Source: Pseudoalteromonas sp. CO133X (GTDB taxonomy: Bacteria > Pseudomonadota > Gammaproteobacteria > Enterobacterales > Alteromonadaceae). Taken from it: a DNA stretch of 64,000 nt. The DNA is taken from positions 121,115 to 185,114 of the forward strand of contig SGPE01000022.1 of assembly GCA_004208945.1 (NCBI GenBank). The letters are read 5' to 3'. The position numbers and the translations under genes were made by a program. The notes under the pieces are model-generated. The model ran no database searches, had not been told where the DNA came from, and was given only the letters and a program-made list of their open reading frames with translations. This document shows, in pieces, positions 1 to 64,000 of the stretch (position 1 is the stretch's first letter; the number at the start of each line of letters is the position of its first letter).

Positions 1-45
1 AGGCTAAAATGCGCTTTATAAATGCAACCCGTTAAGCCCAATAAA

Positions 46-74
46 AACGCCACTAATAACAGTGGCGTTGTTGT
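46..74 (+). terminator. hairpin, possible intrinsic terminator
   Basis: A 9-bp perfect stem (AACGCCACT at 46-54 with AGTGGCGTT at 61-69) is followed by a weakly T-rich stretch. It may end a gene lying left of the window. The T-run is interrupted by G, so termination strength is uncertain. Confidence 0.5.
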
Positions 75-134
75 ATTGATACTCAGAGACTAATGTAGAA
101 AATGAGTTATTCGTTATTTAACTATTTCCTACGC

Positions 135-155
135 AAGCCCTCTTAGAGGGCTTTT
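135..155 (+). terminator. intrinsic terminator between convergent genes
   Basis: An 8-bp stem (AAGCCCTC at 135-142 with GAGGGCTT at 146-153) with a 3-base loop is followed by TTTT on the plus strand. It lies immediately beyond the dps stop codon, so it may also serve dps from the other side, although the minus-strand T-run is short. Confidence 0.6.
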
Positions 156-159
156 ATAC

Positions 160-633
160 TTAACCTAAGTAGGATTTTAGCATCCAAACTAGTTTCTCTT
201 GCTCTTTAATGTAGTCACTCATCAGCGCCGCAGAGCCTTCATCGTCAGCATCACCTGCTTGAGATAAAATATCGCGTTGCATTTGGATGAGTGTACTGTA
301 GCCTGCTAATAAGTTTTCTACTGCAGCAGTGCCTTCAGTAATATTTTTTGCTTCGCTTATTTTACTTGCTTCAATGTACTCTGAAAATGCGTGTACTGGT
401 GTGCCGCCTAAAGTCAGAATACGCTCCGCAATTTCATCAACTTTTTCAAGTAATAAGTTATAAATCTCTTCAAATTTAAGGTGTAATTCAAAAAAGTTAC
501 GACCTTTGATATTCCAATGAAAGCCACGTGCGTTCATGTATTGAATTTGGTAGCAGCTTAATAAAGAGTTTAGTGATTTTACGATATCTTCACTTTTTGC
601 GCTGTTTAAACCAATTGCATTTACCTGTGACAT
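160..633 (-). CDS. dps: Dps-family DNA-binding ferritin-like protein
   Basis: A 157-residue Dps/ferritin-like protein that oxidises and stores Fe(II) with H2O2 and protects DNA under stress. Seen: the family signature with FHWN near residue 40, followed by the LHLKFEEIYN and VDEIAERI helices that supply the His, Asp and Glu ligands of the inter-subunit ferroxidase site, and the LGGTP turn. Length is normal for Dps. The start is supported by an AAGGAG ribosome site just upstream (about 640-645). The upstream gap carries a promoter and a perfect OxyR dimer motif, which suits oxidative-stress induction. The N-terminal tail is short and not strongly basic, so DNA binding is not certain. Confidence 0.93.
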   Translation of the reverse strand: MSQVNAIGLNSAKSEDIVKSLNSLLSCYQIQYMNARGFHWNIKGRNFFELHLKFEEIYNLLLEKVDEIAERILTLGGTPVHAFSEYIEASKISEAKNITEGTAAVENLLAGYSTLIQMQRDILSQAGDADDEGSAALMSDYIKEQEKLVWMLKSYLG

Positions 634-693
634 AGATTGCTCCTTAAAAATAGCTGTTAATATTTTACTTTACTTGCTAGTGCGTGAGATTAA

Positions 694-721
694 GTATTAG
701 CCATTTCCAGTAATCTGTAAA
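694..721 (-). promoter_or_regulatory. candidate dps promoter
   Basis: On the minus strand, TTTACA (716-721) and TAATAC (694-699) are separated by 16 bases and lie about 60 bases upstream of the dps start. The match to the sigma-70 consensus is moderate. Its position directly downstream of the OxyR-like site makes the call more plausible. Confidence 0.5.
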
Positions 722-758
722 ATGGTTTAATTCGAACATAGTGATAGTTTAAACCTAT
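722..758. promoter_or_regulatory. OxyR-type binding site upstream of dps
   Basis: ATAG (744-747), TTTAAAC, CTAT (755-758) fits ATAG-N-T-NNN-A-N-CTAT exactly. With the same 7-base phasing a degraded second dimer site (ATGG 722-725, CGAA 733-736) abuts the proposed -35. OxyR binds as a tetramer to two such dimer sites next to the -35, so the geometry fits activation of dps. The promoter-proximal half is weak. Confidence 0.5.
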
Positions 759-806
759 CAGTGGCTGTTTTAGTTAATTTTCACACTATCAATATAAGAT
801 TGGATG

Positions 807-821
807 ACCTATTACATAGGT
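807..821. repeat. 15-bp inverted repeat in the dps/1006 gap
   Basis: ACCTAT-TAC-ATAGGT is a perfect 6+6 palindrome with a 3-base centre, between the divergent dps gene and the small membrane protein gene. It could be a regulator operator, but no regulator is identified. The rest of the gap (759-1005) shows nothing else I can name. Confidence 0.4.
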
Positions 822-1005
822 TTGGGGCGAGAGAGCAAAAAATCTACCTAAAAGCGTGATTATTTTAAAATAAGGCAGATAACATGATCTAAAACAAGGT
901 TTAGATTGGCAAGCAACTAGGCTGATTTAGAAATTGATTTAGGTCAAAAAAACAACATTTCAGAAGCGCATAATGAGTTTACCGCATTTATTTAGGAGAA
1001 GAAAA

Positions 1006-1215
1006 ATGGACGGTAAAACAGCGAAAGAAAACAAAGCTGAAATAGTGGTTGTAGTGATTGCATTACTTGCTTTTGTTATTGGCTTAGTAGGGCATTTAGC
1101 AGGTGCTAGCTTTGCAAATTTTGATACCTTTGGCTATATCGCTGCGCCTATCCCGCTTATTCTGGGTATTATCGTACTGATTTCATACAAAGTGGCAGCA
1201 AGTGCTGAAAAATAA
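1006..1215 (+). CDS. small two-helix membrane protein, unknown function
   Basis: A predicted 69-residue protein starting MDGKTAKENK. It has a charged N-terminus, then two hydrophobic segments (about residues 12-34 and 43-62) and a short Ala/Lys tail. I chose this start because an AGGAG ribosome site sits at 994-998, eight bases upstream. The ATG at 973 would add 11 residues without a clear ribosome site. No family is recognised. It stands alone between dps (divergent) and a convergent lipase-like gene. Confidence 0.7.
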   Translation: MDGKTAKENKAEIVVVVIALLAFVIGLVGHLAGASFANFDTFGYIAAPIPLILGIIVLISYKVAASAEK

Positions 1216-1222
1216 GGCGCAA

Positions 1223-1825
1223 CTAGTCTTTGTTGATAAGCTTTATAATGTAATCCATTACTTGGCGTGAGTAGATCATACTGGTGTGACTTAAATGAAA
1301 CACCTTGTGCTCTGCCATGCCATTGAGCTTGGTTTCATCTATTAGCACTGTGCCATCAGAGACACTGCCTTTAGCAATTAATGGCATGAGTCCTATAGGT
1401 AAATCCCCAGCGATACTGTAAAGCTTCGCCTTAAATGGCCAGTCGCCGTTTTCAGACAATAAAAACTCGACACTATTTTTAAGTAGCATATCGAATCCTT
1501 TTTGCTGTATCTGTTTAGCAATATGGCTGCCTTTGTGTGGAGTGCCGAGCGTAATAACTTTTTCTACATACTTGCTTTGCGAAGAATTCGCTTCAAGGTA
1601 AGCGCGTGCAACGAGCCCCCCCAAAGAGTGACACACCATGGCTGTTGGTTTGTCGCCAATGAAGTGATCAATCTTATCAAAAATAGCCGCTCTATTAGGG
1701 GATAGCGTGTTGTAGGTCAAATTAAGTATTTTTAACCCAGACTTTTCAAGGCGTGTACACAAGGGGCGCATGACAAAACCTGACATATAAAGTCCATGTA
1801 ATACTACAACTTGTCTAATTGCCAT
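1223..1825 (-). CDS. alpha/beta hydrolase, lipase/esterase-like
   Basis: A 200-residue alpha/beta-fold hydrolase. Seen: the VVLHGLYMSGF oxyanion-loop region at the N-terminus, the nucleophile elbow CHSLGG (Ser near residue 67) in place of the usual GHSLGG, TLGTPHKGS after it, and candidate acid and base in the DGTVLIDET and HTSM segments near the C-terminus. The architecture resembles short triacylglycerol lipase/PGAP1-like esterases. No signal peptide, so it is probably cytoplasmic. It follows the YaeQ gene with an 8-base gap, so the two are probably co-transcribed. The substrate is unknown. Confidence 0.8.
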   Translation of the reverse strand: MAIRQVVVLHGLYMSGFVMRPLCTRLEKSGLKILNLTYNTLSPNRAAIFDKIDHFIGDKPTAMVCHSLGGLVARAYLEANSSQSKYVEKVITLGTPHKGSHIAKQIQQKGFDMLLKNSVEFLLSENGDWPFKAKLYSIAGDLPIGLMPLIAKGSVSDGTVLIDETKLNGMAEHKVFHLSHTSMIYSRQVMDYIIKLINKD

Positions 1826-1833
1826 CGCATACC

Positions 1834-2370
1834 TTACATTAATTGCTGAGGTTTAATTTCAATATTTGCTGTGTCTGAGCTTACCCACACCTCGCCATCT
1901 TGAATAGTGATTGTGAGCTTAATATTGCGATCTGCCAGTGCAGCTAATGCTTGAGTCGCTGCATAATCGAGACTAAAAATACGCAAGTTTTTAAAATCAT
2001 ACAACTTAGGTTGATGTTTTTGCCACCAAATAGTTTGGTTATTCTCGCCGTAAGTATACAAAACAACCTGTTTGGCTTTATTACAGGCTTTTTTCAAGCG
2101 CTTTTCATCTGGTAAGCCGAGCTCAATCCAAAGCTCAATTTCTTCGCTGTAGTTTACATGCCAAAGTTCGGGTTCATCATCAGCGCATAAGCCTTTAGTG
2201 AACTCTAAACCTTCACGCGCATTTAGTGCAAAAGCGAGTAGGCGGATCATCAGCCTTTGCTCGGTCTCTGATGGATGCTGTGCAAGGGTTAGATTGAAAT
2301 CTTGATAAAGGTGACGGTCCATATCGCTTAGCGATATTTGCGCTTTGATAATAGTTGATTTAAGAGCCAT
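1834..2370 (-). CDS. yaeQ: YaeQ family protein
   Basis: A 178-residue protein of the YaeQ family, recognised from the N-terminal ALKSTIIKAQISLSDMDR, the RLLAFALNA helix and the QTIWWQKHQPKL region. YaeQ adopts a PD-(D/E)XK nuclease-like fold; the E. coli protein was reported to restore RfaH-related haemolysin expression, but the biochemical role is not settled. Length is typical. Probably the first gene of a two-gene operon with the lipase-like protein, and divergent from rbgA with a 92-base gap. Confidence 0.9.
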   Translation of the reverse strand: MALKSTIIKAQISLSDMDRHLYQDFNLTLAQHPSETEQRLMIRLLAFALNAREGLEFTKGLCADDEPELWHVNYSEEIELWIELGLPDEKRLKKACNKAKQVVLYTYGENNQTIWWQKHQPKLYDFKNLRIFSLDYAATQALAALADRNIKLTITIQDGEVWVSSDTANIEIKPQQLM

Positions 2371-2462
2371 AACTGCTTACTTGAAAAAATTTGCGTCATT
2401 ATAGCGCAATTCCAAGCTGAGCCAGTTAAAATAGCATGCAATTTATTTTTTAGGAGTAAAAT

Positions 2463-3407
2463 ATGGCCATCCAGTGGTTCCCAGGGCACATGAATAAAGC
2501 CCGTAATGAAATCAAAGAAATTATGCCACAAATGGATGTGATCATTGAGGTGCTTGATGCCCGTATTCCTTACAGCAGTGAAAACCCTATGGTAACAGCG
2601 CTGCGTGGCGATAAGCCGGTCATTAAAATCATGAATAAAGCTGACCTTGCAGACCCTAAATTAACGCAAGCATGGAAAGACTACTTTGAGCAGCAAAGTG
2701 GCGTTAAAGCGATTGATTTTGGTAATGATAAAGCAGGTGAAGTACATCGTATTAATGAGCTTTGTAAAAAACTAGTGCCGCATAAAGTGGGTGCTGATAA
2801 GCAAATTAAAGCCATGATCATGGGTATTCCCAATGTTGGTAAATCAACACTAATTAATACCCTAGCAGGCCGAATTGTAGCAAAAACGGGTAATGAACCT
2901 GCGGTAACTAAAGCTCAGCAACGAATTAAACTTGATGATGGCATTATGCTTTACGACACGCCAGGCATGTTATGGCCAAAAGTAGAAAACGAAAACTCAG
3001 GTTACCGTTTAGGGGCAACGGGTGCTATTCGTGATACTGCTATCGACTACGAAGAAGTGGCAAGTTACACCGCTGAATATTTACTGCATGCATACCCAGA
3101 GCTTTTAAAAAGTCGCTATAAGATTGATGAGCTACCAGAGTCTGACTGGGAGTTTGTTGAAATGGCAGGCAAAAAGCGTGGCTGTATTCGTGGTGGTAAT
3201 CAGATCGATACTTATAAAATGTCTGAAATTCTTATTAATGAATTACGAGATGGCATTATTGGTCGCATTACTATGGAAACACCAACCATGCGTGAAGAAG
3301 AAGAGCAAATGGTTGCACAGCTTCGCGCCGCGTTAGAGGCAAAAAAAGCTGCTAAAGAAGAAGAGAAAAAGCAGCGCCGTGCCCGAGCGCGTAAAAACCG
3401 TCGTTAA
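2463..3407 (+). CDS. rbgA: ribosome biogenesis GTPase RbgA/YlqF family
   Basis: A 314-residue circularly permuted GTPase. Seen in order: N-terminal IQWFPGHMNKA, the G4 motif NKAD near residue 59, the P-loop GIPNVGKST near 121 and the G3 motif DTPG near 165, the order expected of the YlqF/RbgA group. In Bacillus RbgA acts late in 50S subunit assembly. The C-terminal 30 residues are a Lys/Arg/Glu-rich tail probably contacting RNA. The start is supported by TTAGGAG at about 2451-2457. A bidirectional terminator shared with the small RNA locus follows. Confidence 0.93.
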   Translation: MAIQWFPGHMNKARNEIKEIMPQMDVIIEVLDARIPYSSENPMVTALRGDKPVIKIMNKADLADPKLTQAWKDYFEQQSGVKAIDFGNDKAGEVHRINELCKKLVPHKVGADKQIKAMIMGIPNVGKSTLINTLAGRIVAKTGNEPAVTKAQQRIKLDDGIMLYDTPGMLWPKVENENSGYRLGATGAIRDTAIDYEEVASYTAEYLLHAYPELLKSRYKIDELPESDWEFVEMAGKKRGCIRGGNQIDTYKMSEILINELRDGIIGRITMETPTMREEEEQMVAQLRAALEAKKAAKEEEKKQRRARARKNRR

Positions 3408-3432
3408 AATTAAAACGTTAATTTTTAGACAT

Positions 3433-3458
3433 AAAAAAAGCCCTGAAAGGGCTTTTTT
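3433..3458. terminator. bidirectional terminator: rbgA and sRNA copy 1
   Basis: An AGCCCT-gaa-AGGGCT stem is flanked by seven A's on one side and six T's on the other, so it is U-tailed when read from either strand. It ends rbgA on the plus strand and the left-hand small RNA on the minus strand. Confidence 0.85.
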
Positions 3459-3651
3459 AGTTTCATATCTACCGTCACCGATATGAGCAATGTAGCAAGT
3501 AAAATAAGTAGGGGTGCCCACATATTGCCAACATCAAGGGGCGTTGCGGCTAGCAATATGTGAGCTAAGCTTTAACGTGGCGACACGTGTTTCAGGGTCT
3601 TGAAACAATCAGGTTATCCCGTACAAGTCGTAATGCTCTTCCGTCTTGTTG
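3433..3651 (-). ncRNA. ryhB: RyhB-like Fur-regulated small RNA, copy 1
   Basis: Predicted transcript of about 219 nt with no plausible coding frame. It starts 6-7 bases after a GATAAT -10 and ends at a U7 intrinsic terminator. The core ACATTGCTCA (minus strand of 3481-3494) matches the mRNA-pairing core of enterobacterial RyhB, followed by a TCATATC/GATATGA hairpin. Upstream in the RNA are a TGTTTC/GAAACA hairpin and a long stem (3553-3565 with 3516-3528) capping a loop that contains CGCCCCTTGATG. Its size resembles the long Vibrio RyhB (over 200 nt) more than the 90-nt E. coli RNA. Inferred role: repressing iron-using protein mRNAs, with Hfq, when iron is scarce. Seen: promoter, terminator, duplication. 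Inferred: function. Confidence 0.7.
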
Positions 3652-3709
3652 ATATTGATTATCAGTTAGATTTAATAAACTGTCAACATCTAAATAAAAA
3701 TAATTATCA
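3651..3709 (-). promoter_or_regulatory. promoter and Fur boxes of sRNA copy 1
   Basis: Minus strand: TTGACA (3681-3686), exactly 17 bases, GATAAT (3658-3663). A 7-1-7 Fur-like box TAAAAAT-A-ATTATCA lies at 3695-3709, 8 bases upstream of the -35. GATATTGATTATC (3651-3663) over the -10 and start site matches 12 of 13 positions of part of the classical Fur consensus. Two boxes bracketing a strong promoter suggest tight iron repression. Confidence 0.75.
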
Positions 3710-3756
3710 TTTCTATATTTTATTTTTCGACACATTGATTACTTTGTTTCAGACAT

Positions 3757-3966
3757 AAAAAAAGCCCTGCAAGGGCTTTTTTAGTTTCATATCTACCGTC
3801 ACCGATATGAGCAATGTAGCAAGTAGGTGATCACCTGTTGCCAACATCAAGGGGCGTTGCGATCAGCAACAGGCGATCTTAGCTTTATCGTGGGCCACAC
3901 GTGTTTCAGGGTCGAGAAACAAATCAGTTTATTCCGAACAAGTCATAAAGCGCTGCTGACTTGTTG
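3757..3966 (-). ncRNA. ryhB: RyhB-like Fur-regulated small RNA, copy 2
   Basis: Predicted transcript of about 210 nt, a diverged tandem duplicate of the RNA at 3433-3651 with its own promoter and a U7 terminator (AGCCCT-gca-AGGGCT, 3757-3782). The 3' part holding the ACATTGCTCA core (minus strand of 3805-3818), the following hairpin and the terminator is almost identical to copy 1, as are the CGCCCCTTGATG loop and the CCTGAAACACGTG segment. The long central stem (3866-3878 with 3829-3841) differs in sequence but keeps pairing. Copy 2 is upstream of copy 1 in the direction of transcription. The arrangement recalls the tandem PrrF1/PrrF2 RNAs of Pseudomonas, but the core is RyhB-like. Confidence 0.7.
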
Positions 3967-4024
3967 ATAGTGATTATCAATTAGATTTAGCTGTGTGTCA
4001 ACGCCTAACTGAAAATAATTCTCA
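3966..4024 (-). promoter_or_regulatory. promoter and Fur boxes of sRNA copy 2
   Basis: Minus strand: TTGACA (3996-4001), exactly 17 bases, GATAAT (3973-3978), as in copy 1. A Fur-like box TGAAAAT-A-ATTCTCA (4010-4024) is 12 of 14 against TGATAAT-N-ATTATCA and again sits 8 bases upstream of the -35. GATAGTGATTATC (3966-3978) over the -10 and start matches 12 of 13 Fur positions. The remaining gap (4025-4143) holds a TATAAT at 4118-4123 that could serve the kinase gene, and nothing else I can support. Confidence 0.75.
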
Positions 4025-4143
4025 TTTCTTTGTGTTTATTTTTTAACCCCCATCAATACAATGCATTAGCACTAAAGTTGGGCTGTAAATTATGACTAAT
4101 AAAAACTATGCTGAAGCTATAATAATTAAAATAATCAAATGCG

Positions 4144-7100
4144 ATGTTCTCAATTTGGTCAATAAGCCTACTTGCGATTATTTACCTAGCAATTCTATTT
4201 GCTGTTGCAGGCTGGGCTGATAAAAGAAAAGTACTGCCTTTTAAAGGCTTAACCTATGGCTTATCGCTTGGGGTATATTGTACTTCTTGGGCGTTTTTTG
4301 GCACCACGGCACAAGCAGCATATAACGGCTGGTGGTTAGCACCGACTTATGCTGGCACTATTTTACTGTTTATTTTTGGCTGGCAGGTATATTGTCGCAT
4401 TGCACATATTTGTCGGCAGCAAAAAATAACGTCGATGGCTGATTTTATTGCCACCCGCTACGGACAATCTTCAAGCTTATCAGGGCTAATATCACTTATT
4501 TCTGTGATTGCGATTGTGCCTTATATCTCTTTACAGCTTAGTGCGACCGCACAAAGTATGAATTTACTTACCGATAGAGCCGTCACACAAAGCCATGAAG
4601 TGTGGGCCGATAGCACTTTTTACATCACGCTTGTTTTAGCGTTATTTGCTATTTTGTTTGGTGCAAGGCGGCTAAAACCCAGTGAGCATAACCCTGGCCT
4701 TATTGCGAGTATTGCTTTTGAATCTGTGGTTAAGTTATTGGCATTTGTTGCAGTGGGTTTATATGTGTGCTTTGCATTATTTGACAGCCCCATGGCACTG
4801 TTTGAAAAAGCACAGGCGCTGAATATCGATCAGCAAGTAGCTGTAACACAAAGCCCAACCTATGTGTATGTTGCCCATACATTACTCGGTATTTTGGCAA
4901 CCCTATGTTTGCCAAGGCAGTTTCACATGAGCTTTATCGAAAAAAATAACGATAAAGAATTGGCTTCGGCACGTTGGCTATTTCCGATTTACTTATTACT
5001 TATCAATCTGTTTATTCTACCGATTGCATACGCCGGATTAATTTATTTTCAAGGTCAAGAAGTTGGCTACGATACCTTTGTACTGGCACTTCCTATGGCA
5101 GCTGACAATGCTTTTGTAGCATTACTGGCATTTTTAGGCGGCTTTTCAGCTGCAACCAGTATGGTAATTGTGTCATCAATTGTACTTTCTGTGATGATAA
5201 CCAATGACTTTATAAATCAGTTTATTTTACGCCGCTCGCAGCTTACATCGAGTAGCCGTGGACTCGATAAAAATAACCTTCTACACGCGCGTAAAATCGT
5301 TATCGTACTCATTTTATTACTTAGCTATTTCACTCACCGGGTACTGGGCGAGAGCACAACGCTTGCTAATGTTGGTTTAATGTCGTTTACCTTGGTTGCA
5401 CAATTTTCACCAGCTATGATTATTGGTCTATGGTGGCGACAAGCCTCTTGTAGAGGTGCGCAGCTTGGTATACTAAGTGGCTTTATCATCTGGGGTTACA
5501 CACTATTATTGCCAAACCTAGCAGGCGGATTAGGTAACGATAGCTTGTGGCTCGTGAATGGGCCTTGGGGGATTAGCTGGCTTGCACCCACCAATTTATT
5601 CTCATTAGGCATGGAAAGCATTAGCCAAGCCTTGCTGTTATCGTTAGGTGCGAACTGTTTAGTGTATTTTTTGGTGCCGTTATTTAGTCGTGCAACTTTG
5701 GCTGAACGCTTGCAGAGTAATAAATTTGTTTCTCAATTAAGTGACTCACGGATCAGCAACCACCTACATCCACTTAGTTATCATGATTTAGGAGCTTTAT
5801 TGCAGCGATTTGCCGAGAAAGAGGCCGCGCAATCTCTGGTAAACCATTATTTCCCTGATGATAAAGGTAAGTGGAAACGCCCTGCTAATGTTGAATTAGA
5901 GCTACTGGTTGAGCGTGAGATGTCAGCGGTGATTGGCGGGGCATCGGCACGGCTTATTTTAGATGTAGCTAAAAATGAGCAGCGCCAGCCATTAGAACAA
6001 GTTGCTGAGTTTGTTGATGAAGCAAGTCAAGTTCTTAAATTTAATCGTGACTTACTACAATCAACCATAGAAAACATCCAACAAGGGATCAGTGTAGTCG
6101 ACAGTGAACTGCGACTTGTAGCGTGGAATCAAGGTTATAAGAATATGTTTGCTTACCCTGACGATGCTTTATATATAGGGCGTCCGGTGGCTGATATTAT
6201 TCGTTTTAATGCTGAGCGTGGCCTGTTCAGGGGCGAAAGTGTGACCAGCGAAGTCGAAAAACGTTTAGCGTATTTACGCCAAGGCAGTGCATATAAATAC
6301 CAACGTTCGCACAATGATGGCCGTGTGTTTGAGATGCAAGGTAATCCACTGCCAGGGGGAGGGTTTGTAACAACCTATACAGATATTACTGAATTTGTTA
6401 AGCAACAGAAAGCGCTGACAGAAGCCAATGTTAGCCTGGAGGAAAAAGTAACAGCACGTACATTAGCACTTACTCAAGCAAATCAAGAGCTATCAAAGGC
6501 AAAACAGGTGGCGGAACAAGCAACAGTCAGTAAAACACGCTTTTTTGCTGCTGCGAGTCATGATTTACTTCAGCCCTTCAATGCCGCGAGTTTGTTTTGT
6601 TCATTAATGAATGAAAAAGCACAAAGCACTGAGCTTAAAGAGTTAGCGATGAATATTAAAAATTCATTAGGCAGTGCTGAAGAACTGTTATCGAGTATTT
6701 TAGAACTAACGAAGCTCGATTCAGGTTCGTTTAAAGTACAAATGAGCGAGTTTGCAGCCAGCTCACTTGTAGAGCCGCTGCGCAATGATTATGAAGCGCT
6801 AGCAACTGATAAGGGTTTAAAGTTTATAATTGAGACTTGTGATGTGCGTTTGCACACAGATAAAGCGTTGTTACGTCGAGTATTGCGAAACTTACTCAGT
6901 AATGCCATTCGTTACACTGAGCGAGGCGAAGTACGCTTAAAAATGCATCATGACGATGATGATCATGTGTCATTCATTGTTGAAGATACAGGAATAGGCA
7001 TTGCTGCAAGTGATCAGCAAACCATTTTTCAAGAGTTTAAACAGCTTGGTGCTAAACCAAGTGCTGAAGGGTTAGGGCTAGGGCTTGCAATCACAAAGCG

Positions 7101-7596
7101 TATTTGCGACCTCTTAAAAATCCCTTTAGTGATGGGCTCTGAGCTTGGAAAAGGAACGCAGTTCACTTTAACACTGCCATGTAAGGTCAGCCGTCAAGCG
7201 AGTAAAGAGCAAAGCGCAGAAGCGCAGCAAGAAACAGAGCTTGGTCAACTGCGTATTTGGCTGCTTGATAATGATCGAAATGTGTTAGAGGCATTAAAGC
7301 AGTTACTAGAAAATTGGGGCTGCGAGATCTCCACAGCCACTAATTTAGCAGACCTTGAGCAGTTAAAGGCAAGCCAAGCACTACCACAATTACTGATTAT
7401 CGATTATCAGCTGGATGATGGGGTAACGGGCCTTGAAGTGATTGAGCAAGCAGCCCTTACTGCGTTACCGGCCATCGTTAATACCGCGAATCATGATGAA
7501 GGTATACGTGAGTTAGTGCTCGATGCGGGCTACCCATTGCTTTATAAGCCTCTGAAAGCGCCTGCCTTAAAACGCATGATTAAGCGACTTACTTGA
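4144..7596 (+). CDS. sodium/solute symporter-fused hybrid histidine kinase, CrbS-like
   Basis: A 1150-residue membrane sensor kinase. Domains in order: an SSS/PutP-type symporter domain with about 13 membrane segments (1-540), a PAS domain (about 640-750) and coiled coil, HisKA with ASHDLLQPFNAASLF (phospho-acceptor His806), HATPase with N and G boxes (about 885-1015), and a receiver with acceptor Asp1087 in IIDYQLDDG. Architecture and length match CrbS of Vibrio, which with the LuxR-type regulator CrbR controls acetyl-CoA synthetase and acetate use. I infer a sensor of a small carboxylate or of its uptake. No regulator is adjacent; the LuxR-type regulator at 14945 is a candidate. The ribosome site is weak. 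It abuts a convergent kinase gene with no spacer (TGATCA shared region). Confidence 0.87.
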   Translation: MFSIWSISLLAIIYLAILFAVAGWADKRKVLPFKGLTYGLSLGVYCTSWAFFGTTAQAAYNGWWLAPTYAGTILLFIFGWQVYCRIAHICRQQKITSMADFIATRYGQSSSLSGLISLISVIAIVPYISLQLSATAQSMNLLTDRAVTQSHEVWADSTFYITLVLALFAILFGARRLKPSEHNPGLIASIAFESVVKLLAFVAVGLYVCFALFDSPMALFEKAQALNIDQQVAVTQSPTYVYVAHTLLGILATLCLPRQFHMSFIEKNNDKELASARWLFPIYLLLINLFILPIAYAGLIYFQGQEVGYDTFVLALPMAADNAFVALLAFLGGFSAATSMVIVSSIVLSVMITNDFINQFILRRSQLTSSSRGLDKNNLLHARKIVIVLILLLSYFTHRVLGESTTLANVGLMSFTLVAQFSPAMIIGLWWRQASCRGAQLGILSGFIIWGYTLLLPNLAGGLGNDSLWLVNGPWGISWLAPTNLFSLGMESISQALLLSLGANCLVYFLVPLFSRATLAERLQSNKFVSQLSDSRISNHLHPLSYHDLGALLQRFAEKEAAQSLVNHYFPDDKGKWKRPANVELELLVEREMSAVIGGASARLILDVAKNEQRQPLEQVAEFVDEASQVLKFNRDLLQSTIENIQQGISVVDSELRLVAWNQGYKNMFAYPDDALYIGRPVADIIRFNAERGLFRGESVTSEVEKRLAYLRQGSAYKYQRSHNDGRVFEMQGNPLPGGGFVTTYTDITEFVKQQKALTEANVSLEEKVTARTLALTQANQELSKAKQVAEQATVSKTRFFAAASHDLLQPFNAASLFCSLMNEKAQSTELKELAMNIKNSLGSAEELLSSILELTKLDSGSFKVQMSEFAASSLVEPLRNDYEALATDKGLKFIIETCDVRLHTDKALLRRVLRNLLSNAIRYTERGEVRLKMHHDDDDHVSFIVEDTGIGIAASDQQTIFQEFKQLGAKPSAEGLGLGLAITKRICDLLKIPLVMGSELGKGTQFTLTLPCKVSRQASKEQSAEAQQETELGQLRIWLLDNDRNVLEALKQLLENWGCEISTATNLADLEQLKASQALPQLLIIDYQLDDGVTGLEVIEQAALTALPAIVNTANHDEGIRELVLDAGYPLLYKPLKAPALKRMIKRLT

Positions 7597-8874
7597 TCAG
7601 AATACAGTAATTTGAGCCTGCGTGCCTTGCTGGGGTTTTGAGTTTATTGATAACTCAAAGCCTTGGTTGCGCACAAGTTCTCGGGTGATCACAAGTCCTA
7701 TACCTGTACCATTTGCCTTGGTTGAGTAAAATGGTACAAACAAGTTATCAGGATTTTGAATACCACAGCCTTGGTCGCTAATTTCAATATTTAAGTTATC
7801 ACCTTGCCTTGACCAAGTGAGGGTTGGGGCTGAATCGCTACCTGCTTCAAAGGCATTTTTTATTAGGTTGATCAACGCTTGTTCTAGCTGACCTAAGTCG
7901 GCATTAAAATGTAACTCTTCGCTGCTATTTATTACTAGTTCAGGAAAGATAGCGCTTAAGCGAGTGTTTAATTGCTCGCAACTGATTACCTGTTTTTGTG
8001 CGGGGGGTAGCTTGGCAAACGCACTGTAACTGGCTACAAAATCAAGCAAGTGCTGAGCGCGTTTTTCTATTACTTGCAGCATATCTTGGGCGAGATCATC
8101 GTGACTGCTTATTTGCCCTTGGCGTTTAAGGGTTTGCAATGACTGACTCATTGAATAAATCGGCGTGAGTGAGTTACGCACTTCATGATTTAACACGCGA
8201 ATTAACCGTTGCCAAACAAGTTGTTCATTATCGCGAAGCTGTTGCTCAATTGAAAAGAAGGTTAGTAATTCAAAGTTTCTGCCAGTCCGCCAAAAAGTCT
8301 GCGATGAGATTTGAAAGCGTTGTTTAAACAGTGAGTCACTGTTTTGTTGCCACTCGCCATCATGCAGGGCAATGCCTAAGTCGCTGGCCGATTTACCTTC
8401 AATCTGGCGATGGTTAATACTGTTTTTAAACGCCTTATTGCTAAAGTAAATTAAGCCATGGGGGTCTAGGATAACGATGGGTAAGTCCAGCATGCTGGCA
8501 AACTCAAAAACAAACTCTTCTGTTTGCATATAATGGCGTTTGTTCTTGGCTATTTTATTGCTGAGCTTGGCAAAATCTTGCTTGAGCGCTGCGACTCGTC
8601 CACTTTGGTAAGGCGCTAAATGCCAACTATTACTTTCGTCATTTGCCAGTGCATCTAGTTGCAGGCCAAATCGTTCAACCACATCGGTGATCACTCGGTA
8701 GCTTTTAATTAAAGCAAAAGCGCTTATCCCTATAAACGGCAATAATAGGCTGATACTGGCAAACCAATCTAATTTTAAGCTGAGCGAAAGGGCAATACCA
8801 AGCGTTAATAGCACTGCTATAACCATATAAAAATAGCGTCGAATACGCTGCTCTAACGACAACTTGCTACTCAT
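7597..8874 (-). CDS. membrane sensor histidine kinase (NtrB/NtrY-like)
   Basis: A 425-residue kinase. Two hydrophobic segments at about 15-32 and 38-57 with almost no periplasmic loop, a PAS-like region (about 115-200), HisKA motif LNHEVRNSLTP (His230), N box LINLIKNAFEAG, G1 DQGCGI and G2 GTGIGL. The short external loop suggests that it senses within the membrane or receives a signal from the neighbouring ABC transporter. It directly follows the sigma-54 activator (start abuts the upstream stop) and is surely its partner. Last gene of the operon starting at 14791. Confidence 0.88.
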   Translation of the reverse strand: MSSKLSLEQRIRRYFYMVIAVLLTLGIALSLSLKLDWFASISLLLPFIGISAFALIKSYRVITDVVERFGLQLDALANDESNSWHLAPYQSGRVAALKQDFAKLSNKIAKNKRHYMQTEEFVFEFASMLDLPIVILDPHGLIYFSNKAFKNSINHRQIEGKSASDLGIALHDGEWQQNSDSLFKQRFQISSQTFWRTGRNFELLTFFSIEQQLRDNEQLVWQRLIRVLNHEVRNSLTPIYSMSQSLQTLKRQGQISSHDDLAQDMLQVIEKRAQHLLDFVASYSAFAKLPPAQKQVISCEQLNTRLSAIFPELVINSSEELHFNADLGQLEQALINLIKNAFEAGSDSAPTLTWSRQGDNLNIEISDQGCGIQNPDNLFVPFYSTKANGTGIGLVITRELVRNQGFELSINSKPQQGTQAQITVF

Positions 8875-10251
8875 TTAGCGTTCTACTTCTTTTAAATCGA
8901 GCTGATGTTTATCAATGCGACGATAAATCGCCGATTTGCTTAACCCTAAAAACTCTCCTGCGGCGATAACATTGCCATTAAATTGCAGCAGCGCTTTTTG
9001 AATCATCTGTTTTTCAAGCTCTTCAAGGGGCAATAGTGGCAAAGCTTGTTCTGCATTACTATTCATTTGCTCGCAACTTGGTTGATCTAAAATGAGGTCA
9101 TTGGCTTGAATATTGTTGTTATCGCTCATGATCACCGCGCGTTCAATGCAGTGGCTTAGCTCACGAATATTACCTGGCCAGCTGTAATTTTTTAGCGCCT
9201 TTAGGGCATGATCACTGAGCGCCATATTCGCGCGTTGGTATTTTTTACCGTGCACCAACAATAAGTGTTCAGCTAAGGGGGCAATGTCGTCTTTTCTGTC
9301 GCGAAGCGGTGGAATGTGCAGTTCAATGGTATTGAGTCTAAATAATAAGTCACGGCGGAATTCACCCTGCTCAATGGCTGTAGCTAATTCACTATTGGTG
9401 GCAGAAATAATGCGAACATCGGCGGTTTTGGTTTGGCTTGAGCCTAGCACTTCGAATTCTTTGCTTTCTAGCACACGGAGCATTTTACTTTGCAGCTCAA
9501 GGCTTAAAGTCGCAATTTCATCTAAAAATAAGGTGCCGCCTTCGGCAATTTCAAACCGTCCTAAGCGGTCTTCTTTGGCATCAGTAAAAGAGCCTTTCTT
9601 ATGACCAAATAATTCGCTTTCGAATAGTGTCGGGGCAATGGCGCCAACATTCACGCTTACATAGCGTTTATCACATCGGAGTGAATGCTGGTGAATATAA
9701 TGTGCCAATAAGCTTTTGCCTGTGCCATTTTCGCCAGTAATTAAAATGCTGGCATCGGTTTTAGCAGCGCGCTCAGCTTTGGCGAGTAACAGCTGCATGA
9801 TTTCTGATTGGGCTATGTAATGGGCCTGTGTGTCGCTGGTAAGTGCCTTTAAGCACGCGTTGTCGTGATTACTTTGCTTAAGTTTTAGTTGTTGTTGCAC
9901 AACGGCGGTTAAGCGTAAGTTATTCCATGGCTTTTCAACAAAGTCGACAGCCCCTAATTGCATGGCTTTTACGGCAACATCAATGCTGGCCCATGCGGTC
10001 ATCACAATGACAGGTATGGTCGAACCTAATTGATTTAGTTGCTTTAAAAAGCGTAACCCTTCTTCACCTGAGGTGGTGTCGAGCTTGTAGTTCATATCGA
10101 GCAAAATCAGGCTAATGTGCTCTGATTTTAATGACTCAAGGGCATGTTCAGGGCCTTCGGCCTCAAGGCAATGTAAGCCCAATTGTTGTAATGCAACAGT
10201 AGCAGCCAGACGTACATCAGCTTGATCGTCTATGACTAAGATTTTGTCCAT
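8875..10251 (-). CDS. NtrC-family sigma-54-dependent response regulator
   Basis: A 458-residue activator. Receiver (1-120, acceptor Asp52 in LLDMNYKLD), AAA+ domain (about 145-380) with Walker A GENGTGKS (173-180), and a Fis-type HTH (about 415-455, GNVIAAGEFLGLSKSAIYRR). The sigma-54 contact loop reads GSFTDA (220-225) rather than GAFTGA. It probably activates its own operon, since a sigma-54 promoter and a palindromic upstream site precede the first gene (14829-14913). The 63-base gap to the permease gene upstream contains a hairpin (10276-10303). Partner kinase is the next gene. Confidence 0.9.
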   Translation of the reverse strand: MDKILVIDDQADVRLAATVALQQLGLHCLEAEGPEHALESLKSEHISLILLDMNYKLDTTSGEEGLRFLKQLNQLGSTIPVIVMTAWASIDVAVKAMQLGAVDFVEKPWNNLRLTAVVQQQLKLKQSNHDNACLKALTSDTQAHYIAQSEIMQLLLAKAERAAKTDASILITGENGTGKSLLAHYIHQHSLRCDKRYVSVNVGAIAPTLFESELFGHKKGSFTDAKEDRLGRFEIAEGGTLFLDEIATLSLELQSKMLRVLESKEFEVLGSSQTKTADVRIISATNSELATAIEQGEFRRDLLFRLNTIELHIPPLRDRKDDIAPLAEHLLLVHGKKYQRANMALSDHALKALKNYSWPGNIRELSHCIERAVIMSDNNNIQANDLILDQPSCEQMNSNAEQALPLLPLEELEKQMIQKALLQFNGNVIAAGEFLGLSKSAIYRRIDKHQLDLKEVER

Positions 10252-10275
10252 GATGTTTTCTTATTATCCTGTTGA

Positions 10276-10303
10276 GGCAGCTTAAGCTAAAACTAAAGCT
10301 GCC
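10276..10303. other. intercistronic hairpin between permease and regulator genes
   Basis: GGCAGCTT (10276-10283) pairs with AAGCTGCC (10296-10303) around a 12-base loop. There is no T-run downstream on the minus strand, so it looks like a processing or stability element rather than a terminator. It may help uncouple regulator from transporter expression. Confidence 0.45.
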
Positions 10304-10314
10304 ATTTTGTGCTG

Positions 10315-12765
10315 TTAATCGTTACGCAGTGCGGCCATAGGTTTTGCTTTAAGCAGTAAAACCAAAGGTCTAAAGCAAGCGAATAGCGCAATACATAAGG
10401 TAATACTCCAAGCGAGTAATTGCAGTCTTACATCAAGTATCAGCCAAGACATTAGCTGGCCTTGCAACATGTAAAAACCTATCATTACCACAGCAAGTGC
10501 AACCGCAAAGCCAATGAGCACAGGGATAATAGCTTCAACACTCATCAGCTTGAATAAGCGTGCTTTTTTTGCACCTAATGCCATACGAATACCAAACTCA
10601 TAACGGCGCAGACCCAGGTTGTAGCTTAGTACCCCAAAAATACCAATTGCTGCTAATAATAGAGTAAATAGCGCTAAGGTACTACATAGAACCACAGTCA
10701 GTCGGCTCATATACAGTAAATTGTCGTACTCTTGTTGCAGGTCATTAAACTGCCACATGGTTAGGTCGCTGTTCTTTTCTTTTAGCGTATTAAGTATTTG
10801 TTTATTAGTCAGCTTAACCCCATCAGAAGCTTTGATAGTAAACATGTAGCTATACGGTGTTGATGGCCACCAAATGTGACGACCAAACGACTCATCGTAG
10901 TATTTAGGGTGATTAAAATCTTCGGTTACACCCACCACTTCATACATCTTTTCTTCTAAGCCTTGGTAGCTCTTGCCGATGATATTTCGATAGTCTTGGC
11001 CTGGTAATAAGTTCTCTGCAACGCTGACTGATACCAGTATCTCGTTGGTTTCACCACGTATAGCTTGTTCGCTAAAGGTGCGGCCAGCGAGAATTTTGGT
11101 GTTAACTAACGCAAAGTAATCAGGCCCTACCCACTGACTAGGGAAGAAAATTGAGCTTTTACCGTTTACATCAGTCAGGGTGTTGGCATTTTGTCTTGCT
11201 GATACTGGGCTGTGACCCAAGGCAACATCATCAATGCCTTGGCTATCAAGCAAAACCTGCTTGTATTGCAGCATATGTTCGTAGCGCTCCGCCAATGACA
11301 TCTGATTATTTGGCTGGAACAGGTTGGCAAAATACAGGTTTTCGGTATCACTGCCGAGTGGGCGGTTAATCGTGCCCATAGCTTTACTGACTACCATCAC
11401 CGAAAAACTAACAAGCAGCGCGGCAACAAACATTTGTGAGCCAATTAAAATACGCACTGTACGGCCAGATACCTGCGAAACCCCGCCTTTTCCACTGTTC
11501 TGCATTTGCGTATTTAGGGTTTTGTAATTCACCAAACGCGCTGTAATTACAGAGAAAATATAAGCAAGAGCAATACACAGTATGATGGCAACAATGACCA
11601 ACGTGCTATCAACCGCCAAGCTGTTAACCAGTGGTAATCGTCCTTCTGCCAATACTTTAAATAAACGTATGCCCCATACCGATAAAAACAGTGCAATGCT
11701 TACCGATAAGGTCATTAAAATTAGTGACTGTAAAAAGATACTTTTAAATAACGTGCTGCGTTTAGCACCTAACACCGCCTGCAAGGCGAGGGTTTTATGT
11801 TGAGCAAGAGCGCGCGAGAAGAATAAAGTACTGACGTTAAGTACTGCAATAATCAGTAGCCCTACTGCACCGGCTAACATCATTAAGCTTAAGTCATCGT
11901 TATTACCCAGCTCAACGTCACGATAAGGAGTTACTTCAGGTTTTACATCGGTGATCCCCCCGTTGTTTAGCCACTCTGATTTAACCGTATCAATCTGCTG
12001 TTTTAAATCGACTTTAACTTGATCTATGGTGACCCCAGGCTTTAAAACTGCAATCAGTTTTAGGTTTTTAAAAGTGTTTGTCCACGGGCTTTGCCAATCA
12101 TCATTGTGAAAGTAACGGCGGTCAGCACTTGATGGAAACCATACTTCAACATCGCTTGCTTTAAACATGTAAGGTGGGCTGAATGAGTCATCAACAACAC
12201 CGACGATACGGTGAACGTAATCGGTTTCACCCGCCATGACTGAAAGTGTTTTACCAATAATGTTCGGGTCGCTGTTGTAATGCTTGCGCCAAAAGTTAGC
12301 AGAGATAACAACGCGGTCATCAGGTGTTTCTAGCGTTTCTCCAAGGTCAAAACCCTGTCCCATTAAAAATGGCGTGTTTAATAAGTCAAAGTAGTTGCCG
12401 CCAACATACAGCACAGGCTCTTTAGGCTCGCCATCAAGGTTTGCAAAGATTTGCTCACCCGCATTGATCATCATACTTTGTTCAAAGCTTTGATTATGCT
12501 TAAGCCAATGCACCATCGATTGATAGCTTTGAAAGCCGGTGGCATCGTAGTCATCATAAGTAAGAGATTGCTCAACCACCACCATGCGGCTTTCATCGTA
12601 CACATCAAGGGGCTTTAAAAAGTAGCTGTTAACAAGGCTAAGCACCACAAACAAGGTTGCCAGTGTTAAAGCAAGTGTTGCGATAACCGCAGTGACAAAG
12701 CCCGGTGCATTCATTAATGATGCCCACGCTAAGCTTAATTGGGCGCGTGTTTTGGTTAATTTCAT
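10315..12765 (-). CDS. MacB/FtsX-family ABC transporter permease
   Basis: An 816-residue permease with two repeats of the MacB periplasmic domain plus FtsX core. Hydrophobic segments are seen near residue 25, at about 290-440 (three) and at about 690-810 (three). The motif GVLSYNLGLRRYEFGIRMALGAKK near the C-terminus, with an earlier LALQAVLGAKR, is typical of FtsX/MacB permeases. There is no ATPase domain; the ATPase is the separate gene ending at 12765. The family acts by mechanotransmission, driving export through a periplasmic adaptor rather than moving substrate across the inner membrane. Substrate unknown; antimicrobial peptides or envelope lipids are the usual guesses. Confidence 0.88.
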   Translation of the reverse strand: MKLTKTRAQLSLAWASLMNAPGFVTAVIATLALTLATLFVVLSLVNSYFLKPLDVYDESRMVVVEQSLTYDDYDATGFQSYQSMVHWLKHNQSFEQSMMINAGEQIFANLDGEPKEPVLYVGGNYFDLLNTPFLMGQGFDLGETLETPDDRVVISANFWRKHYNSDPNIIGKTLSVMAGETDYVHRIVGVVDDSFSPPYMFKASDVEVWFPSSADRRYFHNDDWQSPWTNTFKNLKLIAVLKPGVTIDQVKVDLKQQIDTVKSEWLNNGGITDVKPEVTPYRDVELGNNDDLSLMMLAGAVGLLIIAVLNVSTLFFSRALAQHKTLALQAVLGAKRSTLFKSIFLQSLILMTLSVSIALFLSVWGIRLFKVLAEGRLPLVNSLAVDSTLVIVAIILCIALAYIFSVITARLVNYKTLNTQMQNSGKGGVSQVSGRTVRILIGSQMFVAALLVSFSVMVVSKAMGTINRPLGSDTENLYFANLFQPNNQMSLAERYEHMLQYKQVLLDSQGIDDVALGHSPVSARQNANTLTDVNGKSSIFFPSQWVGPDYFALVNTKILAGRTFSEQAIRGETNEILVSVSVAENLLPGQDYRNIIGKSYQGLEEKMYEVVGVTEDFNHPKYYDESFGRHIWWPSTPYSYMFTIKASDGVKLTNKQILNTLKEKNSDLTMWQFNDLQQEYDNLLYMSRLTVVLCSTLALFTLLLAAIGIFGVLSYNLGLRRYEFGIRMALGAKKARLFKLMSVEAIIPVLIGFAVALAVVMIGFYMLQGQLMSWLILDVRLQLLAWSITLCIALFACFRPLVLLLKAKPMAALRND

Positions 12766-13517
12766 TACATCACCTCGGCGCTTTCGAGTACTTGCTCAGC
12801 AGTGTCGCTGCTAGGTGCTTGGCGAGCTTCAGAGTAGGAAACAATTTCACCATCTAGCAATTTAAGTTGCGTCTTTGCACGTCCGGCATAACGTAAATCA
12901 TGGGTTACCATACAAATCGTGGTGCCTTTTTTATTCAGCTCATCAAGCAAGTCCATGACAGCATCACCATTTTTTGAGTCTAAGTTACCGGTCGGCTCAT
13001 CCACCAATAAAATACTTGGCTTGCCAGCCAGCGCGCGGGCAATAGCAATACGCTGTTGCTGACCACCTGATAATTGATTTGGTTTGTGCTGAGAGCGGTG
13101 GCCCATTTCAACTTCATCAAGGGCCTGCCTTACCGCAAGCTCTATTTCGCTAGGGCTCATGGCTGGCTCTCGGTAAGTGAGCGGCAGTGCCACGTTGTCA
13201 AAAACCGATAATTCATCAATTAAGTTAAATGACTGAAATATAAAACCAATGTGAAGGTTTCTAAGTTCAGCTTGCTGATCCATATCGAGGGTTTTTGTGT
13301 CGACTTCTTTAATGAAATAGTCGCCAGCAGTTGGGCTATCGAGTAAGCCTAATAATGACAGCAGCGTCGATTTACCGCAGCCAGATGGGCCGCTGATGCA
13401 GATATAGTCACCTTGGTTTATATTCAGGCTGATGTCTTTTAATGCGTAGGTTTCAACATTTTGGCCGCGATAAACTTTGGCGATTTTGTTTAATGAGATA
13501 AGCGTGTTGGTTTTCAT
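12765..13517 (-). CDS. ABC transporter ATP-binding protein (MacB/LolD type)
   Basis: A 250-residue ATPase. Walker A GPSGCGKSTL, Q-loop FIFQSFNLIDEL, signature LSGGQQQR, Walker B ILLVDEPTGNLD and the switch His in MVTHD. GNLDS is characteristic of the LolD/MacB subfamily. I place the start at MKTNTLISL (13517) because ATGA there overlaps the stop of the upstream adaptor gene by four bases and an AGGACA ribosome site precedes it; an upstream start at 13559 would run into that gene. The stop overlaps the permease start by one base. Confidence 0.92.
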   Translation of the reverse strand: MKTNTLISLNKIAKVYRGQNVETYALKDISLNINQGDYICISGPSGCGKSTLLSLLGLLDSPTAGDYFIKEVDTKTLDMDQQAELRNLHIGFIFQSFNLIDELSVFDNVALPLTYREPAMSPSEIELAVRQALDEVEMGHRSQHKPNQLSGGQQQRIAIARALAGKPSILLVDEPTGNLDSKNGDAVMDLLDELNKKGTTICMVTHDLRYAGRAKTQLKLLDGEIVSYSEARQAPSSDTAEQVLESAEVM

Positions 13518-14791
13518 AAACTGTCCTGTTCGATTTTTATTGTTGCCAAATGCTGCCATTTAGAAAGGTCTGAAATGATCAGCTGTTCGCCCACGGTGGC
13601 ACCGCTCAAAAGTTGAATTTGATTGTCACTGAGTGTACCAAATTCGATATTGATTGGCGTTGCTAACTGGGTATTTGGATTAAGTTTAAACAGCGTGGCT
13701 TTGCTGTGTGCTTGTGCTTTTTGTGGCACGTTAATGGTTAACGCATCGGGAATAATGTTGCTAACCACATAGCCTTCAATGCTTAAATCGGGGCGAGCAT
13801 TGGCAGGCAGTGTACCTTGTAAATCAAGTTCGATAATAACTCGACCATCGGTAACGATAGGGTCAATTCGGGTGACTTTGGCATCAACTTCACCTTGCTC
13901 TGCTTGGCTAAAAGTGTTTACTTTCGCTGCCATATTGAGTGCCACTTTTTCGGCGTCAGCTTGCTTAACGCTTAGCTCTGCTTTTAGTGCTTTGTTTGAG
14001 CCAACTACCGCAAGGCGGGTACCCGGCACGAGGTTTTGGCCAAGTTCAACATTCAATTCTTGTAGCATGCCATCGATACCTGCCGTTATTTGCAGCTGAT
14101 CAAAAGCGTGTTGCTCAACTTGATAATTAAGCTCAAATTGGCTTAATAGTTCTTGCAGTATTTTACTACGTTGTAAATGCATTTCTTTAAGCTGTGCAAG
14201 GCGTTGCTGCTCGATCCTTACGCGCTCTGTAAGCTGTGCAACGTTAAGCACGCTTCGTTTGTAATCGAGGCTTGAAACAATCCCTTGCTCGATCAGTTTG
14301 CTTTCAGCATCGACTCTGAGCTCTGCGCTTTGCAGCTCACTTTTCAAAATGGCGAGATTCGCTTGGCGCTCAAGTAGCTCGCTTTGCTGGTTAATTTTTT
14401 GCTCATTAACACTGGCTTTTTGGCGAGCAAGTTCTAGCCGAGCGACCGACAAACGCTGTGCTTGCTGTGGGTTGACGAGGCTTAAAATCACCGTGTCTTT
14501 TTTAACGATAGTGCCAGGGTAAACATGGATAGCTTCGACCATTGCGGTGTCGGTATTGGTTAAATAACGTTGATACTTTGGCTTTAAACGACCAAAGCCA
14601 CGTATTTTTACCATAAAGTCGGCTTGTTCTACGGTCGCTATTTGTAGTTGGCTTGCAGCAACCACAGTGGGTGTCGCCCATTGATACATCATTAAAGCGC
14701 CAAGAGCCGATACGCCAATGGCTGCACCAATCAGCCATTTTTTAGCTTTTGATTGCTGAGGTTTGCGTTTTAGTGTGCTGTCTAAATCCAT
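13514..14791 (-). CDS. periplasmic adaptor (membrane fusion protein), HlyD/MacA-like
   Basis: A 425-residue protein with an N-terminal cytoplasmic stretch and one membrane anchor (about residues 18-40). It continues with a lipoyl/biotinyl-like half-motif around VEAIHVYPGTIVKKDTVI, a long alpha-helical hairpin (about 115-240, rich in Gln, Glu, Leu), the second lipoyl half (ITAGIDGMLQELNVELGQ) and beta-barrel and membrane-proximal domains. It would couple the MacB-like permease to an outer-membrane channel, which is not encoded here. First gene of the operon, preceded by a sigma-54 promoter. No strong ribosome site is visible. Confidence 0.87.
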   Translation of the reverse strand: MDLDSTLKRKPQQSKAKKWLIGAAIGVSALGALMMYQWATPTVVAASQLQIATVEQADFMVKIRGFGRLKPKYQRYLTNTDTAMVEAIHVYPGTIVKKDTVILSLVNPQQAQRLSVARLELARQKASVNEQKINQQSELLERQANLAILKSELQSAELRVDAESKLIEQGIVSSLDYKRSVLNVAQLTERVRIEQQRLAQLKEMHLQRSKILQELLSQFELNYQVEQHAFDQLQITAGIDGMLQELNVELGQNLVPGTRLAVVGSNKALKAELSVKQADAEKVALNMAAKVNTFSQAEQGEVDAKVTRIDPIVTDGRVIIELDLQGTLPANARPDLSIEGYVVSNIIPDALTINVPQKAQAHSKATLFKLNPNTQLATPINIEFGTLSDNQIQLLSGATVGEQLIISDLSKWQHLATIKIEQDSL

Positions 14792-14828
14792 GGTATTGAG
14801 AAATAGTAATAATCATGGAATAGCCAAG

Positions 14829-14843
14829 GCGAGTTTTATGCCA
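14829..14843 (-). promoter_or_regulatory. sigma-54 (-24/-12) promoter of the transporter operon
   Basis: Minus strand reads TGGCATAAAACTCGC. The invariant GG and GC are 12 bases apart start to start as sigma-54 requires, and the -24 block TTGGCA is perfect. Deviations are in the less conserved positions (TCGC for TTGC). The predicted start near 14817 leaves about 26 bases of leader before the adaptor gene. Confidence 0.7.
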
Positions 14844-14892
14844 ATAGTTAACGTTTTGAAAGATAACAACTTTTAATTTTTGGGAACATGAG

Positions 14893-14913
14893 CTTTTCCC
14901 ACTACTGGGAAAG
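14893..14913. promoter_or_regulatory. palindromic enhancer-like site for the sigma-54 activator
   Basis: TTTCCCA (14895-14901), four bases, TGGGAAA (14906-14912), with a C...G pair extending the arms further. It is centred about 87 bases upstream of the predicted sigma-54 start, a usual distance for an NtrC-type upstream site. Single TTCCCA- and CTCCCAG-like half-sites flank it at 14881-14886 and 14926-14932. Confidence 0.6.
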
Positions 14914-14944
14914 CGAGTTTTAAAACTGGGAGTGAATGCTTAAA

Positions 14945-15607
14945 TTAGCTTTCTTCGATTTTGCCGACCTGTGAAAGTTGATTAAATAAAATGCCTGCTT
15001 GGGTGCGGTTATAGACATTGAGTTTACGTAAAATCGCTGACACATGTTGTTTGATTGTGGTTTCTTGAATCGACATTTCGAAGGCGATTTGTTTATTCAA
15101 TAAGCCGTCGGCAATCATTGCAAGTACGCGGTATTGCTGCGGAGTTAGTTTTTCAAGGTTACGAGCAAATTCGCTTTGTTCGTCGTTGATCACCACATCA
15201 GTTAAATCTACTTCAGGTGGTAACCACGTATCGCCATTGAGTACATGACTAATTGCTTCACTGATGACATCTAAAGAAGATGACTTTGGAATATAACCAG
15301 CAGCGCCAAGGCTCATAGCTTGTTTGATTATGGCTGGTGTCTCATTGGCAGAGACCATGATGACTAATATATCAGGGTAGTGGTTACGCAGTTGCGAGAG
15401 GGCTTGTAGGCCATTTGCACCTGGGATCGTAAGGTCTAAAAATATCAGTTCAATCTCAGGGTGAGCGCTTAACAGTGTAAACAAACCCTCAATGTCACTG
15501 GTTTCTTTAATATGCTCTTCTGGCACTGATGTCGCGGCAGCTTGACGCAGCGCACTTCTAAATAACGGGTGATCATCGGCGATTATGGTGTTCACAGCTA
15601 AAGACAT
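14945..15607 (-). CDS. NarL/LuxR-family response regulator (candidate CrbR-like)
   Basis: A 220-residue regulator. Receiver domain with the DDHPLF acidic pocket and acceptor Asp58 in LIFLDLTIPG, then a LuxR-type HTH (LTPQQYRVLAMIADGLLNKQ...QETTIKQHVSAILRKL). I start it at MSLAVNTIIADDHP (15607), where GGAG and GAGGGA precede the ATG; an in-frame upstream start would overlap the TonB receptor gene and lacks homologous character. No kinase is adjacent. The orphan CrbS-like kinase at 4144 is a candidate partner, since CrbS works with a LuxR-type regulator. It lies next to the TonB receptor/GntP divergon, whose intergenic region has paired dyad sites. Confidence 0.88.
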   Translation of the reverse strand: MSLAVNTIIADDHPLFRSALRQAAATSVPEEHIKETSDIEGLFTLLSAHPEIELIFLDLTIPGANGLQALSQLRNHYPDILVIMVSANETPAIIKQAMSLGAAGYIPKSSSLDVISEAISHVLNGDTWLPPEVDLTDVVINDEQSEFARNLEKLTPQQYRVLAMIADGLLNKQIAFEMSIQETTIKQHVSAILRKLNVYNRTQAGILFNQLSQVGKIEES

Positions 15608-15719
15608 TCCCTCGATTCTCCAATGCGTTATGTTATAAGTGATTTTGCCTTTTGAAACAAGGTTTGCCTGAGGGGAAGTGTCAGACAAACCTTTCTCACA
15701 CAAGGATCTAGATTCTATT

Positions 15720-18011
15720 TTAGAAACGGTAACCAACAGTGAAGGCTACAGTGCGAGGGTCGCCGTAGTAACCAATTAGCGTATTATCACCACCTAAACC
15801 TGGGGTGTATTTGCTGGTATCTGTTGGGTCTGTTGGATCAGGTGCCACGAACTGGTAACCACCAATCATGTACTCTTCATCCGTTAAGTTTTTACCGTAA
15901 AGACCCGCAGTCCAGTGACCATCTGTGCTGTACCAAGTAATACCCATGTTAAAGATACCGTAAGCATCTTGCGTTAATAGACTATCTTCTTCGAATAGCG
16001 CATAGTCGCCTCTGTGGTAATAGTTACCATTAATAACAAAGTCGCCCATTTCTGTGTACATACGGTACGTTGCACCCAGATTAAAGGTTAAATCAGGTGT
16101 GTTTGATACTGTAAAACGGTCTGATTTATCGAATTGCTCACCTGTTACAGGGTCAAAATCAATCACGTTATCGAAGTTACTGTCAATATAACCTATTGAT
16201 GTATCAAAGCTGAGCGATTCAGATGCTACATAGTTAAGCTCAAGCTCAATACCATCAGATGTTGACTCACCAATGTTACCTAAGCGTTGGTTTAGATCTG
16301 CATCTGTTTCACCTGGTAACACAGAAATATATTGACGATCTTTATGGTCGAGTGAGAATAAGGTGACGTTTGCACGTAAGTTATTGTTCCACTCACTCTT
16401 CATGCCGATTTCGAATGAATCAACAATTTCTGGTTTTGCAGCGGGCTCTGCTGTGCTTGCCCGAGGGTTGAACGTACCTGACTTAAAGCCTTGCGCGTAA
16501 CTTGCAAAGAACATGATGTCGTTTGAATACTGGTATTCAACACCTGCACGCGGTGTGAAGCGTGACCATTCTTCCTCATCATCGAGTACCGTCGGTACAA
16601 GTTGGCCTTCTGGGCGAGTGTAACCTGGGATCCAATCTGATTCTGGATAAACAGTATCAAAAATTAAACCGTTATAAACATTCGCCTCTTTTTTGTCTTT
16701 GGTGTAACGCGCGCCCAATGTCATTGACCATTGTTCGTTAAAGTCATAACTACCTTGGATGTAAGCCGCCTTACTTGTTGAGTTACTACAGCCACCGGTT
16801 TCACGGGTTAAGCTTGGGCCACCTAATGCCTGACCTAATACTTTCAAGATAGCTTGGAATTGACCACATGATTCACCGTCATAGTAATAAAGACCCGAAA
16901 CCAGTTTATAGTTATCGCCTTGATGGTTTAGCTGTAATTCATGAGTGGTTTGCTCATCATCGTAAATTGCAGGAACATCGAAAATTTGAATTGAAGTATT
17001 ATCAAAGTCGATGTTGGTTGGTGAGTAGCTCTCACGGCTTGAACCGACATATTTAATGCTGGTGTAGTCAGTTATATCCCAACGAGCAGTCAGGCTGTAG
17101 CCTTCAAGTTCAACTTTGTTCCATGTTGGTAAGCTCGTGTATGAGTCATACACGCTGTCTGGAACTGGCGCATCGGTTAGTAGGCTTGGTAGTAAACGGT
17201 AGCCACCTTTTGCGTTTGATTTGTCTTCTGTTTTATCCCACGCTAAGCGAAAGAATAAGTCATCAGTCGGTGTATATTCGAGTGTTACACGTGCTGCGGT
17301 CACGTCTTTGTTGTAGTTTTCGCGGTCTTGGTTATCAAGAGCCGATGTTAAAAACTCACCAAAGCCATCACGGTTAAGCGTTGCAAACCCAAAGCCTACG
17401 TAAAGTTTTTCGTCAACAATCGGTAATTGGCCGGTAATCTTTAAATCTTTCTGGTTATAGCTGCCCACAGTCCCCTGTACATTTAACGTGGCATCACCGC
17501 TCATTTCTTTGGTGACGTATTTAATTGCACCACCAATGGTGTTTTTACCGTAAAGCGTTCCTTGTGGGCCGCGTAATACTTCGATTTGTTGCACATCAAG
17601 TAGGTCAAGCACGGCACCTTGTGGACGAGCAAGGTAGACATCATCAATATAAATACCTACGCCTGGCTCATAACCCCAAAGAGGATCTTGCTGACCTACA
17701 CCACGAATAAACGCAGTAATGGTAGAGTTAGTACCACGACTGGCTTGCAAGGTGGTATTGGGTGAAAACTGCTGAACTTCGGTCATGACGACGATGCCGT
17801 TTTCTGCCAGTTCTTCAGCACCAATTGAAGTGACAGCAACAGGCACTTCTTGCAGATTTTCAACGGTTTTACGTGCTGTTACCTGAATACGTTCAAGTTC
17901 ACCTTTTTTTGCTGCAGGTTCGGCTTGTTCTGCCGCTTGAGCACTGACACCTGCCAAAGCAAGTGATACAGCCAGAGTAAGTGGCGCGACTTTTGGGTTA
18001 AGCTTTATCAT
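15720..18011 (-). CDS. TonB-dependent outer-membrane receptor
   Basis: A 763-residue receptor. Signal peptide ending ...SAQA (about residues 1-27), a TonB-box-like stretch ERIQVTARK, plug domain with IRGVGQQDPLWGYEPGVGIYIDDVYLARPQG and the VLRGPQGTLYGKNTIGG motif, and a C-terminal barrel ending in the aromatic signature VGYRF. The start at MIKLNPK is supported by AAGGAA upstream. It belongs to the large receptor group common in marine Alteromonadales that imports carbohydrates, aromatics and other nutrients as well as siderophores. Divergent from the GntP operon, so a substrate linked to that pathway is an inference. Confidence 0.92.
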   Translation of the reverse strand: MIKLNPKVAPLTLAVSLALAGVSAQAAEQAEPAAKKGELERIQVTARKTVENLQEVPVAVTSIGAEELAENGIVVMTEVQQFSPNTTLQASRGTNSTITAFIRGVGQQDPLWGYEPGVGIYIDDVYLARPQGAVLDLLDVQQIEVLRGPQGTLYGKNTIGGAIKYVTKEMSGDATLNVQGTVGSYNQKDLKITGQLPIVDEKLYVGFGFATLNRDGFGEFLTSALDNQDRENYNKDVTAARVTLEYTPTDDLFFRLAWDKTEDKSNAKGGYRLLPSLLTDAPVPDSVYDSYTSLPTWNKVELEGYSLTARWDITDYTSIKYVGSSRESYSPTNIDFDNTSIQIFDVPAIYDDEQTTHELQLNHQGDNYKLVSGLYYYDGESCGQFQAILKVLGQALGGPSLTRETGGCSNSTSKAAYIQGSYDFNEQWSMTLGARYTKDKKEANVYNGLIFDTVYPESDWIPGYTRPEGQLVPTVLDDEEEWSRFTPRAGVEYQYSNDIMFFASYAQGFKSGTFNPRASTAEPAAKPEIVDSFEIGMKSEWNNNLRANVTLFSLDHKDRQYISVLPGETDADLNQRLGNIGESTSDGIELELNYVASESLSFDTSIGYIDSNFDNVIDFDPVTGEQFDKSDRFTVSNTPDLTFNLGATYRMYTEMGDFVINGNYYHRGDYALFEEDSLLTQDAYGIFNMGITWYSTDGHWTAGLYGKNLTDEEYMIGGYQFVAPDPTDPTDTSKYTPGLGGDNTLIGYYGDPRTVAFTVGYRF

Positions 18012-18135
18012 GTTGTATTCCTTGTTATTGTTGTCATTAGTCTTATGGCCACTCACATCGATGTTGCCGAAGACTGAATAAGATTTGCCCGTGTCACCTG
18101 TCAGTTAATGTAGAAGATAGTTGCAAAAATTGAAT

Positions 18136-18220
18136 TAGTACCATAGTGCTATACCCACCACAGCCCTTTATTTATCAAGCAATTAAGCTATTTTTAAAGC
18201 AGATAGTACCTTAGTGTTAT
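18136..18220. promoter_or_regulatory. two 17-bp dyad sites between the TonB receptor and GntP operon
   Basis: TAGTACCATAGTGCTAT (18136-18152) and TAGTACCTTAGTGTTAT (18204-18220) are 15 of 17 identical, 68 bases apart, and each is an imperfect inverted repeat (TAGTACC with its complement near the other end). They look like dimer sites of one regulator controlling both divergent promoters. The adjacent LuxR-type regulator is the simplest candidate. Confidence 0.6.
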
Positions 18221-18306
18221 GTATTTTTAGAACGCTTAAGGTAAGACTAAAAGCATTATTCCGATGTCACCTCATCTGTGTAATAACAATAATTATAGGA
18301 ATGTCT

Positions 18307-19608
18307 ATGCTGAGCATGATAGGACTGTTAGGCGGTTTAATACTGCTGATCATTTTAACGCTGCGTGGGGTAAATTTATTTATCGCTGCGCCAATCTGTG
18401 CACTGTTAGTTGCACTTAGTAGTGGCATGGCCATTTTCCCTGTATCGGCAGATACAAACTTTATTAACGCCTATATGGATGGCTTTGCAGGCTTCTTAAG
18501 TGCGTGGTTCTTTATGTTCTTACTGGGTTCGCTATTCGGTAAGTTTATGGAAGACACCGGTGCTGCAGACAGTGTTGCAAGCTACATTGTGGGTAAATTA
18601 GGTATGAAGCACGCCGTTCTTGCGGTTGTGATTGCCTGTGCTGTTTTAACCTATGGTGGCGTGAGCGTCTTTATCGTTGCGTTTTCTGTTTACCCAATGG
18701 CATTAAGTCTATTCAAAGATGCAAACTTACCGCGCCGTTTTATTCCAGCAACGCTAGCATTTGGTTCGGTGACCTTTACCATGACCTCAGCTGGCTCGCC
18801 AGAAATTCAAAACTGGATCCCGGTTAAGCACCTTGGTACGTCACCCTATGCAGCGTGGGAAGTGAGCTTAGTGGTCGCTATTTTCATGGCGACAGCAGGT
18901 TACTTTTGGTTGAACAAGATGATCAAAAAAGCCGTTGCTAATGGCGAAACCTTTGAAGCGCGTGATGATGATCCTGTCATTATTGAGCGTCGTCGTCCGC
19001 ATCCAATCACAGGCGTGATCCCGCTAATCGTGGTGCTACTCTTATCATTTACGTTACATGATGTACTGCAGCAAACAGCGCTGATTGTCGCTTTACTTGG
19101 TGGTGTATTGAGTATTGTGATTATCAACTTTAAGCATTTTCACGATATGGGTAATGCTATTAATGTGGGTACAACCGGTGCTTTAGTGGCAATCGGTAAT
19201 ACCGCTGCCGTGGTTGGTTTTGGCGCTGTGGCGAAAGTGTCACCAGCATTTACTGCCGCTGTCGATGTGATGACCCATATGCCGGGGAATGAACTGGTTG
19301 GTGCTGCGGTTGCGGTTAGTGTGATTGCCGGCTTAACAGGCTCTGCTTCTGGCGGGCAAGCCATTGCATTACCGCTTGTCGCACCGGGTTATTTAGACAT
19401 GGGTGTAAACCCTGAACAACTACACCGTGTGGTGGCGATTAGTTCTGGAGCACTCGATACCTTGCCACATAATGGCTATGTGGTTACAACGATACGCGCT
19501 ATCTGTAAAGAAACGCATCAACGAGCGTATTGGTCAATGGCAGCGCTGACTGCGGTCATTCCGCTTATCGGTGTCGCATTGGCACTCGGACTCTTTATTT
19601 TCTTTTAA
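18307..19608 (+). CDS. GntP-family permease, probable hydroxybutyrate/hydroxyacid transporter
   Basis: A protein of about 433 residues with 12 or more hydrophobic segments and typical GntP features (GALVAIGNTAAVVGFGAV and GSASGGQAIALPLVAP in the second half). Members carry gluconate and other hydroxyacids; homologues beside bdhA and the CoA-transferase genes import 3-hydroxybutyrate. I prefer the ATG at 18307 because TAGGA lies six bases upstream; the ATG at 18301 is too close to it. First gene of a five-gene operon with short gaps. Confidence 0.87.
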   Translation: MLSMIGLLGGLILLIILTLRGVNLFIAAPICALLVALSSGMAIFPVSADTNFINAYMDGFAGFLSAWFFMFLLGSLFGKFMEDTGAADSVASYIVGKLGMKHAVLAVVIACAVLTYGGVSVFIVAFSVYPMALSLFKDANLPRRFIPATLAFGSVTFTMTSAGSPEIQNWIPVKHLGTSPYAAWEVSLVVAIFMATAGYFWLNKMIKKAVANGETFEARDDDPVIIERRRPHPITGVIPLIVVLLLSFTLHDVLQQTALIVALLGGVLSIVIINFKHFHDMGNAINVGTTGALVAIGNTAAVVGFGAVAKVSPAFTAAVDVMTHMPGNELVGAAVAVSVIAGLTGSASGGQAIALPLVAPGYLDMGVNPEQLHRVVAISSGALDTLPHNGYVVTTIRAICKETHQRAYWSMAALTAVIPLIGVALALGLFIFF

Positions 19609-19617
19609 GGAACAGCA

Positions 19618-20805
19618 ATGAAAACCAAATTAATAATTTTGCTATGGCTGGTTGTATTTAGTAGCACCGCGTTTGGCGCTGCAAACAAAGCCGACACCAT
19701 GCTGGTGGAAAAACAGCATTTTACAACAAAAGATTTTACCACTGTGTCTGGTGTGACCTTAGAGCAAGTGGACATTGGCTGGGAAAGTTACGGAAAACTA
19801 AACGCCAATAAAGATAACGTGATTTTAATCACTCATTACTTCTCTGGTACGTCTCATGCCGCAGGTAAATATAAAGCGGATGACGCCCTACCGGGTTATT
19901 GGGATGCGATTATCGGCCCAGGTAAAGCTATCGATACGAATAAATATTATGTGATTAGCTCAGATACCTTAGTGAATGCCAACTGGCATGATGAAAATGT
20001 AATCACCACAGGTCCTGCGTCAACTAATCCAAAAACAGGCAAACCTTACGGTTTAGATTTTCCTGTGGTCACGATTACTGACTTTGTTAATGTGCAAAAG
20101 CGTTTACTCGACAGCCTAGGTATCACTAAATTACATGCTGTGATGGGCGCATCAATGGGGTCGTTTCAAGCACTTGAGTGGGCAACACGTTATCCAGATA
20201 AAGTAGAGCGTTTAATTCATGTGATTGGCGCTGCAACGATGGATGCATGGACAGTCGCTGCACTTGAAAAATGGGCGTTACCAATTCGTTTAGATAAAAA
20301 CTGGCAGCAAGGTAATTACTACGGCAAAGAGCGCCCGCTAGATGGCTTAGCGGCAACCATGCTTAATATTACGCAAGATGCGATGCATCCCATTATTTAT
20401 AACGCGAGCTTCCCTGACTTTAACGTATTAGATGAAGGCGCATTAAAAGATATTCGTACCTTGCCTAAGTTAAACCAAGTATTAGCTGAGCGGGCAATGG
20501 CACGAGCGAAAACGCAAGATGCCAACCATGTACTTTATTTGGTCCGGGCATCACAACTATTTACCGCTGGCATGCAAAGTGATTTAACAACGGCACTTAA
20601 AAATGTCTCTGCCAAAACATTATTGCTACCCGCAACGAACGACTTACTGCTTCGCCCTGAAAACATGCGTACAGTGTTTGACACCATGAAAGCGGCAGGT
20701 AAAGACGTTGAGATTTCAGAAATTGAAGGGGGCTGGGGACACCTTGATGGCATCTTCTCAATAGCCCCTAAAGCGCAGCTTATCAGTGAGTTTTTAGAGG
20801 AGTAG
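19618..20805 (+). CDS. exported MetX-like alpha/beta hydrolase
   Basis: A 395-residue protein with a clear N-terminal signal peptide (about 1-20, ending FGA) and an alpha/beta fold resembling homoserine O-acetyltransferase: nucleophile elbow GASMGSFQALEW (Ser near residue 180), LPATNDLLLRPENM and a C-terminal GGWGHLDG that supplies the His. True MetX enzymes are cytoplasmic and use acetyl-CoA, so an exported version is unlikely to make methionine precursors. Inference: an esterase releasing hydroxyacid monomers from esters or oligomers for the GntP permease encoded just upstream (9-base gap). Confidence 0.85.
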   Translation: MKTKLIILLWLVVFSSTAFGAANKADTMLVEKQHFTTKDFTTVSGVTLEQVDIGWESYGKLNANKDNVILITHYFSGTSHAAGKYKADDALPGYWDAIIGPGKAIDTNKYYVISSDTLVNANWHDENVITTGPASTNPKTGKPYGLDFPVVTITDFVNVQKRLLDSLGITKLHAVMGASMGSFQALEWATRYPDKVERLIHVIGAATMDAWTVAALEKWALPIRLDKNWQQGNYYGKERPLDGLAATMLNITQDAMHPIIYNASFPDFNVLDEGALKDIRTLPKLNQVLAERAMARAKTQDANHVLYLVRASQLFTAGMQSDLTTALKNVSAKTLLLPATNDLLLRPENMRTVFDTMKAAGKDVEISEIEGGWGHLDGIFSIAPKAQLISEFLEE

Positions 20806-20809
20806 CCCG

Positions 20810-21571
20810 ATGAGCAGAACGGTTTTAATTACCGGTGCAGCCAGTGGTATTGGATTATATGTTGCACAGCAACTGGCGATGCAAGGTCACACTATTATTG
20901 TTACTGATTTAAATCAGCAAGCAGCACAACAAGCGGCGGCAGGCATTGTTGAGCAAGGTGGCAGCGCCGAAGGGTATGCACTTAATGTGGCTGATAGTGA
21001 TGCAATAGAGCAGTTTTTCACTGAGCTTAATCAGCCAATTGATGTACTTATTAATAATGCGGGTATTCAGCACGTTGCAAAGCTTGAAGATTTTCCGGCA
21101 GATAAATGGCAGTTCTTGCAACAAGTTATGCTCGTTGGCCCTGCGATGATGACCAAGGCCGTACTCCCTCGCATGCGTGAGCAAGATTTTGGTCGCATCA
21201 TTAATATTGGCTCAATTCATGCCATGGTGGCATCTAAATATAAGTCGGCTTATGTCGCTGCCAAACATGGCTTAATCGGCTTTGCTAAAACCATGGCACT
21301 TGAAACTAATGATGCCAATATCACCATTAATACCGTGTGCCCTGCGTATGTAAAAACGCCGCTTGTGGAGCAACAAATTGCTTCGCAAGCTAAAGAGCAT
21401 GACATTTCTGAGCAACAAGTGATCGACACGATTATGCTAGCACCGATGCCGAAAAAAGCATTTATTGGCTTAGATGAGATCCTGCATACCATTAGCTTTT
21501 TAATGGCCGATGCAGCACGCAATATTACCGCCCAAGCAATCGCCATTGATGGCGGTTGGACTGCACAATAG
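20810..21571 (+). CDS. bdhA: 3-hydroxybutyrate dehydrogenase
   Basis: A 253-residue short-chain dehydrogenase oxidising (R)-3-hydroxybutyrate to acetoacetate with NAD+. Cofactor motif TGAASGIG at 8-15, NNAG near 83, catalytic Ser in INIGSIH and YKSAYVAAKHG (Tyr/Lys). The region ADKWQFLQQVMLVGPAMMTKAVLP resembles characterised 3-hydroxybutyrate dehydrogenases. It lies between the exported hydrolase (4-base gap) and the CoA-transferase genes, which would take the acetoacetate onward. Confidence 0.88.
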   Translation: MSRTVLITGAASGIGLYVAQQLAMQGHTIIVTDLNQQAAQQAAAGIVEQGGSAEGYALNVADSDAIEQFFTELNQPIDVLINNAGIQHVAKLEDFPADKWQFLQQVMLVGPAMMTKAVLPRMREQDFGRIINIGSIHAMVASKYKSAYVAAKHGLIGFAKTMALETNDANITINTVCPAYVKTPLVEQQIASQAKEHDISEQQVIDTIMLAPMPKKAFIGLDEILHTISFLMADAARNITAQAIAIDGGWTAQ

Positions 21572-21580
21572 GAGGAGCCA

Positions 21581-22288
21581 ATGGCAGGGTTTGATAAAGT
21601 AGTTACAAGTTACAGCGAAGCAATGGCTGGCCTTGAAGATGGCATGACTGTGATAGCCGGTGGTTTTGGTTTATGCGGTATTCCTGAAGGCTTGATTGCG
21701 CAAATTAAACGTCAAGGCACCCGTGGCTTAACGGTGGTATCGAATAACTGTGGTGTTGATGGTTTTGGTTTAGGCGTGCTGCTTGAAGACAAACAAATTA
21801 GCAAGATGGTTGCCTCTTACGTTGGTGAAAACGCGCTATTTGAGCAGCAACTATTAAATGGTGAACTGGAAGTTGAGCTCACACCGCAAGGCACTCTCGC
21901 TGAAAAAATGCGAGCTGGCGGTGCGGGCATTCCTGCATTTTATACCGCTACTGGTGTCGGTACCCCAGTAGCTGACGGTAAAGAAACACGCAATATTAAT
22001 GGCCGTGACTATTTATTGGAGCCAAGTATTACTGGCGACTTTGCGATTGTTAAAGCGTGGAAAGCTGATCGTTACGGTAACTGTATTTATCGTCATACGG
22101 CGATGAACTTTAACCCGATGGCAGCAACCGCAGGCAAAATTACGGTTCTTGAAGTTGAAGAAATTGTTGAGCCAGGGGAGCTAGAACCAAGCCAAATTCA
22201 CACGCCGGGTATCTATATTGACCGGGTAATTAAAGGTGAATTTGAAAAACGCATCGAGAAAGTTACCACTAAGCAAGAAAATCAATAA
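21581..22288 (+). CDS. scoA: 3-oxoacid CoA-transferase subunit A
   Basis: A 235-residue alpha subunit of succinyl-CoA:acetoacetate CoA-transferase, which activates acetoacetate to acetoacetyl-CoA. Seen: the [13 protein letters not shown] CoA-binding motif (residues 26-38), [12 protein letters not shown] and [16 protein letters not shown]. An AGGAG ribosome site lies at 21571-21575, overlapping the preceding stop, and the beta subunit gene follows after 11 bases. With bdhA it forms the standard route from 3-hydroxybutyrate to acetyl-CoA; a thiolase must be elsewhere. Confidence 0.93.
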
Positions 22289-22299
22289 GGAGCACGCTG

Positions 22300-22959
22300 A
22301 TGGCATTATCACGAGAACAAATCGCTAAACGCGTGGCGATGGAACTACAGGATGGTTACTACGTTAACTTAGGTATAGGAATTCCAACCTTGGTCGCTAA
22401 TTATGTCCCTGATGGCATCGAAGTGATGCTGCAATCTGAAAATGGTTTACTCGGTATGGGGCCATACCCAAGTGCAGACCAAGTTGATGCCGATATGATC
22501 AACGCAGGTAAAGAAACGGTCACCGCTGCAACGGGGGCGGCTATTTTTAGCTCCGCAGAAAGCTTTGCCATGATCCGAGGTGGGCATGTTGATTTAACTG
22601 TGCTTGGTGCGTTTGAAGTGGACCAAAACGGCAACATTGCCAGTTGGATGATCCCGAAAAAGTTGGTTAAAGGGATGGGCGGTGCAATGGATTTAGTGGC
22701 CGGTGCTAAAAACATTATTTGTACTATGACCCATGCCAACAAGCATGGCGAGTCAAAACTGCTGACAGAATGTAGTTTACCGCTAACTGGGGTTGGTTGT
22801 ATCAATAAAGTGATCACCGATTTGGCATTGTTAGAAATTAAAGACGGTGCATTTTATTTATTAGAGCGTGCCCCAGGAGTCTCAGTCGATGAGATTATAG
22901 CCAAGACACAAGGTAAGCTTATTGTCTCTGAAGATGTACCTGAAATGACCTTTAGTTAG
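22300..22959 (+). CDS. scoB: 3-oxoacid CoA-transferase subunit B
   Basis: A 219-residue beta subunit. The catalytic glutamate lies in QSENGLLGMGP (about residues 46-56), which forms the enzyme-CoA thioester. VNLGIGIPTLVANY, GGHVDLTVLGAFEVD and a C-terminal VSEDVPEM are typical of the family. AAGGAG lies 8 bases before the ATG. Last gene of the hydroxybutyrate operon. Confidence 0.93.
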   Translation: MALSREQIAKRVAMELQDGYYVNLGIGIPTLVANYVPDGIEVMLQSENGLLGMGPYPSADQVDADMINAGKETVTAATGAAIFSSAESFAMIRGGHVDLTVLGAFEVDQNGNIASWMIPKKLVKGMGGAMDLVAGAKNIICTMTHANKHGESKLLTECSLPLTGVGCINKVITDLALLEIKDGAFYLLERAPGVSVDEIIAKTQGKLIVSEDVPEMTFS

Positions 22960-23008
22960 CAATTAAGCTCCTAATTTGACTGAATTTTATACTAAACCCT
23001 AGTAATGT

Positions 23009-23042
23009 GCTTTTTGTTCATGAATTTTATGAGCAAAAAGCC
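23009..23042. other. hairpin after the hydroxybutyrate operon
   Basis: GCTTTTTG-t-TCAT pairs with ATGA-g-CAAAAAGC around a short A/T loop. It is the only obvious structure 50 bases after the scoB stop. The stem is A/T-rich and not followed by a T-run, so termination is uncertain. Confidence 0.35.
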
Positions 23043-23080
23043 ATTTATTATCATCAATGCAACTTACCTCCTAAACATTT

Positions 23081-23097
23081 CGTTAATCTATCGTTAA
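23081..23097. promoter_or_regulatory. CGTTAA direct repeats upstream of the porin-tct operon
   Basis: CGTTAA at 23081-23086 and again at 23092-23097, 11 bases start to start (one helical turn). Direct A/T-rich repeats of this spacing are plausible sites for the CitB/DcuR-type regulator encoded at the end of the operon. No independent support. Confidence 0.3.
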
Positions 23098-23178
23098 CAC
23101 TAAGCTCCAAACCAGATCGCCATTTGCAGTCGGCCGATCAACGACAACAAATAATTATAATCTGGTGTGGAGTAATTC

Positions 23179-24420
23179 ATGAAAGCAAGTAACACACAGC
23201 TCGCTTTAGCCGTTGCAGCGGCGTTAGCAAGTACATCAGCATTCGCACAAAGCGACACTGAACAACTACAGCAACAACTCGATGCACTTCAAAAAGAAGT
23301 GGACTCATTAAAAACATCTAGCGGCTTTAACCTAGAATTTGGTGGTCGCGTACAGCTTGATTACAACTATTTTGACGGCGCTTACAATGCCGACAATGAT
23401 GGCGCTGGAGGCAGCGACTTCTTTCCTCGACGTATCCGTACTTATGTTGAAAGTGAACATGGTAACTGGGATCACAAACTATTACTCGAATTTGCAGAAG
23501 GCACGGCTGAAATTGTTTTAGCCCGTGTTCGTTATGCATTCGACAACGGCTTAAAAGTAAAAGCCGGTAAAATTCGTGAAGACATGTCGCTCAATGCACT
23601 AACCAGTTCTAAGCACATTAACACCATTGAGCGCAGCACCCTTACTAATACCTTCTCACCTTTCTTCCGTTGGGGTATTTCAGCTTATCAATACTTTAAG
23701 GACTCAGGCTTACGTTATGCCGTAGGTGTTTACAAAAATGATGCGTTTGGTGCATCAGGCCATGACGAAGACGACAAACTCACATTGGCTGTAACAGGTC
23801 GCTTAACGTGGTCAAGTGCGGCGCCTGGTGATGTGATTCATTTAGGTGCTTGGCACTCTTATCGCGATATGGGCGGTAATGATTTAAGCGCTCGTTTTGC
23901 CCGCGGTGAAGTGCGTGAAACCAATGTGCGCTTAGTGGATTACGCGGTAGGCGGTGAAACGGCAGCGCTAGATAGTATGTCGCAAACAGGCCTTGAATTT
24001 GCCTACCAAGCGAATGCATTCACGCTAGAGGCTGAATATGCCAGCCGTTACCTCGATACGGTGGATAGTAGCAATGTATTAGATGGTGAGCGCTTTGATG
24101 GTTTTCATGTTTCTGCCAGTTACTTCTTGGGTGGTCAGCAGCGCAATTACAAAGCGGGCTCTGCGTTATTTGTTCAGCCAAAAGGGATTAAAGATGCATG
24201 GGAGCTGGTGGCTCGTGTTTCACAAATGAATGCCAGCAGTAAAGACCAAGGCACAGACGTAACTACTTATACGTTAGGCACATCATATTACCTAAGCAGC
24301 GATATTAAGTTTATGGGCAACCTGATTTACAGCGATGTTGATGGTGCAGGCGCTTCTTCGCTGGTAGGTGATGAAGATTCAGGTATGGGCATCAGCGCTC
24401 GTATGCAGTACTTATTTTAG
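23179..24420 (+). CDS. outer-membrane porin, OprP/OprO-like
   Basis: A 413-residue porin with a signal peptide (about 1-23, ending AFA) and a short periplasmic coiled coil (QLQQQLDALQKEVDSLK, about 29-45). The rest is a beta-barrel of alternating-polarity strands beginning FGGRVQLDYNYFDG and ending in the aromatic signature MQYLF. The coiled coil followed by a GGR-type first strand is typical of phosphate-selective-type trimeric porins. Its gene is followed by tctC with the ribosome site overlapping its stop, so it probably admits tri- or dicarboxylates for the TctCBA importer. GGAG precedes the start. Confidence 0.87.
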   Translation: MKASNTQLALAVAAALASTSAFAQSDTEQLQQQLDALQKEVDSLKTSSGFNLEFGGRVQLDYNYFDGAYNADNDGAGGSDFFPRRIRTYVESEHGNWDHKLLLEFAEGTAEIVLARVRYAFDNGLKVKAGKIREDMSLNALTSSKHINTIERSTLTNTFSPFFRWGISAYQYFKDSGLRYAVGVYKNDAFGASGHDEDDKLTLAVTGRLTWSSAAPGDVIHLGAWHSYRDMGGNDLSARFARGEVRETNVRLVDYAVGGETAALDSMSQTGLEFAYQANAFTLEAEYASRYLDTVDSSNVLDGERFDGFHVSASYFLGGQQRNYKAGSALFVQPKGIKDAWELVARVSQMNASSKDQGTDVTTYTLGTSYYLSSDIKFMGNLIYSDVDGAGASSLVGDEDSGMGISARMQYLF

Positions 24421-24432
24421 GAGTTGTGCATT

Positions 24433-25404
24433 ATGACTATGTTTAAATCAATTAAGAGCTCTTTATTAGCAGCCTCGTTATTAGTAACCAGCCCGTTGGC
24501 GTTAGCTGACTTACACTTTTTAGTACCTGGTGGTCCAGGTGGGGGTTGGGATACCACTGCCCGTGGTGTGGGTGAAGCCATGGTAAAAGCGGGGATTGAA
24601 GATAATGCGTCGTTTCAAAATATGTCGGGTGGCGGCGGTGGCCGTGCGATTGCTTATTTGATTGAGTCGGGCACTAAAAAAGGCGATATGTTGATGGTGA
24701 ACTCAACGCCTATCGTTCTGCGCGCATTATCAGGCAAAATTCCTTACAGCTATCGTGATTTAACGCCAGTTGCCAGCATGATTGCTGATTACGGCGCGTT
24801 TGTTGTACGTAATGATTCGCCTTATAAAACATGGCAAGACGTCATTGATGCAATGAAAAAAGATCCAGGCTCTGTAAAAGTGGCGGGAGGTTCAGCGCGC
24901 GGCAGTATGGATCACTTAGTGGCAGCACAAGCTGTGAAGGCGGCGGGTATTGATGGTCGTCGATTACGTTACATTCCATACGATGCGGGTGGTAAAGCGA
25001 AAGCAGGCTTGTTGTCGGGTGAGGTCAACTTACTTTCAACGGGCTTAAGTGAAGCACTCGAAGTCGCCAATGGCGGTCAAGCGCGTATTTTAGCTGTGAC
25101 TTCAGCAGATGCTTTACCGGATTATCCTGAAATTCCAACCTTAAAGTCGCTAGGTTACGACATGGAATTCGTAAACTGGCGCGGCTTTTTTGCAACCCCA
25201 GATTTACCAGCAGACAAACTAGCCCAGTACACAGAAAAGTTGCGTAAATTACAAGCAACACCTGAGTGGGAAGCGGTTCGTGCGCGTAATGGTTGGTTAA
25301 ACCTGTTTCAAGAGAAAGAAGCGTTTATTAAAGCGCTTGAGCAGCAGGAAGCACAGCTAAAAGTGGTCATGGAAGAGCTTGGTTTTATTCGTAGACTAGG
25401 TTAG
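24433..25404 (+). CDS. tctC: tripartite tricarboxylate transporter solute-binding protein TctC
   Basis: A 323-residue periplasmic binding protein of the Bug/TctC family. Signal peptide about 1-25 (LVTSPLALA), then LHFLVPGGPGGGWDTTARGVGEAM, the characteristic first ligand loop; later GSARGSMDHLVAAQAVKAAGI and NWRGFFATPDLPADK. I start it at the ATG at 24433, since GGAG lies nine bases upstream; an in-frame TTG at 24424 would sit on the ribosome site. It delivers a carboxylate, probably citrate or a similar acid, to TctAB. Confidence 0.92.
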   Translation: MTMFKSIKSSLLAASLLVTSPLALADLHFLVPGGPGGGWDTTARGVGEAMVKAGIEDNASFQNMSGGGGGRAIAYLIESGTKKGDMLMVNSTPIVLRALSGKIPYSYRDLTPVASMIADYGAFVVRNDSPYKTWQDVIDAMKKDPGSVKVAGGSARGSMDHLVAAQAVKAAGIDGRRLRYIPYDAGGKAKAGLLSGEVNLLSTGLSEALEVANGGQARILAVTSADALPDYPEIPTLKSLGYDMEFVNWRGFFATPDLPADKLAQYTEKLRKLQATPEWEAVRARNGWLNLFQEKEAFIKALEQQEAQLKVVMEELGFIRRLG

Positions 25405-25417
25405 TTGGGACTTTTTA

Positions 25418-25882
25418 ATGTTAAACCGTGAACTAATTGGACCAAGTTTATTCTTGGTCCTCTTTACCCTTTACGCCCTTGTGGCTTGGCAAATTCCACT
25501 CATGCCATTTGAAGAGTACGAAAGCGTTACTTCTGCAACCTTACCTAAAGTGTATGCCGTATTCGGTATTGTGGTGTGTGTACTATCAATTGGTGCCAAT
25601 TTATTAAAGCAAGCACCAGCAGAAAAAGCAGAGCTACTTAGTAAGGGCAACTTACTACGTACCTTTGCACTGTTAGTGTTAATGGTTGCCTATAGCGCCA
25701 TGCTCGAGCCGTTTGGTTTTTTAATTGCCACCAGTGCCTTTTTAATTGCTGGCTTTTTTATTATGGGCGAACGCCGTAAAACGGTGTTGTTGTTTGCCTC
25801 TGTGCCTGTGGCCGTGGTTTTTTGGTTTTTAATGACACAAGTACTGGGCATTTACTTAGTACCTGGCAACCTGTGGAGTTAA
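25418..25882 (+). CDS. tctB: tripartite tricarboxylate transporter small membrane subunit TctB
   Basis: A 154-residue protein with four hydrophobic segments (about 8-26, 46-64, 78-118 as two, and 125-145), matching the TctB small subunit. Sequence conservation in this family is low, so the call rests on topology, length and position between tctC (13-base gap) and tctA (3-base gap). Confidence 0.88.
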   Translation: MLNRELIGPSLFLVLFTLYALVAWQIPLMPFEEYESVTSATLPKVYAVFGIVVCVLSIGANLLKQAPAEKAELLSKGNLLRTFALLVLMVAYSAMLEPFGFLIATSAFLIAGFFIMGERRKTVLLFASVPVAVVFWFLMTQVLGIYLVPGNLWS

Positions 25883-25885
25883 GTT

Positions 25886-27424
25886 ATGCTTGATGGAATT
25901 ATGTTAGGTTTGTCGACCGTACTCGACTGGAACAACTTGTTATATGTGATTGTTGGCTGCTTTGTTGGCACCTTCATCGGTATGCTACCTGGACTTGGTC
26001 CAATTACTGCGATTGCATTGATGATCCCGATCACTTACAGCATTGGTGCTGATTCGGGCATGATTTTAATGGCCGGTGTTTACTACGGCGCTATATTTGG
26101 TGGCTCTACGTCTTCTATTTTGATTAATGCGCCTGGGGTTGCGGGGACGGTAGCGTCATCGTTTGATGGTTACCCGCTAGCAAAACAAGGTAAGGCAGGT
26201 AAAGCTCTGGCTATTGCAGCCTATGCGTCCTTTATTGGCGGGACCATTGGCGCCATTTTACTGATGGTGGCTGCGCCATTATTAGCGAAAGTATCATTAA
26301 GTTTCCAATCACCTGATTATGTTGTACTAATGTTTTTAGGCTTAACGGCCATTGCCGCATTCTCTAATAAAGGGCAATTTTTAAAAGCTATGATGATGAC
26401 GGTATTTGGTTTAATGCTTGCAACGGTAGGGATTGATCCGTCTTCGGGTACTGAACGTTTTACCTTTGGCCAAGCCGATTTATTAGATGGCATTAGTTTT
26501 TTATTAGTGGCAATGGCAACGTTTGCGTTGGCTGAGGCACTGATTAATGTGGCGCGCCCTGAAGCTGAGCCAGATAAAAAATTGGATGATCCTGATACGC
26601 CAAAAATTGGTTCAACAAAACTGACTAAAGAAGAAGTCAAAGACATGGCTCCAGTGGTTGGCCGCTCATCTTTACTTGGTTTTATTGTCGGTGTTTTACC
26701 AGGGGCAGGGGCGACGATTGCCAGCTTTATGGCCTACGCCACTGAACGTAACCTTGCTCCAAAGGCACTGAAAGATAAATTTGGTAAGGGCTCGATGCGT
26801 GGCTTAGCAGCCCCTGAATCGGCTAATAATGCAGCCTGTACAGGCTCATTTGTACCGCTACTTACGTTAGGTATTCCTGGCTCTGGCACGACAGCTATAA
26901 TGTTAGGCGCCTTAATCGCCTACGGTATTCAACCAGGTCCTATGTTAATGCAAGAAAACCCAAGCGTGTTTTGGGCAGTCATTGTCAGTATGTATTTTGG
27001 CAATATCGTACTGCTTATTCTGAACCTGCCGTTGATCCCATATTTTGCTAAAGTGCTGGCTATGCCTAAATCGGTGCTCACGGTGATGATTTTGTTTTTT
27101 AGCTTAATTGGCGTGTATTTAGTGTCGTTTAACACCTTTGATTTATTTATGATGGTGGGCTTTGCGTTGGTGGCATTAGTCCTTAGGTTGCTAGCTTTCC
27201 CGATGGCACCTTTGTTACTTGGCTTTATACTTGGCGATATGATTGAGCGAAACTTCCGTCGTGCGATGATGATTTCAGATGGCTCGCTGAGCTTTTTATG
27301 GGACCGCCCATTAACACTCAGTATTTTCGTAATTTCAATCTTAGTGTTGTTGTTCCCATTGAAAGATTATATTGTCCAACGTCGTAAAGAAAAAGCAGCC
27401 ACGCAAGCACAGCAGCATGCGTAG
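25886..27424 (+). CDS. tctA: tripartite tricarboxylate transporter large membrane subunit TctA
   Basis: A 512-residue membrane protein with about 12 hydrophobic segments. Family motifs are clear: GTFIGMLPGLGPITAIALMIP (about 28-48), YYGAIFGGSTSSILINAPG, GVLPGAGATIASFMAYATE and the second half GIPGSGTTAIMLGALIAYGIQPGP. TctA forms the sodium- or proton-coupled translocation path. Followed after 14 bases by the sensor kinase gene. Confidence 0.94.
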   Translation: MLDGIMLGLSTVLDWNNLLYVIVGCFVGTFIGMLPGLGPITAIALMIPITYSIGADSGMILMAGVYYGAIFGGSTSSILINAPGVAGTVASSFDGYPLAKQGKAGKALAIAAYASFIGGTIGAILLMVAAPLLAKVSLSFQSPDYVVLMFLGLTAIAAFSNKGQFLKAMMMTVFGLMLATVGIDPSSGTERFTFGQADLLDGISFLLVAMATFALAEALINVARPEAEPDKKLDDPDTPKIGSTKLTKEEVKDMAPVVGRSSLLGFIVGVLPGAGATIASFMAYATERNLAPKALKDKFGKGSMRGLAAPESANNAACTGSFVPLLTLGIPGSGTTAIMLGALIAYGIQPGPMLMQENPSVFWAVIVSMYFGNIVLLILNLPLIPYFAKVLAMPKSVLTVMILFFSLIGVYLVSFNTFDLFMMVGFALVALVLRLLAFPMAPLLLGFILGDMIERNFRRAMMISDGSLSFLWDRPLTLSIFVISILVLLFPLKDYIVQRRKEKAATQAQQHA

Positions 27425-27438
27425 CACAAGGCGATAAG

Positions 27439-29061
27439 ATGAGATACACCAATAAGCTAAACCCATTTCAGCATATGGTTAAAAAGCCAAAGCGCTTAGA
27501 AACACGACTCATTATTTGGGTTACTGGTCTATGTGTTTTACAAGCTGTGTTGTTTGGCGCTTTGGTGTATCAGATCACAGCGCAGAGTCTACATAGTCAC
27601 ATGGGTGACAAGGCACTGGCGTTAGCAACGAGCATTGCATCGCGAGATGATGTACAAAAAGCGTTACTAACACAACAAGACCACGCAAAGCTTAATATTG
27701 AAATAGAGCAAATTCGTGAATTAACGGAAGCAAGTTTTATCGTTATTGGCGATAGCCAAACAACACGTATTGTTCATCCTGATGCTAATAAGCTGGGTAA
27801 GCACATGGTTGGGGGTGATAGCCAAGCTGCACTAAGAGGTGAGCGCTATGTGTCTATTGCGAAAGGCAGCTTGGGTGAGTCAATTCGCGGAAAAGTGCCA
27901 GTCTATTCTGAATCAGATGAGATAATAGGGCTTGTTTCAGTGGGGTTTTTGGTGCAATCGATTGAGCCACTCATTCGTGCTCGAAGCGCCGAAATCATGC
28001 TTTGGGGCTTATTGTTAGTGGGGTTGAGCATTTTGGCTGCGGTGTATATTGGTCAACGGGTTCGTAATGCTATTTTTGGTTTGCAGCCAGATGAAATAGC
28101 ACGGCTCTTTTCTGAGCAAGATGCTATTTTGAATACTGTTCGTAGCGGTATTATCGCCCTTGATCCAGAAGGTAATGTGCGTAACTTAAACCAACGAGCC
28201 TGCGAAATTCTTGGCAAACCGACTAGCTGTATCCATCAACCATTAAAGCTTGAAGACTTACTTCCTGAACATACCGAGTTTTTAATGCATAACCAGCAGC
28301 GCCCGATTGTTGGCTTTGAATTATTTGCTGCCGATAAACGCATTGTGTTGTCGCGATATGCATTACAGGTGCAAGGTCAGGCTGATGGTATTTTGTTGAG
28401 TATGCGCCCTGCTGATGAGCTTGAATATTTATCGCAGCAATTAACCAAAGTGCAAGCCTTTGCAGAGTTATTGCGGGTGCAAACGCATGATTATTCAAAC
28501 AAGCTAAACTTAATTGGTGCGTTAATTCAAATGGGGCAAACGGATCAAGCTATTGAGTTAATAGGACAAGAAAGCAAAGGCTCACAAGCGCAGATCCATC
28601 ATTTACTCGAAAGGATCCAAGATCCGGTACTTGCTGGATTACTGGTCGGTAAATACCATAAAGCCCGTGAACTAAACGTAGTACTTGAGCTTAACCCAGA
28701 TAGTTTATTGGGATCGATCACCCGTAAGGATATGCTGGAACGGGTTGTCTCTATACTCGGCAATTTGATTGATAACGCAATTGAAGCCGCTATTCGAGCT
28801 AGCGATACACGTACCCCGAAGGTTCGTGTTACGGTTGATGAAACCAGTAAAACCTTGTTGTTTGATGTTGAAGACAGCGGTTTTGGTTTAGGCGATGACA
28901 AGGATGTGATATTTACACCACAATACAGTTCTAAGTCAGGGGCAGCGCATGGCATAGGTCTTTATTTAGTTAAAACCAACTTAGATTCGTGTCGTGGTAG
29001 TTTAGAAATAGGTGAGTCTGATCTGATGGGGGCACGCTTAAGTGTCTACATTCCAAAATAA
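27439..29061 (+). CDS. CitA/DcuS-type sensor histidine kinase
   Basis: A 540-residue sensor kinase. Membrane segment 1 (about 24-46), a periplasmic PDC sensor domain (about 47-180) with the carboxylate-sensor-type segment RIVHPDANKLGKHMVGGD, membrane segment 2 (about 186-206), a cytoplasmic PAS (about 220-330), phospho-acceptor His350 in LLRVQTHDYSNKLNLIGAL and an HATPase with GNLIDNAIEAA and DSGFGL. The family senses external citrate, fumarate or tricarboxylates. Its place after tctCBA indicates control of that operon. Confidence 0.92.
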   Translation: MRYTNKLNPFQHMVKKPKRLETRLIIWVTGLCVLQAVLFGALVYQITAQSLHSHMGDKALALATSIASRDDVQKALLTQQDHAKLNIEIEQIRELTEASFIVIGDSQTTRIVHPDANKLGKHMVGGDSQAALRGERYVSIAKGSLGESIRGKVPVYSESDEIIGLVSVGFLVQSIEPLIRARSAEIMLWGLLLVGLSILAAVYIGQRVRNAIFGLQPDEIARLFSEQDAILNTVRSGIIALDPEGNVRNLNQRACEILGKPTSCIHQPLKLEDLLPEHTEFLMHNQQRPIVGFELFAADKRIVLSRYALQVQGQADGILLSMRPADELEYLSQQLTKVQAFAELLRVQTHDYSNKLNLIGALIQMGQTDQAIELIGQESKGSQAQIHHLLERIQDPVLAGLLVGKYHKARELNVVLELNPDSLLGSITRKDMLERVVSILGNLIDNAIEAAIRASDTRTPKVRVTVDETSKTLLFDVEDSGFGLGDDKDVIFTPQYSSKSGAAHGIGLYLVKTNLDSCRGSLEIGESDLMGARLSVYIPK

Positions 29062-29098
29062 TAAAAATGATCAGCCTATAATATAAAAGGTAAAGAAG

Positions 29099-29827
29099 AT
29101 GACTTATTCGGTTGTCATAGTTGAAGATGAAGTCGAGGTTGCACAGCTGTTAGCGCAATACTTATTGCTCCCTCATGGTATTGCAGGTCAACAAGGAACG
29201 CGTCAAACTTTGCGCCAAGGACAATATCAAGTGGTTGGTATTGCTGGTAATTTAACGACAGCTAAAGCATTATTGCAGGCGGTTGATGCAGATTTAATTC
29301 TGCTTGATATTCACCTTCCTGATGGTAATGGTCTTGAGCTGTTAAATGAGTTACGTCGTAATGAGCTAAAAAGTGAAGTGATGCTGTTAACTGCGGCAAA
29401 AGAAGTCGAAACATTGGAAAAAGCCATGCAACTTGGTGCATGCGATTTTTTAGTTAAACCACTTATGCTTAATCGTTTAGATCAAGCTTTAGCGCGCTTT
29501 GAAGCAAGGCAGCAATGTTTGTCAGATGCAAATGAAGTCACGCAATCTATGGTTGATACCCTCTTTGGCTCACAAGAGCAGCAAAAAGCGCCAGTTAGAT
29601 TACCTAAAGGTGTCGATCAGCTTACTTTGCAAAAAATTTTAAAAGCATTTGAAGCGAACCTAGGAACGGATTTTACTGCCCAGCAGATGGGTGATTTAGT
29701 TGGGGTAAGCCGCTCAACGGCTCGTCGATACCTTGAATATTTACTGGAAGCAGAAAAAGTCAGTGCCGATCAAAGCTATGGCAGTATTGGTAGACCTGAA
29801 CGTTGTTATAAAATGCTTACTGGTTAG
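29099..29827 (+). CDS. CitB/DcuR-type response regulator
   Basis: A 242-residue partner of the preceding kinase. Receiver domain with VVIVEDEVEVAQLL and acceptor Asp70 in LILLDIHLPDGNGLELL; C-terminal HTH (FTAQQMGDLVGVSRSTARRYLEYLLEAEKV) followed by the family's GRPERCYKM end. The acceptor Asp is some 14-16 positions later than usual because of an extra stretch at about residues 25-41. The gap of 37 bases after the kinase contains the only ribosome site, GGTAAAGAAG. Confidence 0.9.
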   Translation: MTYSVVIVEDEVEVAQLLAQYLLLPHGIAGQQGTRQTLRQGQYQVVGIAGNLTTAKALLQAVDADLILLDIHLPDGNGLELLNELRRNELKSEVMLLTAAKEVETLEKAMQLGACDFLVKPLMLNRLDQALARFEARQQCLSDANEVTQSMVDTLFGSQEQQKAPVRLPKGVDQLTLQKILKAFEANLGTDFTAQQMGDLVGVSRSTARRYLEYLLEAEKVSADQSYGSIGRPERCYKMLTG

Positions 29828-29989
29828 ATGGCGGTATTTTATTAGCGTGTTCGCGGATTTTATGTGATTTTTACAGCGTAAAATCATTTCAAGATACTTT
29901 AAAAAGTCCCACTTATCTTTAGCATAGAAAAATTTTATAAAATTGATTGCATTTTAAGCGACTTCGATGGTGATGTTCGCTTTAAGTAA

Positions 29990-29998
29990 TGCTATACT
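29990..29998 (+). promoter_or_regulatory. extended -10 promoter of the EF-G gene
   Basis: TGCTATACT gives an extended -10 (TGn-TATACT), followed by CCCGCCG, a GC-rich discriminator typical of growth-rate- and ppGpp-controlled translation genes. The -35 is poor, as is common with extended -10s. The leader is about 30 bases. Confidence 0.55.
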
Positions 29999-30037
29999 CC
30001 CGCCGAATAATTTTTCGACTTTATTAAGAGTAAAATA

Positions 30038-32125
30038 ATGGCAGATTTATCGAAGTACAGAAATATTGGTATTTTCGCCCACGTTGACGCGGGTAAAACT
30101 ACCACCACTGAGCGTATCCTTAAGCTTACGGGTAAAATTCATAAGACTGGTGAGGTACACGACGGTGAGTCTACTACTGACTTCATGGAACAAGAAGCTG
30201 AGCGTGGTATTACAATCCAATCAGCAGCTGTAACTTGTGAGTGGAAAGGCCACCGCTTAAACGTTATCGATACTCCGGGACACGTTGACTTCACAGTAGA
30301 AGTATACCGTTCACTTAAAGTACTAGACGGTGGTATCGGTGTATTCTGTGGTTCTGGTGGTGTTGAGCCGCAGTCAGAAACTAACTGGCGTTATGCGAAC
30401 GAATCAGAAGTTGCACGTGTAATCTTCGTAAACAAACTAGACCGTATGGGTGCTGACTTCTACCGCGTTGTAGGTCAAGTTGAGAAAGTACTTGGTGCTA
30501 ACCCACTAGTTATGACTTTACCAATCGGTATCGAAGACCAATTCTGCGGTGTTGTAGACGTACTTGAGAAAAAAGCATACGTTTGGGATGACACTGGTCT
30601 TCCTGAAAACTACGAAGTACAAGACGTTCCAGCTGACATGGTAGACAAAGTTGATGAATACCATGAAATGCTTGTTGAGTCTGCTGTTGAGCAAGACGAA
30701 GACCTAATGATGGCTTACATGGAAGGTGAAGAGCCTTCTTTAGAAGATATCAAACGTTGTATCCGTAAAGGTACTCGTGATCTTGCGTTCTTCCCAACAT
30801 ACTGTGGTTCTGCATTCAAAAACAAAGGTATGCAGTTAGTACTAGATGCTGTTGTAGATTATCTACCTTCGCCTACAGAAGTTGACCCACAACCTCTAAC
30901 TGATCCTGAAACAGGTGAGCCTACTGGTGAAGTTGCTACAGTTTCTGCTGATGAGCCACTTAAAGCGCTTGCGTTCAAAATCATGGACGACCGTTTCGGT
31001 GCACTTACGTTCATCCGTATCTACGCTGGTCGCATGAAAAAAGGTGACACAGTACTTAACTCAGCAACAGGTAAAACAGAGCGTATCGGCCGTATGGTTG
31101 AGATGCAAGCTGACGACCGCAACGAGATCTCTGAAGCGCAAGCAGGTGACATCATCGCTGTTGTTGGTATGAAGAACGTTCAAACTGGTCACACTCTTTG
31201 TGATCCTAAGCACGAATGTACACTTGAAGCGATGATCTTCCCTGATCCAGTAATCTCAATCGCTGTTGCACCTAAAGATAAAGGTGGTAACGAGAAGATG
31301 GGTATTGCGATCGGTAAGATGGTTGCAGAAGATCCTTCATTCCAAGTTGAAACAGATGAAGATTCAGGCGAAACCATCCTTAAAGGTATGGGTGAGCTTC
31401 ACTTAGATATCAAAGTAGATATCCTTAAGCGTACTTACGGTGTTGAGCTAGTTGTTGGTCAACCTCAGGTTGCTTACCGTGAAACTATCACGAAAGAAAT
31501 CGAAGATAGCTACACGCATAAGAAACAATCTGGTGGTTCTGGTCAATTCGGTAAGATTGATTACCGCATCAAGCCAGGTGAGCCTAACTCAGGTTTCACA
31601 TTCACATCTTCAGTTGTTGGTGGTAACGTTCCTAAGGAATTCTGGCCTGCAGTTGAGAAAGGCTTCAAGTCTATGATGGAAGAAGGTGTTCTAGCTGGCT
31701 TCCCTGTATTAGACGTTGAAGTTGAGCTTTTCGACGGTGCTTTCCACGCAGTTGACTCATCAGCAATCGCGTTCGAAATCGCTGCTAAAGGCGCTTTCCG
31801 TCAGTCTATCCCTAAAGCGGGTGCACAACTTCTTGAGCCAATCATGAAAGTTGACGTATTCACTCCGGAAGACAACGTAGGTGACGTAATCGGTGACCTT
31901 AACCGTCGTCGTGGTATGATCAAAGACCAAGAAGCAGGCGCAATGGGCGTTCGCATCAAGGGTGAAGTACCACTTTCAGAAATGTTCGGTTACATCGGCC
32001 ACTTACGTACTATCACGTCTGGTCGTGGTCAGTTCTCTATGGAGTTCGCACACTACGCACCATGTCCACAGAACGTAGCTGAAACTGTAATCGCTGCAGA
32101 AAAAGAGAAAAAAGCAGCTAAATAA
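30038..32125 (+). CDS. fusA: elongation factor G, second (fusA2-type) paralogue
   Basis: A 695-residue EF-G. G1 [16 protein letters not shown]3 DTPGHVDF, G4 [21 protein letters not shown] in domain IV, and [20 protein letters not shown]. The GTPase segment [20 protein letters not shown] differs from the str-operon EF-G (usually [20 protein letters not shown]), and the length equals the Vibrio EF-G 2, so I take it as the second type. Codon use is visibly different from its neighbours (uniform GGT, CGT, AAC, GAA/GTA), indicating very high expression. It stands alone with its own promoter and a strong terminator. Confidence 0.92.
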
Positions 32126-32149
32126 TTTAGCCTTTTGACCTTTATAAAA

Positions 32150-32178
32150 AAACCCGCACTCGTTGCGGGTTTTTTGTT
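32150..32178. terminator. bidirectional terminator of EF-G and hemB
   Basis: An ACCCGCA-ctcgt-TGCGGGT stem is flanked by seven A's on the left and six T's on the right. It works as an intrinsic terminator from both strands for the convergent EF-G and hemB genes. Confidence 0.9.
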
Positions 32179-32220
32179 TTTAGGCTACAGATGTTAATCG
32201 CAGCTTGGTTAAATATCTTA

Positions 32221-33234
<1,014 letters not shown>

Positions 33235-33243
33235 TTAATGCTC

Positions 33244-35091
33244 CTAGTCTGGTAGAGGATAACTAACTACACGATTTCGGCCTGATTGCTTGGCATGATA
33301 AAGGGCTTTATCGGCATAGTCAGTGAATAAATTTGGGTTATTTATATCTTCAGCAATCGCGCTGTAAACGCCTGCACTTAATGTAAATTTAATGGTTGTT
33401 CCGGCGACTATTATATCAGTGTTCTGAGCAGCTTTGCGTATTTGCTCGGCAATTTCTAATGCGCCTCGATGAGGGGTGTTGGGCAACAGTACAACAAATT
33501 CTTCCCCGCCATATCTTGCTACATCATCAAGAGGACGTTTTAAGTGGGTTTTTATAATATTTGCAGCAGCCTGAATTGTTTGATCCCCTGTTAAATGTCC
33601 ATAGTTGTCATTAATCGCTTTAAAGTGATCAATATCGAACATTATAATACTTAAGGGGGTTTGCTCGCGTCTTGAGCGACGTATATCCATCAATAGCTTT
33701 TTATCAAAGTAACGACGGTTTTTTGTTTTTGTTAATGCATCTTCCATATTGAGCTGTTCGAGAGCTCGGTTTTTCTCTTCAAGCTCTCTTAATGTTACTT
33801 GCAGCTCAAATGTACGTTCTTCAATGTTGCTTTCTAAGTCTTGCCTTGCTTGCTCTTGTATCGCTAAACGCTCACGCATGAGGGTGTCTTGCGCTTTACT
33901 TTCTGCAAGGGCATTTTGCTGTGCACTTACTTCAGCGTCTCGCTGCATTAAAAACATTTTTATCACGGCGTAACTCAAGCTAAGGCTACATATTAAAAAG
34001 CACACAAAAGTGAGCGATAACACGCCAATGTTTAAATCAAAGGGATTAAATACACCTAAGGCGCTGTAAATAATGGCACAGAAAAAAGCGCTGATTGCAA
34101 TTAAGTAAGCTATAGAAGGCTGCTTGTAATGATAGTTATAGTGTTTAACTGACACGGCAGCAATTAAGCTAAGAAAAATGGGTAAACTCAATAAACATAA
34201 CGACAGAGCAATATGAACGGGTAGAAACCACGAAAACAGGCTGAGTAGTACTATTGTATACCCTAACCCATGTATAAGCCGGCGCTTAGCTGGACCAAAA
34301 ATAGTTTGTTGCAGCGGTGCAAATAAAGCGCTACTTATAAACAGTAAACTAGGAATGGCGAGTTGCTGGAATGAGATGCCATCAGGCTGTAAGTAGCGAT
34401 AGCCATAGCCGTATAGGTAAGCGAGTGTAAGCCAAAGCAAAGTGAGCAATATGCCTGTATAAGCAAAATAATGTCGTCTAGAAAAACCATATAAAACAAA
34501 GTTTGTTATTGCAAGCGACAAGATAAAACCAACCAGCAAGCCATAGAGTAAGTTAAACTTCGTTTTATGTTTTAGATACTCGTTTGGTGACCATAAACTT
34601 AAAGGGATACGTAGTCCTGCATCATTCTTTACTTGTAAATAGACCGTAGTATGGCTTGCTTTAGGGAGTGTGAGCGACACTAGCAAAGATTCACTCTTTA
34701 TTTGCCGATTAGCAAGAGGTAATGCATCGCCTATTTTTGTGAAAAAAATAGTTTTACTGCCTTGAGTATGAAGTACGTTAACTTCATCTAAGAGGGGGTT
34801 ATCAATAGATAAAATAACGGGTATATCTGTAAGGGAAGTATTATCTATTGCGAGTTTTACCCAGACAGGGGTTAAATTCATGCCCAAATTAAGGGATGTT
34901 CCATCACTGTCTAGCCACTCTATTTGATTGTTATTAAGAATCTGTTGTTCAGTGCTAGGCGCAAGGGTGTACTCAACATTTAAAAGCTGCTGAGACTTGA
35001 AATCAATGCCAACATTAATAGGATTAGCCACTAAATAGGGACTAAATAAAACAACAAAGAGTACGCTACACAGTGACCATAGGCGTGTCAT
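33244..35091 (-). CDS. 7TMR-DISM diguanylate cyclase (GGDEF)
   Basis: A 615-residue membrane protein. Signal peptide (1-22), an extracellular 7TMR-DISMED2-like beta domain (about 25-170), seven hydrophobic segments (about 180-380), a coiled coil (about 385-445) and a C-terminal GGDEF domain with intact RYGGEEF. An RPLD inhibitory (RxxD) site lies exactly five residues before GGEEF. It should make c-di-GMP in response to an external ligand, probably a carbohydrate or lipid given the DISMED2 type. It starts 1 base after the tatD stop in the ubi-tat-hemB run. Confidence 0.9.
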   Translation of the reverse strand: MTRLWSLCSVLFVVLFSPYLVANPINVGIDFKSQQLLNVEYTLAPSTEQQILNNNQIEWLDSDGTSLNLGMNLTPVWVKLAIDNTSLTDIPVILSIDNPLLDEVNVLHTQGSKTIFFTKIGDALPLANRQIKSESLLVSLTLPKASHTTVYLQVKNDAGLRIPLSLWSPNEYLKHKTKFNLLYGLLVGFILSLAITNFVLYGFSRRHYFAYTGILLTLLWLTLAYLYGYGYRYLQPDGISFQQLAIPSLLFISSALFAPLQQTIFGPAKRRLIHGLGYTIVLLSLFSWFLPVHIALSLCLLSLPIFLSLIAAVSVKHYNYHYKQPSIAYLIAISAFFCAIIYSALGVFNPFDLNIGVLSLTFVCFLICSLSLSYAVIKMFLMQRDAEVSAQQNALAESKAQDTLMRERLAIQEQARQDLESNIEERTFELQVTLRELEEKNRALEQLNMEDALTKTKNRRYFDKKLLMDIRRSRREQTPLSIIMFDIDHFKAINDNYGHLTGDQTIQAAANIIKTHLKRPLDDVARYGGEEFVVLLPNTPHRGALEIAEQIRKAAQNTDIIVAGTTIKFTLSAGVYSAIAEDINNPNLFTDYADKALYHAKQSGRNRVVSYPLPD

Positions 35092-35092
35092 T

Positions 35093-35875
35093 TTATCCCC
35101 TAACGGAAAATAATTGCTGAAAGTTGAGTGTAGTTTGTTTTGCCACCTCAGTAAATTCGCAGCCTTTTAAATCAGCAATTTGCTGACAAATATAGGTTAA
35201 ATAACTGGGTTCATTACGACGCGATTTTGGTTTCGGTTTTATTGTTCTTGGAAGTAAAAAAGGCGCGTCTGTTTCAATTAATAAACGCTCTAGTGGTATG
35301 CTTGGTATTAATGATTGTAATTGCTCTCCTCTACGCTCATCACACACCCAGCCAGTAACGCCTATATAAAGACCTTTCTCTAGGTAACGTTGAAGTGCAA
35401 GCTCATCACCCGTAAAGCAGTGAAGCACTCCTTTTACATTATACTCATTGAGTATTGCGAGCATATCGTTGCTCGCATCGCGCTCGTGTAAATAGACAGG
35501 CATATTAAGTGTTTCAGCAAGAGCGAGTTGCCTTCTTAATACGGCACGTTGTACATCGCGTGGTGAAAAGTCACGGTTATAATCGAGTCCACACTCGCCA
35601 ATAGCAACGACTTCTGGGTGACTTGCTAGTAAGGTCAGTTGCTGTTCTAAAGATGTATCAGCCGTTTTTGCATCATGGGGATGAATACCTGAGGTGCACA
35701 GCAGGGAGTGGCGTTTTGCAAGTTGTAATGATGCTTGGCTGCTCTGTATATCGCAGCCAATCAATAGCATCTGTTTTACTCCGGCTTGAGCTGCACGTTG
35801 TAACACTTCATCATGATGCTCATCAAATTGATGATTGCTTAAGTTGACGCCAGCATCAACAAGCTCAATAGTCAT
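35093..35875 (-). CDS. tatD: TatD-family metal-dependent hydrolase/DNase
   Basis: A 260-residue TIM-barrel hydrolase. Metal ligands seen in VDAGVNLSNHQFD (the usual HxH is replaced by DAGVNLSN...H, the TatD variant), AIGECGLDYNR, PVYLHERDA, VLHCFTG and LIETDAPFL. TatD proteins are 3'-5' exonucleases/DNases, not part of the Tat translocase despite gene linkage. The start codon shares one base with the upstream stop (TAATG). Confidence 0.92.
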   Translation of the reverse strand: MTIELVDAGVNLSNHQFDEHHDEVLQRAAQAGVKQMLLIGCDIQSSQASLQLAKRHSLLCTSGIHPHDAKTADTSLEQQLTLLASHPEVVAIGECGLDYNRDFSPRDVQRAVLRRQLALAETLNMPVYLHERDASNDMLAILNEYNVKGVLHCFTGDELALQRYLEKGLYIGVTGWVCDERRGEQLQSLIPSIPLERLLIETDAPFLLPRTIKPKPKSRRNEPSYLTYICQQIADLKGCEFTEVAKQTTLNFQQLFSVRG

Positions 35876-36411
35876 TAGTTGGTACGTTTTACGCGAATAG
35901 AGCGATTTTGGCCTTTGATTTTCAATAAGAAAGAGTTGAAAACACCACGTTCAATTATCACTGTGTCATTTGCTTTTAAGCGCATACGATCAGAGCCTAC
36001 TTGACGCCATTGCTGACCGTTATCAAGCTCAATAATGAGTTCACCATAAGCAGCCTGTTCAACACTTTTAACGACCGCGCTGATTTCGTCATCGTTGACC
36101 TTTGTGACTTCTTTGTGCTCTAAACCAAAGCTGTCATTTTTCGCTTGGATAGGTTGTTGAGTAGGTGCTGCCGCTACAACCGCTTTAGTATCCGTAGCAG
36201 AAGAGCTGGTTGCGACAGGTTTTTCTAGCTGTTTTTTGGCTACAGGCTTTGTTAGTGATTTACCTGCCATGATGTTGTCGTAGCAAAGTAAGCGATTAAA
36301 ATCATTTTCAACGAAAGTACAGGCTTGAAGTGCTTGGATATTTACTTCGTTAGCGTGTGCAGTGCCAGTAATCGTTAATAATGCAATGATGGGAATGAGT
36401 TGTTTTTTCAT
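35875..36411 (-). CDS. periplasmic protein of unknown function with a RLLCYD motif
   Basis: A 178-residue protein with a signal peptide (1-20, cleaved after AHA), a short N-terminal block ALQACTFVENDFNRLLCYDNIMAG holding two cysteines, a Lys/Ala/Pro-rich linker (about 50-100) and a C-terminal beta-rich domain with GQQWRQVGSDRMRLKANDTVIIERGVFNSFLLKIKGQNRSIRVKR. A C...RL-CYD block is shared by several small periplasmic proteins, some linked to type VI secretion, but no function can be assigned. It lies between tatC (1-base gap) and tatD (1-base overlap). Confidence 0.82.
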   Translation of the reverse strand: MKKQLIPIIALLTITGTAHANEVNIQALQACTFVENDFNRLLCYDNIMAGKSLTKPVAKKQLEKPVATSSSATDTKAVVAAAPTQQPIQAKNDSFGLEHKEVTKVNDDEISAVVKSVEQAAYGELIIELDNGQQWRQVGSDRMRLKANDTVIIERGVFNSFLLKIKGQNRSIRVKRTN

Positions 36412-36412
36412 T

Positions 36413-37153
36413 TTATTCCTCTGATTCCTGTTGAGGCTTGGCAGTGTAAAAAGCAGCCAAAATTAAGCCTAGTTCGAATAATAGCAGCATAGGTAATGCT
36501 AGTAATGTTTGTGACAGTACGTCAGGCGGTGTTAAAAACATGGCAATCACGAATACACCTACCACAATATAAGGTCGTTTTTCTTTTAAACTTTTTGTTG
36601 TTGTTGCGCCACTCCAACATAACAGCATAATAGCCACAGGTATTTCAAACGCAATGCCGAATGCAAAAAACAGTTTTAAAGCAAAGCCTAAATAGCTACT
36701 AATGTCAGGCGCTAATGTCATCATATCAGGGCCCGTGCTAGTGAAAAATCCTAAAATAATAGGCAACACCACAAAGTAGCAAAATGCGATTCCACTATAA
36801 AATAGCAAAATGCTAGATGCTAGAATAGGCATGAGCATACGCTTTTCATGTTGATATAAGCCCGGTGCTATAAAACTCCAAACTTGATGCAATATCATTG
36901 GAATAGCAGCAAACAAGGCGACAAATAAAGTGAGTTTAAACGGAGCAAAAAACGGTGCTGTTACATCCGTTGCGATCATGGTGGCTGTGCTAGGCAAATT
37001 TGCGATTAATGGCGCTGCAACAAAGCTATAAATATCATTGGCAAAATACACCAAGCCGATAAATATTAGTAAAATGCTTAACAACGCTTTCATGAGTCGA
37101 TTTCGTAACTCAATTAAGTGGCCAACAAAGCCTGTGTGAGCTTGCTCGGTCAT
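36413..37153 (-). CDS. tatC: twin-arginine translocase subunit TatC
   Basis: A 246-residue six-helix membrane protein and the core receptor of the Tat pathway for folded proteins. Family features: LIELRNRLMKALL near the N-terminus, LTLFVALFAAIPMILHQVWSFIAPGLYQHEKRM (periplasmic-cap loop and conserved Glu), FGIAFEIPVAIMLL and FLTPPDVLSQTLLALPMLLLFELGL. It binds twin-Arg signal peptides with TatB. Follows tatB after 50 bases. Confidence 0.96.
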   Translation of the reverse strand: MTEQAHTGFVGHLIELRNRLMKALLSILLIFIGLVYFANDIYSFVAAPLIANLPSTATMIATDVTAPFFAPFKLTLFVALFAAIPMILHQVWSFIAPGLYQHEKRMLMPILASSILLFYSGIAFCYFVVLPIILGFFTSTGPDMMTLAPDISSYLGFALKLFFAFGIAFEIPVAIMLLCWSGATTTKSLKEKRPYIVVGVFVIAMFLTPPDVLSQTLLALPMLLLFELGLILAAFYTAKPQQESEE

Positions 37154-37203
37154 AGTTTATTATTCATCTTCATTATCATTGACCATAAAAGCAGAAATTA
37201 AAT

Positions 37204-37536
37204 TCACTTTTTTTCATCATTATTCTTCGTTTCTACTTGTTCGGGTGCACGTTTCTTGTAACTGTGAGTTACTGATTGGGCTGCTTTTTGAAGCTCGTCC
37301 ACTGAGCTTTTCAATTCAGGAGAAAGCTCCTGTAGGTTTTGTTGCTCTGCTTTTTTTAAGTCTTCATGAAGTTCATGGATACGAAGCTCTTCATTCACTT
37401 CAGCTTTGACTGAGTTAGCCACTGACTTTAGTGTTTTTATCCAGCTGTTTACCGTACGAATCGCCACAGGCAAACGCTCAGGTCCTAAAACAATTAGACC
37501 TACTATCATTACAACAACGAGTTCCCACATCCCCAT
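37204..37536 (-). CDS. tatB: Sec-independent translocase subunit TatB
   Basis: A 110-residue protein with the TatB-type N-terminal helix (MGMWELVVVMIVGLIVLGPERLPVAIR, conserved Glu8 and GPERLP), an amphipathic helix and a charged C-terminal tail. It forms the substrate-receptor complex with TatC. It follows tatA with a 5-base gap. Confidence 0.94.
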   Translation of the reverse strand: MGMWELVVVMIVGLIVLGPERLPVAIRTVNSWIKTLKSVANSVKAEVNEELRIHELHEDLKKAEQQNLQELSPELKSSVDELQKAAQSVTHSYKKRAPEQVETKNNDEKK

Positions 37537-37541
37537 GCTGA

Positions 37542-37781
37542 TTAAACCTTATGGTCGTCTTTGCTTTTCTCTGTGGTTTCTTTGTTTTGCGTATTAGACG
37601 CTTGCTCTATTTTTTCGCTTTTTGAATTTGCTTGTTCATCATCAGATACTGCTTTTTTAAAGCCTTTAACAGCACTGCCTAAATCACCGCCGATGCCACG
37701 TAATTTTTTTGTGCCAAATAACAAAACGATGATTGCTAAAATGATGACTAATTGCCAAATACTGATACCACCAAAACCCAT
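37542..37781 (-). CDS. tatA: Sec-independent translocase subunit TatA
   Basis: A 79-residue TatA: short membrane helix [22 protein letters not shown] with the FGTKKLR hinge, amphipathic helix [17 protein letters not shown] and a charged Lys/Glu tail. TatA oligomers form the transient translocation path. It has a 78-base gap from ubiB upstream with no strong terminator, so read-through from the ubi genes is likely. Confidence 0.95.
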
Positions 37782-37859
37782 GGGTTACTCCAATTATTGT
37801 CAAATTTAATGAATTTACTTGTTTAGATTATACTCGCCAAAACATAAATAGCACTTAGT

Positions 37860-39461
37860 TTATGCGCTTCGCCATGCAGCAGCAAAACCAACAACTGCAA
37901 GCGCTGTTGTGATACCCGCAGCAATGAGGTCATCCTGCAAATAACACAGGCCTGATACAATAAAGCAACTACCCGCAAAAATACTTAAAAGTAAAGGTTT
38001 TGACGAGGACTGTGGCGGCAACTGTACAGGTTGTTGATGACGCTTTAAGTTTTGATAGATTAAATCTGGTAATTCGGGCATTTTTTCAGCCCAAAATGGT
38101 AGGTTTGCGTACATTTTCTTCATGACAGCCAGCGGGCCCACTTGCTCTTTGACCCAGTCTTCTAAAAATGGTTTAGCGGTTTTCCACAAATCGAGTTGAG
38201 GATAAAGTTGTCTACCAAGTCCCTCAACATACAACAGGGTTTTTTGCAGTAACACTAATTGTGGTTGAACCTGCATATTAAAGCGACGAGCTGTGTTGAA
38301 CAAATTGACCAACACATGGCCAAATGAAATTTCGGCCAGTGGTTTATTAAAAATAGGCTCACACACAGTGCGAATAGCAAACTCAAATTCTTCAATACAG
38401 GTATCTGCGGGCACCCAGCCTGAATCAACATGCAGCTGTGCAACTTGGCGGTAATCACGGTTAAAAAAGGCGATAAAGTTTTCTGCAAGATAGCGTTTAT
38501 CTTCACGGTTTAAAGTGCCCACGATACCGCAGTCAATGCCAATATACTGCGGATTGTGCGGGTTTTCTCGCGAGACAAAAATATTACCTGGGTGCATATC
38601 TGCATGGAAAAAACTGTCACGGAACACTTGTGTAAAAAATACTTCAACGCCTCGCTCAGCGAGTAATTTCATATTGGTATTTTGTGCAAGTAGTGCCTCT
38701 GTATCAGATACAGGAATACCATATATGCGTTCCATAACCAGCACATTACTGCGACTATAGTCACTGTAAACAAAAGGAATATAGAGTGAGTCAGATTCTT
38801 CGAAATTACGGCGCAGCTGAATCGCATTTGCACCTTCACGCATTAAATCAAGTTCATCAAGCAGTGTTTTTTTGTATTCGTTTACGACTTCGATTGGACG
38901 TAAGCGTTTTGCTTCTTTTAGTAGCTTGGCAACCAGCCTTGCCACTTTTTGCATGAGCATTAAGTCGGCATCAATTTGCTCTTTGATGTTAGGACGGATC
39001 ACTTTTATCACCACATCTTGTGGTGCACCTTGCTCATCAATTAAGGTGGCAGTATGTACTTGTGCAATGGAAGCGGATGCCAGTGGTGTTTGCGAGAAAT
39101 CGCTAAATAATTCGCTAATATCGTCAATGCCAAGTGCTTTTTCAATCAGCTGTTGAGCAAGCTCACCTTCAAAAGGTTCGACTTGATCTTGTAATAACGC
39201 TAATTCTAGAGCGACATCGTGAGGGAGTAAATCACGACGGGTCGAAAGCATTTGTCCAAACTTAATCCATACAGGGCCGAGTTTTTGCAAGGCTAAACGC
39301 AAACGCATCCCTGCAGGTTTATCTTTATGTTGGTTACGCAACCAAAATAAACTACCGCGGGCAAGTTTGGCAAACCAAGGTACTTTTTTTTGTGGGATGA
39401 GCTCATCAAGGCCGTAGCAAAGTAATGTTTTAGTGATGAAATATAGACGTGTAGTAGACAC
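37860..39461 (-). CDS. ubiB: UbiB-family ubiquinone biosynthesis protein (ABC1/ADCK-type)
   Basis: A 533-residue atypical kinase/ATPase required for ubiquinone synthesis. Family motifs: the KxGQ-type [16 protein letters not shown], the Ala-rich nucleotide loop [42 protein letters not shown] and IGIDCGIVG. Two C-terminal hydrophobic segments (about 490-530) anchor it to the membrane. The gene follows ubiJ after 17 bases. Confidence 0.96.
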
Positions 39462-39478
39462 ACAATATCCTTAGCAAA

Positions 39479-40084
39479 CTAGCATGATTTCAATAGCGCA
39501 TTGACTCGCATCTCCAGTTGAGATACTTGGCTTTTTAATTGACGGTTTTGTTGTTTAAACTCTGCTAATTCAAGCGGGTGGATTGTAACGGCTAGCTCAT
39601 CTTGGCATAACGTTGTGAGTGTTTTTTCAAGTTTGCTTTTCATTTGCACGCCACGTGTTTTGAGCGTTTGTAATGAAAGCCATAGTTGTTGAGCAGGCGC
39701 GTCGCCAATATAACGTGAGAAATGCTCTGGCCAATCAATATCAAGCTCTGCAAACGCATTACTGAACCCTTGCGCTATATTTAAATCGCCCTGTAAGTCT
39801 AATTTATCTTGGCGAATTAGCTGAGTCAGCATTGCGGGGTTTTTGAGTGCTAAAAGTGTATTTATATCAGCACTGATCATACAATCGAAACTCAGTTCCT
39901 CAGTGCTGTATAAATGGATTTGCTCGTTGCTGTAAACACACAAAATGCGCTGTTGCCAGTCGCGGATCTCTATGAGCAATTGCTTATCGGCAATAGCAGC
40001 TAATCTATCTTTCAAAGAGGTATCTAGCTGCAAGACATGATTAACAACTCGTTCTACCAGTGATAATAGAGCATTTGCTAACAT
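39479..40084 (-). CDS. ubiJ: ubiquinone biosynthesis accessory factor UbiJ (SCP2 domain)
   Basis: A 201-residue protein with an N-terminal SCP2 sterol-carrier-like lipid-binding domain (about 15-115) and a C-terminal coiled coil (LAEFKQQNRQLKSQVSQLEMRVNALL). UbiJ holds hydrophobic intermediates in the cytosolic Ubi complex with UbiK and the hydroxylases. Conserved position between ubiE and ubiB supports the call. UbiK is not in this window. Confidence 0.93.
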   Translation of the reverse strand: MLANALLSLVERVVNHVLQLDTSLKDRLAAIADKQLLIEIRDWQQRILCVYSNEQIHLYSTEELSFDCMISADINTLLALKNPAMLTQLIRQDKLDLQGDLNIAQGFSNAFAELDIDWPEHFSRYIGDAPAQQLWLSLQTLKTRGVQMKSKLEKTLTTLCQDELAVTIHPLELAEFKQQNRQLKSQVSQLEMRVNALLKSC

Positions 40085-40095
40085 AATTATGCCTT

Positions 40096-40851
40096 TTAGT
40101 ATTTAAAGCCGCGATGCAGGGCGACAATGCCACCTGTTAGGTTTTGGTAACTCGTTTGTTCAAAGCCTGCGTCTTCCATCATATCTTTGAGTGTTTCTTG
40201 ATCTGGATGCATGCGAATAGATTCTGCAAGGTATTGATATGACTCACTATCATTAGCAACAAGTTGGCCCATTTTAGGTAGGATGTTAAACGAGTAGAAG
40301 TCGTAAGCTTTGCTGAGAATTTCTTGTTCAGGCTTTGAAAACTCAAGCACTAGTAAACGGCCGCCAGGCTTAAGAATTCTATACATTGAACGTAGTGCTT
40401 TTTCTTTATCGGTCACATTACGAAGGCCGAATGCGATTGTGATTAAATCAAAGCTATTGTCAGGGAATGGCAGTGCTTCGGCATTCATTTGCACATATTC
40501 AATATTGCCAACGTGGCCTAGGTTTCTTAGCTTTTCACGGCCAACTTTAAGCATTGAAGAGTTAATATCACCAAGAACGACTTGCCCTGTATCACCGACA
40601 AGCTGGCTGAATTTAGCTGTTAAATCACCTGTGCCACCGGCTAGGTCTAATACGCGATGACCCTTGCGAACACCTGAGCTTGCTATGGTTTGACGTTTCC
40701 ATAAACGATGAATACCAAACGACATGAGATCATTCATTACATCATATTTTGCTGCAACTGAGTGGAATACATCTGCAACCATGGATGCTTTATCGTTTTC
40801 AGCAACGGTTTTATAGCCAAAATGCGTGGTCTTTTCTCGATTCTCGTTCAT
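40096..40851 (-). CDS. ubiE: ubiquinone/menaquinone C-methyltransferase UbiE
   Basis: A 251-residue SAM-dependent methyltransferase acting on demethylmenaquinol and 2-methoxy-6-polyprenylbenzoquinol. SAM motif [16 protein letters not shown] (about residues 66-80), [40 protein letters not shown] and [13 protein letters not shown] are diagnostic, as is the N-terminal HFGYKTV. First gene of the ubi-tat-hemB run. Confidence 0.97.
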
Positions 40852-40965
40852 GATTAATCTCTATCGTGGCAATAAAGTCTAGTGTACTTGATTGTGGCTG
40901 TAGGGTGCAATTTGATTATAACTAAATCACCAGATTAGCGATTATTTTTATGATTAAGCGCAGGG

Positions 40966-41982
40966 TTACTGGCCTGCGATGAAACTGCTTTGACCCAGAG
41001 ATTTAGCTTTCGCTGCTGCATGAGATGCTTTGCGGGCAAGATTGGTAAAGTCACCCTCGTTTTCATATTTGGCAATACCAAGGGCTAAGTGGATTGGAGG
41101 TAATTTAGTGCCATTCTTTGAACTAACAAAACGAAGCTTCTCAACGCCATTACGGACTTTTTCAGCAATGACATTGGCCGTTTCAGGCTCTATGTCGGCA
41201 AGTAAGATAGTAAATTCATCTTTGCCTGTACGGCCAGGTAAACCACTTTCAAGTACATATTTTTGTACTTGCTTGGCGACTTTATTCAAAATAACCTCGC
41301 CAATGACATCACCATAATTATCAATAAAATGGTCAAGGTTTTCGATATGAATCGCAATTGCACATATCGCTTTGTTTTGGCCGAGCCATAACTGTGTCTG
41401 TTGGTTTAAATAATGACGCTTGTATAAACCTGTTTGCTGATCAGTTATGTGTTGCTTACGTAATTGAGTGAGCTGTTTTTGTGTTTTCTCTTGTAACGAC
41501 TTGGCTTTGGCTATTTCTTGTTTAAATTGACGATGCTGAGCAAGTAGTTGTTCAGATTGCTTACTCAGCATTTTTAACGCGTGGCGTGTTTGTTCTTTGT
41601 TGTTCTCATCAATTGCATGAACACAATCATTTATATGCTCGGCAAAACGAACAATGTGTTGTTCATTATTATTTGCGCCGCGAGATAAGGAATTAATAAC
41701 AGAGTCAACGTTGCGAACAATGGCCGTTTTCATTTTGTGGCCTTGCTCAATGAAATCAAAATAAAGCTGTTCTATATAAACTGAATCGATAGAGACTTTT
41801 TGGGCTATTGCACGGTCGAGAGTGGCATTGAGTTTAGGATTTACTTGGCTGACGTAAGTGTAAACTACTTGGTAATTTAGCGGCGACGGCGGTAATGCGT
41901 GATGTTCTAAAAAGATACACACCTTCGTCATTTTTTCTTGGGCAATTACCATGGAATCATGGAACATCATTTTCAATACCAC
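40966..41982 (-). CDS. cytoplasmic GGDEF protein with degenerate active site
   Basis: A 338-residue soluble protein. The N-terminal half (1-165) is helical with a coiled coil, and the C-terminal half is a GGDEF-fold domain (QQTGLYKRHYLNQQ..., VIGEVILNKVAKQV). The signature reads RTGKDEF, so the second Gly of GGDEF is Lys; catalysis is doubtful and it may be an effector. The GTG at 41982 shares its G with the stop of a six-codon reading frame that has a strong ribosome site (GGAGGAG, 42011-42017). ATGs at 41970 and 41967 are alternatives without a clear site. Confidence 0.82.
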   Translation of the reverse strand: MVLKMMFHDSMVIAQEKMTKVCIFLEHHALPPSPLNYQVVYTYVSQVNPKLNATLDRAIAQKVSIDSVYIEQLYFDFIEQGHKMKTAIVRNVDSVINSLSRGANNNEQHIVRFAEHINDCVHAIDENNKEQTRHALKMLSKQSEQLLAQHRQFKQEIAKAKSLQEKTQKQLTQLRKQHITDQQTGLYKRHYLNQQTQLWLGQNKAICAIAIHIENLDHFIDNYGDVIGEVILNKVAKQVQKYVLESGLPGRTGKDEFTILLADIEPETANVIAEKVRNGVEKLRFVSSKNGTKLPPIHLALGIAKYENEGDFTNLARKASHAAAKAKSLGQSSFIAGQ

Positions 41983-42002
41983 TAAATACGCATAACAACC
42001 AT
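41982..42002 (-). CDS. six-codon leader reading frame (MVVMRI)
   Basis: ATG at 42000-42002 lies 8 bases after a near-perfect ribosome site GGAGGAG (42011-42017) and is followed by five sense codons and TAG, whose G is the first base of the downstream GTG start. The layout suggests translational coupling. It may simply be the way this gene is initiated; no homologue is known to me. Confidence 0.4.
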   Translation of the reverse strand: MVVMRI

Positions 42003-42338
42003 AAAATCATCTCCTCCGTAAGGTTTCTTTTGCTTCCAAGCAATAATCCGCAAATTATATTGATAATTTGTGTTCAATTAATTTGGGTATATTAGTCTAC
42101 AGTAATCTGTAATGAGTCTATTTAAAAGCAAAATCGCTAACTTTGGAACATAAATTTGTTTCGTTTGGGTCCATTAGTTGATTTTATCAGCAACTTTAAC
42201 AAGTGTAACTGAGAGCTGTATAAACACTGTACATTGTTGATTCTGCAATGGTGTTTATTTGACCGTACTTTAGGTGGGCTTGGTCGCATTTGTTTGGGTT
42301 TTTTCACATGCTACGCTACTTTATCGATAAAGATTAAA

Positions 42339-44129
42339 ATGAATAAGAAGCCCATGAGACAAACCCTATCTAGAACATTAAATCATTCACTGATTGCTGT
42401 TGCACTCGCCTGTACCTTAAGCGCATGTCAAATAACAAAAGTGGATGCTGATCAGCAGTTTACTCAAGTTGCGCAACACATTGTTGATTATCGAGCGAGT
42501 ATTAACCCATATGGTAAGGCCGAAGGTGTTGATGGTTATTTATTAGAGAACCTTTCAGCCTCATTTCTTGAGAAAAAATATCAAAAAAATACTGAATTAC
42601 TTGCTGAGTTAGATGCAATTGACCGCGATAAGCTGTCGGAAGAAAATCGCATAAATTTAACGATTTTACGTGGGCAAGTACAAAATAGTGTCGATGAATA
42701 TGTCTTTAATACGCATTATATGCCACTGACATCTGAGTATGGTTTTCACTCAAGTTTGTCGTTTATGATTTCAAGCTCAGACTACACAAAAGCAAGTGAT
42801 TACGAGCTATATCTAGCAAAATTACAGCAAATACCACGCTTTTTTGAACAAAACATTGGTTGGATGCGTAAAGGCCTTGAAGTAGGGTTAACACAGCCCA
42901 AGGCGGTTTTAGAAGGGTATCAAGATTCAATTACTGCTTATATTGTTGATGATGCCACTCAGTCTGAGTTTTACAAACCATTTTTAAAAAATACTGCTGG
43001 TGTGAGTCATAGCAAATTCGTGAACTTACAACAGCAAGCAAAAAAAATTATTAAACAGCAAGTTATTCCTGCTTATAAAGATTATCTCACCTTCTTTAAT
43101 GATGAATACCAACCAGGTGCACGCACTGAAATTGGTATTTCTAGTACGCCAAACGGTAAAGCATTTTACGAAAACCGTGCAAAGTACTACACCACGACTG
43201 ATATGACGCCAAAAGAAATCCATGAGTTGGGCCTTAAGGAAGTGGCGCGTATTCGTGCAGAAATGGATGAAATAATCAAAGAGGTAGGCTTTGAAGGTAG
43301 TTTTGCTGAATTTGTACATTTCTTGCGTACCGATCCGCAGTTTTATGCAAAAACACCAAAAGAATTATTGAAAGAAGCATCTTATATTGCGAAAAAAATG
43401 GATGCACAATTGCCTAAGTTATTCCATACCTTACCAAGAATGCCTTATGGCGTTGCGCCAGTGCCTGAAAGTATTGCTCCTAAGTATACGACCGGACGAT
43501 ACTCGGGTTCGCGTCGTGATGATCAAGCCGGCTACTATTGGGTCAATACGTATGCACTGGATAAACGTCCACTCTATGTACTCGAAGCGTTAACACTCCA
43601 TGAAGCTGTGCCTGGTCATCATTTACAAATATCACTCAATGCTGAGCTTGAGTCATTACCAAGCTATCGTCGAAATGCATATTTGTCGGCATTTGGTGAA
43701 GGTTGGGGACTTTATTCTGAGTTTTTAGGCATAGAAGCTGGCTTTTACCAAGACCCTTACAGTGACTTTGGTCGCCTAACTTACGAAATGTGGCGAGCTG
43801 CACGTTTAGTTGTTGATACTGGCATGCATATGTATGGCTGGAGCCGTGAGCGAGCTATGAAGTTTATGAGTGAAAATACTGCACTGTCATTACATAACGT
43901 TAAAACGGAAACCGATCGTTATATTTCTTGGCCAGCACAGGCGCTCTCTTACAAAATTGGTGAGCTAACAATTAAGCGCTTGCGTCATGAAGCGGAACAA
44001 GCACTGGGGCAGGATTTTGATGTGCGAGAGTTCCATCATCAAATTTTGCGTCATGGCTCGGTTCCTATGTCTGTACTTGAAGAGCAAATTCAGCTTTATA
44101 TTAACGCTGAACTTGCAAAAAAAGCGTAA
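42339..44129 (+). CDS. DUF885 lipoprotein, probable zinc-dependent peptidase
   Basis: A 596-residue DUF885 protein. Lipoprotein signal with lipobox LSAC (Cys about residue 31 from MNKKPMRQT). The catalytic-like motif LHEAVPGHHLQ (HExxxGHH) and the downstream FGEGWGLYSE acidic motif resemble gluzincin peptidases distantly related to M32. I prefer the ATG at 42339; the longer upstream frame would bury the signal peptide. The 356-base gap to the divergent GGDEF gene (41983-42338) otherwise shows only A/T-rich promoter-like sequence and the leader frame. Confidence 0.87.
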   Translation: MNKKPMRQTLSRTLNHSLIAVALACTLSACQITKVDADQQFTQVAQHIVDYRASINPYGKAEGVDGYLLENLSASFLEKKYQKNTELLAELDAIDRDKLSEENRINLTILRGQVQNSVDEYVFNTHYMPLTSEYGFHSSLSFMISSSDYTKASDYELYLAKLQQIPRFFEQNIGWMRKGLEVGLTQPKAVLEGYQDSITAYIVDDATQSEFYKPFLKNTAGVSHSKFVNLQQQAKKIIKQQVIPAYKDYLTFFNDEYQPGARTEIGISSTPNGKAFYENRAKYYTTTDMTPKEIHELGLKEVARIRAEMDEIIKEVGFEGSFAEFVHFLRTDPQFYAKTPKELLKEASYIAKKMDAQLPKLFHTLPRMPYGVAPVPESIAPKYTTGRYSGSRRDDQAGYYWVNTYALDKRPLYVLEALTLHEAVPGHHLQISLNAELESLPSYRRNAYLSAFGEGWGLYSEFLGIEAGFYQDPYSDFGRLTYEMWRAARLVVDTGMHMYGWSRERAMKFMSENTALSLHNVKTETDRYISWPAQALSYKIGELTIKRLRHEAEQALGQDFDVREFHHQILRHGSVPMSVLEEQIQLYINAELAKKA

Positions 44130-44146
44130 CAGACAGAGAGTTTAAA

Positions 44147-44177
44147 AAAGGCGTGTTTAAAACACGCCTTTTTGTTT
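44147..44177 (+). terminator. intrinsic terminator of the DUF885 gene
   Basis: AAAGGCGTGTTT pairs with AACACGCCTTT and is followed by TTT-GTTT. A strong GC-rich stem 18 bases after the stop codon. Confidence 0.85.
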
Positions 44178-44240
44178 ATTGCGTGTATTTTAAACTACTT
44201 ATATGATTTGCAGGAAATCGTCACTACAAAGGGGCCTTGA

Positions 44241-45722
44241 ATGAGTGATTTTATAATTTTCAGTATTGATGTATTTGCCAGCTTATTTATCTTTTTACTT
44301 GGCGTTGGATTGCTGGTGATAATCTGTTTTTACATCAGTGATGTAACCCAGTCTAAGCAAGCTATTCGTCGCAATTATCCTGTGATAGGACGGTTTCGTT
44401 ATTTTTTTGAACGCCAAGGCGAGTTCTTTCGTCAGTACTTTTTTGCAATGGACAGGGAAGAGCTTCCTTTTAACCGTGCAGAACGTAGCTGGGTGTATCG
44501 AGCAGCTAAAAATGTGGATCGCACGACCGCATTTGGATCAACACAAAGTTTAGAAACAACAGGCACTGTAATGTTTATGAACTGTGCATTTCCAACGTTG
44601 GATGAAGAAGCGCTTGAACCTAGCCATGTCACTTTAGGCCCATATTGTGAACAGCCATATTCTACTAATTCGTTATTTAACATTTCTGGCATGAGCTTTG
44701 GGGCACTGTCTAAACCTGCTGTGCGAGCGTTATCGCGAGGCGCTAAACTGGCTGGTTGTTGGATGAATACGGGGGAAGGGGGATTGAGCCCATATCACCT
44801 TGAAGGTGGGGCTGACATAGTATTTCAGATTGGTACAGCTAAATACGGTGTGCGAGATGAGCAAGGCAAACTCAGTCTCGAAAAGCTAAAGACCATCGCT
44901 GAACATGAACAAGTGAAGATGTTTGAAATAAAGATGAGTCAGGGCGCTAAACCCGGTAAAGGCGGGATGCTGCCTGGCCGTAAAGTCACAGCTGAAATTG
45001 CTAAAATTCGAGGGATCCCAGAAGGACATGATTCTATTAGCCCCAATGGTCATCCGGAAATTAAAACACCCGCTCATTTGCTTGATATGATCGCAACCGT
45101 GCGCTCGACAACAGGTAAACCAACAGGTTTTAAGGCTGTGATTGGTGAATATGCGTGGCTGGAAACTTTATTTAGTGAAATTAATAATCGTGGGATGGAG
45201 TCAGCACCCGACTTCATAACAATTGATAGCGCGGATGGTGGTACAGGCGCTGCACCACAACCCTTGATGGACTCTGTTGGTTTGCCGCTCAAGGAAAGCC
45301 TACCTTTAGTGGTTGATTTATTGAAAAAACATGGTCTGAGAGAGCGTGTTAAAGTGATTGCTTCTGGAAAGTTAATTGTACCTTCAAAGGTTGCATGGGC
45401 TCTTGCACTGGGTGCTGATTTTATTGTTTCGGCGCGCGGACATATGTTTTCATTGGGCTGTATTCAAGCACTGCAATGTAATAAAGATACTTGCCCTACT
45501 GGCATAACAACGCACAATGAACGCTTACAACGAGGTTTAGACGTAACGGACAAAGCACAGCGCGTCGCTAACTATAATAAATATATTCACTACGGTGCAG
45601 GGCTCATTGCTCATTCTTGTGGAGTATCAAGTGCCAGAGAGCTTGCTCGCCATCATGTACGTGTGGTGCAAGAGAATGGCTTATCAGAGCCGCTTGATAA
45701 AATGTACGAACATTATCAGTAA
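44241..45722 (+). CDS. membrane-anchored FMN-binding glutamate synthase-like protein
   Basis: A 493-residue protein with one N-terminal membrane helix (about 5-31) and a glutamate synthase-type FMN/2-oxoglutarate barrel: ISGMSFGALSKPAVRAL, MNTGEGGLSPYH, FEIKMSQGAKPGKGGMLPGRKV, DSADGGTGAAPQPLMDSVGLPL, IASGKLIVPSKVAWALALGADF. The iron-sulfur cysteines are present in CIQALQCNKDTCPTGITTH. It lacks the amidotransferase domain, so it is not a full GltB. The electron donor and true reaction of this single-gene family are unknown. It has its own terminator. Confidence 0.88.
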   Translation: MSDFIIFSIDVFASLFIFLLGVGLLVIICFYISDVTQSKQAIRRNYPVIGRFRYFFERQGEFFRQYFFAMDREELPFNRAERSWVYRAAKNVDRTTAFGSTQSLETTGTVMFMNCAFPTLDEEALEPSHVTLGPYCEQPYSTNSLFNISGMSFGALSKPAVRALSRGAKLAGCWMNTGEGGLSPYHLEGGADIVFQIGTAKYGVRDEQGKLSLEKLKTIAEHEQVKMFEIKMSQGAKPGKGGMLPGRKVTAEIAKIRGIPEGHDSISPNGHPEIKTPAHLLDMIATVRSTTGKPTGFKAVIGEYAWLETLFSEINNRGMESAPDFITIDSADGGTGAAPQPLMDSVGLPLKESLPLVVDLLKKHGLRERVKVIASGKLIVPSKVAWALALGADFIVSARGHMFSLGCIQALQCNKDTCPTGITTHNERLQRGLDVTDKAQRVANYNKYIHYGAGLIAHSCGVSSARELARHHVRVVQENGLSEPLDKMYEHYQ

Positions 45723-45723
45723 A

Positions 45724-45752
45724 GAACAAAGGCGCTCTATGCGCCTTTATTT
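45724..45752. terminator. terminator between convergent genes
   Basis: AAAGGCGC-tctat-GCGCCTTTATTT. The hairpin lies just after the FMN protein stop and adjoins the mtnK stop. The T-run is good on the plus strand; on the minus strand AAAGAACAAAGG gives CCTTTGTTCTTT, so it may act both ways. Confidence 0.8.
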
Positions 45753-46968
45753 AATTTAATAAGCTGACAAGTAATGAGTAAAACTCATCTTTAGAGGTGC
45801 AACTTGTTGCATTGAGCATGAGTTGTTCACCCAGTACCAACGTTTGTTGTTGTACAGCCAGTCGAGCTTGCTCATCTTCTATACCATCAATATCAGCAAC
45901 ATGTGCGAGGCCAATCGTGCGGCGAATAAGCTCAGCACCACAATAACCAATCGCGTCACGTAATACATCGTGTAAATAATCTTCAGTAAATGCGTTACTT
46001 GCAAAGCTAATATCAGTTGTTTCGCTACTTGCAAGACGTAGCCAATGTTGTTCAAACTGGTTATAGCAATCTTGTAAGCAGGTTAATAAATGTGTTTGAT
46101 ATTGACGGCGCTTTGCAAGCTCAGTAATACGGCCATTTTGAGCACAATAGTTTAGTAACAAGTTCCCCATAAAAGAACCAATATCGAAGCCAATAGGGCC
46201 AAAAAAGCCAAACTCGGGGTCTATCATTTTGGTGGTGTTTGCATCCACAAAAATACTGCCGCTGTGTATGTCACCGTGTAATAAAGTTTGTGGGCTCGAT
46301 AGGAACTTAGCTTTTAACTTGGCTGCTGCGAGTTTTAGAGCCTGATTATTACGAATACTCTCTACATGACTTTTAAGTTCGGTAGGAAAGTTATTTCGCT
46401 CATGCTCAATATAGGGATCGGTAAAGAACAAATCTTCTGTAATTTTGCACAAGTCAGGGTTAATAAATTGACTGACTTTGGTCTTTTTTTCTTCTGCAGA
46501 TAAATAAAAATCAGAGTTATAAAAGCTTGTATAGCTGAGGTAAAGTGCGACATGGCTTGCCAGCTTTGGAAATTGTTCTGCATTGATTTGTGCACCACGC
46601 AATATTTGTAGGTGCCCCAGGTCTTCAAGAACCGTTAATGCTAAATCAGCATTATGATGCAAAACTGTGACGGTATGCTCAGGGCATAATTGACCATGAT
46701 TGATAAGTACTTCGGCTTCAATACGAGCTCTATCTAATGATAATGGCCACGACTCACCAACACAGCGGGCGTAGGGTAAAGCTTGTTTGAGAATTACGCT
46801 GTTACCATCTTGATCTGCGATACGAAAAACGAGGTTTAAATTACCATCACCAAACTCATAAGCGTTGAGCTCTGCATTATCAGCGAAAACAGTAATCAAC
46901 TCTTTTTTGATGATTTCTTTAATATAATCAATAGCATGTTCTGCAGTGAAGGCTATGTAGTTCGCCAT
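45751..46968 (-). CDS. mtnK: S-methyl-5-thioribose kinase
   Basis: A 405-residue APH-fold kinase phosphorylating methylthioribose in methionine salvage. Kinase features: NLVFRIADQDGNSVILKQALPY (nucleotide-binding strand and Lys), LLHGDIHSGSIFVD (catalytic loop) and MIDPEFGFFGPIGFDIGSF (metal-binding DPE). Length is typical. Divergent from mtnA across a 132-base gap carrying MetJ-like boxes. Confidence 0.93.
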   Translation of the reverse strand: MANYIAFTAEHAIDYIKEIIKKELITVFADNAELNAYEFGDGNLNLVFRIADQDGNSVILKQALPYARCVGESWPLSLDRARIEAEVLINHGQLCPEHTVTVLHHNADLALTVLEDLGHLQILRGAQINAEQFPKLASHVALYLSYTSFYNSDFYLSAEEKKTKVSQFINPDLCKITEDLFFTDPYIEHERNNFPTELKSHVESIRNNQALKLAAAKLKAKFLSSPQTLLHGDIHSGSIFVDANTTKMIDPEFGFFGPIGFDIGSFMGNLLLNYCAQNGRITELAKRRQYQTHLLTCLQDCYNQFEQHWLRLASSETTDISFASNAFTEDYLHDVLRDAIGYCGAELIRRTIGLAHVADIDGIEDEQARLAVQQQTLVLGEQLMLNATSCTSKDEFYSLLVSLLN

Positions 46969-47012
46969 GGTTTCATCTCATTGAAAAGTAACTTTAAGCA
47001 TTCTATACCTTC

Positions 47013-47036
47013 ATGCGTTTAGATGTCCATACATCC
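47013..47036. promoter_or_regulatory. MetJ-like operator between mtnK and mtnA
   Basis: Three adjacent 8-mers ATGCGTTT, AGATGTCC, ATACATCC match the met box AGACGTCT at 5, 6 and 5 of 8 positions. The last two resemble the better operator at 50390-50405, sharing ATACATC in the same phase. MetJ represses methionine genes with SAM as corepressor. Confidence 0.5.
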
Positions 47037-47100
47037 AGCTTGTTAGTTGTAAAAACTGCTGTAGAATAGCAATCTGCTAATTAAGTAACTTGGACTTACT

Positions 47101-48126
47101 ATGAAAGACCTCATCGCAAATAGCATTAAATATCAAAGTGGTACTTTAACAGTGCTTGACCAGTATTTACTGCCTCATCAACAACATTGGCATGTATGTC
47201 ACGATGTTGCAGCAATGAAAGATCTGATTTTAACGTTGAAAATACGTGGAGCACCTTTGATTGGTCTTGGAGCGAGTTTGCTTGTAGCTCATTTGGCTGA
47301 GCAAGGCATGAGTAAAGAAGCGCTTGCAGATGCGATTGATGAGTTAGAGGCTACCAGACCAACGGCTGTGAACCTGATGCATTGCATGACTAAGCTGCGA
47401 GAGGCTTTAGCAAAAAGTGACTTTGTTGAAGAGATAGTTAAAACAGCAGAGCAGTTATTTAATGAGGATATTGCGCTTTGCGATAGCATGGCTGAACATG
47501 GTGCAAACCTTGTATTAAAAGGCGATAGCATTCTTACCCACTGTAATACAGGTGCATTAGCTACTGCGGGCATTGGTACTGCACTAGGCGTGATATTTAA
47601 AGCACAACAACGCCACGGTGATATTCATGTATGGGTTGATGAAACAAGGCCTTTATTACAAGGTGGTCGTCTTACTGCATTCGAGCTTGAACGTTGGCAA
47701 ATACCGTACACATTAATTTGCGATAATATGGCTGCAAGTCTAATGGCAGCGGGTAAAGTCGATAAAATCTTTGTTGGAGCAGACCGCATTGCCGCTAATG
47801 GGGATTTTGCCAATAAAGTAGGCACCTACAATCTTGCTGTTTTAGCTCACTTTCATAATATCCCATTTTATGTTGTTGCGCCTCTCACTACGTTAGATAC
47901 AAAAACAGCCTGCGGTGATGATATTGAAATCGAACAGCGCAGCCCCATTGAGGTGCGTGGTGTGAGTGGCAGCTTTGGCGAAGCCTTGTGGGCCCCTAAT
48001 AATGCACAGGTTTATAATCCCGCTTTTGATGTCACGCCGGCTAAGCTAGTAACAGGGTGGGTACTTGATACGGGCGTTTATAATCAAGCAGACATTGCGC
48101 ATGGAGTATTAACAGAGTTAAGCTAG
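47101..48126 (+). CDS. mtnA: S-methyl-5-thioribose-1-phosphate isomerase
   Basis: A 341-residue isomerase of the eIF2B-like fold converting methylthioribose-1-phosphate to methylthioribulose-1-phosphate. Motifs: KIRGAPLIGLGA, ATRPTAVNLMHCM, ILTHCNTGALATAGIGTALG (catalytic Cys), VDETRPLLQGGRLTAFEL, VDKIFVGADRIAANGDFANKVGTY (catalytic Asp). Next step after mtnK, encoded divergently. Confidence 0.95.
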   Translation: MKDLIANSIKYQSGTLTVLDQYLLPHQQHWHVCHDVAAMKDLILTLKIRGAPLIGLGASLLVAHLAEQGMSKEALADAIDELEATRPTAVNLMHCMTKLREALAKSDFVEEIVKTAEQLFNEDIALCDSMAEHGANLVLKGDSILTHCNTGALATAGIGTALGVIFKAQQRHGDIHVWVDETRPLLQGGRLTAFELERWQIPYTLICDNMAASLMAAGKVDKIFVGADRIAANGDFANKVGTYNLAVLAHFHNIPFYVVAPLTTLDTKTACGDDIEIEQRSPIEVRGVSGSFGEALWAPNNAQVYNPAFDVTPAKLVTGWVLDTGVYNQADIAHGVLTELS

Positions 48127-48135
48127 CGATTTGGG

Positions 48136-48159
48136 AAAGCGCTTATTTATAAGCGCTTT
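48136..48159. terminator. hairpin between mtnA and the mtn operon
   Basis: AAAGCGCTTA (48136-48145) and TAAGCGCTTT (48150-48159) form a perfect 10-bp stem with a 4-base loop just after mtnA. T-runs are short on both sides, so termination may be partial. Confidence 0.6.
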
Positions 48160-48166
48160 ACTGGTT

Positions 48167-48508
48167 TTAAAGGGGGCTTTTCACCACATAAACCCACGCA
48201 TTTGCTCCACACTGAAACTGCTGTGCAATCCGTTGATAATCATCAACCTCATACTCATCAGCTTGGGCAAGCTCTTGCTTTGTAATTGCGTAAATTGTGC
48301 CATTAACTGTGTCGTTTTGATTCCCAGTGTAAAGTAGGGCAGGATGAAAACGCTGCCCACTACTTTTTAAAACTGCCGCATCAGTAATTTCAATTTCGCC
48401 AATGACATAACCTAATAAGGTGGCTGACTGACCTTCGAGTAAGCGCCCGAAAGTGTCTAGCTGAACTTGAGGGTATTGCAACGTCCCATATGAAAACAAC
48501 TTTTCCAT
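48167..48508 (-). CDS. gamma-glutamylcyclotransferase-fold protein
   Basis: A 113-residue protein of the GGCT/AIG2-like fold: N-terminal FSYGTLQYPQVQ (substrate-binding YGTL), GYVIGEIEIT, NDTVNGTIYAITKQELAQADEYEVDDYQR, which holds the conserved Glu and the YE-type dyad. Related proteins cleave gamma-glutamyl amines or related amides; the substrate here is unknown. I start it at 48508, one base after the mtnD stop, because the in-frame upstream extension is the mtnD coding region. Its place as the last gene of mtnBCD ties it to methionine salvage or a side reaction. Confidence 0.82.
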   Translation of the reverse strand: MEKLFSYGTLQYPQVQLDTFGRLLEGQSATLLGYVIGEIEITDAAVLKSSGQRFHPALLYTGNQNDTVNGTIYAITKQELAQADEYEVDDYQRIAQQFQCGANAWVYVVKSPL

Positions 48509-48509
48509 A

Positions 48510-49052
48510 TTAATCCAGTAACGGGAAACTTTTAGCGATTGCTGATTCTGTACTTTTAGCAACCCATCCTTCGGTATTATTAAATAAGCGAATTGCTGTA
48601 AATTCAGGATTACTCCCCATATCAAACCAGTGAGGGGTAAGCTCTGGCACAGAAATCAAGTCACCTTGCTCGCAAAGCACTTGATAGACCTTATCGTTTA
48701 AATGTAAGCAAAATAACCCTTGGCCTTTTACAAAAAAGCGCACTTCATCTTCGCTGTGAGTATGTTCAAATAAAAACTTGCTACGTAATTCCGCTGCATT
48801 AGGGTTACCTTTAGCAAGCGAAATAACATCGACAGTTTGATAGCCCCCTTCAGTCTTAAGCTGTTCTATATCGTTAGCATAGGCAGCTAAAATCGCGTCA
48901 TGACTGGTGCTCTCATCAATATGCTGAGTTGCTTTCCATTGCTCGAAACGTACACCTACTGCTTTAAGTTCTTTTGCAATGGCACTTAAGTCTTCACTAT
49001 AAAACAATACATCGTCAGCGTTGTTATCATTAAAAATCGTTAATTGACTCAT
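48510..49052 (-). CDS. mtnD: acireductone dioxygenase
   Basis: A 180-residue cupin dioxygenase that opens acireductone to formate and the methionine keto acid (Fe form) or off-pathway products (Ni form). Metal ligands are in FEHTHSEDEVRFFVKGQG (His, His, Glu) and VPELTPHWFDMG (His). Start overlaps the mtnC stop by four bases. Confidence 0.95.
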   Translation of the reverse strand: MSQLTIFNDNNADDVLFYSEDLSAIAKELKAVGVRFEQWKATQHIDESTSHDAILAAYANDIEQLKTEGGYQTVDVISLAKGNPNAAELRSKFLFEHTHSEDEVRFFVKGQGLFCLHLNDKVYQVLCEQGDLISVPELTPHWFDMGSNPEFTAIRLFNNTEGWVAKSTESAIAKSFPLLD

Positions 49053-49735
49053 GCTAAAAGCTCCGCGCTAAATGCCGTAAAATCATTAATGTATGGATGA
49101 GCGTCGCTCACTTGTTGGCCATCACGAACAAGGTGTAAGGTACGAAGGCCTGCAGCTTTTGCAGCATTAAGTTCTGCTTCCACATCGCTTAGGAACAACA
49201 CCTCTGCGGCGTCAAATGGCAATTCTGCAATAATATTCTCGTACGAGCGCTGTTGTTGTTTAGCGCCAACTTTAGTGTCGAAGTAGTTGCTGAACAAAGG
49301 TCTCATATCGCCGTAATCAGAAAACTCAAAAATAAGGTGTTGCGCTTTTACTGAGCCAGAAGAGTAAACATATAGATTTTTTCCTGCTTGCTTTTGAGCT
49401 TGTAAGAAATCATAAGCATCAGGGTAAATATGACCTGTAAAATCGCCATTTTCATAGCCTGTTTGCCAAATTAAACCCTGTAATTGTTTTAATGGTGTGA
49501 CTTTTTGATCTGTTGCAATCCAGTGTAGCAAGGTATTTATTACTGTTTCTAAGTCAGCCTCTGGCTGCTCAATGTAAGCTTTGACTGCGCTTATCTGCTC
49601 GGCAACGTCAGGGTCGTTCTTGTGTGTTTTAATAAACTCAGGGAGTTGCCCTGCAGCATAAGGAAATAACACATCTTTGACAAACGAGATGCGGGTAATT
49701 GTGCCTTCAATATCGGTTAAAATTGCTTTGATCAT
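49049..49735 (-). CDS. mtnC: enolase-phosphatase E1
   Basis: A 228-residue bifunctional HAD enzyme performing enolisation and dephosphorylation to acireductone. HAD motifs: ILTDIEGTITRISFVKDVLFPY (motif I with nucleophile Asp8), VYSSGSVKAQ (motif II), and LFLSDVEAELNAAKAAG (motif IV). The EGT variant of motif I is specific for MtnC. Overlaps mtnB and mtnD by four bases each. Confidence 0.95.
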   Translation of the reverse strand: MIKAILTDIEGTITRISFVKDVLFPYAAGQLPEFIKTHKNDPDVAEQISAVKAYIEQPEADLETVINTLLHWIATDQKVTPLKQLQGLIWQTGYENGDFTGHIYPDAYDFLQAQKQAGKNLYVYSSGSVKAQHLIFEFSDYGDMRPLFSNYFDTKVGAKQQQRSYENIIAELPFDAAEVLFLSDVEAELNAAKAAGLRTLHLVRDGQQVSDAHPYINDFTAFSAELLA

Positions 49736-50361
49736 AGTTGTACTCCAGCTTGAATGCCTTCTAGTTTTAGACGTTCGAGCTCACAACTAAATAAAAACTC
49801 TAGCCCTTCTAAGTGGCGTAAAACTTCTTTAACGTCTCTGCCTACAACGTATAAACCATGACCACGAATAAGCACTGCATGTTCAATTGGTGTGTGTAAG
49901 TGATGGTCACTGACCAATAAACTTAAACGGTCAATATCTTGGTCATTATCAAAAATAGGAATACTAAGTGTATCTAGATGTGATTTTACACCACTCAAGG
50001 CTTTTTGCATTTCATAGCCATGCAAATGAATAGCATGACCTTTGATTACGCGAGATAATACTGTTGCAGCTACTGAGTGGGTATGAAGAACAAATTTTGC
50101 TGACGGGATCAGCTTATACATGTTCAAGTGAAGCTCTGTTTCTGCGGATGGTTTACCTGAGCCCTTAGTGCGGTTTCCGTTATGATCAAACTCAATAAAT
50201 GCATGGGTACCAAGTTGGCCTTTATCAAAACCACTGGCGGTGACCACATAACCACTTTCTGTACGTGCTGAGAAGTTACCACCAGTAGCAGGAACCCAAC
50301 CACGTTGGCTTACCCACTTACCAGCTTCAATTAGTTCTGAAATAGCGGTATTGTTATGCAT
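49732..50361 (-). CDS. mtnB: methylthioribulose-1-phosphate dehydratase
   Basis: A 209-residue class II aldolase-fold dehydratase. Zinc ligands in VLHTHSVAATVLSR and the downstream VLIRGHGLYVVGRDV; TGGNFSARTESGYVVTASGFDKG binds phosphate. First gene of mtnB-mtnC-mtnD-GGCT, divergent from the aminotransferase gene across a MetJ-like operator. Confidence 0.95.
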   Translation of the reverse strand: MHNNTAISELIEAGKWVSQRGWVPATGGNFSARTESGYVVTASGFDKGQLGTHAFIEFDHNGNRTKGSGKPSAETELHLNMYKLIPSAKFVLHTHSVAATVLSRVIKGHAIHLHGYEMQKALSGVKSHLDTLSIPIFDNDQDIDRLSLLVSDHHLHTPIEHAVLIRGHGLYVVGRDVKEVLRHLEGLEFLFSCELERLKLEGIQAGVQL

Positions 50362-50389
50362 ACATTCCTCGACATTCTAAAAGTTTTTT

Positions 50390-50405
50390 AGACGGCTATA
50401 CATCT
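50390..50405. promoter_or_regulatory. MetJ-like operator between mtnB and the aminotransferase gene
   Basis: AGACGGCT-ATACATCT: two adjacent met boxes matching AGACGTCT at 7 and 6 of 8 positions. It lies centrally in the 99-base divergent gap, so it could control both units. Same phase and same second box type as the mtnK/mtnA site. Confidence 0.65.
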
Positions 50406-50460
50406 GTTTTAAGCAATGATAGCATCGCTTCGGGCGCAAAACCATCTTTAAGGAATCTCT

Positions 50461-51603
50461 GTGTTTGAAAGTAAATTGCCAAACTTAGGCACCAGTATTT
50501 TTAGTCAAATGACAGCTTTGGCAAATCAGCATCAAGCTATTAATTTATCTCAGGGTTTTCCTGAATTCGATGCGCCTGAACTGCTAAAAAAACAGCTCAA
50601 CCATTATGTGTTAGAGGGCTTTAATCAATACGCACCATCTAGTGGCATTGTGCGCCTGCAACAGCAAATTGCGGCACTGATAGCTAGAAAATACCATAAC
50701 AACATAAATTATGAGCAACAAGTAACGGTGACATCAGGCGCAACCGAAGCATTATTTGTTGCCATTCAAACGCTTGTAAAAGAGGGTGATGAAGTAGTGG
50801 TGTTTGATCCCGCTTATGACTCATACCAACCGGCGATTGAGCTGGCTGGTGGGCGCTCGGTTCATGTGGCATTACAGGCTCCTGATTATTGTATTGATTG
50901 GCAAGTTGTTGCAAATGCGATTAGTGAAAAAACCCGTGCTATTATCATTAATACACCACACAACCCGAGTAGCAAAACGCTTAAAGCTGAAGACTTTTCA
51001 GCACTTAAGGATCTTGTTAAAAAACATGATTTATACGTCATCAGTGATGAAGTTTATGAGCATATTATTTTCGATAAAGAAGCTCATTTAAGTGTACTCA
51101 CTGACGCAGAATTGTTTGCTCGCAGCTTTGTTATTTCAAGCTTTGGTAAAACCTTCCACAGTACGGGGTGGAAAATGGGTTACTGTGTGGCACCGAGTGA
51201 GTTAATGAAGGAGTTTCGTAAAATTCATCAATACGTGACATTTTCTAGTTTTACTCCTGCGCAGCATGCACTCGCTGATATGTTAGAGTTAAAACCTGAG
51301 CATGTTGAACAGTTAAATGAATTTTACCAGCAAAAGCGTGACTTACTAAGTGAAGCATTAAAAGAAAGCCGTTTCACTATTTTGCCAAGTGAAGGAACCT
51401 ATTTCTTACTGCTTGATTACAGTGATGTGTCTGACTTGGATGATGTTGAGTTTTGTCATTGGTTAGTTGAGCAAGCAGGTGTGGCAGCAATTCCATTGAG
51501 TGTGTTTTACAGCACTCAGAGTCACGATAAAGTGATACGGTTATGTTTTGCCAAAAATGATGACACGTTAAAACGTGCCGCGGAGATTTTATGTCAACTT
51601 TAA
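50461..51603 (+). CDS. PLP aminotransferase, methionine keto-acid type (YbdL/MtnE-like)
   Basis: A 380-residue class I aminotransferase. GTG start preceded by AAGGA. Seen: INLSQGFPEFDAPELLKKQ, GVTSGATEALF-type pyridoxal pocket (TVTSGATEALFVA), NTPHNPSSKTLK, DEVYEHIIF and SSFGKTFHSTGWKMGY (Schiff-base Lys). It matches the glutamine/methionine aminotransferase group that aminates 4-methylthio-2-oxobutanoate. With the overlapping omega-amidase gene it completes methionine salvage. Confidence 0.9.
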   Translation: MFESKLPNLGTSIFSQMTALANQHQAINLSQGFPEFDAPELLKKQLNHYVLEGFNQYAPSSGIVRLQQQIAALIARKYHNNINYEQQVTVTSGATEALFVAIQTLVKEGDEVVVFDPAYDSYQPAIELAGGRSVHVALQAPDYCIDWQVVANAISEKTRAIIINTPHNPSSKTLKAEDFSALKDLVKKHDLYVISDEVYEHIIFDKEAHLSVLTDAELFARSFVISSFGKTFHSTGWKMGYCVAPSELMKEFRKIHQYVTFSSFTPAQHALADMLELKPEHVEQLNEFYQQKRDLLSEALKESRFTILPSEGTYFLLLDYSDVSDLDDVEFCHWLVEQAGVAAIPLSVFYSTQSHDKVIRLCFAKNDDTLKRAAEILCQL

Positions 51604-52364
51604 CCTTAGCCTTAGTACAGTCATCACTGCATTGGCTTGATAAAAGCGCTAACCTTGCACACTTTACTGAGCAGCTTAATAGCTTCAATGAGCAAGTTGA
51701 TTTAATCGTATTACCAGAAACCTTTGCCACGGGTTTTGCGATTAATCTTGATTGCAGTGAGCCAGAGCAGGGTGAAGTACTAAATTGGTTACAAGCCACT
51801 GCAAAGCAAAAGAATGCCGTGATTGCTGGGTCTGTGCTGGTTGTGCAAGGAGACAAAAAGGCAAACCGCTTTTATTGGGTTTGGCCAAATGGTGAAGTGA
51901 GATTTTACGATAAACGCCATTTATTCTGCTTAGGTAACGAAGGGGATTATGTTATTGCAGGGAAACAGCGTGAGGTGTTTACCATCAATGATTTTCGTAT
52001 TCTCCCACAAGTGTGTTATGACTTACGCTTTCCCGTGTTTCAGCGTAACAATGATGATTATGATGTAATGATTAATATCGCAAACTGGCCAGCAGCCAGA
52101 CGTCATGTATGGGACACATTATTAAAAGCACGAGCGATGGAAAACCTTTGTTATGTTGCAGGTGTCAATCGTGTCGGAGAAGATGGCAATGATGTTGCTC
52201 ACAGTGGTGGCACAGCAATTTATGATTTTAAAGGGGAAACGCTTGCTAAGCTTGATGATAATCAGTCGGGTATCATTATTCAGCATTTAGAAAAATCACC
52301 ACTGGAGGATTTTCGCCGTACTTTTCCTGCCCACTTAGATGCTGATCAATTTCAGTTACTCTAA
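51591..52364 (+). CDS. yafV: omega-amidase YafV (nitrilase family)
   Basis: A 257-residue carbon-nitrogen hydrolase. Glu-Lys-Cys triad: LPETFATGF (Glu), FYDKRHLF (Lys), LPQVCYDLRFPVF (Cys). It hydrolyses alpha-ketoglutaramate, the product of glutamine-using transaminases, pulling methionine formation forward. The start overlaps the aminotransferase end by 13 bases, so the pair is almost certainly translationally coupled. Confidence 0.93.
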   Translation: MSTLTLALVQSSLHWLDKSANLAHFTEQLNSFNEQVDLIVLPETFATGFAINLDCSEPEQGEVLNWLQATAKQKNAVIAGSVLVVQGDKKANRFYWVWPNGEVRFYDKRHLFCLGNEGDYVIAGKQREVFTINDFRILPQVCYDLRFPVFQRNNDDYDVMINIANWPAARRHVWDTLLKARAMENLCYVAGVNRVGEDGNDVAHSGGTAIYDFKGETLAKLDDNQSGIIIQHLEKSPLEDFRRTFPAHLDADQFQLL

Positions 52365-52420
52365 GCCGAACTCTTAAAAGTTTGTTAAACTCATGGTTGG
52401 TTTTTTTACTGTAAGCAATC

Positions 52421-53854
52421 ATGAGTTACAAAATCACGCCTGTTATTCTTGCTGGTGGCATCGGCTCTCGTCTATGGCCATTGTCGCGTAAAGCTATGCC
52501 TAAGCAATTTTTATCTTTGCTTAGTGATGAGTCACTACTACAAAGTACATTGAAACGGGTGACAAGCTCGCGCTTCAATCCGCCTATTTTGGTATGTAAT
52601 GAAGAGCACCGTTTTATTGCGAAGTCACAGGTATCAGAGGTCGTTGATGACTTTACTTTGCTACTTGAGCCAGAAGGTAAAAACACGGCACCAGCTATCG
52701 CACTAGCCGCTGAATATGCAGTGCAAAATGGTTTAATGGATCCGCTATTAGTCATGCCCGCTGACCACCATATTAGTGATTTTGAAAAGTTAATAGCGCG
52801 ATTAGATGACGCTATTGCTCTTTGTGAACAGCAGCAACTAATAACGTTTGCAATTAAACCGACCGTACCGCATACCGGTTATGGCTACATCCGCCAAGGT
52901 GAAGAACTGAGCCGTGAAGGATGCTTTAAAGTTGCAGAGTTTAAAGAAAAGCCGGCCCAAAAGCTGGCTGAGCAATACGTACTTAGTGGTGACTATAACT
53001 GGAATAGTGGCATGTTTTTGTTTCTACCTAATGTGTATTTAAACGAACTTAATCGCTTTGCACCAAAAATAGCACACAGTGTCACTAAAGCTGCTGAATT
53101 TAAAGAAGATCTGGGCTTTCTCAGGCCGAATGATAAAGTACTTAGTGCATGCCCAAGTGATTCAATTGATTATGCTATTTTAGAGCGTAGCGACAATGTC
53201 GCAGTGATCCCGATTGATTTACATTGGAGTGATATAGGGAGCTTTTCTGCGCTTTCGACACTTGCTGATAAAGACTCGTTTGGTAATTACTTAAGCTCAC
53301 AAGGGGTGAGCGTTGATAGCAACAATAATCTACTAATAAGCGAAGCCGACCATACAATTGCCGCGTTAGGTGTGACTAATAAAGCAATTATACATACCCA
53401 TGATGCGACTTTAGTGGCTGATAAAAATGCCCTTAATAAACTCCCTGAATTACTCAAACAACTTGCTGTATCAGCAAGCGATAAACTAACGCACCATCAG
53501 GTCGTATTTAGGCCGTGGGGTAACTATCGCACATTGGTAGAAAGCGTTGGCTTTAAAGTAAAAAAAATTAGTGTCAATAGTGGCGCTAAGCTGTCTACAC
53601 AACGGCACCAACATCGAGCAGAGCATTGGGTTGTGGTTTCAGGTATTGCAAGTGTACGTGTAGGTGATGATGAATTTGAACTAAGTGCCGATCAGTCTTG
53701 CTATATTGCAGCAAAGCAAATACATCGTTTAGCTAACTATTACCATGAGCCACTTATTGTTATTGAGGTGCAAACCGGTGGTATTTTAGATGAATGCGAT
53801 ATTGAACGTTTTGAAGATGAGTATGGCCGAAATGGCCACAACTCTGATGTTTAA
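52421..53854 (+). CDS. manC: mannose-1-phosphate guanylyltransferase/mannose-6-phosphate isomerase
   Basis: A 477-residue bifunctional type II enzyme making GDP-mannose for surface polysaccharide. N-terminal pyrophosphorylase with ILAGGIGSRLWPLSRKAMPKQFL (nucleotide signature), GKNTAPAIALAA, VMPADHHI, FKEKPAQK and NWNSGMFLF; C-terminal cupin isomerase with VVFRPWGNYRTL, QRHQHRAEHWVVVSG and HRLANYYHEPLIVIEVQ. It stands apart from any sugar cluster here, preceded by a 56-base gap. Confidence 0.94.
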   Translation: MSYKITPVILAGGIGSRLWPLSRKAMPKQFLSLLSDESLLQSTLKRVTSSRFNPPILVCNEEHRFIAKSQVSEVVDDFTLLLEPEGKNTAPAIALAAEYAVQNGLMDPLLVMPADHHISDFEKLIARLDDAIALCEQQQLITFAIKPTVPHTGYGYIRQGEELSREGCFKVAEFKEKPAQKLAEQYVLSGDYNWNSGMFLFLPNVYLNELNRFAPKIAHSVTKAAEFKEDLGFLRPNDKVLSACPSDSIDYAILERSDNVAVIPIDLHWSDIGSFSALSTLADKDSFGNYLSSQGVSVDSNNNLLISEADHTIAALGVTNKAIIHTHDATLVADKNALNKLPELLKQLAVSASDKLTHHQVVFRPWGNYRTLVESVGFKVKKISVNSGAKLSTQRHQHRAEHWVVVSGIASVRVGDDEFELSADQSCYIAAKQIHRLANYYHEPLIVIEVQTGGILDECDIERFEDEYGRNGHNSDV

Positions 53855-53917
53855 GTAAGTTGCACTTACTGAAAACGTTATTATGTTCTTTACTCAAGGG
53901 GAGCCACAGAAGGCAAG

Positions 53918-54181
53918 CTAAACTAAACCAATAGCGAGCCCTAAAATGAGTACCAGCCAAAAAATAGCGGTACCCCTAAAATGGTTCAACAGCCAAAAAT
54001 AAATTAACGCTAATACCCCAGAAATGGCAGCGCCAACAATGGATGTAATGAAACCAAGGCCGAACATTAGGTTAAACAACAACACAATAGCTGTGTAAAT
54101 ACCCGCACATAAACTGGGTCGTTCGGTATTTATTAACAGCTTTAATAATGCAACTAAAATTAAAATTTTAAAAATCAGCAT
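53918..54181 (-). CDS. small membrane protein, unknown function
   Basis: An 87-residue protein made almost wholly of hydrophobic segments (about 2-18, 26-47, 49-68, 72-87). No family is recognised. A plausible ATG is preceded by AAGGATAGGACTT. It lies between manC (convergent) and the hybrid kinase (same strand, 95-base gap). Confidence 0.65.
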   Translation of the reverse strand: MLIFKILILVALLKLLINTERPSLCAGIYTAIVLLFNLMFGLGFITSIVGAAISGVLALIYFWLLNHFRGTAIFWLVLILGLAIGLV

Positions 54182-54276
54182 AAGTCCTATCCTTGGTTCT
54201 GGAGTGCTTTAAATTATCATTACTTGAGTAACGGCACTTTGTATATTTAATTAACCCCGTAAAAACGGCACCTAAT

Positions 54277-56433
54277 TTAGCTCAGCTCACTTCTTACATG
54301 TGCCAAATATGCCTGCAAGCTTTCTTGCCAAAGGCCTAGCGCACCGGTGAGAGATTCCTTTAGGGGCTTATTATCGAGTAATTTACGTTCTACTTTTTTT
54401 AACTCTAAGCCATAGCGGTTAAAGCCAAGCTGTAATGCAGTACTTGCTTGGCGGTGCAATAGCTTTATACATTGCTCTTTATCATCTTCAACGAGTTGCT
54501 GGCAGCGAATTAGCTTGTTACGGGCTGATAAAACAAATTCATTATAAATAGAGGATACTTCATCTTCATTGAATGAACTAATAAGTGCTGCGGCAGCTGT
54601 TTCATCATAAAGAGTATCTCGAAGCTCGACTGCGATGCTCGCAGCTTGATTTGACTGTGAGTCACTAAGCGCTTGGCGCAGCTTTTGCTGTTTGATTGGT
54701 TTGCCAACGATGTCTTTTATACCTAGAGCCAAGTATTCTTTTATTTCATCAGGACTGAGGCTTGCAGTAAAAGCAAGCACAGGAGTACGTTGGTTTAGAT
54801 GGTCCATCGCCTTGAGCCTTTTAAGCACTTCTTGGCCTGTGAGATCCGGTAAATTCATATCGAGAAGTACGACATCAAAGTGGTGTTTTTGCATCAGCTC
54901 GATAGCGCTGTTACCGTCTTTTGCCAGCTTAATTTTATGCTCGTCATCAGCCATAAATTCAATCGCAATTTTTTGGTTTAAGTCGAGGTCCTCTACTAAC
55001 AAAACATCTAAGCCGGTGACATAATCTTTAGATTGATGGCGTTGTTCTACAAGGCTTAATTCACCAACAGCAAGGTTAATATCAAAGCTAAACGTACTGC
55101 CTTTTGACAGCTCACTCTCTATATTTAATTTACTGCCAAGCTTTTCAAGCAAGCGACTGGTAATCGCAAGGCCAAGTCCTGTACCGCCTTTTTCTTTTCC
55201 TGCGCTACTTTGTACATAGGGTTCTGTTAGATATGCTATTTCTTCATCTTCAATGCCAGGGCCTGAGTCAATAACACTGATGCGAAGTCGGTTTTCAAAC
55301 TGACCTTCTTGAAGTAGTTTTACATGAATTTTGACTGAGCCGTGATCTGTAAATTTAATCGCATTACCGACAAGATTGATGATGACTTGTCTGAGCTTTT
55401 GTTGATCACAGTAGTAACATGCTTGCTCAGGAAGATCATAAATAAGTTCAAACTTTAAGTGCTTTTGTTCAGCCAGAGGACTCAGCAATAGGCACAAGTT
55501 ATTGAGCCATGTTTTTAGTTCAACGTCTTCTTCGTAGAGGGCTTCGTCTCGCTGGTCGAGACTTGCATAATCAAGTACCTTATCGACCAGTAAATTAAGG
55601 GATTCAGCTGAGTTAATAATCGCTTCGCAATAAGGTTTATCTCGAGGATCGCTAGATTGGTTCATAATTAGCTGCGCACTGCCTAAAATACCGTTTAAAG
55701 GAGTACGAATTTCATGGCTGATAGTTGATAAAAATAACCCTCTGATTTCGAGATCTTTATGCGCTTTTTCGGTGAGCTGATTTAAATTCTGCTCGCGTCT
55801 TTCATTACAAAGTAAAGCCATGCCAGTGGCGTAAAACATAGGTGCAATGACACCATTGATAAACAGCGTGATACTAAACCAGTTCTCAGATAATAAATTG
55901 GCTGTACTGACATCACCCATCATTAACGTGCGACCAGTGAATACCGCAAGAATAATTATTAAAATCATGATGTATACAATGCTGCCATTCGGATAGTTTT
56001 TACGACCATTACGAATAAACAGAGCCAGCAAAAATAATGATTCAATAATGTGCTGTAAATCTGAGACGAGTATTCGACTACGCAGTTCGGTATTGTCTGT
56101 GGCAAGGTAAATCATTGTTAGTGCTAGCGTGATAGTTATGCCAATAAAGATTCTCAAGCCAATACATTTCGCATTAAAAAATTGGCAAATTGCGAGAACG
56201 TGGATGATTGATGCGCTAAACATAAATGAGTTAGCAATAGAAATACTCGCGATATTATTGATATGACCATGCAGTGCAAAGCTCATAACTGAAATAAACA
56301 TCACCAATGGGTAAAAAATATAAAGTAAGGTGCCTGGAGTATTTTTGTTGGTTCGCCACGTGAGATAACTAAGTAATGTCATTACAGCCATCATGGCTGC
56401 GCTTGCATAGTAGAGGGTCGCTGAGTCGAGCAT
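54277..56433 (-). CDS. membrane hybrid sensor histidine kinase with receiver and HPt-like domain
   Basis: A 718-residue kinase. About seven membrane segments (5-215), HisKA with FLSTISHEIRTPLNGILGSAQ (His240), HATPase (N box NLVGNAIKFTD, G boxes DSGPGI and GGTGLGLA), receiver with acceptor Asp525 in VVLLDMNLPD, and a C-terminal helical HPt-like domain with LLHRQASTALQLGF (His660). Multi-step phosphorelay is expected. The LuxR-type gene upstream is separated by a terminator, so it is a possible but unproven partner. Confidence 0.88.
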   Translation of the reverse strand: MLDSATLYYASAAMMAVMTLLSYLTWRTNKNTPGTLLYIFYPLVMFISVMSFALHGHINNIASISIANSFMFSASIIHVLAICQFFNAKCIGLRIFIGITITLALTMIYLATDNTELRSRILVSDLQHIIESLFLLALFIRNGRKNYPNGSIVYIMILIIILAVFTGRTLMMGDVSTANLLSENWFSITLFINGVIAPMFYATGMALLCNERREQNLNQLTEKAHKDLEIRGLFLSTISHEIRTPLNGILGSAQLIMNQSSDPRDKPYCEAIINSAESLNLLVDKVLDYASLDQRDEALYEEDVELKTWLNNLCLLLSPLAEQKHLKFELIYDLPEQACYYCDQQKLRQVIINLVGNAIKFTDHGSVKIHVKLLQEGQFENRLRISVIDSGPGIEDEEIAYLTEPYVQSSAGKEKGGTGLGLAITSRLLEKLGSKLNIESELSKGSTFSFDINLAVGELSLVEQRHQSKDYVTGLDVLLVEDLDLNQKIAIEFMADDEHKIKLAKDGNSAIELMQKHHFDVVLLDMNLPDLTGQEVLKRLKAMDHLNQRTPVLAFTASLSPDEIKEYLALGIKDIVGKPIKQQKLRQALSDSQSNQAASIAVELRDTLYDETAAAALISSFNEDEVSSIYNEFVLSARNKLIRCQQLVEDDKEQCIKLLHRQASTALQLGFNRYGLELKKVERKLLDNKPLKESLTGALGLWQESLQAYLAHVRSELS

Positions 56434-56501
56434 TGTATTTCCGAGGCATTAATGAACAGCTTGAGAATAAAGTCTATTGTTATGTTTAGCAACCAGAAAC
56501 A

Positions 56502-56528
56502 AAAACAGACGCAATGTGCGTCTGTTTT
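56502..56528 (-). terminator. terminator between the LuxR-type and hybrid kinase genes
   Basis: AAAACAGACGCA and TGCGTCTGTTTT form a 12-bp stem around a 3-base loop, with a short T-run continuing on the minus strand. It separates the regulator transcript from the downstream kinase gene. Confidence 0.8.
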
Positions 56529-56542
56529 TTAGAGAATAAATC

Positions 56543-57199
56543 TTAACGAATTTCGTCAGGAATATTTTGCTGTGCCCAAGATAAAAGCTCAATACGGTTA
56601 CGGCATTTAGTTTTTCTAAATGCACTGTATAGATGAGTTTTCACCGTGTGCGGACTAATACTTAAGTCCTCAGCAATCTCTTTATTTTTAGAACCTTTGC
56701 TCATTAGCGAAATGATCGCTTTTTCGCGTTTAGTTAGTTTAACAGGTTCAATATCACCATCAGTCAATTTATGTAATGCATCTTTGTTGAACTGCAACAT
56801 GCGATTTAATGCGTTACACATTATTTCACGGCGATACCAAAGTTGGTCTTCTAACAATAGACGAATGCCTTTCATTAACACGTCGGCATTATCAGTTGTG
56901 TAGAACACACCACGAATACCCGTTAATAAAGCGCGATTCGCAAGTTCTGGGTTTTCATCAAGATTAAACAATACAATGTCGCATTTAATACGAAGATTCA
57001 CCAGTTGCTCTTTAAGTTTTCCCCACGCGTCGGTGCTTGATGTTTCAATGAATAACAAGCGTGTACCTTCCGGAACTTCAGAAATATCAGTACCAGATGT
57101 AACCGCAAGGCCTTGAGTCTTTAATAAAGGTTCTAAGACATTAATGCCAATTGTGTTAACCGGTTCCGAATCTAATAGTAAAAAGGCTGAACTACTCAT
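56543..57199 (-). CDS. LuxR-type regulator of the VpsT/CsgD group
   Basis: A 218-residue protein with an atypical receiver (no acidic pocket or clear acceptor Asp; segment CDIVLFNLDENPELANRALLTGIRGVFYTTD) and a C-terminal LuxR HTH (LTKREKAIISLMSKGSKNKEIAEDLSISPHTVKTHLYSAF). QLWYRREIMCNALN at about 117-130 sits where VpsT has its W[FLM][TS]R c-di-GMP motif; here it is WYRR. Members control biofilm matrix genes. The 230-base upstream gap contains an imperfect dyad (about 57349-57391) but nothing firmer. Confidence 0.88.
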   Translation of the reverse strand: MSSSAFLLLDSEPVNTIGINVLEPLLKTQGLAVTSGTDISEVPEGTRLLFIETSSTDAWGKLKEQLVNLRIKCDIVLFNLDENPELANRALLTGIRGVFYTTDNADVLMKGIRLLLEDQLWYRREIMCNALNRMLQFNKDALHKLTDGDIEPVKLTKREKAIISLMSKGSKNKEIAEDLSISPHTVKTHLYSAFRKTKCRNRIELLSWAQQNIPDEIR

Positions 57200-57348
57200 A
57201 TTTATACACTCTTGAATAAAGTTGACTCTTGCATCCTACCATGCCATCCACCCCTTTCGTATTAGAAATTTCTGAGTCTTGCGCAGGAAAAGTACAGTTT
57301 GTGTCTATTTTGTTTCAAAAAATACCGTTGGTTAACCTTAATATTTAT

Positions 57349-57391
57349 GTTAACTCACTGATATCTATTTATAATAGACAGTGTTAGTTAA
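57349..57391. promoter_or_regulatory. imperfect 43-bp dyad upstream of the VpsT/CsgD-like gene
   Basis: TTAACTCACTGATATCTAT on the left is mirrored by ATAGACAGTGTTAGTTAA on the right with a few mismatches around a TATAAT centre. It could be an autoregulatory site. It lies about 150-190 bases upstream of the start codon, near the HinT stop, so its target is unclear. Confidence 0.3.
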
Positions 57392-57429
57392 TTTGTATTG
57401 TTTTTTACAATTATTAACATTAAAACGTA

Positions 57430-57801
57430 TTAGATTTGTTGTTTCTTCTTATCTTGATAAGGAGGCCAACCCATCTCTTTACCTGCAAGCATGTGTAGGT
57501 GGATATGGTACACGGTTTGGCCGCCATGGTCATTGCAATTCATAACGACACGAAAACCATCATCACTAAAACCAAATTGTTTCGCGAGTTTTGCAGCCAC
57601 TACGTATAAATGACCAACAAGAGGAGCATGCTCCTGTGTGATGTCGTTAATCGTTGCAATAGGCGTTTTTGGAATAATTAATACATGAAACGGCGCTTGT
57701 GGGTTTATATCTTTAAAGGCGAGTGCTAAATCATCCTCATACACGATATCAGAAGGGATTTCGCGGTTAATTATCTTTGTAAAAATAGTCTCTTGGCTCA
57801 T
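57430..57801 (-). CDS. hinT: HIT-family purine nucleoside phosphoramidase HinT
   Basis: A 123-residue HIT protein that hydrolyses nucleoside phosphoramidates such as AMP-lysine. IFTKIINREIPSDIVYEDD opens the protein and the histidine triad lies in QTVYHIHLHMLAGKEMGWPP. I start it at MSQETIF (57801); upstream in-frame residues do not resemble the family. Divergent from the DUF2057 gene. Confidence 0.93.
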   Translation of the reverse strand: MSQETIFTKIINREIPSDIVYEDDLALAFKDINPQAPFHVLIIPKTPIATINDITQEHAPLVGHLYVVAAKLAKQFGFSDDGFRVVMNCNDHGGQTVYHIHLHMLAGKEMGWPPYQDKKKQQI

Positions 57802-57905
57802 ACTTAGCTCTCTTAATTCGTGGTTAATTGACCGCACACTAATGACAAACTTTATTTGCAGTGTCAAACTGAAACTGCCGCAAGTTAAACAACCAAGGAG
57901 TGATC

Positions 57906-58523
57906 ATGCGTAAGTCAGTATTACTAGGTAGTGTGTTTGCACTATTTTATAGTGCCAGCAGTCTAGCTGAAACTATCCACTTTCCAGAAGAGTTTGTGCC
58001 TTTACAGGTAGGTGAACGTTTAATAGAACAATCGTTTTTTAGTCGAGTTGACGATGTTGAGCTTGCACCTGGTACTTACCAGTTAAAGTTAAAATACACT
58101 GACCTTTATGAACAAGGTTATGACGATCATCAAGTGGTTGAGTCTAAGCCATTTTGGGTTGAAGTAACGGTTGAAAGCGGCAAAAACTATGATTTAGTGT
58201 TTAATCGTGCCAGCAATGCAGTGGCAGCAGAGGTGTTTGCTGAATCACCGCAAGTAAGTTTAAAAGCAAAAGGCAGTGAGCTTGCTATGCCATTATCAAT
58301 CATTGGCTATCGTGCAGCACCTGCTCAAGCCGTGGCGAGTGCGCCTGTTGCTGCATCAAGTAGTCAACCGGCAGCGACTGCACCTGTAACTTTGCCAGCA
58401 AAAGTACCTGGTGGACAGGCGAGCTTGAAAAATACCCCAAATGCAGCGGCAATGCTTGAGTTTTGGTGGCAACAAGCCAGCCCTGAAGAGCGTCGTGCAT
58501 TTTTAGATAAAGTGACGAAATAA
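57906..58523 (+). CDS. DUF2057 (YccT-like) secreted protein
   Basis: A 205-residue periplasmic protein with a signal peptide (about 1-20, SSLAET) followed by the DUF2057 beta-rich domain (IHFPEEFVPLQVGERLIEQSFF...LAPGTYQLKLKYTDLYE) and an Ala/Pro-rich linker before a short C-terminal helix (AMLEFWWQQASPEERRAFLDKV). AAGGAG at 57895-57900 fixes the ATG at 57906. Function unknown. Confidence 0.85.
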   Translation: MRKSVLLGSVFALFYSASSLAETIHFPEEFVPLQVGERLIEQSFFSRVDDVELAPGTYQLKLKYTDLYEQGYDDHQVVESKPFWVEVTVESGKNYDLVFNRASNAVAAEVFAESPQVSLKAKGSELAMPLSIIGYRAAPAQAVASAPVAASSSQPAATAPVTLPAKVPGGQASLKNTPNAAAMLEFWWQQASPEERRAFLDKVTK

Positions 58524-58536
58524 TAATTGGAAAATT

Positions 58537-58566
58537 AAAAGGCGCTGATTTTCAGCGCCTTTTTTG
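58537..58566. terminator. bidirectional terminator between DUF2057 and M1 peptidase genes
   Basis: AAAAGGCGCTGA and TCAGCGCCTTTT form a strong stem flanked by A's and T's on both sides. It ends both convergent genes. Confidence 0.88.
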
Positions 58567-58577
58567 TGTTTGACTTA

Positions 58578-60422
58578 TTATTTTGCGAATAAGCCGTCAA
58601 CGGTACCTTGTGCAAGTGGGTGATAACCCGCACGGGCTTTTAAGTACACATCATGCGCCCAGTCTTTTTTACCGTTTTTAATTAGTGCTTTATAAAGTGG
58701 CACAATTAACTTACGGCGACCAATACCAGATAAGTGCTTATCAAGCGCAGGATAGATAGGTTGATAACCATTACCTACCGCTAGCATAAACCATGCAAAA
58801 GCACGCTCAGCATTAGTTGACTGCGTTAGATTGAACTGGTTATCAAGCTCAGTCATTTTCTCAATGCTTAAATCACGAGGTAGATTATTTAAAAAGTGTA
58901 GCCACTCATGAACAGACCAATCCGCGGTTGGTAAGTCCGCTGCGCTAATTTCACCGTTTAACCATGTTTTTGTAACTGCGTCGACTTTATCGAATGCATC
59001 AGACGTTGGGTTTGGCGCATCACTTGGTAAACCAGTCTCAAAAATCCACTCATTTACTTTATCCATGCTTACAATGCCTGGATACTTTTCGATTAAGTTG
59101 GCTTTTAAGTAAGTAACAAACTGAGCTGTTGTTAAAGACTTAAATGAGAACTCATCGAAGTAAGCTTTTACAAATGGATCGAATTTATCACGACCAAACT
59201 TGTTTTCTAGGTAGATTAAGAAAAGCTGGCCTTTGGTGTAAGGCACTGAGCTAAATGCGTCATCAGGATCACGGCCATTAAGTTTTAAGTTAAGGCGTGT
59301 ATCTGGTGCCGGTAACGTTTTAATTAGCTTACGTAAGCCAGCGGCATCGAGCGCTTGCTCCATCACAGCACGGTCACGACCAAATACTTCTTCCATAATG
59401 CGGTTTTCAACGTAAGACGTGAAGCCTTCGTTTAGCCATAAATCTTCCCACGTTGCATTCGTCACTAAGTTACCCGACCAAGAGTGAGCAAGCTCGTGAG
59501 CAATTAGATTTACTAAGCTCTTATCGCCAGCAACGACCGTTGGAGTGATGAATGATAAACGCGGGTTTTCCATGCCACCAAATGGGAAGCTTGGTGGTAG
59601 CATTAATAAGTCATAGCGCCCCCATGCATATTCGCCGTACATCGCGTTCGTTTTATCGATCATCGCTTGCGTGTCGTCAAACTCAGCCACAGATGCATCT
59701 AAAATGGTTGGCTCAGCAAAAATACCGGTTTGCTTAGACATGGCTTTAAATTCTAGATTACCCGCACCAATTGCGATTAAGTATGGCGAAATGGGTTGTG
59801 GCATATTGAATAAATAGTCACCATCTTTATAGAGCGCATCTTTGTTGTCTGCACTCATTACCGCACGAATATCTTTTGGTGTGTGAATACGAGCAGAGTA
59901 CGTCACGCGCATTGCTGGCGTATCTTGTACTGGGATCCAACTACGAGCATGAATTGCTTGTGATTGGCTGTACATAAATGGGTGTGACTTACTGGCTGTT
60001 TGCTCTGGTGTTAACCACTGTAAACCTGAAGCTTCTGGGCGGCTATTGTAGTAAATACGCGCCTTAACCGCTTGGCTTTTAAATTTAATTGTTAATTTTG
60101 AGCCCTTTACGTCATCACGTGCAGCAAGGGTAAAGTCAGCGTTGTGCCAGCTGCCTTTGTCATCTTGATACATGACTTTGTCGATATCTAAATCGCGGGT
60201 ATCAAGAACAAGCGTTTTGCTGGTTGCATTATGCCAATCTAGCGTATGCTCAACAAAACCTTCTAATTGCTTATCATCAAAATCAACATCTAAATCTAGT
60301 AATAGGTGAGTGGTTGTTACGTCATCTAAGTTTGCGTAAGTGTGCTGGCTGATTGCGTCAGCAGTTGCTTGAGAGCAAGCACCGGCCATAGCAAGACTTA
60401 AAAGTAATGGTTTAAACTTCAT
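58578..60422 (-). CDS. exported M1-family metallo-aminopeptidase
   Basis: A 614-residue M1 peptidase of the leukotriene-A4-hydrolase/cold-active aminopeptidase group. Signal peptide (about 1-22, ATADA), exopeptidase motif GGMENPRLSF and zinc site HELAHSWSGNLVTNATWEDLWLNEGF (HExxH...E), followed by the armadillo-like C-terminal domain. It degrades peptides in the periplasm. An AGAC-GSC lipobox is not formed, so it is probably soluble rather than a lipoprotein. Confidence 0.93.
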   Translation of the reverse strand: MKFKPLLLSLAMAGACSQATADAISQHTYANLDDVTTTHLLLDLDVDFDDKQLEGFVEHTLDWHNATSKTLVLDTRDLDIDKVMYQDDKGSWHNADFTLAARDDVKGSKLTIKFKSQAVKARIYYNSRPEASGLQWLTPEQTASKSHPFMYSQSQAIHARSWIPVQDTPAMRVTYSARIHTPKDIRAVMSADNKDALYKDGDYLFNMPQPISPYLIAIGAGNLEFKAMSKQTGIFAEPTILDASVAEFDDTQAMIDKTNAMYGEYAWGRYDLLMLPPSFPFGGMENPRLSFITPTVVAGDKSLVNLIAHELAHSWSGNLVTNATWEDLWLNEGFTSYVENRIMEEVFGRDRAVMEQALDAAGLRKLIKTLPAPDTRLNLKLNGRDPDDAFSSVPYTKGQLFLIYLENKFGRDKFDPFVKAYFDEFSFKSLTTAQFVTYLKANLIEKYPGIVSMDKVNEWIFETGLPSDAPNPTSDAFDKVDAVTKTWLNGEISAADLPTADWSVHEWLHFLNNLPRDLSIEKMTELDNQFNLTQSTNAERAFAWFMLAVGNGYQPIYPALDKHLSGIGRRKLIVPLYKALIKNGKKDWAHDVYLKARAGYHPLAQGTVDGLFAK

Positions 60423-60541
60423 AATAACCCTAGAACGGTAATGAAAAAGAGCCTGTTTTATAACATGATTAGTGCAGTGGGTTGAGTGATTTTTACAATC
60501 TGATGCGTATTTTGCGACGATAGGTTACACTAATGCGATTA

Positions 60542-60553
60542 GTTACCGGTAAC
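60542..60553. promoter_or_regulatory. 12-bp perfect palindrome upstream of murB
   Basis: GTTACCGGTAAC just before the murB ribosome site, with a further GGTTAC about 20 bases upstream. The symmetry suggests an operator overlapping the murB leader; the regulator is unknown. Confidence 0.35.
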
Positions 60554-60567
60554 CTTTGAGGCGTTTT

Positions 60568-61578
60568 GTGGCCCAGTCCCTGCAATCTTTTCATACCTTT
60601 TCTTTGCCAAGCCAATGCCAGCACATCTATCAAATCGATGAAGTGAATCAGCTTTTAAGCACAGACTTTTCTGAGCCATTTTGTATTTTAGGTGAAGGCA
60701 GTAATACGGTGTTTTTATCTGACTACCAAGGCTCTGTGATCCACATGAATACGAAGGGCATAGATATAGAGCAACAAAGCGATGGCTTTTTATTGCACAT
60801 TGCAGCTGGAGAAAACTGGCATCAATTAGTTGCTATGACTATTGCTAATGACATGCCTGGGCTTGAAAACCTTGCTTTAATACCTGGGACTGTTGGTGCT
60901 GCACCAGTGCAAAATATTGGTGCGTATGGGGTAGAGCTGGAAAAGTTTGTTAGCTATGTTGAATACTTTGATATTGCGACAAAGACGATTAAACGTTTAG
61001 CCAAAGATGAGTGCCAATTTAGCTATCGTGACTCTATTTTTAAACATGCACTTAAAAATAAAGCGGTGATCACTCAAGTAGGATTAGTCTTACCTAAAAA
61101 ATGGCAGCCAGTACTAAGTTATGGGCCATTGCAAAAACTTACACAACCTTCTCCACAACAAGTGTTTGAGCAAATCATTGCGACTAGAAACAGTAAATTA
61201 CCCAACCCAAGCGAACTTGCGAATGCGGGCAGTTTTTTCAAAAACCCAGTGATCAGTAATGAGCAGCTAGCATTATTGTTACAACAATACCCAAACTTGC
61301 CTCATTATTTTGTCGATTCTGAGCATCATAAAGTTGCGGCAGGCTGGTTGATTGAGCAGGCTGGGTTAAAAGGCTATAAAGTTGCAGGGATAGAGGTTCA
61401 TCAGCAGCAAGCGTTGGTGTTAGTAAATCACGGTAATAGTAATGGTGATGACTTAATTCAAATGGTGAAACATATTCAGCAGCAGGTCTGGCAAAAATAT
61501 CAAATTGCTCTGCAACACGAAGTGCGACTGATTAACGCCGAACATGAATGCCATATTGAATTGGGAGCTTCATCATGA
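60568..61578 (+). CDS. murB: UDP-N-acetylenolpyruvoylglucosamine reductase
   Basis: A 336-residue FAD enzyme reducing UDP-GlcNAc-enolpyruvate to UDP-MurNAc for peptidoglycan. Seen: LGEGSNTVFLSDYQG (FAD pyrophosphate binding), ALIPGTVGAAPVQNIGAYGVE, YRDSIFKH and NAGSFFKNP (catalytic Ser) plus the C-terminal extension of type I MurB. I choose the GTG at 60568 because GAGG lies six bases upstream; the in-frame TTG at 60556 overlaps that site. Overlaps birA by four bases. Confidence 0.94.
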   Translation: MAQSLQSFHTFSLPSQCQHIYQIDEVNQLLSTDFSEPFCILGEGSNTVFLSDYQGSVIHMNTKGIDIEQQSDGFLLHIAAGENWHQLVAMTIANDMPGLENLALIPGTVGAAPVQNIGAYGVELEKFVSYVEYFDIATKTIKRLAKDECQFSYRDSIFKHALKNKAVITQVGLVLPKKWQPVLSYGPLQKLTQPSPQQVFEQIIATRNSKLPNPSELANAGSFFKNPVISNEQLALLLQQYPNLPHYFVDSEHHKVAAGWLIEQAGLKGYKVAGIEVHQQQALVLVNHGNSNGDDLIQMVKHIQQQVWQKYQIALQHEVRLINAEHECHIELGASS

Positions 61579-62567
61579 AAGCACCAGATGGTAATAAGCT
61601 CGCTATTTTACATGCTCTGAATACCGGTGGTTTTATTTCTGGTCAGCAATTGGGTGAGCAGCTCGGTATCAGCCGCGCAGCAGTGGGTAAACATATTCAC
61701 TCTTTGCAGGAAATGGGGCTCGATATTTTCAAGGTCACGGGTAAAGGGTATTGCCTTAATAATAGTGCGGGCTTACTGAACAAAGATAAAATTGGCAAGC
61801 ATTATAATGAGCTGGGTGGCAGCACCGCTAATGTCGAAGTACAGCCAATTATAGATTCTACCAATAGTGAGCTAATGCGTCGCTTACAAAGCGATATTCC
61901 ACTCACGTCCGGCACCGTACTCGTTGCAGAAATGCAGCAAGCAGGAAGAGGTCGCCGTGGGCGCGTTTGGCAGTCTCCGTTTGGTGCAAATTTATATTTT
62001 AGCTATTTTTGGCGTTTGGATGATGGCTTGCAAGCGGCTATGGGCGTATCTATTGCTGTTGGGCTTGCTGTTTACGATACGCTTAAAGCCTTATATCAAT
62101 TGAATGTAGAGCTTAAGTGGCCAAACGATATCTACTTAAATCGTGAAAAATTAGCGGGTGTATTAGTTGAGCTTGATGGTCAGCCGCAGGGGCCTTGTCA
62201 GCTTGTAATAGGTATAGGTATCAATTTACATATGCCAGAAAGTGTTAGCCAACACATAGATCAAGCATGGACTGATTTAAGCCAGCATGTACAGGGGCTG
62301 GATAAAAACAAGCTGGTGGCCTATTTGTGCTTTTATTTAGAAAAACGCTTAGCCCAGTATCAGCAAACAGGCTTAAATGATATGTATCTGACGTGGAATC
62401 AGTTAAACGCATTTGCTGGTGAATACGTTGAGCTTAATACAGGGCATCGGAGTTGGCGTGGTATTTGTGAAGGAATTGATAGCCAAGGTGGCGTTCGTAT
62501 TCGTCAAGATGGCGAAGTGAAAAGCTATTATGGTGGAGAAATTTCATTGCGTAAGGCTGAGTTATGA
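61575..62567 (+). CDS. birA: bifunctional biotin-protein ligase/biotin operon repressor
   Basis: A 330-residue BirA: N-terminal HTH (GGFISGQQLGEQLGISRAAVGKHIHSLQ), central ligase domain with AEMQQAGRGRRGRVWQSPFGANLYFS (biotinyl-AMP loop), LKWPNDIYLNREKLAGVLVEL and VIGIGINLHM, and an SH3-like C-terminal domain. It biotinylates carrier proteins and represses biotin synthesis genes. Start overlaps the murB stop in ATGA. Confidence 0.96.
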   Translation: MKAPDGNKLAILHALNTGGFISGQQLGEQLGISRAAVGKHIHSLQEMGLDIFKVTGKGYCLNNSAGLLNKDKIGKHYNELGGSTANVEVQPIIDSTNSELMRRLQSDIPLTSGTVLVAEMQQAGRGRRGRVWQSPFGANLYFSYFWRLDDGLQAAMGVSIAVGLAVYDTLKALYQLNVELKWPNDIYLNREKLAGVLVELDGQPQGPCQLVIGIGINLHMPESVSQHIDQAWTDLSQHVQGLDKNKLVAYLCFYLEKRLAQYQQTGLNDMYLTWNQLNAFAGEYVELNTGHRSWRGICEGIDSQGGVRIRQDGEVKSYYGGEISLRKAEL

Positions 62568-63262
62568 AACTGTTAGTTGATGTAGGTAATACCGCAATTA
62601 AAGCGGTTTTGTTTGATGGTAACCATTATCAGGCATGCGAACTTAACGCGATACCTTGGTCACAAATACAAGAACTGGTTTATGCGTGTGTGGGTAGCGC
62701 AGAGTTACTCAAGCCTTTATTAGCCCAAGCACAACAACATTCCATTCCTAACTTTGAAGCGGTGGTCACTGCTAAACTTACCACCTTAAGCTGCGCCTAT
62801 CAGCAGTATCAAAATTTAGGGATCGATCGTTGGTTAGCAGTGATTGCTGCTTTTGTAGAGTATCCTCAGCAAAACTGCATTATTATTGATGCCGGCACAG
62901 CTACAACGATTGATGTACTTAACTCTGAAGGTACGCATTTAGGGGGATGGATATTACCAGGTCTTGATTTAATGACGACCTCGTTGACCCAAAACACTAA
63001 GCGGGTGTTTGATGATGCACAAATACCTTTTAGTTCTGAATTAGGCTGTAATACACCGAATGGCTTAAAAAATGGTGCGCTGGTGGCCACGATAGGTGCT
63101 ATTGAACAAGCTAAGCAGCATATAAATGATGCATCAGTTACCTTGTTGTTTGCCGGCGGTTATGGAAAATTGCTAGCTGATTCATTTTCTCACAGTCAAT
63201 TTGATAGCTTATTGGTTTTTAAGGGCCTTAATTATTGGCGAGAACTGACAACAAAACGGTAA
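62564..63262 (+). CDS. coaX: type III pantothenate kinase
   Basis: A 232-residue ASKHA-fold kinase catalysing the first step of CoA synthesis. LLVDVGNTAIKAVLF (phosphate 1), NLGIDRWLAVIAAF, VIDAGTATTIDVLN (phosphate 2) and GGWILPGLDLM are characteristic. Type III replaces the CoaA enzyme of enterobacteria. The start overlaps birA by four bases (ATGA), so murB-birA-coaX is one transcript. Confidence 0.95.
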   Translation: MKLLVDVGNTAIKAVLFDGNHYQACELNAIPWSQIQELVYACVGSAELLKPLLAQAQQHSIPNFEAVVTAKLTTLSCAYQQYQNLGIDRWLAVIAAFVEYPQQNCIIIDAGTATTIDVLNSEGTHLGGWILPGLDLMTTSLTQNTKRVFDDAQIPFSSELGCNTPNGLKNGALVATIGAIEQAKQHINDASVTLLFAGGYGKLLADSFSHSQFDSLLVFKGLNYWRELTTKR

Positions 63263-63329
63263 AAAAGCGGTAATTTGCCTGAATAGTGAGCGTTTGACAC
63301 ATAAAATCACACTTTTTTTAATTTTATTG

Positions 63330-63358
63330 TTGCATCACAATAAACCTTACCTTAGAAT
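63330..63358 (+). promoter_or_regulatory. promoter of the tRNA-tuf operon
   Basis: TTGCAT (63330-63335), 17 bases, TAGAAT (63353-63358), followed by CTCGCCCCG. The GC-rich discriminator directly after the -10 is typical of stringently controlled stable RNA promoters. The predicted start is about 15 bases before the first tRNA. Confidence 0.75.
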
Positions 63359-63379
63359 CTCGCCCCGTACTAAAGCAGT

Positions 63380-63455
<76 letters not shown>

Positions 63456-63495
63456 CTTTCCTTTTACCGGAAGTGACTTAGTAAAGAATTTTCGT

Positions 63496-63580
63496 GGAGG
63501 GGTTCCCGAGCGGCCAAAGGGATCAGACTGTAAATCTGACGGCTCAGCCTTCGCTGGTTCGAATCCAGCTCCCTCCACCA
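63496..63580 (+). tRNA. tyrU: tRNA-Tyr (anticodon GTA)
   Basis: An 85-base class II tRNA with acceptor GGAGGGG/CCCTCC, anticodon loop CTGTAAA, an extended variable arm and encoded CCA. Confidence 0.97.
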
Positions 63581-63624
63581 CTTTATTCTTGACGGTTAGA
63601 GGTAGTTTAAGAACAGGTTTCTAT

Positions 63625-63699
<75 letters not shown>

Positions 63700-63711
63700 G
63701 ACTCTGGTGTT

Positions 63712-63787
63712 GCTGATATAGCTCAGTTGGTAGAGCGCACCCTTGGTAAGGGTGAGGTCGGCAGTTCAAATCTGCCTATCAGCACCA
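63712..63787 (+). tRNA. thrT: tRNA-Thr (anticodon GGT)
   Basis: A 76-base cloverleaf with acceptor GCTGATA/TATCAGC, anticodon loop TTGGTAA, AGTTCAAATCT T-arm and encoded CCA. It reads ACC/ACT. Confidence 0.97.
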
Positions 63788-63893
63788 GTATCGAGAACTC
63801 ATCTTAATTTCTTCCTTTATCTGTCAGAAAAAACTATTTGAAATTTGAAAAAATTAAATTAATCTACCCTCGGTGGATTATTTTCATATGTAA

Positions 63894-64000
<107 letters not shown>

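Follow-up and report, generated by a model that had tools for sequence, protein, structure and literature searches.

A candidate Fur-repressed, iron-sparing small RNA family of Pseudoalteromonas with a split pairing module

Two tandem units, A and B, in the genome of Pseudoalteromonas sp. CO133X, together with a third copy, C, elsewhere in the same genome, probably encode a genus-specific, Fur-repressed, trans-acting small RNA with a RyhB-like role in iron sparing. We put the probability of this reading at roughly 85% and regard the RNA as a candidate. The reading is built on four observations: the architecture of the genes, a conserved fold, spread through the genus, and conserved complementarity to mRNAs. 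Pseudoalteromonas is a common marine genus, and the RyhB model of Rfam assigns it no iron-sparing RNA, a gap that the family would fill. No report of an iron-responsive RNA in Pseudoalteromonas was found in the literature searched, which covered few subscription journals. With such an RNA at hand, the iron response of the genus would become directly testable.

Architecture and promoters of the two-unit locus

The window is the whole 64,000-nucleotide stretch of DNA that was analysed. Units A and B lie within it on the minus strand, between a sensor-kinase gene and an MMR_HSR1 GTPase gene that we take to be RbgA. The features of the locus, in window coordinates, are as follows.

2463..3407, plus strand: RbgA/YlqF-type GTPase gene (Pfam MMR_HSR1)
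3432..3651, minus strand: unit A small RNA, about 220 nt including the U7 tail; predicted start at 3651, placed from the -10
3434..3458, minus strand: unit A terminator stem; being symmetric, it may serve plus-strand rbgA transcripts as well
3470..3479, minus strand: unit A hairpin loop, GGUGACGGUA; predicted partners sodB and rlmN
3481..3500, minus strand: unit A core, ACUUGCUACAUUGCUCAUAU; predicted partners sdhC and petA
3650..3664, minus strand: unit A Fur-type box over the -10, TGATAATCAATATCA; 13/14 to consensus
3658..3663, minus strand: unit A -10, GATAAT; 17-nt spacer to the -35
3681..3686, minus strand: unit A -35, TTGACA; from the promoter scan
3695..3709, minus strand: unit A upstream Fur-type box, TGATAATTATTTTTA; 12/14 to consensus
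3756..3966, minus strand: unit B small RNA, about 211 nt including the U7 tail; predicted start at 3966, placed from the -10
3758..3782, minus strand: unit B terminator stem
3794..3803, minus strand: unit B hairpin loop, GGUGACGGUA; same sequence as the unit A loop
3805..3824, minus strand: unit B core; same sequence as the unit A core
3965..3979, minus strand: unit B Fur-type box over the -10, TGATAATCACTATCA; 13/14 to consensus
3973..3978, minus strand: unit B -10, GATAAT; 17-nt spacer to the -35
3996..4001, minus strand: unit B -35, TTGACA; from the promoter scan
4010..4024, minus strand: unit B upstream Fur-type box, TGAGAATTATTTTCA; 12/14 to consensus
4144..7596, plus strand: sensor histidine kinase gene, the array's other flank in this genome

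An earlier reading of this DNA, made from the sequence alone, had described two minus-strand units about 320 bases apart, each with its own promoter, Fur-type boxes and terminator. Place and strand are as it claimed, with the -35 elements 315 nt apart. Both promoters read TTGACA-17-GATAAT and match the consensus at 11 of 12 positions. Upstream of each lies a 7-1-7 Fur-type match (12/14) that ends 8 nt before the -35, and a second match (13/14) covers each -10; the proposed Fur-type control is thus supported by matches to the Fur consensus at both promoters. From predicted start to the end of the U7 tail, the RNAs measure 220 nt (A) and 211 nt (B). They are 82% identical over the aligned part, and their last 75 or so bases are almost identical.

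Such Fur-type boxes are rare in this genome. Only three Fur-like sites of at least 13/14 occur in 864 kb of its sequence (the window plus 40 further stretches), and two of the three are the -10 boxes of A and B. At a threshold of at least 12/14 there are 20 sites, six of which fall, by position, in A, B and C. A general promoter scan found four promoters against 2.7 expected, which is weak evidence taken alone. Across the genus, 92 of 94 units have TTGAC-17-[-10], an equal number have a -10 Fur-type box of at least 12/14, and 51 have the upstream box; copy C has two Fur-type boxes at 12/14 in addition to its promoter. The RNA appears, then, to carry a Fur-type operator on its own promoter, as members of the class of Fur-repressed iron-sparing RNAs do.

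Several other features of the window were observed. A ferritin-like (Dps-type) protein gene lies at 160-633 on the minus strand, about 3 kb from the array, and four tRNA genes are clustered at 63380-63784. The terminators at 3434-3458 and 3758-3782 are both symmetric and could stop transcripts of either strand, that of rbgA included.

Spread and fold across the genus

A DNA search with unit A gave a match in 107 of 108 Pseudoalteromonas genomes. The covariance model R1, which we built on the last 75 nt of the RNA, also matched 107 of 108, at one to five copies each (one copy in 11 genomes, two in 38, three in 34, four in 22, five in 2 and none in 1). Elsewhere in the family, where 279 genomes of 51 genera were scanned, R1 found nothing; both many-genome scans ran with stricter filters, under which weak matches may be lost. 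In a collection of named genomes, an exact 20-mer from the module occurs in 108 stretches, 107 of them from Pseudoalteromonas. The remaining one, from a Bacteroidales bin, lies within a 789-codon open frame and was put down to chance. Promoter and core, looked for in related species, are present genus-wide, and the complete unit from promoter to terminator recurs across the genus. The one genome of the 108 without the RNA in either search (G096) keeps the sodB motif described below; its assembly is in about 180 contigs, and an assembly gap or a recent loss would account for it.

Arrays consist of one to four units. Of the 50 array loci read (L003 and L002, a duplicate, being left out of this count), 48 have the RbgA gene close by. 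Copy C lies away from the array, at 1292-1571 of L003 (G000:C11:518156-518435). It has the 3′ module of A and B and a different 5′ part, and its neighbours, judged by eye, are a lipoprotein-like gene and a Sel1-repeat-like gene. Copy C is probably located on a chromid, since the two-contig genomes G082 and G023 carry a family copy on their smaller contig (C2) and C11 is 907 kb long. Many iron genes of Pseudoalteromonas have been placed on the chromid, as parts of one study describe (PMC8496264).

The sequence-only reading overlooked copy C, the hairpin directly after the core and the variable copy number. Its "tandem pair" holds for A and B and is too narrow for a genome with three copies in a genus that has one to five. 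Its suggestion that the two copies have partly different targets is weakened, since A, B and C have one core and one loop and differ in their 5′ parts; A and B may differ in dosage, stability or targets of the 5′ part. In a tree of 32 RNAs, the RbgA-proximal (A) and distal (B) copies of nine genomes separate with support of 97/96, and 14 RNAs from other genomes fall on the B side. In this clade both groups are therefore old and have not been homogenised, and over the nine genomes the two lineages remain distinct despite their identical core and loop. The range of copy numbers would offer material for dosage studies.

Both units fold more stably than expected, with z-scores of -4.5 (A) and -4.4 (B) and none of 200 shuffles equally stable for either. 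The fold opens with a 5′ hairpin; next come a GUUUC/GAAAC hairpin, whose loop is GACCC, and an ACGUG/CACGU hairpin. These are followed by a long stem around a GCCCC loop, the core stretch, a seven-pair hairpin with loop GGUGACGGUA, the terminator and a U-rich tail. Covariation was scored on 46 nearer sequences (40 distinct), taken without L003 and loci L034-L053, against a structure drawn from unit A, which biases the test somewhat in its favour. In the 40 distinct rows 95.9% of cells pair, nine of the 20 pairs of the long stem have changed on both sides, and the covariation score was matched by none of 500 shuffles. The helix after the core is invariant across these rows and so contributes no covariation evidence. 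RNAalifold, run on 27 divergent RNAs, recovered only the 3′ hairpins and no pair changed on both sides, since these RNAs cannot be aligned in their 5′ parts.

The stretch UACUUGCUACAUUGCUCAUAUCGGUGACGGUAGAUAUGA is nearly constant across 93 RNAs, a set from which one unit without a start anchor was dropped; rows were also removed for L002 (a duplicate of L001), for identical units and for hits below 100 bits or not spanning the model. A near-invariant pairing module among drifting stems is the pattern of a trans-acting regulator. By mean unpaired probability in the predicted folds, the loop is accessible in A and B alike (0.77 and 0.90); the core is fairly accessible in A (0.64) and partly paired in B (0.38). 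The family is, in sum, a structured non-coding RNA with a terminator, kept in evolution, as are Fur-repressed iron-sparing RNAs.

Predicted pairing with iron-protein mRNAs

The near-invariant module has two pairing parts, a core that holds ACATTGCTCA and the adjacent hairpin loop. Targets were ranked against 760 gene starts sampled from the same genome and called by a simple rule, with duplex energies that disregard target structure. Three of the genes discussed, sodB, sdh and acn, had been proposed as targets by the sequence-only reading; petA and rlmN had not been picked out beforehand. The sdhC and acnB stretches and the sodB locus were sampled deliberately, those of petA and rlmN were not, and sdhC, missed by the gene-start rule, was scored separately against the 760 starts.

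The two parts of the module favour different mRNAs. With the loop alone, sodB ranks first and rlmN second of the 760; with the core alone, sdhC scores better than all 760, and among the 760 petA ranks second and sodB only 606th. For the whole module petA is first, rlmN sixth, sodB 27th and acnB 52nd, and sdhC would be seventh. A narrower first ranking, on 418 starts, had placed petA second, sdhC seventh, sodB 15th and acnB 32nd. Per 1000 base-shuffled module RNAs, 7 do as well as the real one on sdhC, 16 on sodB and 32 on acnB. Among the top 20 by whole-module energy petA and rlmN are the only clear iron proteins, so the energy-only list is noisy and most of its top hits are probably noise. 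A search of the same genome with a core-only wobble pattern was discarded: it gave 25 hits, of which three were the family's own genes, and a reversed control pattern gave 20; the two other exact hits to the core-only pattern both lie in long open frames.

A RyhB-like predicted function is borne out clearly for sdhC and sodB and weakly for acnB. The core is not the only pairing part: it serves for sdhC, and the predicted pairing with sodB uses the neighbouring hairpin loop. On sdhC, the predicted pairing of the core falls in two blocks at -26 to -2, immediately ahead of the GTG start codon; the block GCAAGTAA is kept in 10 of 10 genus genomes. The acnB leader CACGTCACCAAGAGGGCAAT pairs with loop and core at a modest energy; its block CGTCACC is present at all nine starts located among 10 genus genomes, the start in one genome not being located. 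The petA gene encodes the Rieske Fe-S protein of the bc1 complex. Its pairing extends over 33 nt at -30.1 to -33.1 kcal/mol in 10 of 10 genus genomes, and outside the genus it reaches -19.4 to -27.6 in the six of 10 genomes that were readable, four leaders not being located. The petA leader is conserved in any case, and in a gapless complementarity scan of 867 kb petA did not go beyond shuffled RNAs. The radical-SAM enzyme RlmN, also an Fe-S protein, is a possible new iron-sparing target, its pairing having been read in this genome only. A leader stretch of rlmN complementary to the loop, ACCGTCACTGA, lies just upstream of the ribosome site (L346 17426-17440). Taken together, predicted complementarity to iron-protein mRNAs is strong and conserved for sodB and sdhC, conserved for petA and weak for acnB.

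The site in sodB lies inside the coding sequence. The complement of the loop, CTACCGTCAC, takes in codons 5-7 together with the first base of codon 8. The 16 genus genomes in which it was first noticed include two with a changed last base; codon 8, at the edge of the site, varies. Across these 16 genomes codons 5-7 show zero synonymous change, and of the 40 five-codon windows of the gene, only that of codons 3-7 lacks synonymous variation. Among the invariant residues of the protein, a single codon is used by one of 14 leucines, one of seven prolines and two of eight serines, and codons 5, 6 and 7 are among these few. The motif CTACCGTCA occurs in 21 of 22 genus genomes, the remaining one having TTACCGTCA, which still pairs by G-U, and in the sodB of none of 18 genomes from other genera. 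Residue 7 is serine in all 22 genus genomes, alanine in 17 of the 18 others and proline in one. Those first 16 genomes also yielded 11 second SOD genes, all of them without the motif, which fits the sparing of a putative non-iron enzyme. Constraint on codons close to a gene start commonly has other causes. We offer only tentatively the suggestion that the small RNA has shaped the start of the FeSOD gene, locking codons 5-7 of sodB in both codon and amino acid, and that it works as a two-part tool with loop and core directed at different iron targets. The family would offer a clean example, from nature, of an sRNA loop and a targeted coding sequence that have adapted to each other.

These features suggest the following course of regulation. 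When iron is plentiful, Fe-Fur would cover the two boxes and block the promoter; when iron is scarce, the RNA would be made, and its near-invariant 3′ module would pair with the mRNAs of dispensable iron proteins. The core would pair just before the sdhC start codon and with the petA leader, the loop with sodB codons 5-8 and with the rlmN leader beside the ribosome site, and both would pair weakly with acnB. Translation of these mRNAs would thereby be kept from starting, and iron would be spared. The small RNA would presumably use Hfq.

Relation to RyhB and to other known systems

The sequence-only reading had gone further and proposed a duplicated long RyhB. Its observation that the pairing core of RyhB, ACATTGCTCA, is found in both A and B is correct; copy C has it as well, and it is near-invariant in the 93 RNAs. 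The covariance-model check came out otherwise. RF00057 has no match at the locus (781 bp) even at E 10 and none in 107 genus genomes, the E. coli control being positive. Throughout the order it matches 109 of 295 genomes at E 0.001, 79 of the 295 pass its cut-off, and none of the 109 is from the window's family. Conversely, R1 run on 15 RyhB loci reached at best E 0.21, on the opposite strand, and E 1.8 on the strand of the RyhB gene itself, with partial overlap in L075. Other Rfam near-hits at the locus (STnc370, SpF39, STnc50 and others) fell below their gathering scores, and the alignments seen cover the terminator. The proposal of a duplicated RyhB is not supported: the two models miss each other's RNAs, and the common part is 10 nt set in a different architecture. 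By these tests the RNA stands outside RF00057.

It could still be a true RyhB that descended vertically from the RyhB of the order and was lengthened and rearranged while retaining its core. The two share ACATTGCTCA, a Fur-type promoter and a terminator, and RyhB is widespread in the order, with tandem copies in other families; however, neither model finds the other's RNAs, RyhB-matched genomes are missing from the window's own family, and length, hairpins and the part that pairs with sodB all differ. A short core could also converge where both RNAs pair with the same kind of mRNAs. We consider such descent unlikely, though the strongest of the alternatives. One tandem RyhB locus, in another family of the order (L066; G277:C1:4865500-4868000), has three near-identical RyhB-type units about 364 bases apart, each preceded by a Fur-like stretch (by eye) and scoring 32-37 bits against an RF00057 cut-off of 55.

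An iron-regulated RNA with some other role, such as sponging CsrA or another protein, with coincidental matches to mRNAs, is far less probable. The C-rich loops (GACCC, GCCCC) are well kept, with no target found for them, and Pseudoalteromonas has several Csr RNAs: Pf1, Pf2 and Pf3 of P. fuliginea bind CsrA and have 9 to 25 GGA motifs (PMC9927453, PMC11882849). Such an abundance of GGA is not present here, unit A having two and unit B one. The sodB and sdhC mRNAs, named in advance, each come first for one part of the module, and the conservation of the sodB codons also speaks for iron-protein targets. Pf1-Pf3 are likewise small RNAs of the genus, and the passages that describe them in these two papers mention no link to Fur.

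A small conserved protein or a dual-function RNA is the most improbable reading: almost every copy has one frame that runs open through the module (reading TLLISVTVDM), two of the rare variants of this frame are synonymous and both A and B have an in-frame ATG, but such an ATG is present in only 35 of 93 RNAs, 23 have no start at all, no Shine-Dalgarno-like word precedes any of the 35 ATGs, the frame runs into the terminator in most copies and is shifted by a deletion in one, and its openness follows from the fixed bases alone. The coding test on the 93 RNAs thus agrees with the non-coding nature claimed for the units.

The iron-sparing small RNA proposed here has several relatives in function. 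Rfam contains a PrrF family, and whole Rfam scans gave no PrrF match. PrrF1 and PrrF2 of Pseudomonas aeruginosa are tandem siblings, with PrrH as their read-through RNA (PMC4211561). Like them, A and B are tandem siblings with putative Fur regulation and predicted iron-protein targets, and a PrrH-like read-through from B into A is conceivable, whereas the present family has one to five copies and a distant copy. HrrF of Pasteurellaceae (PMC4144887) and BrrF of Burkholderia (PMC7377471) are, in the accounts given there, lineage-specific iron-responsive RNAs without similarity to RyhB, and BrrF is described as having no Fur box of its own (PMC7377471). They resemble the present family, putatively iron-responsive as well, in being restricted to a lineage and unlike RyhB, and differ from it in genus, sequence and arrangement. 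IsrR of Staphylococcus is Fur-regulated, genus-wide and equipped with conserved C-rich loops, by the description in parts of PMC9410917; compared at that level it shares with the present family the genus-wide spread, the C-rich loops and a Fur regulation that is putative here. In the present family, the C-rich loops are not among the pairing parts with the best support.

The closest parallel in predicted function is RyhB of Enterobacteria, Vibrio and Shewanella, with its Fur-type promoter, terminator, ACATTGCTCA core and sodB and sdh targets like those predicted here. In Shewanella, RyhB regulates sodB and not sdhA or acnA, according to passages of PMC5826389. The family of Pseudoalteromonas differs from RyhB in its length of about 215 nt with conserved 5′ hairpins, in its predicted sodB pairing through a hairpin loop, and in its organisation as tandem arrays plus a distant copy. 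Since its predicted role is RyhB-like without membership of RF00057, and HrrF, BrrF and PrrF provide precedents, it is best seen as a new RNA of a known functional kind, a probable genus-specific addition to the class of Fur-repressed iron-sparing RNAs, with the split pairing module as its own apparent trait.
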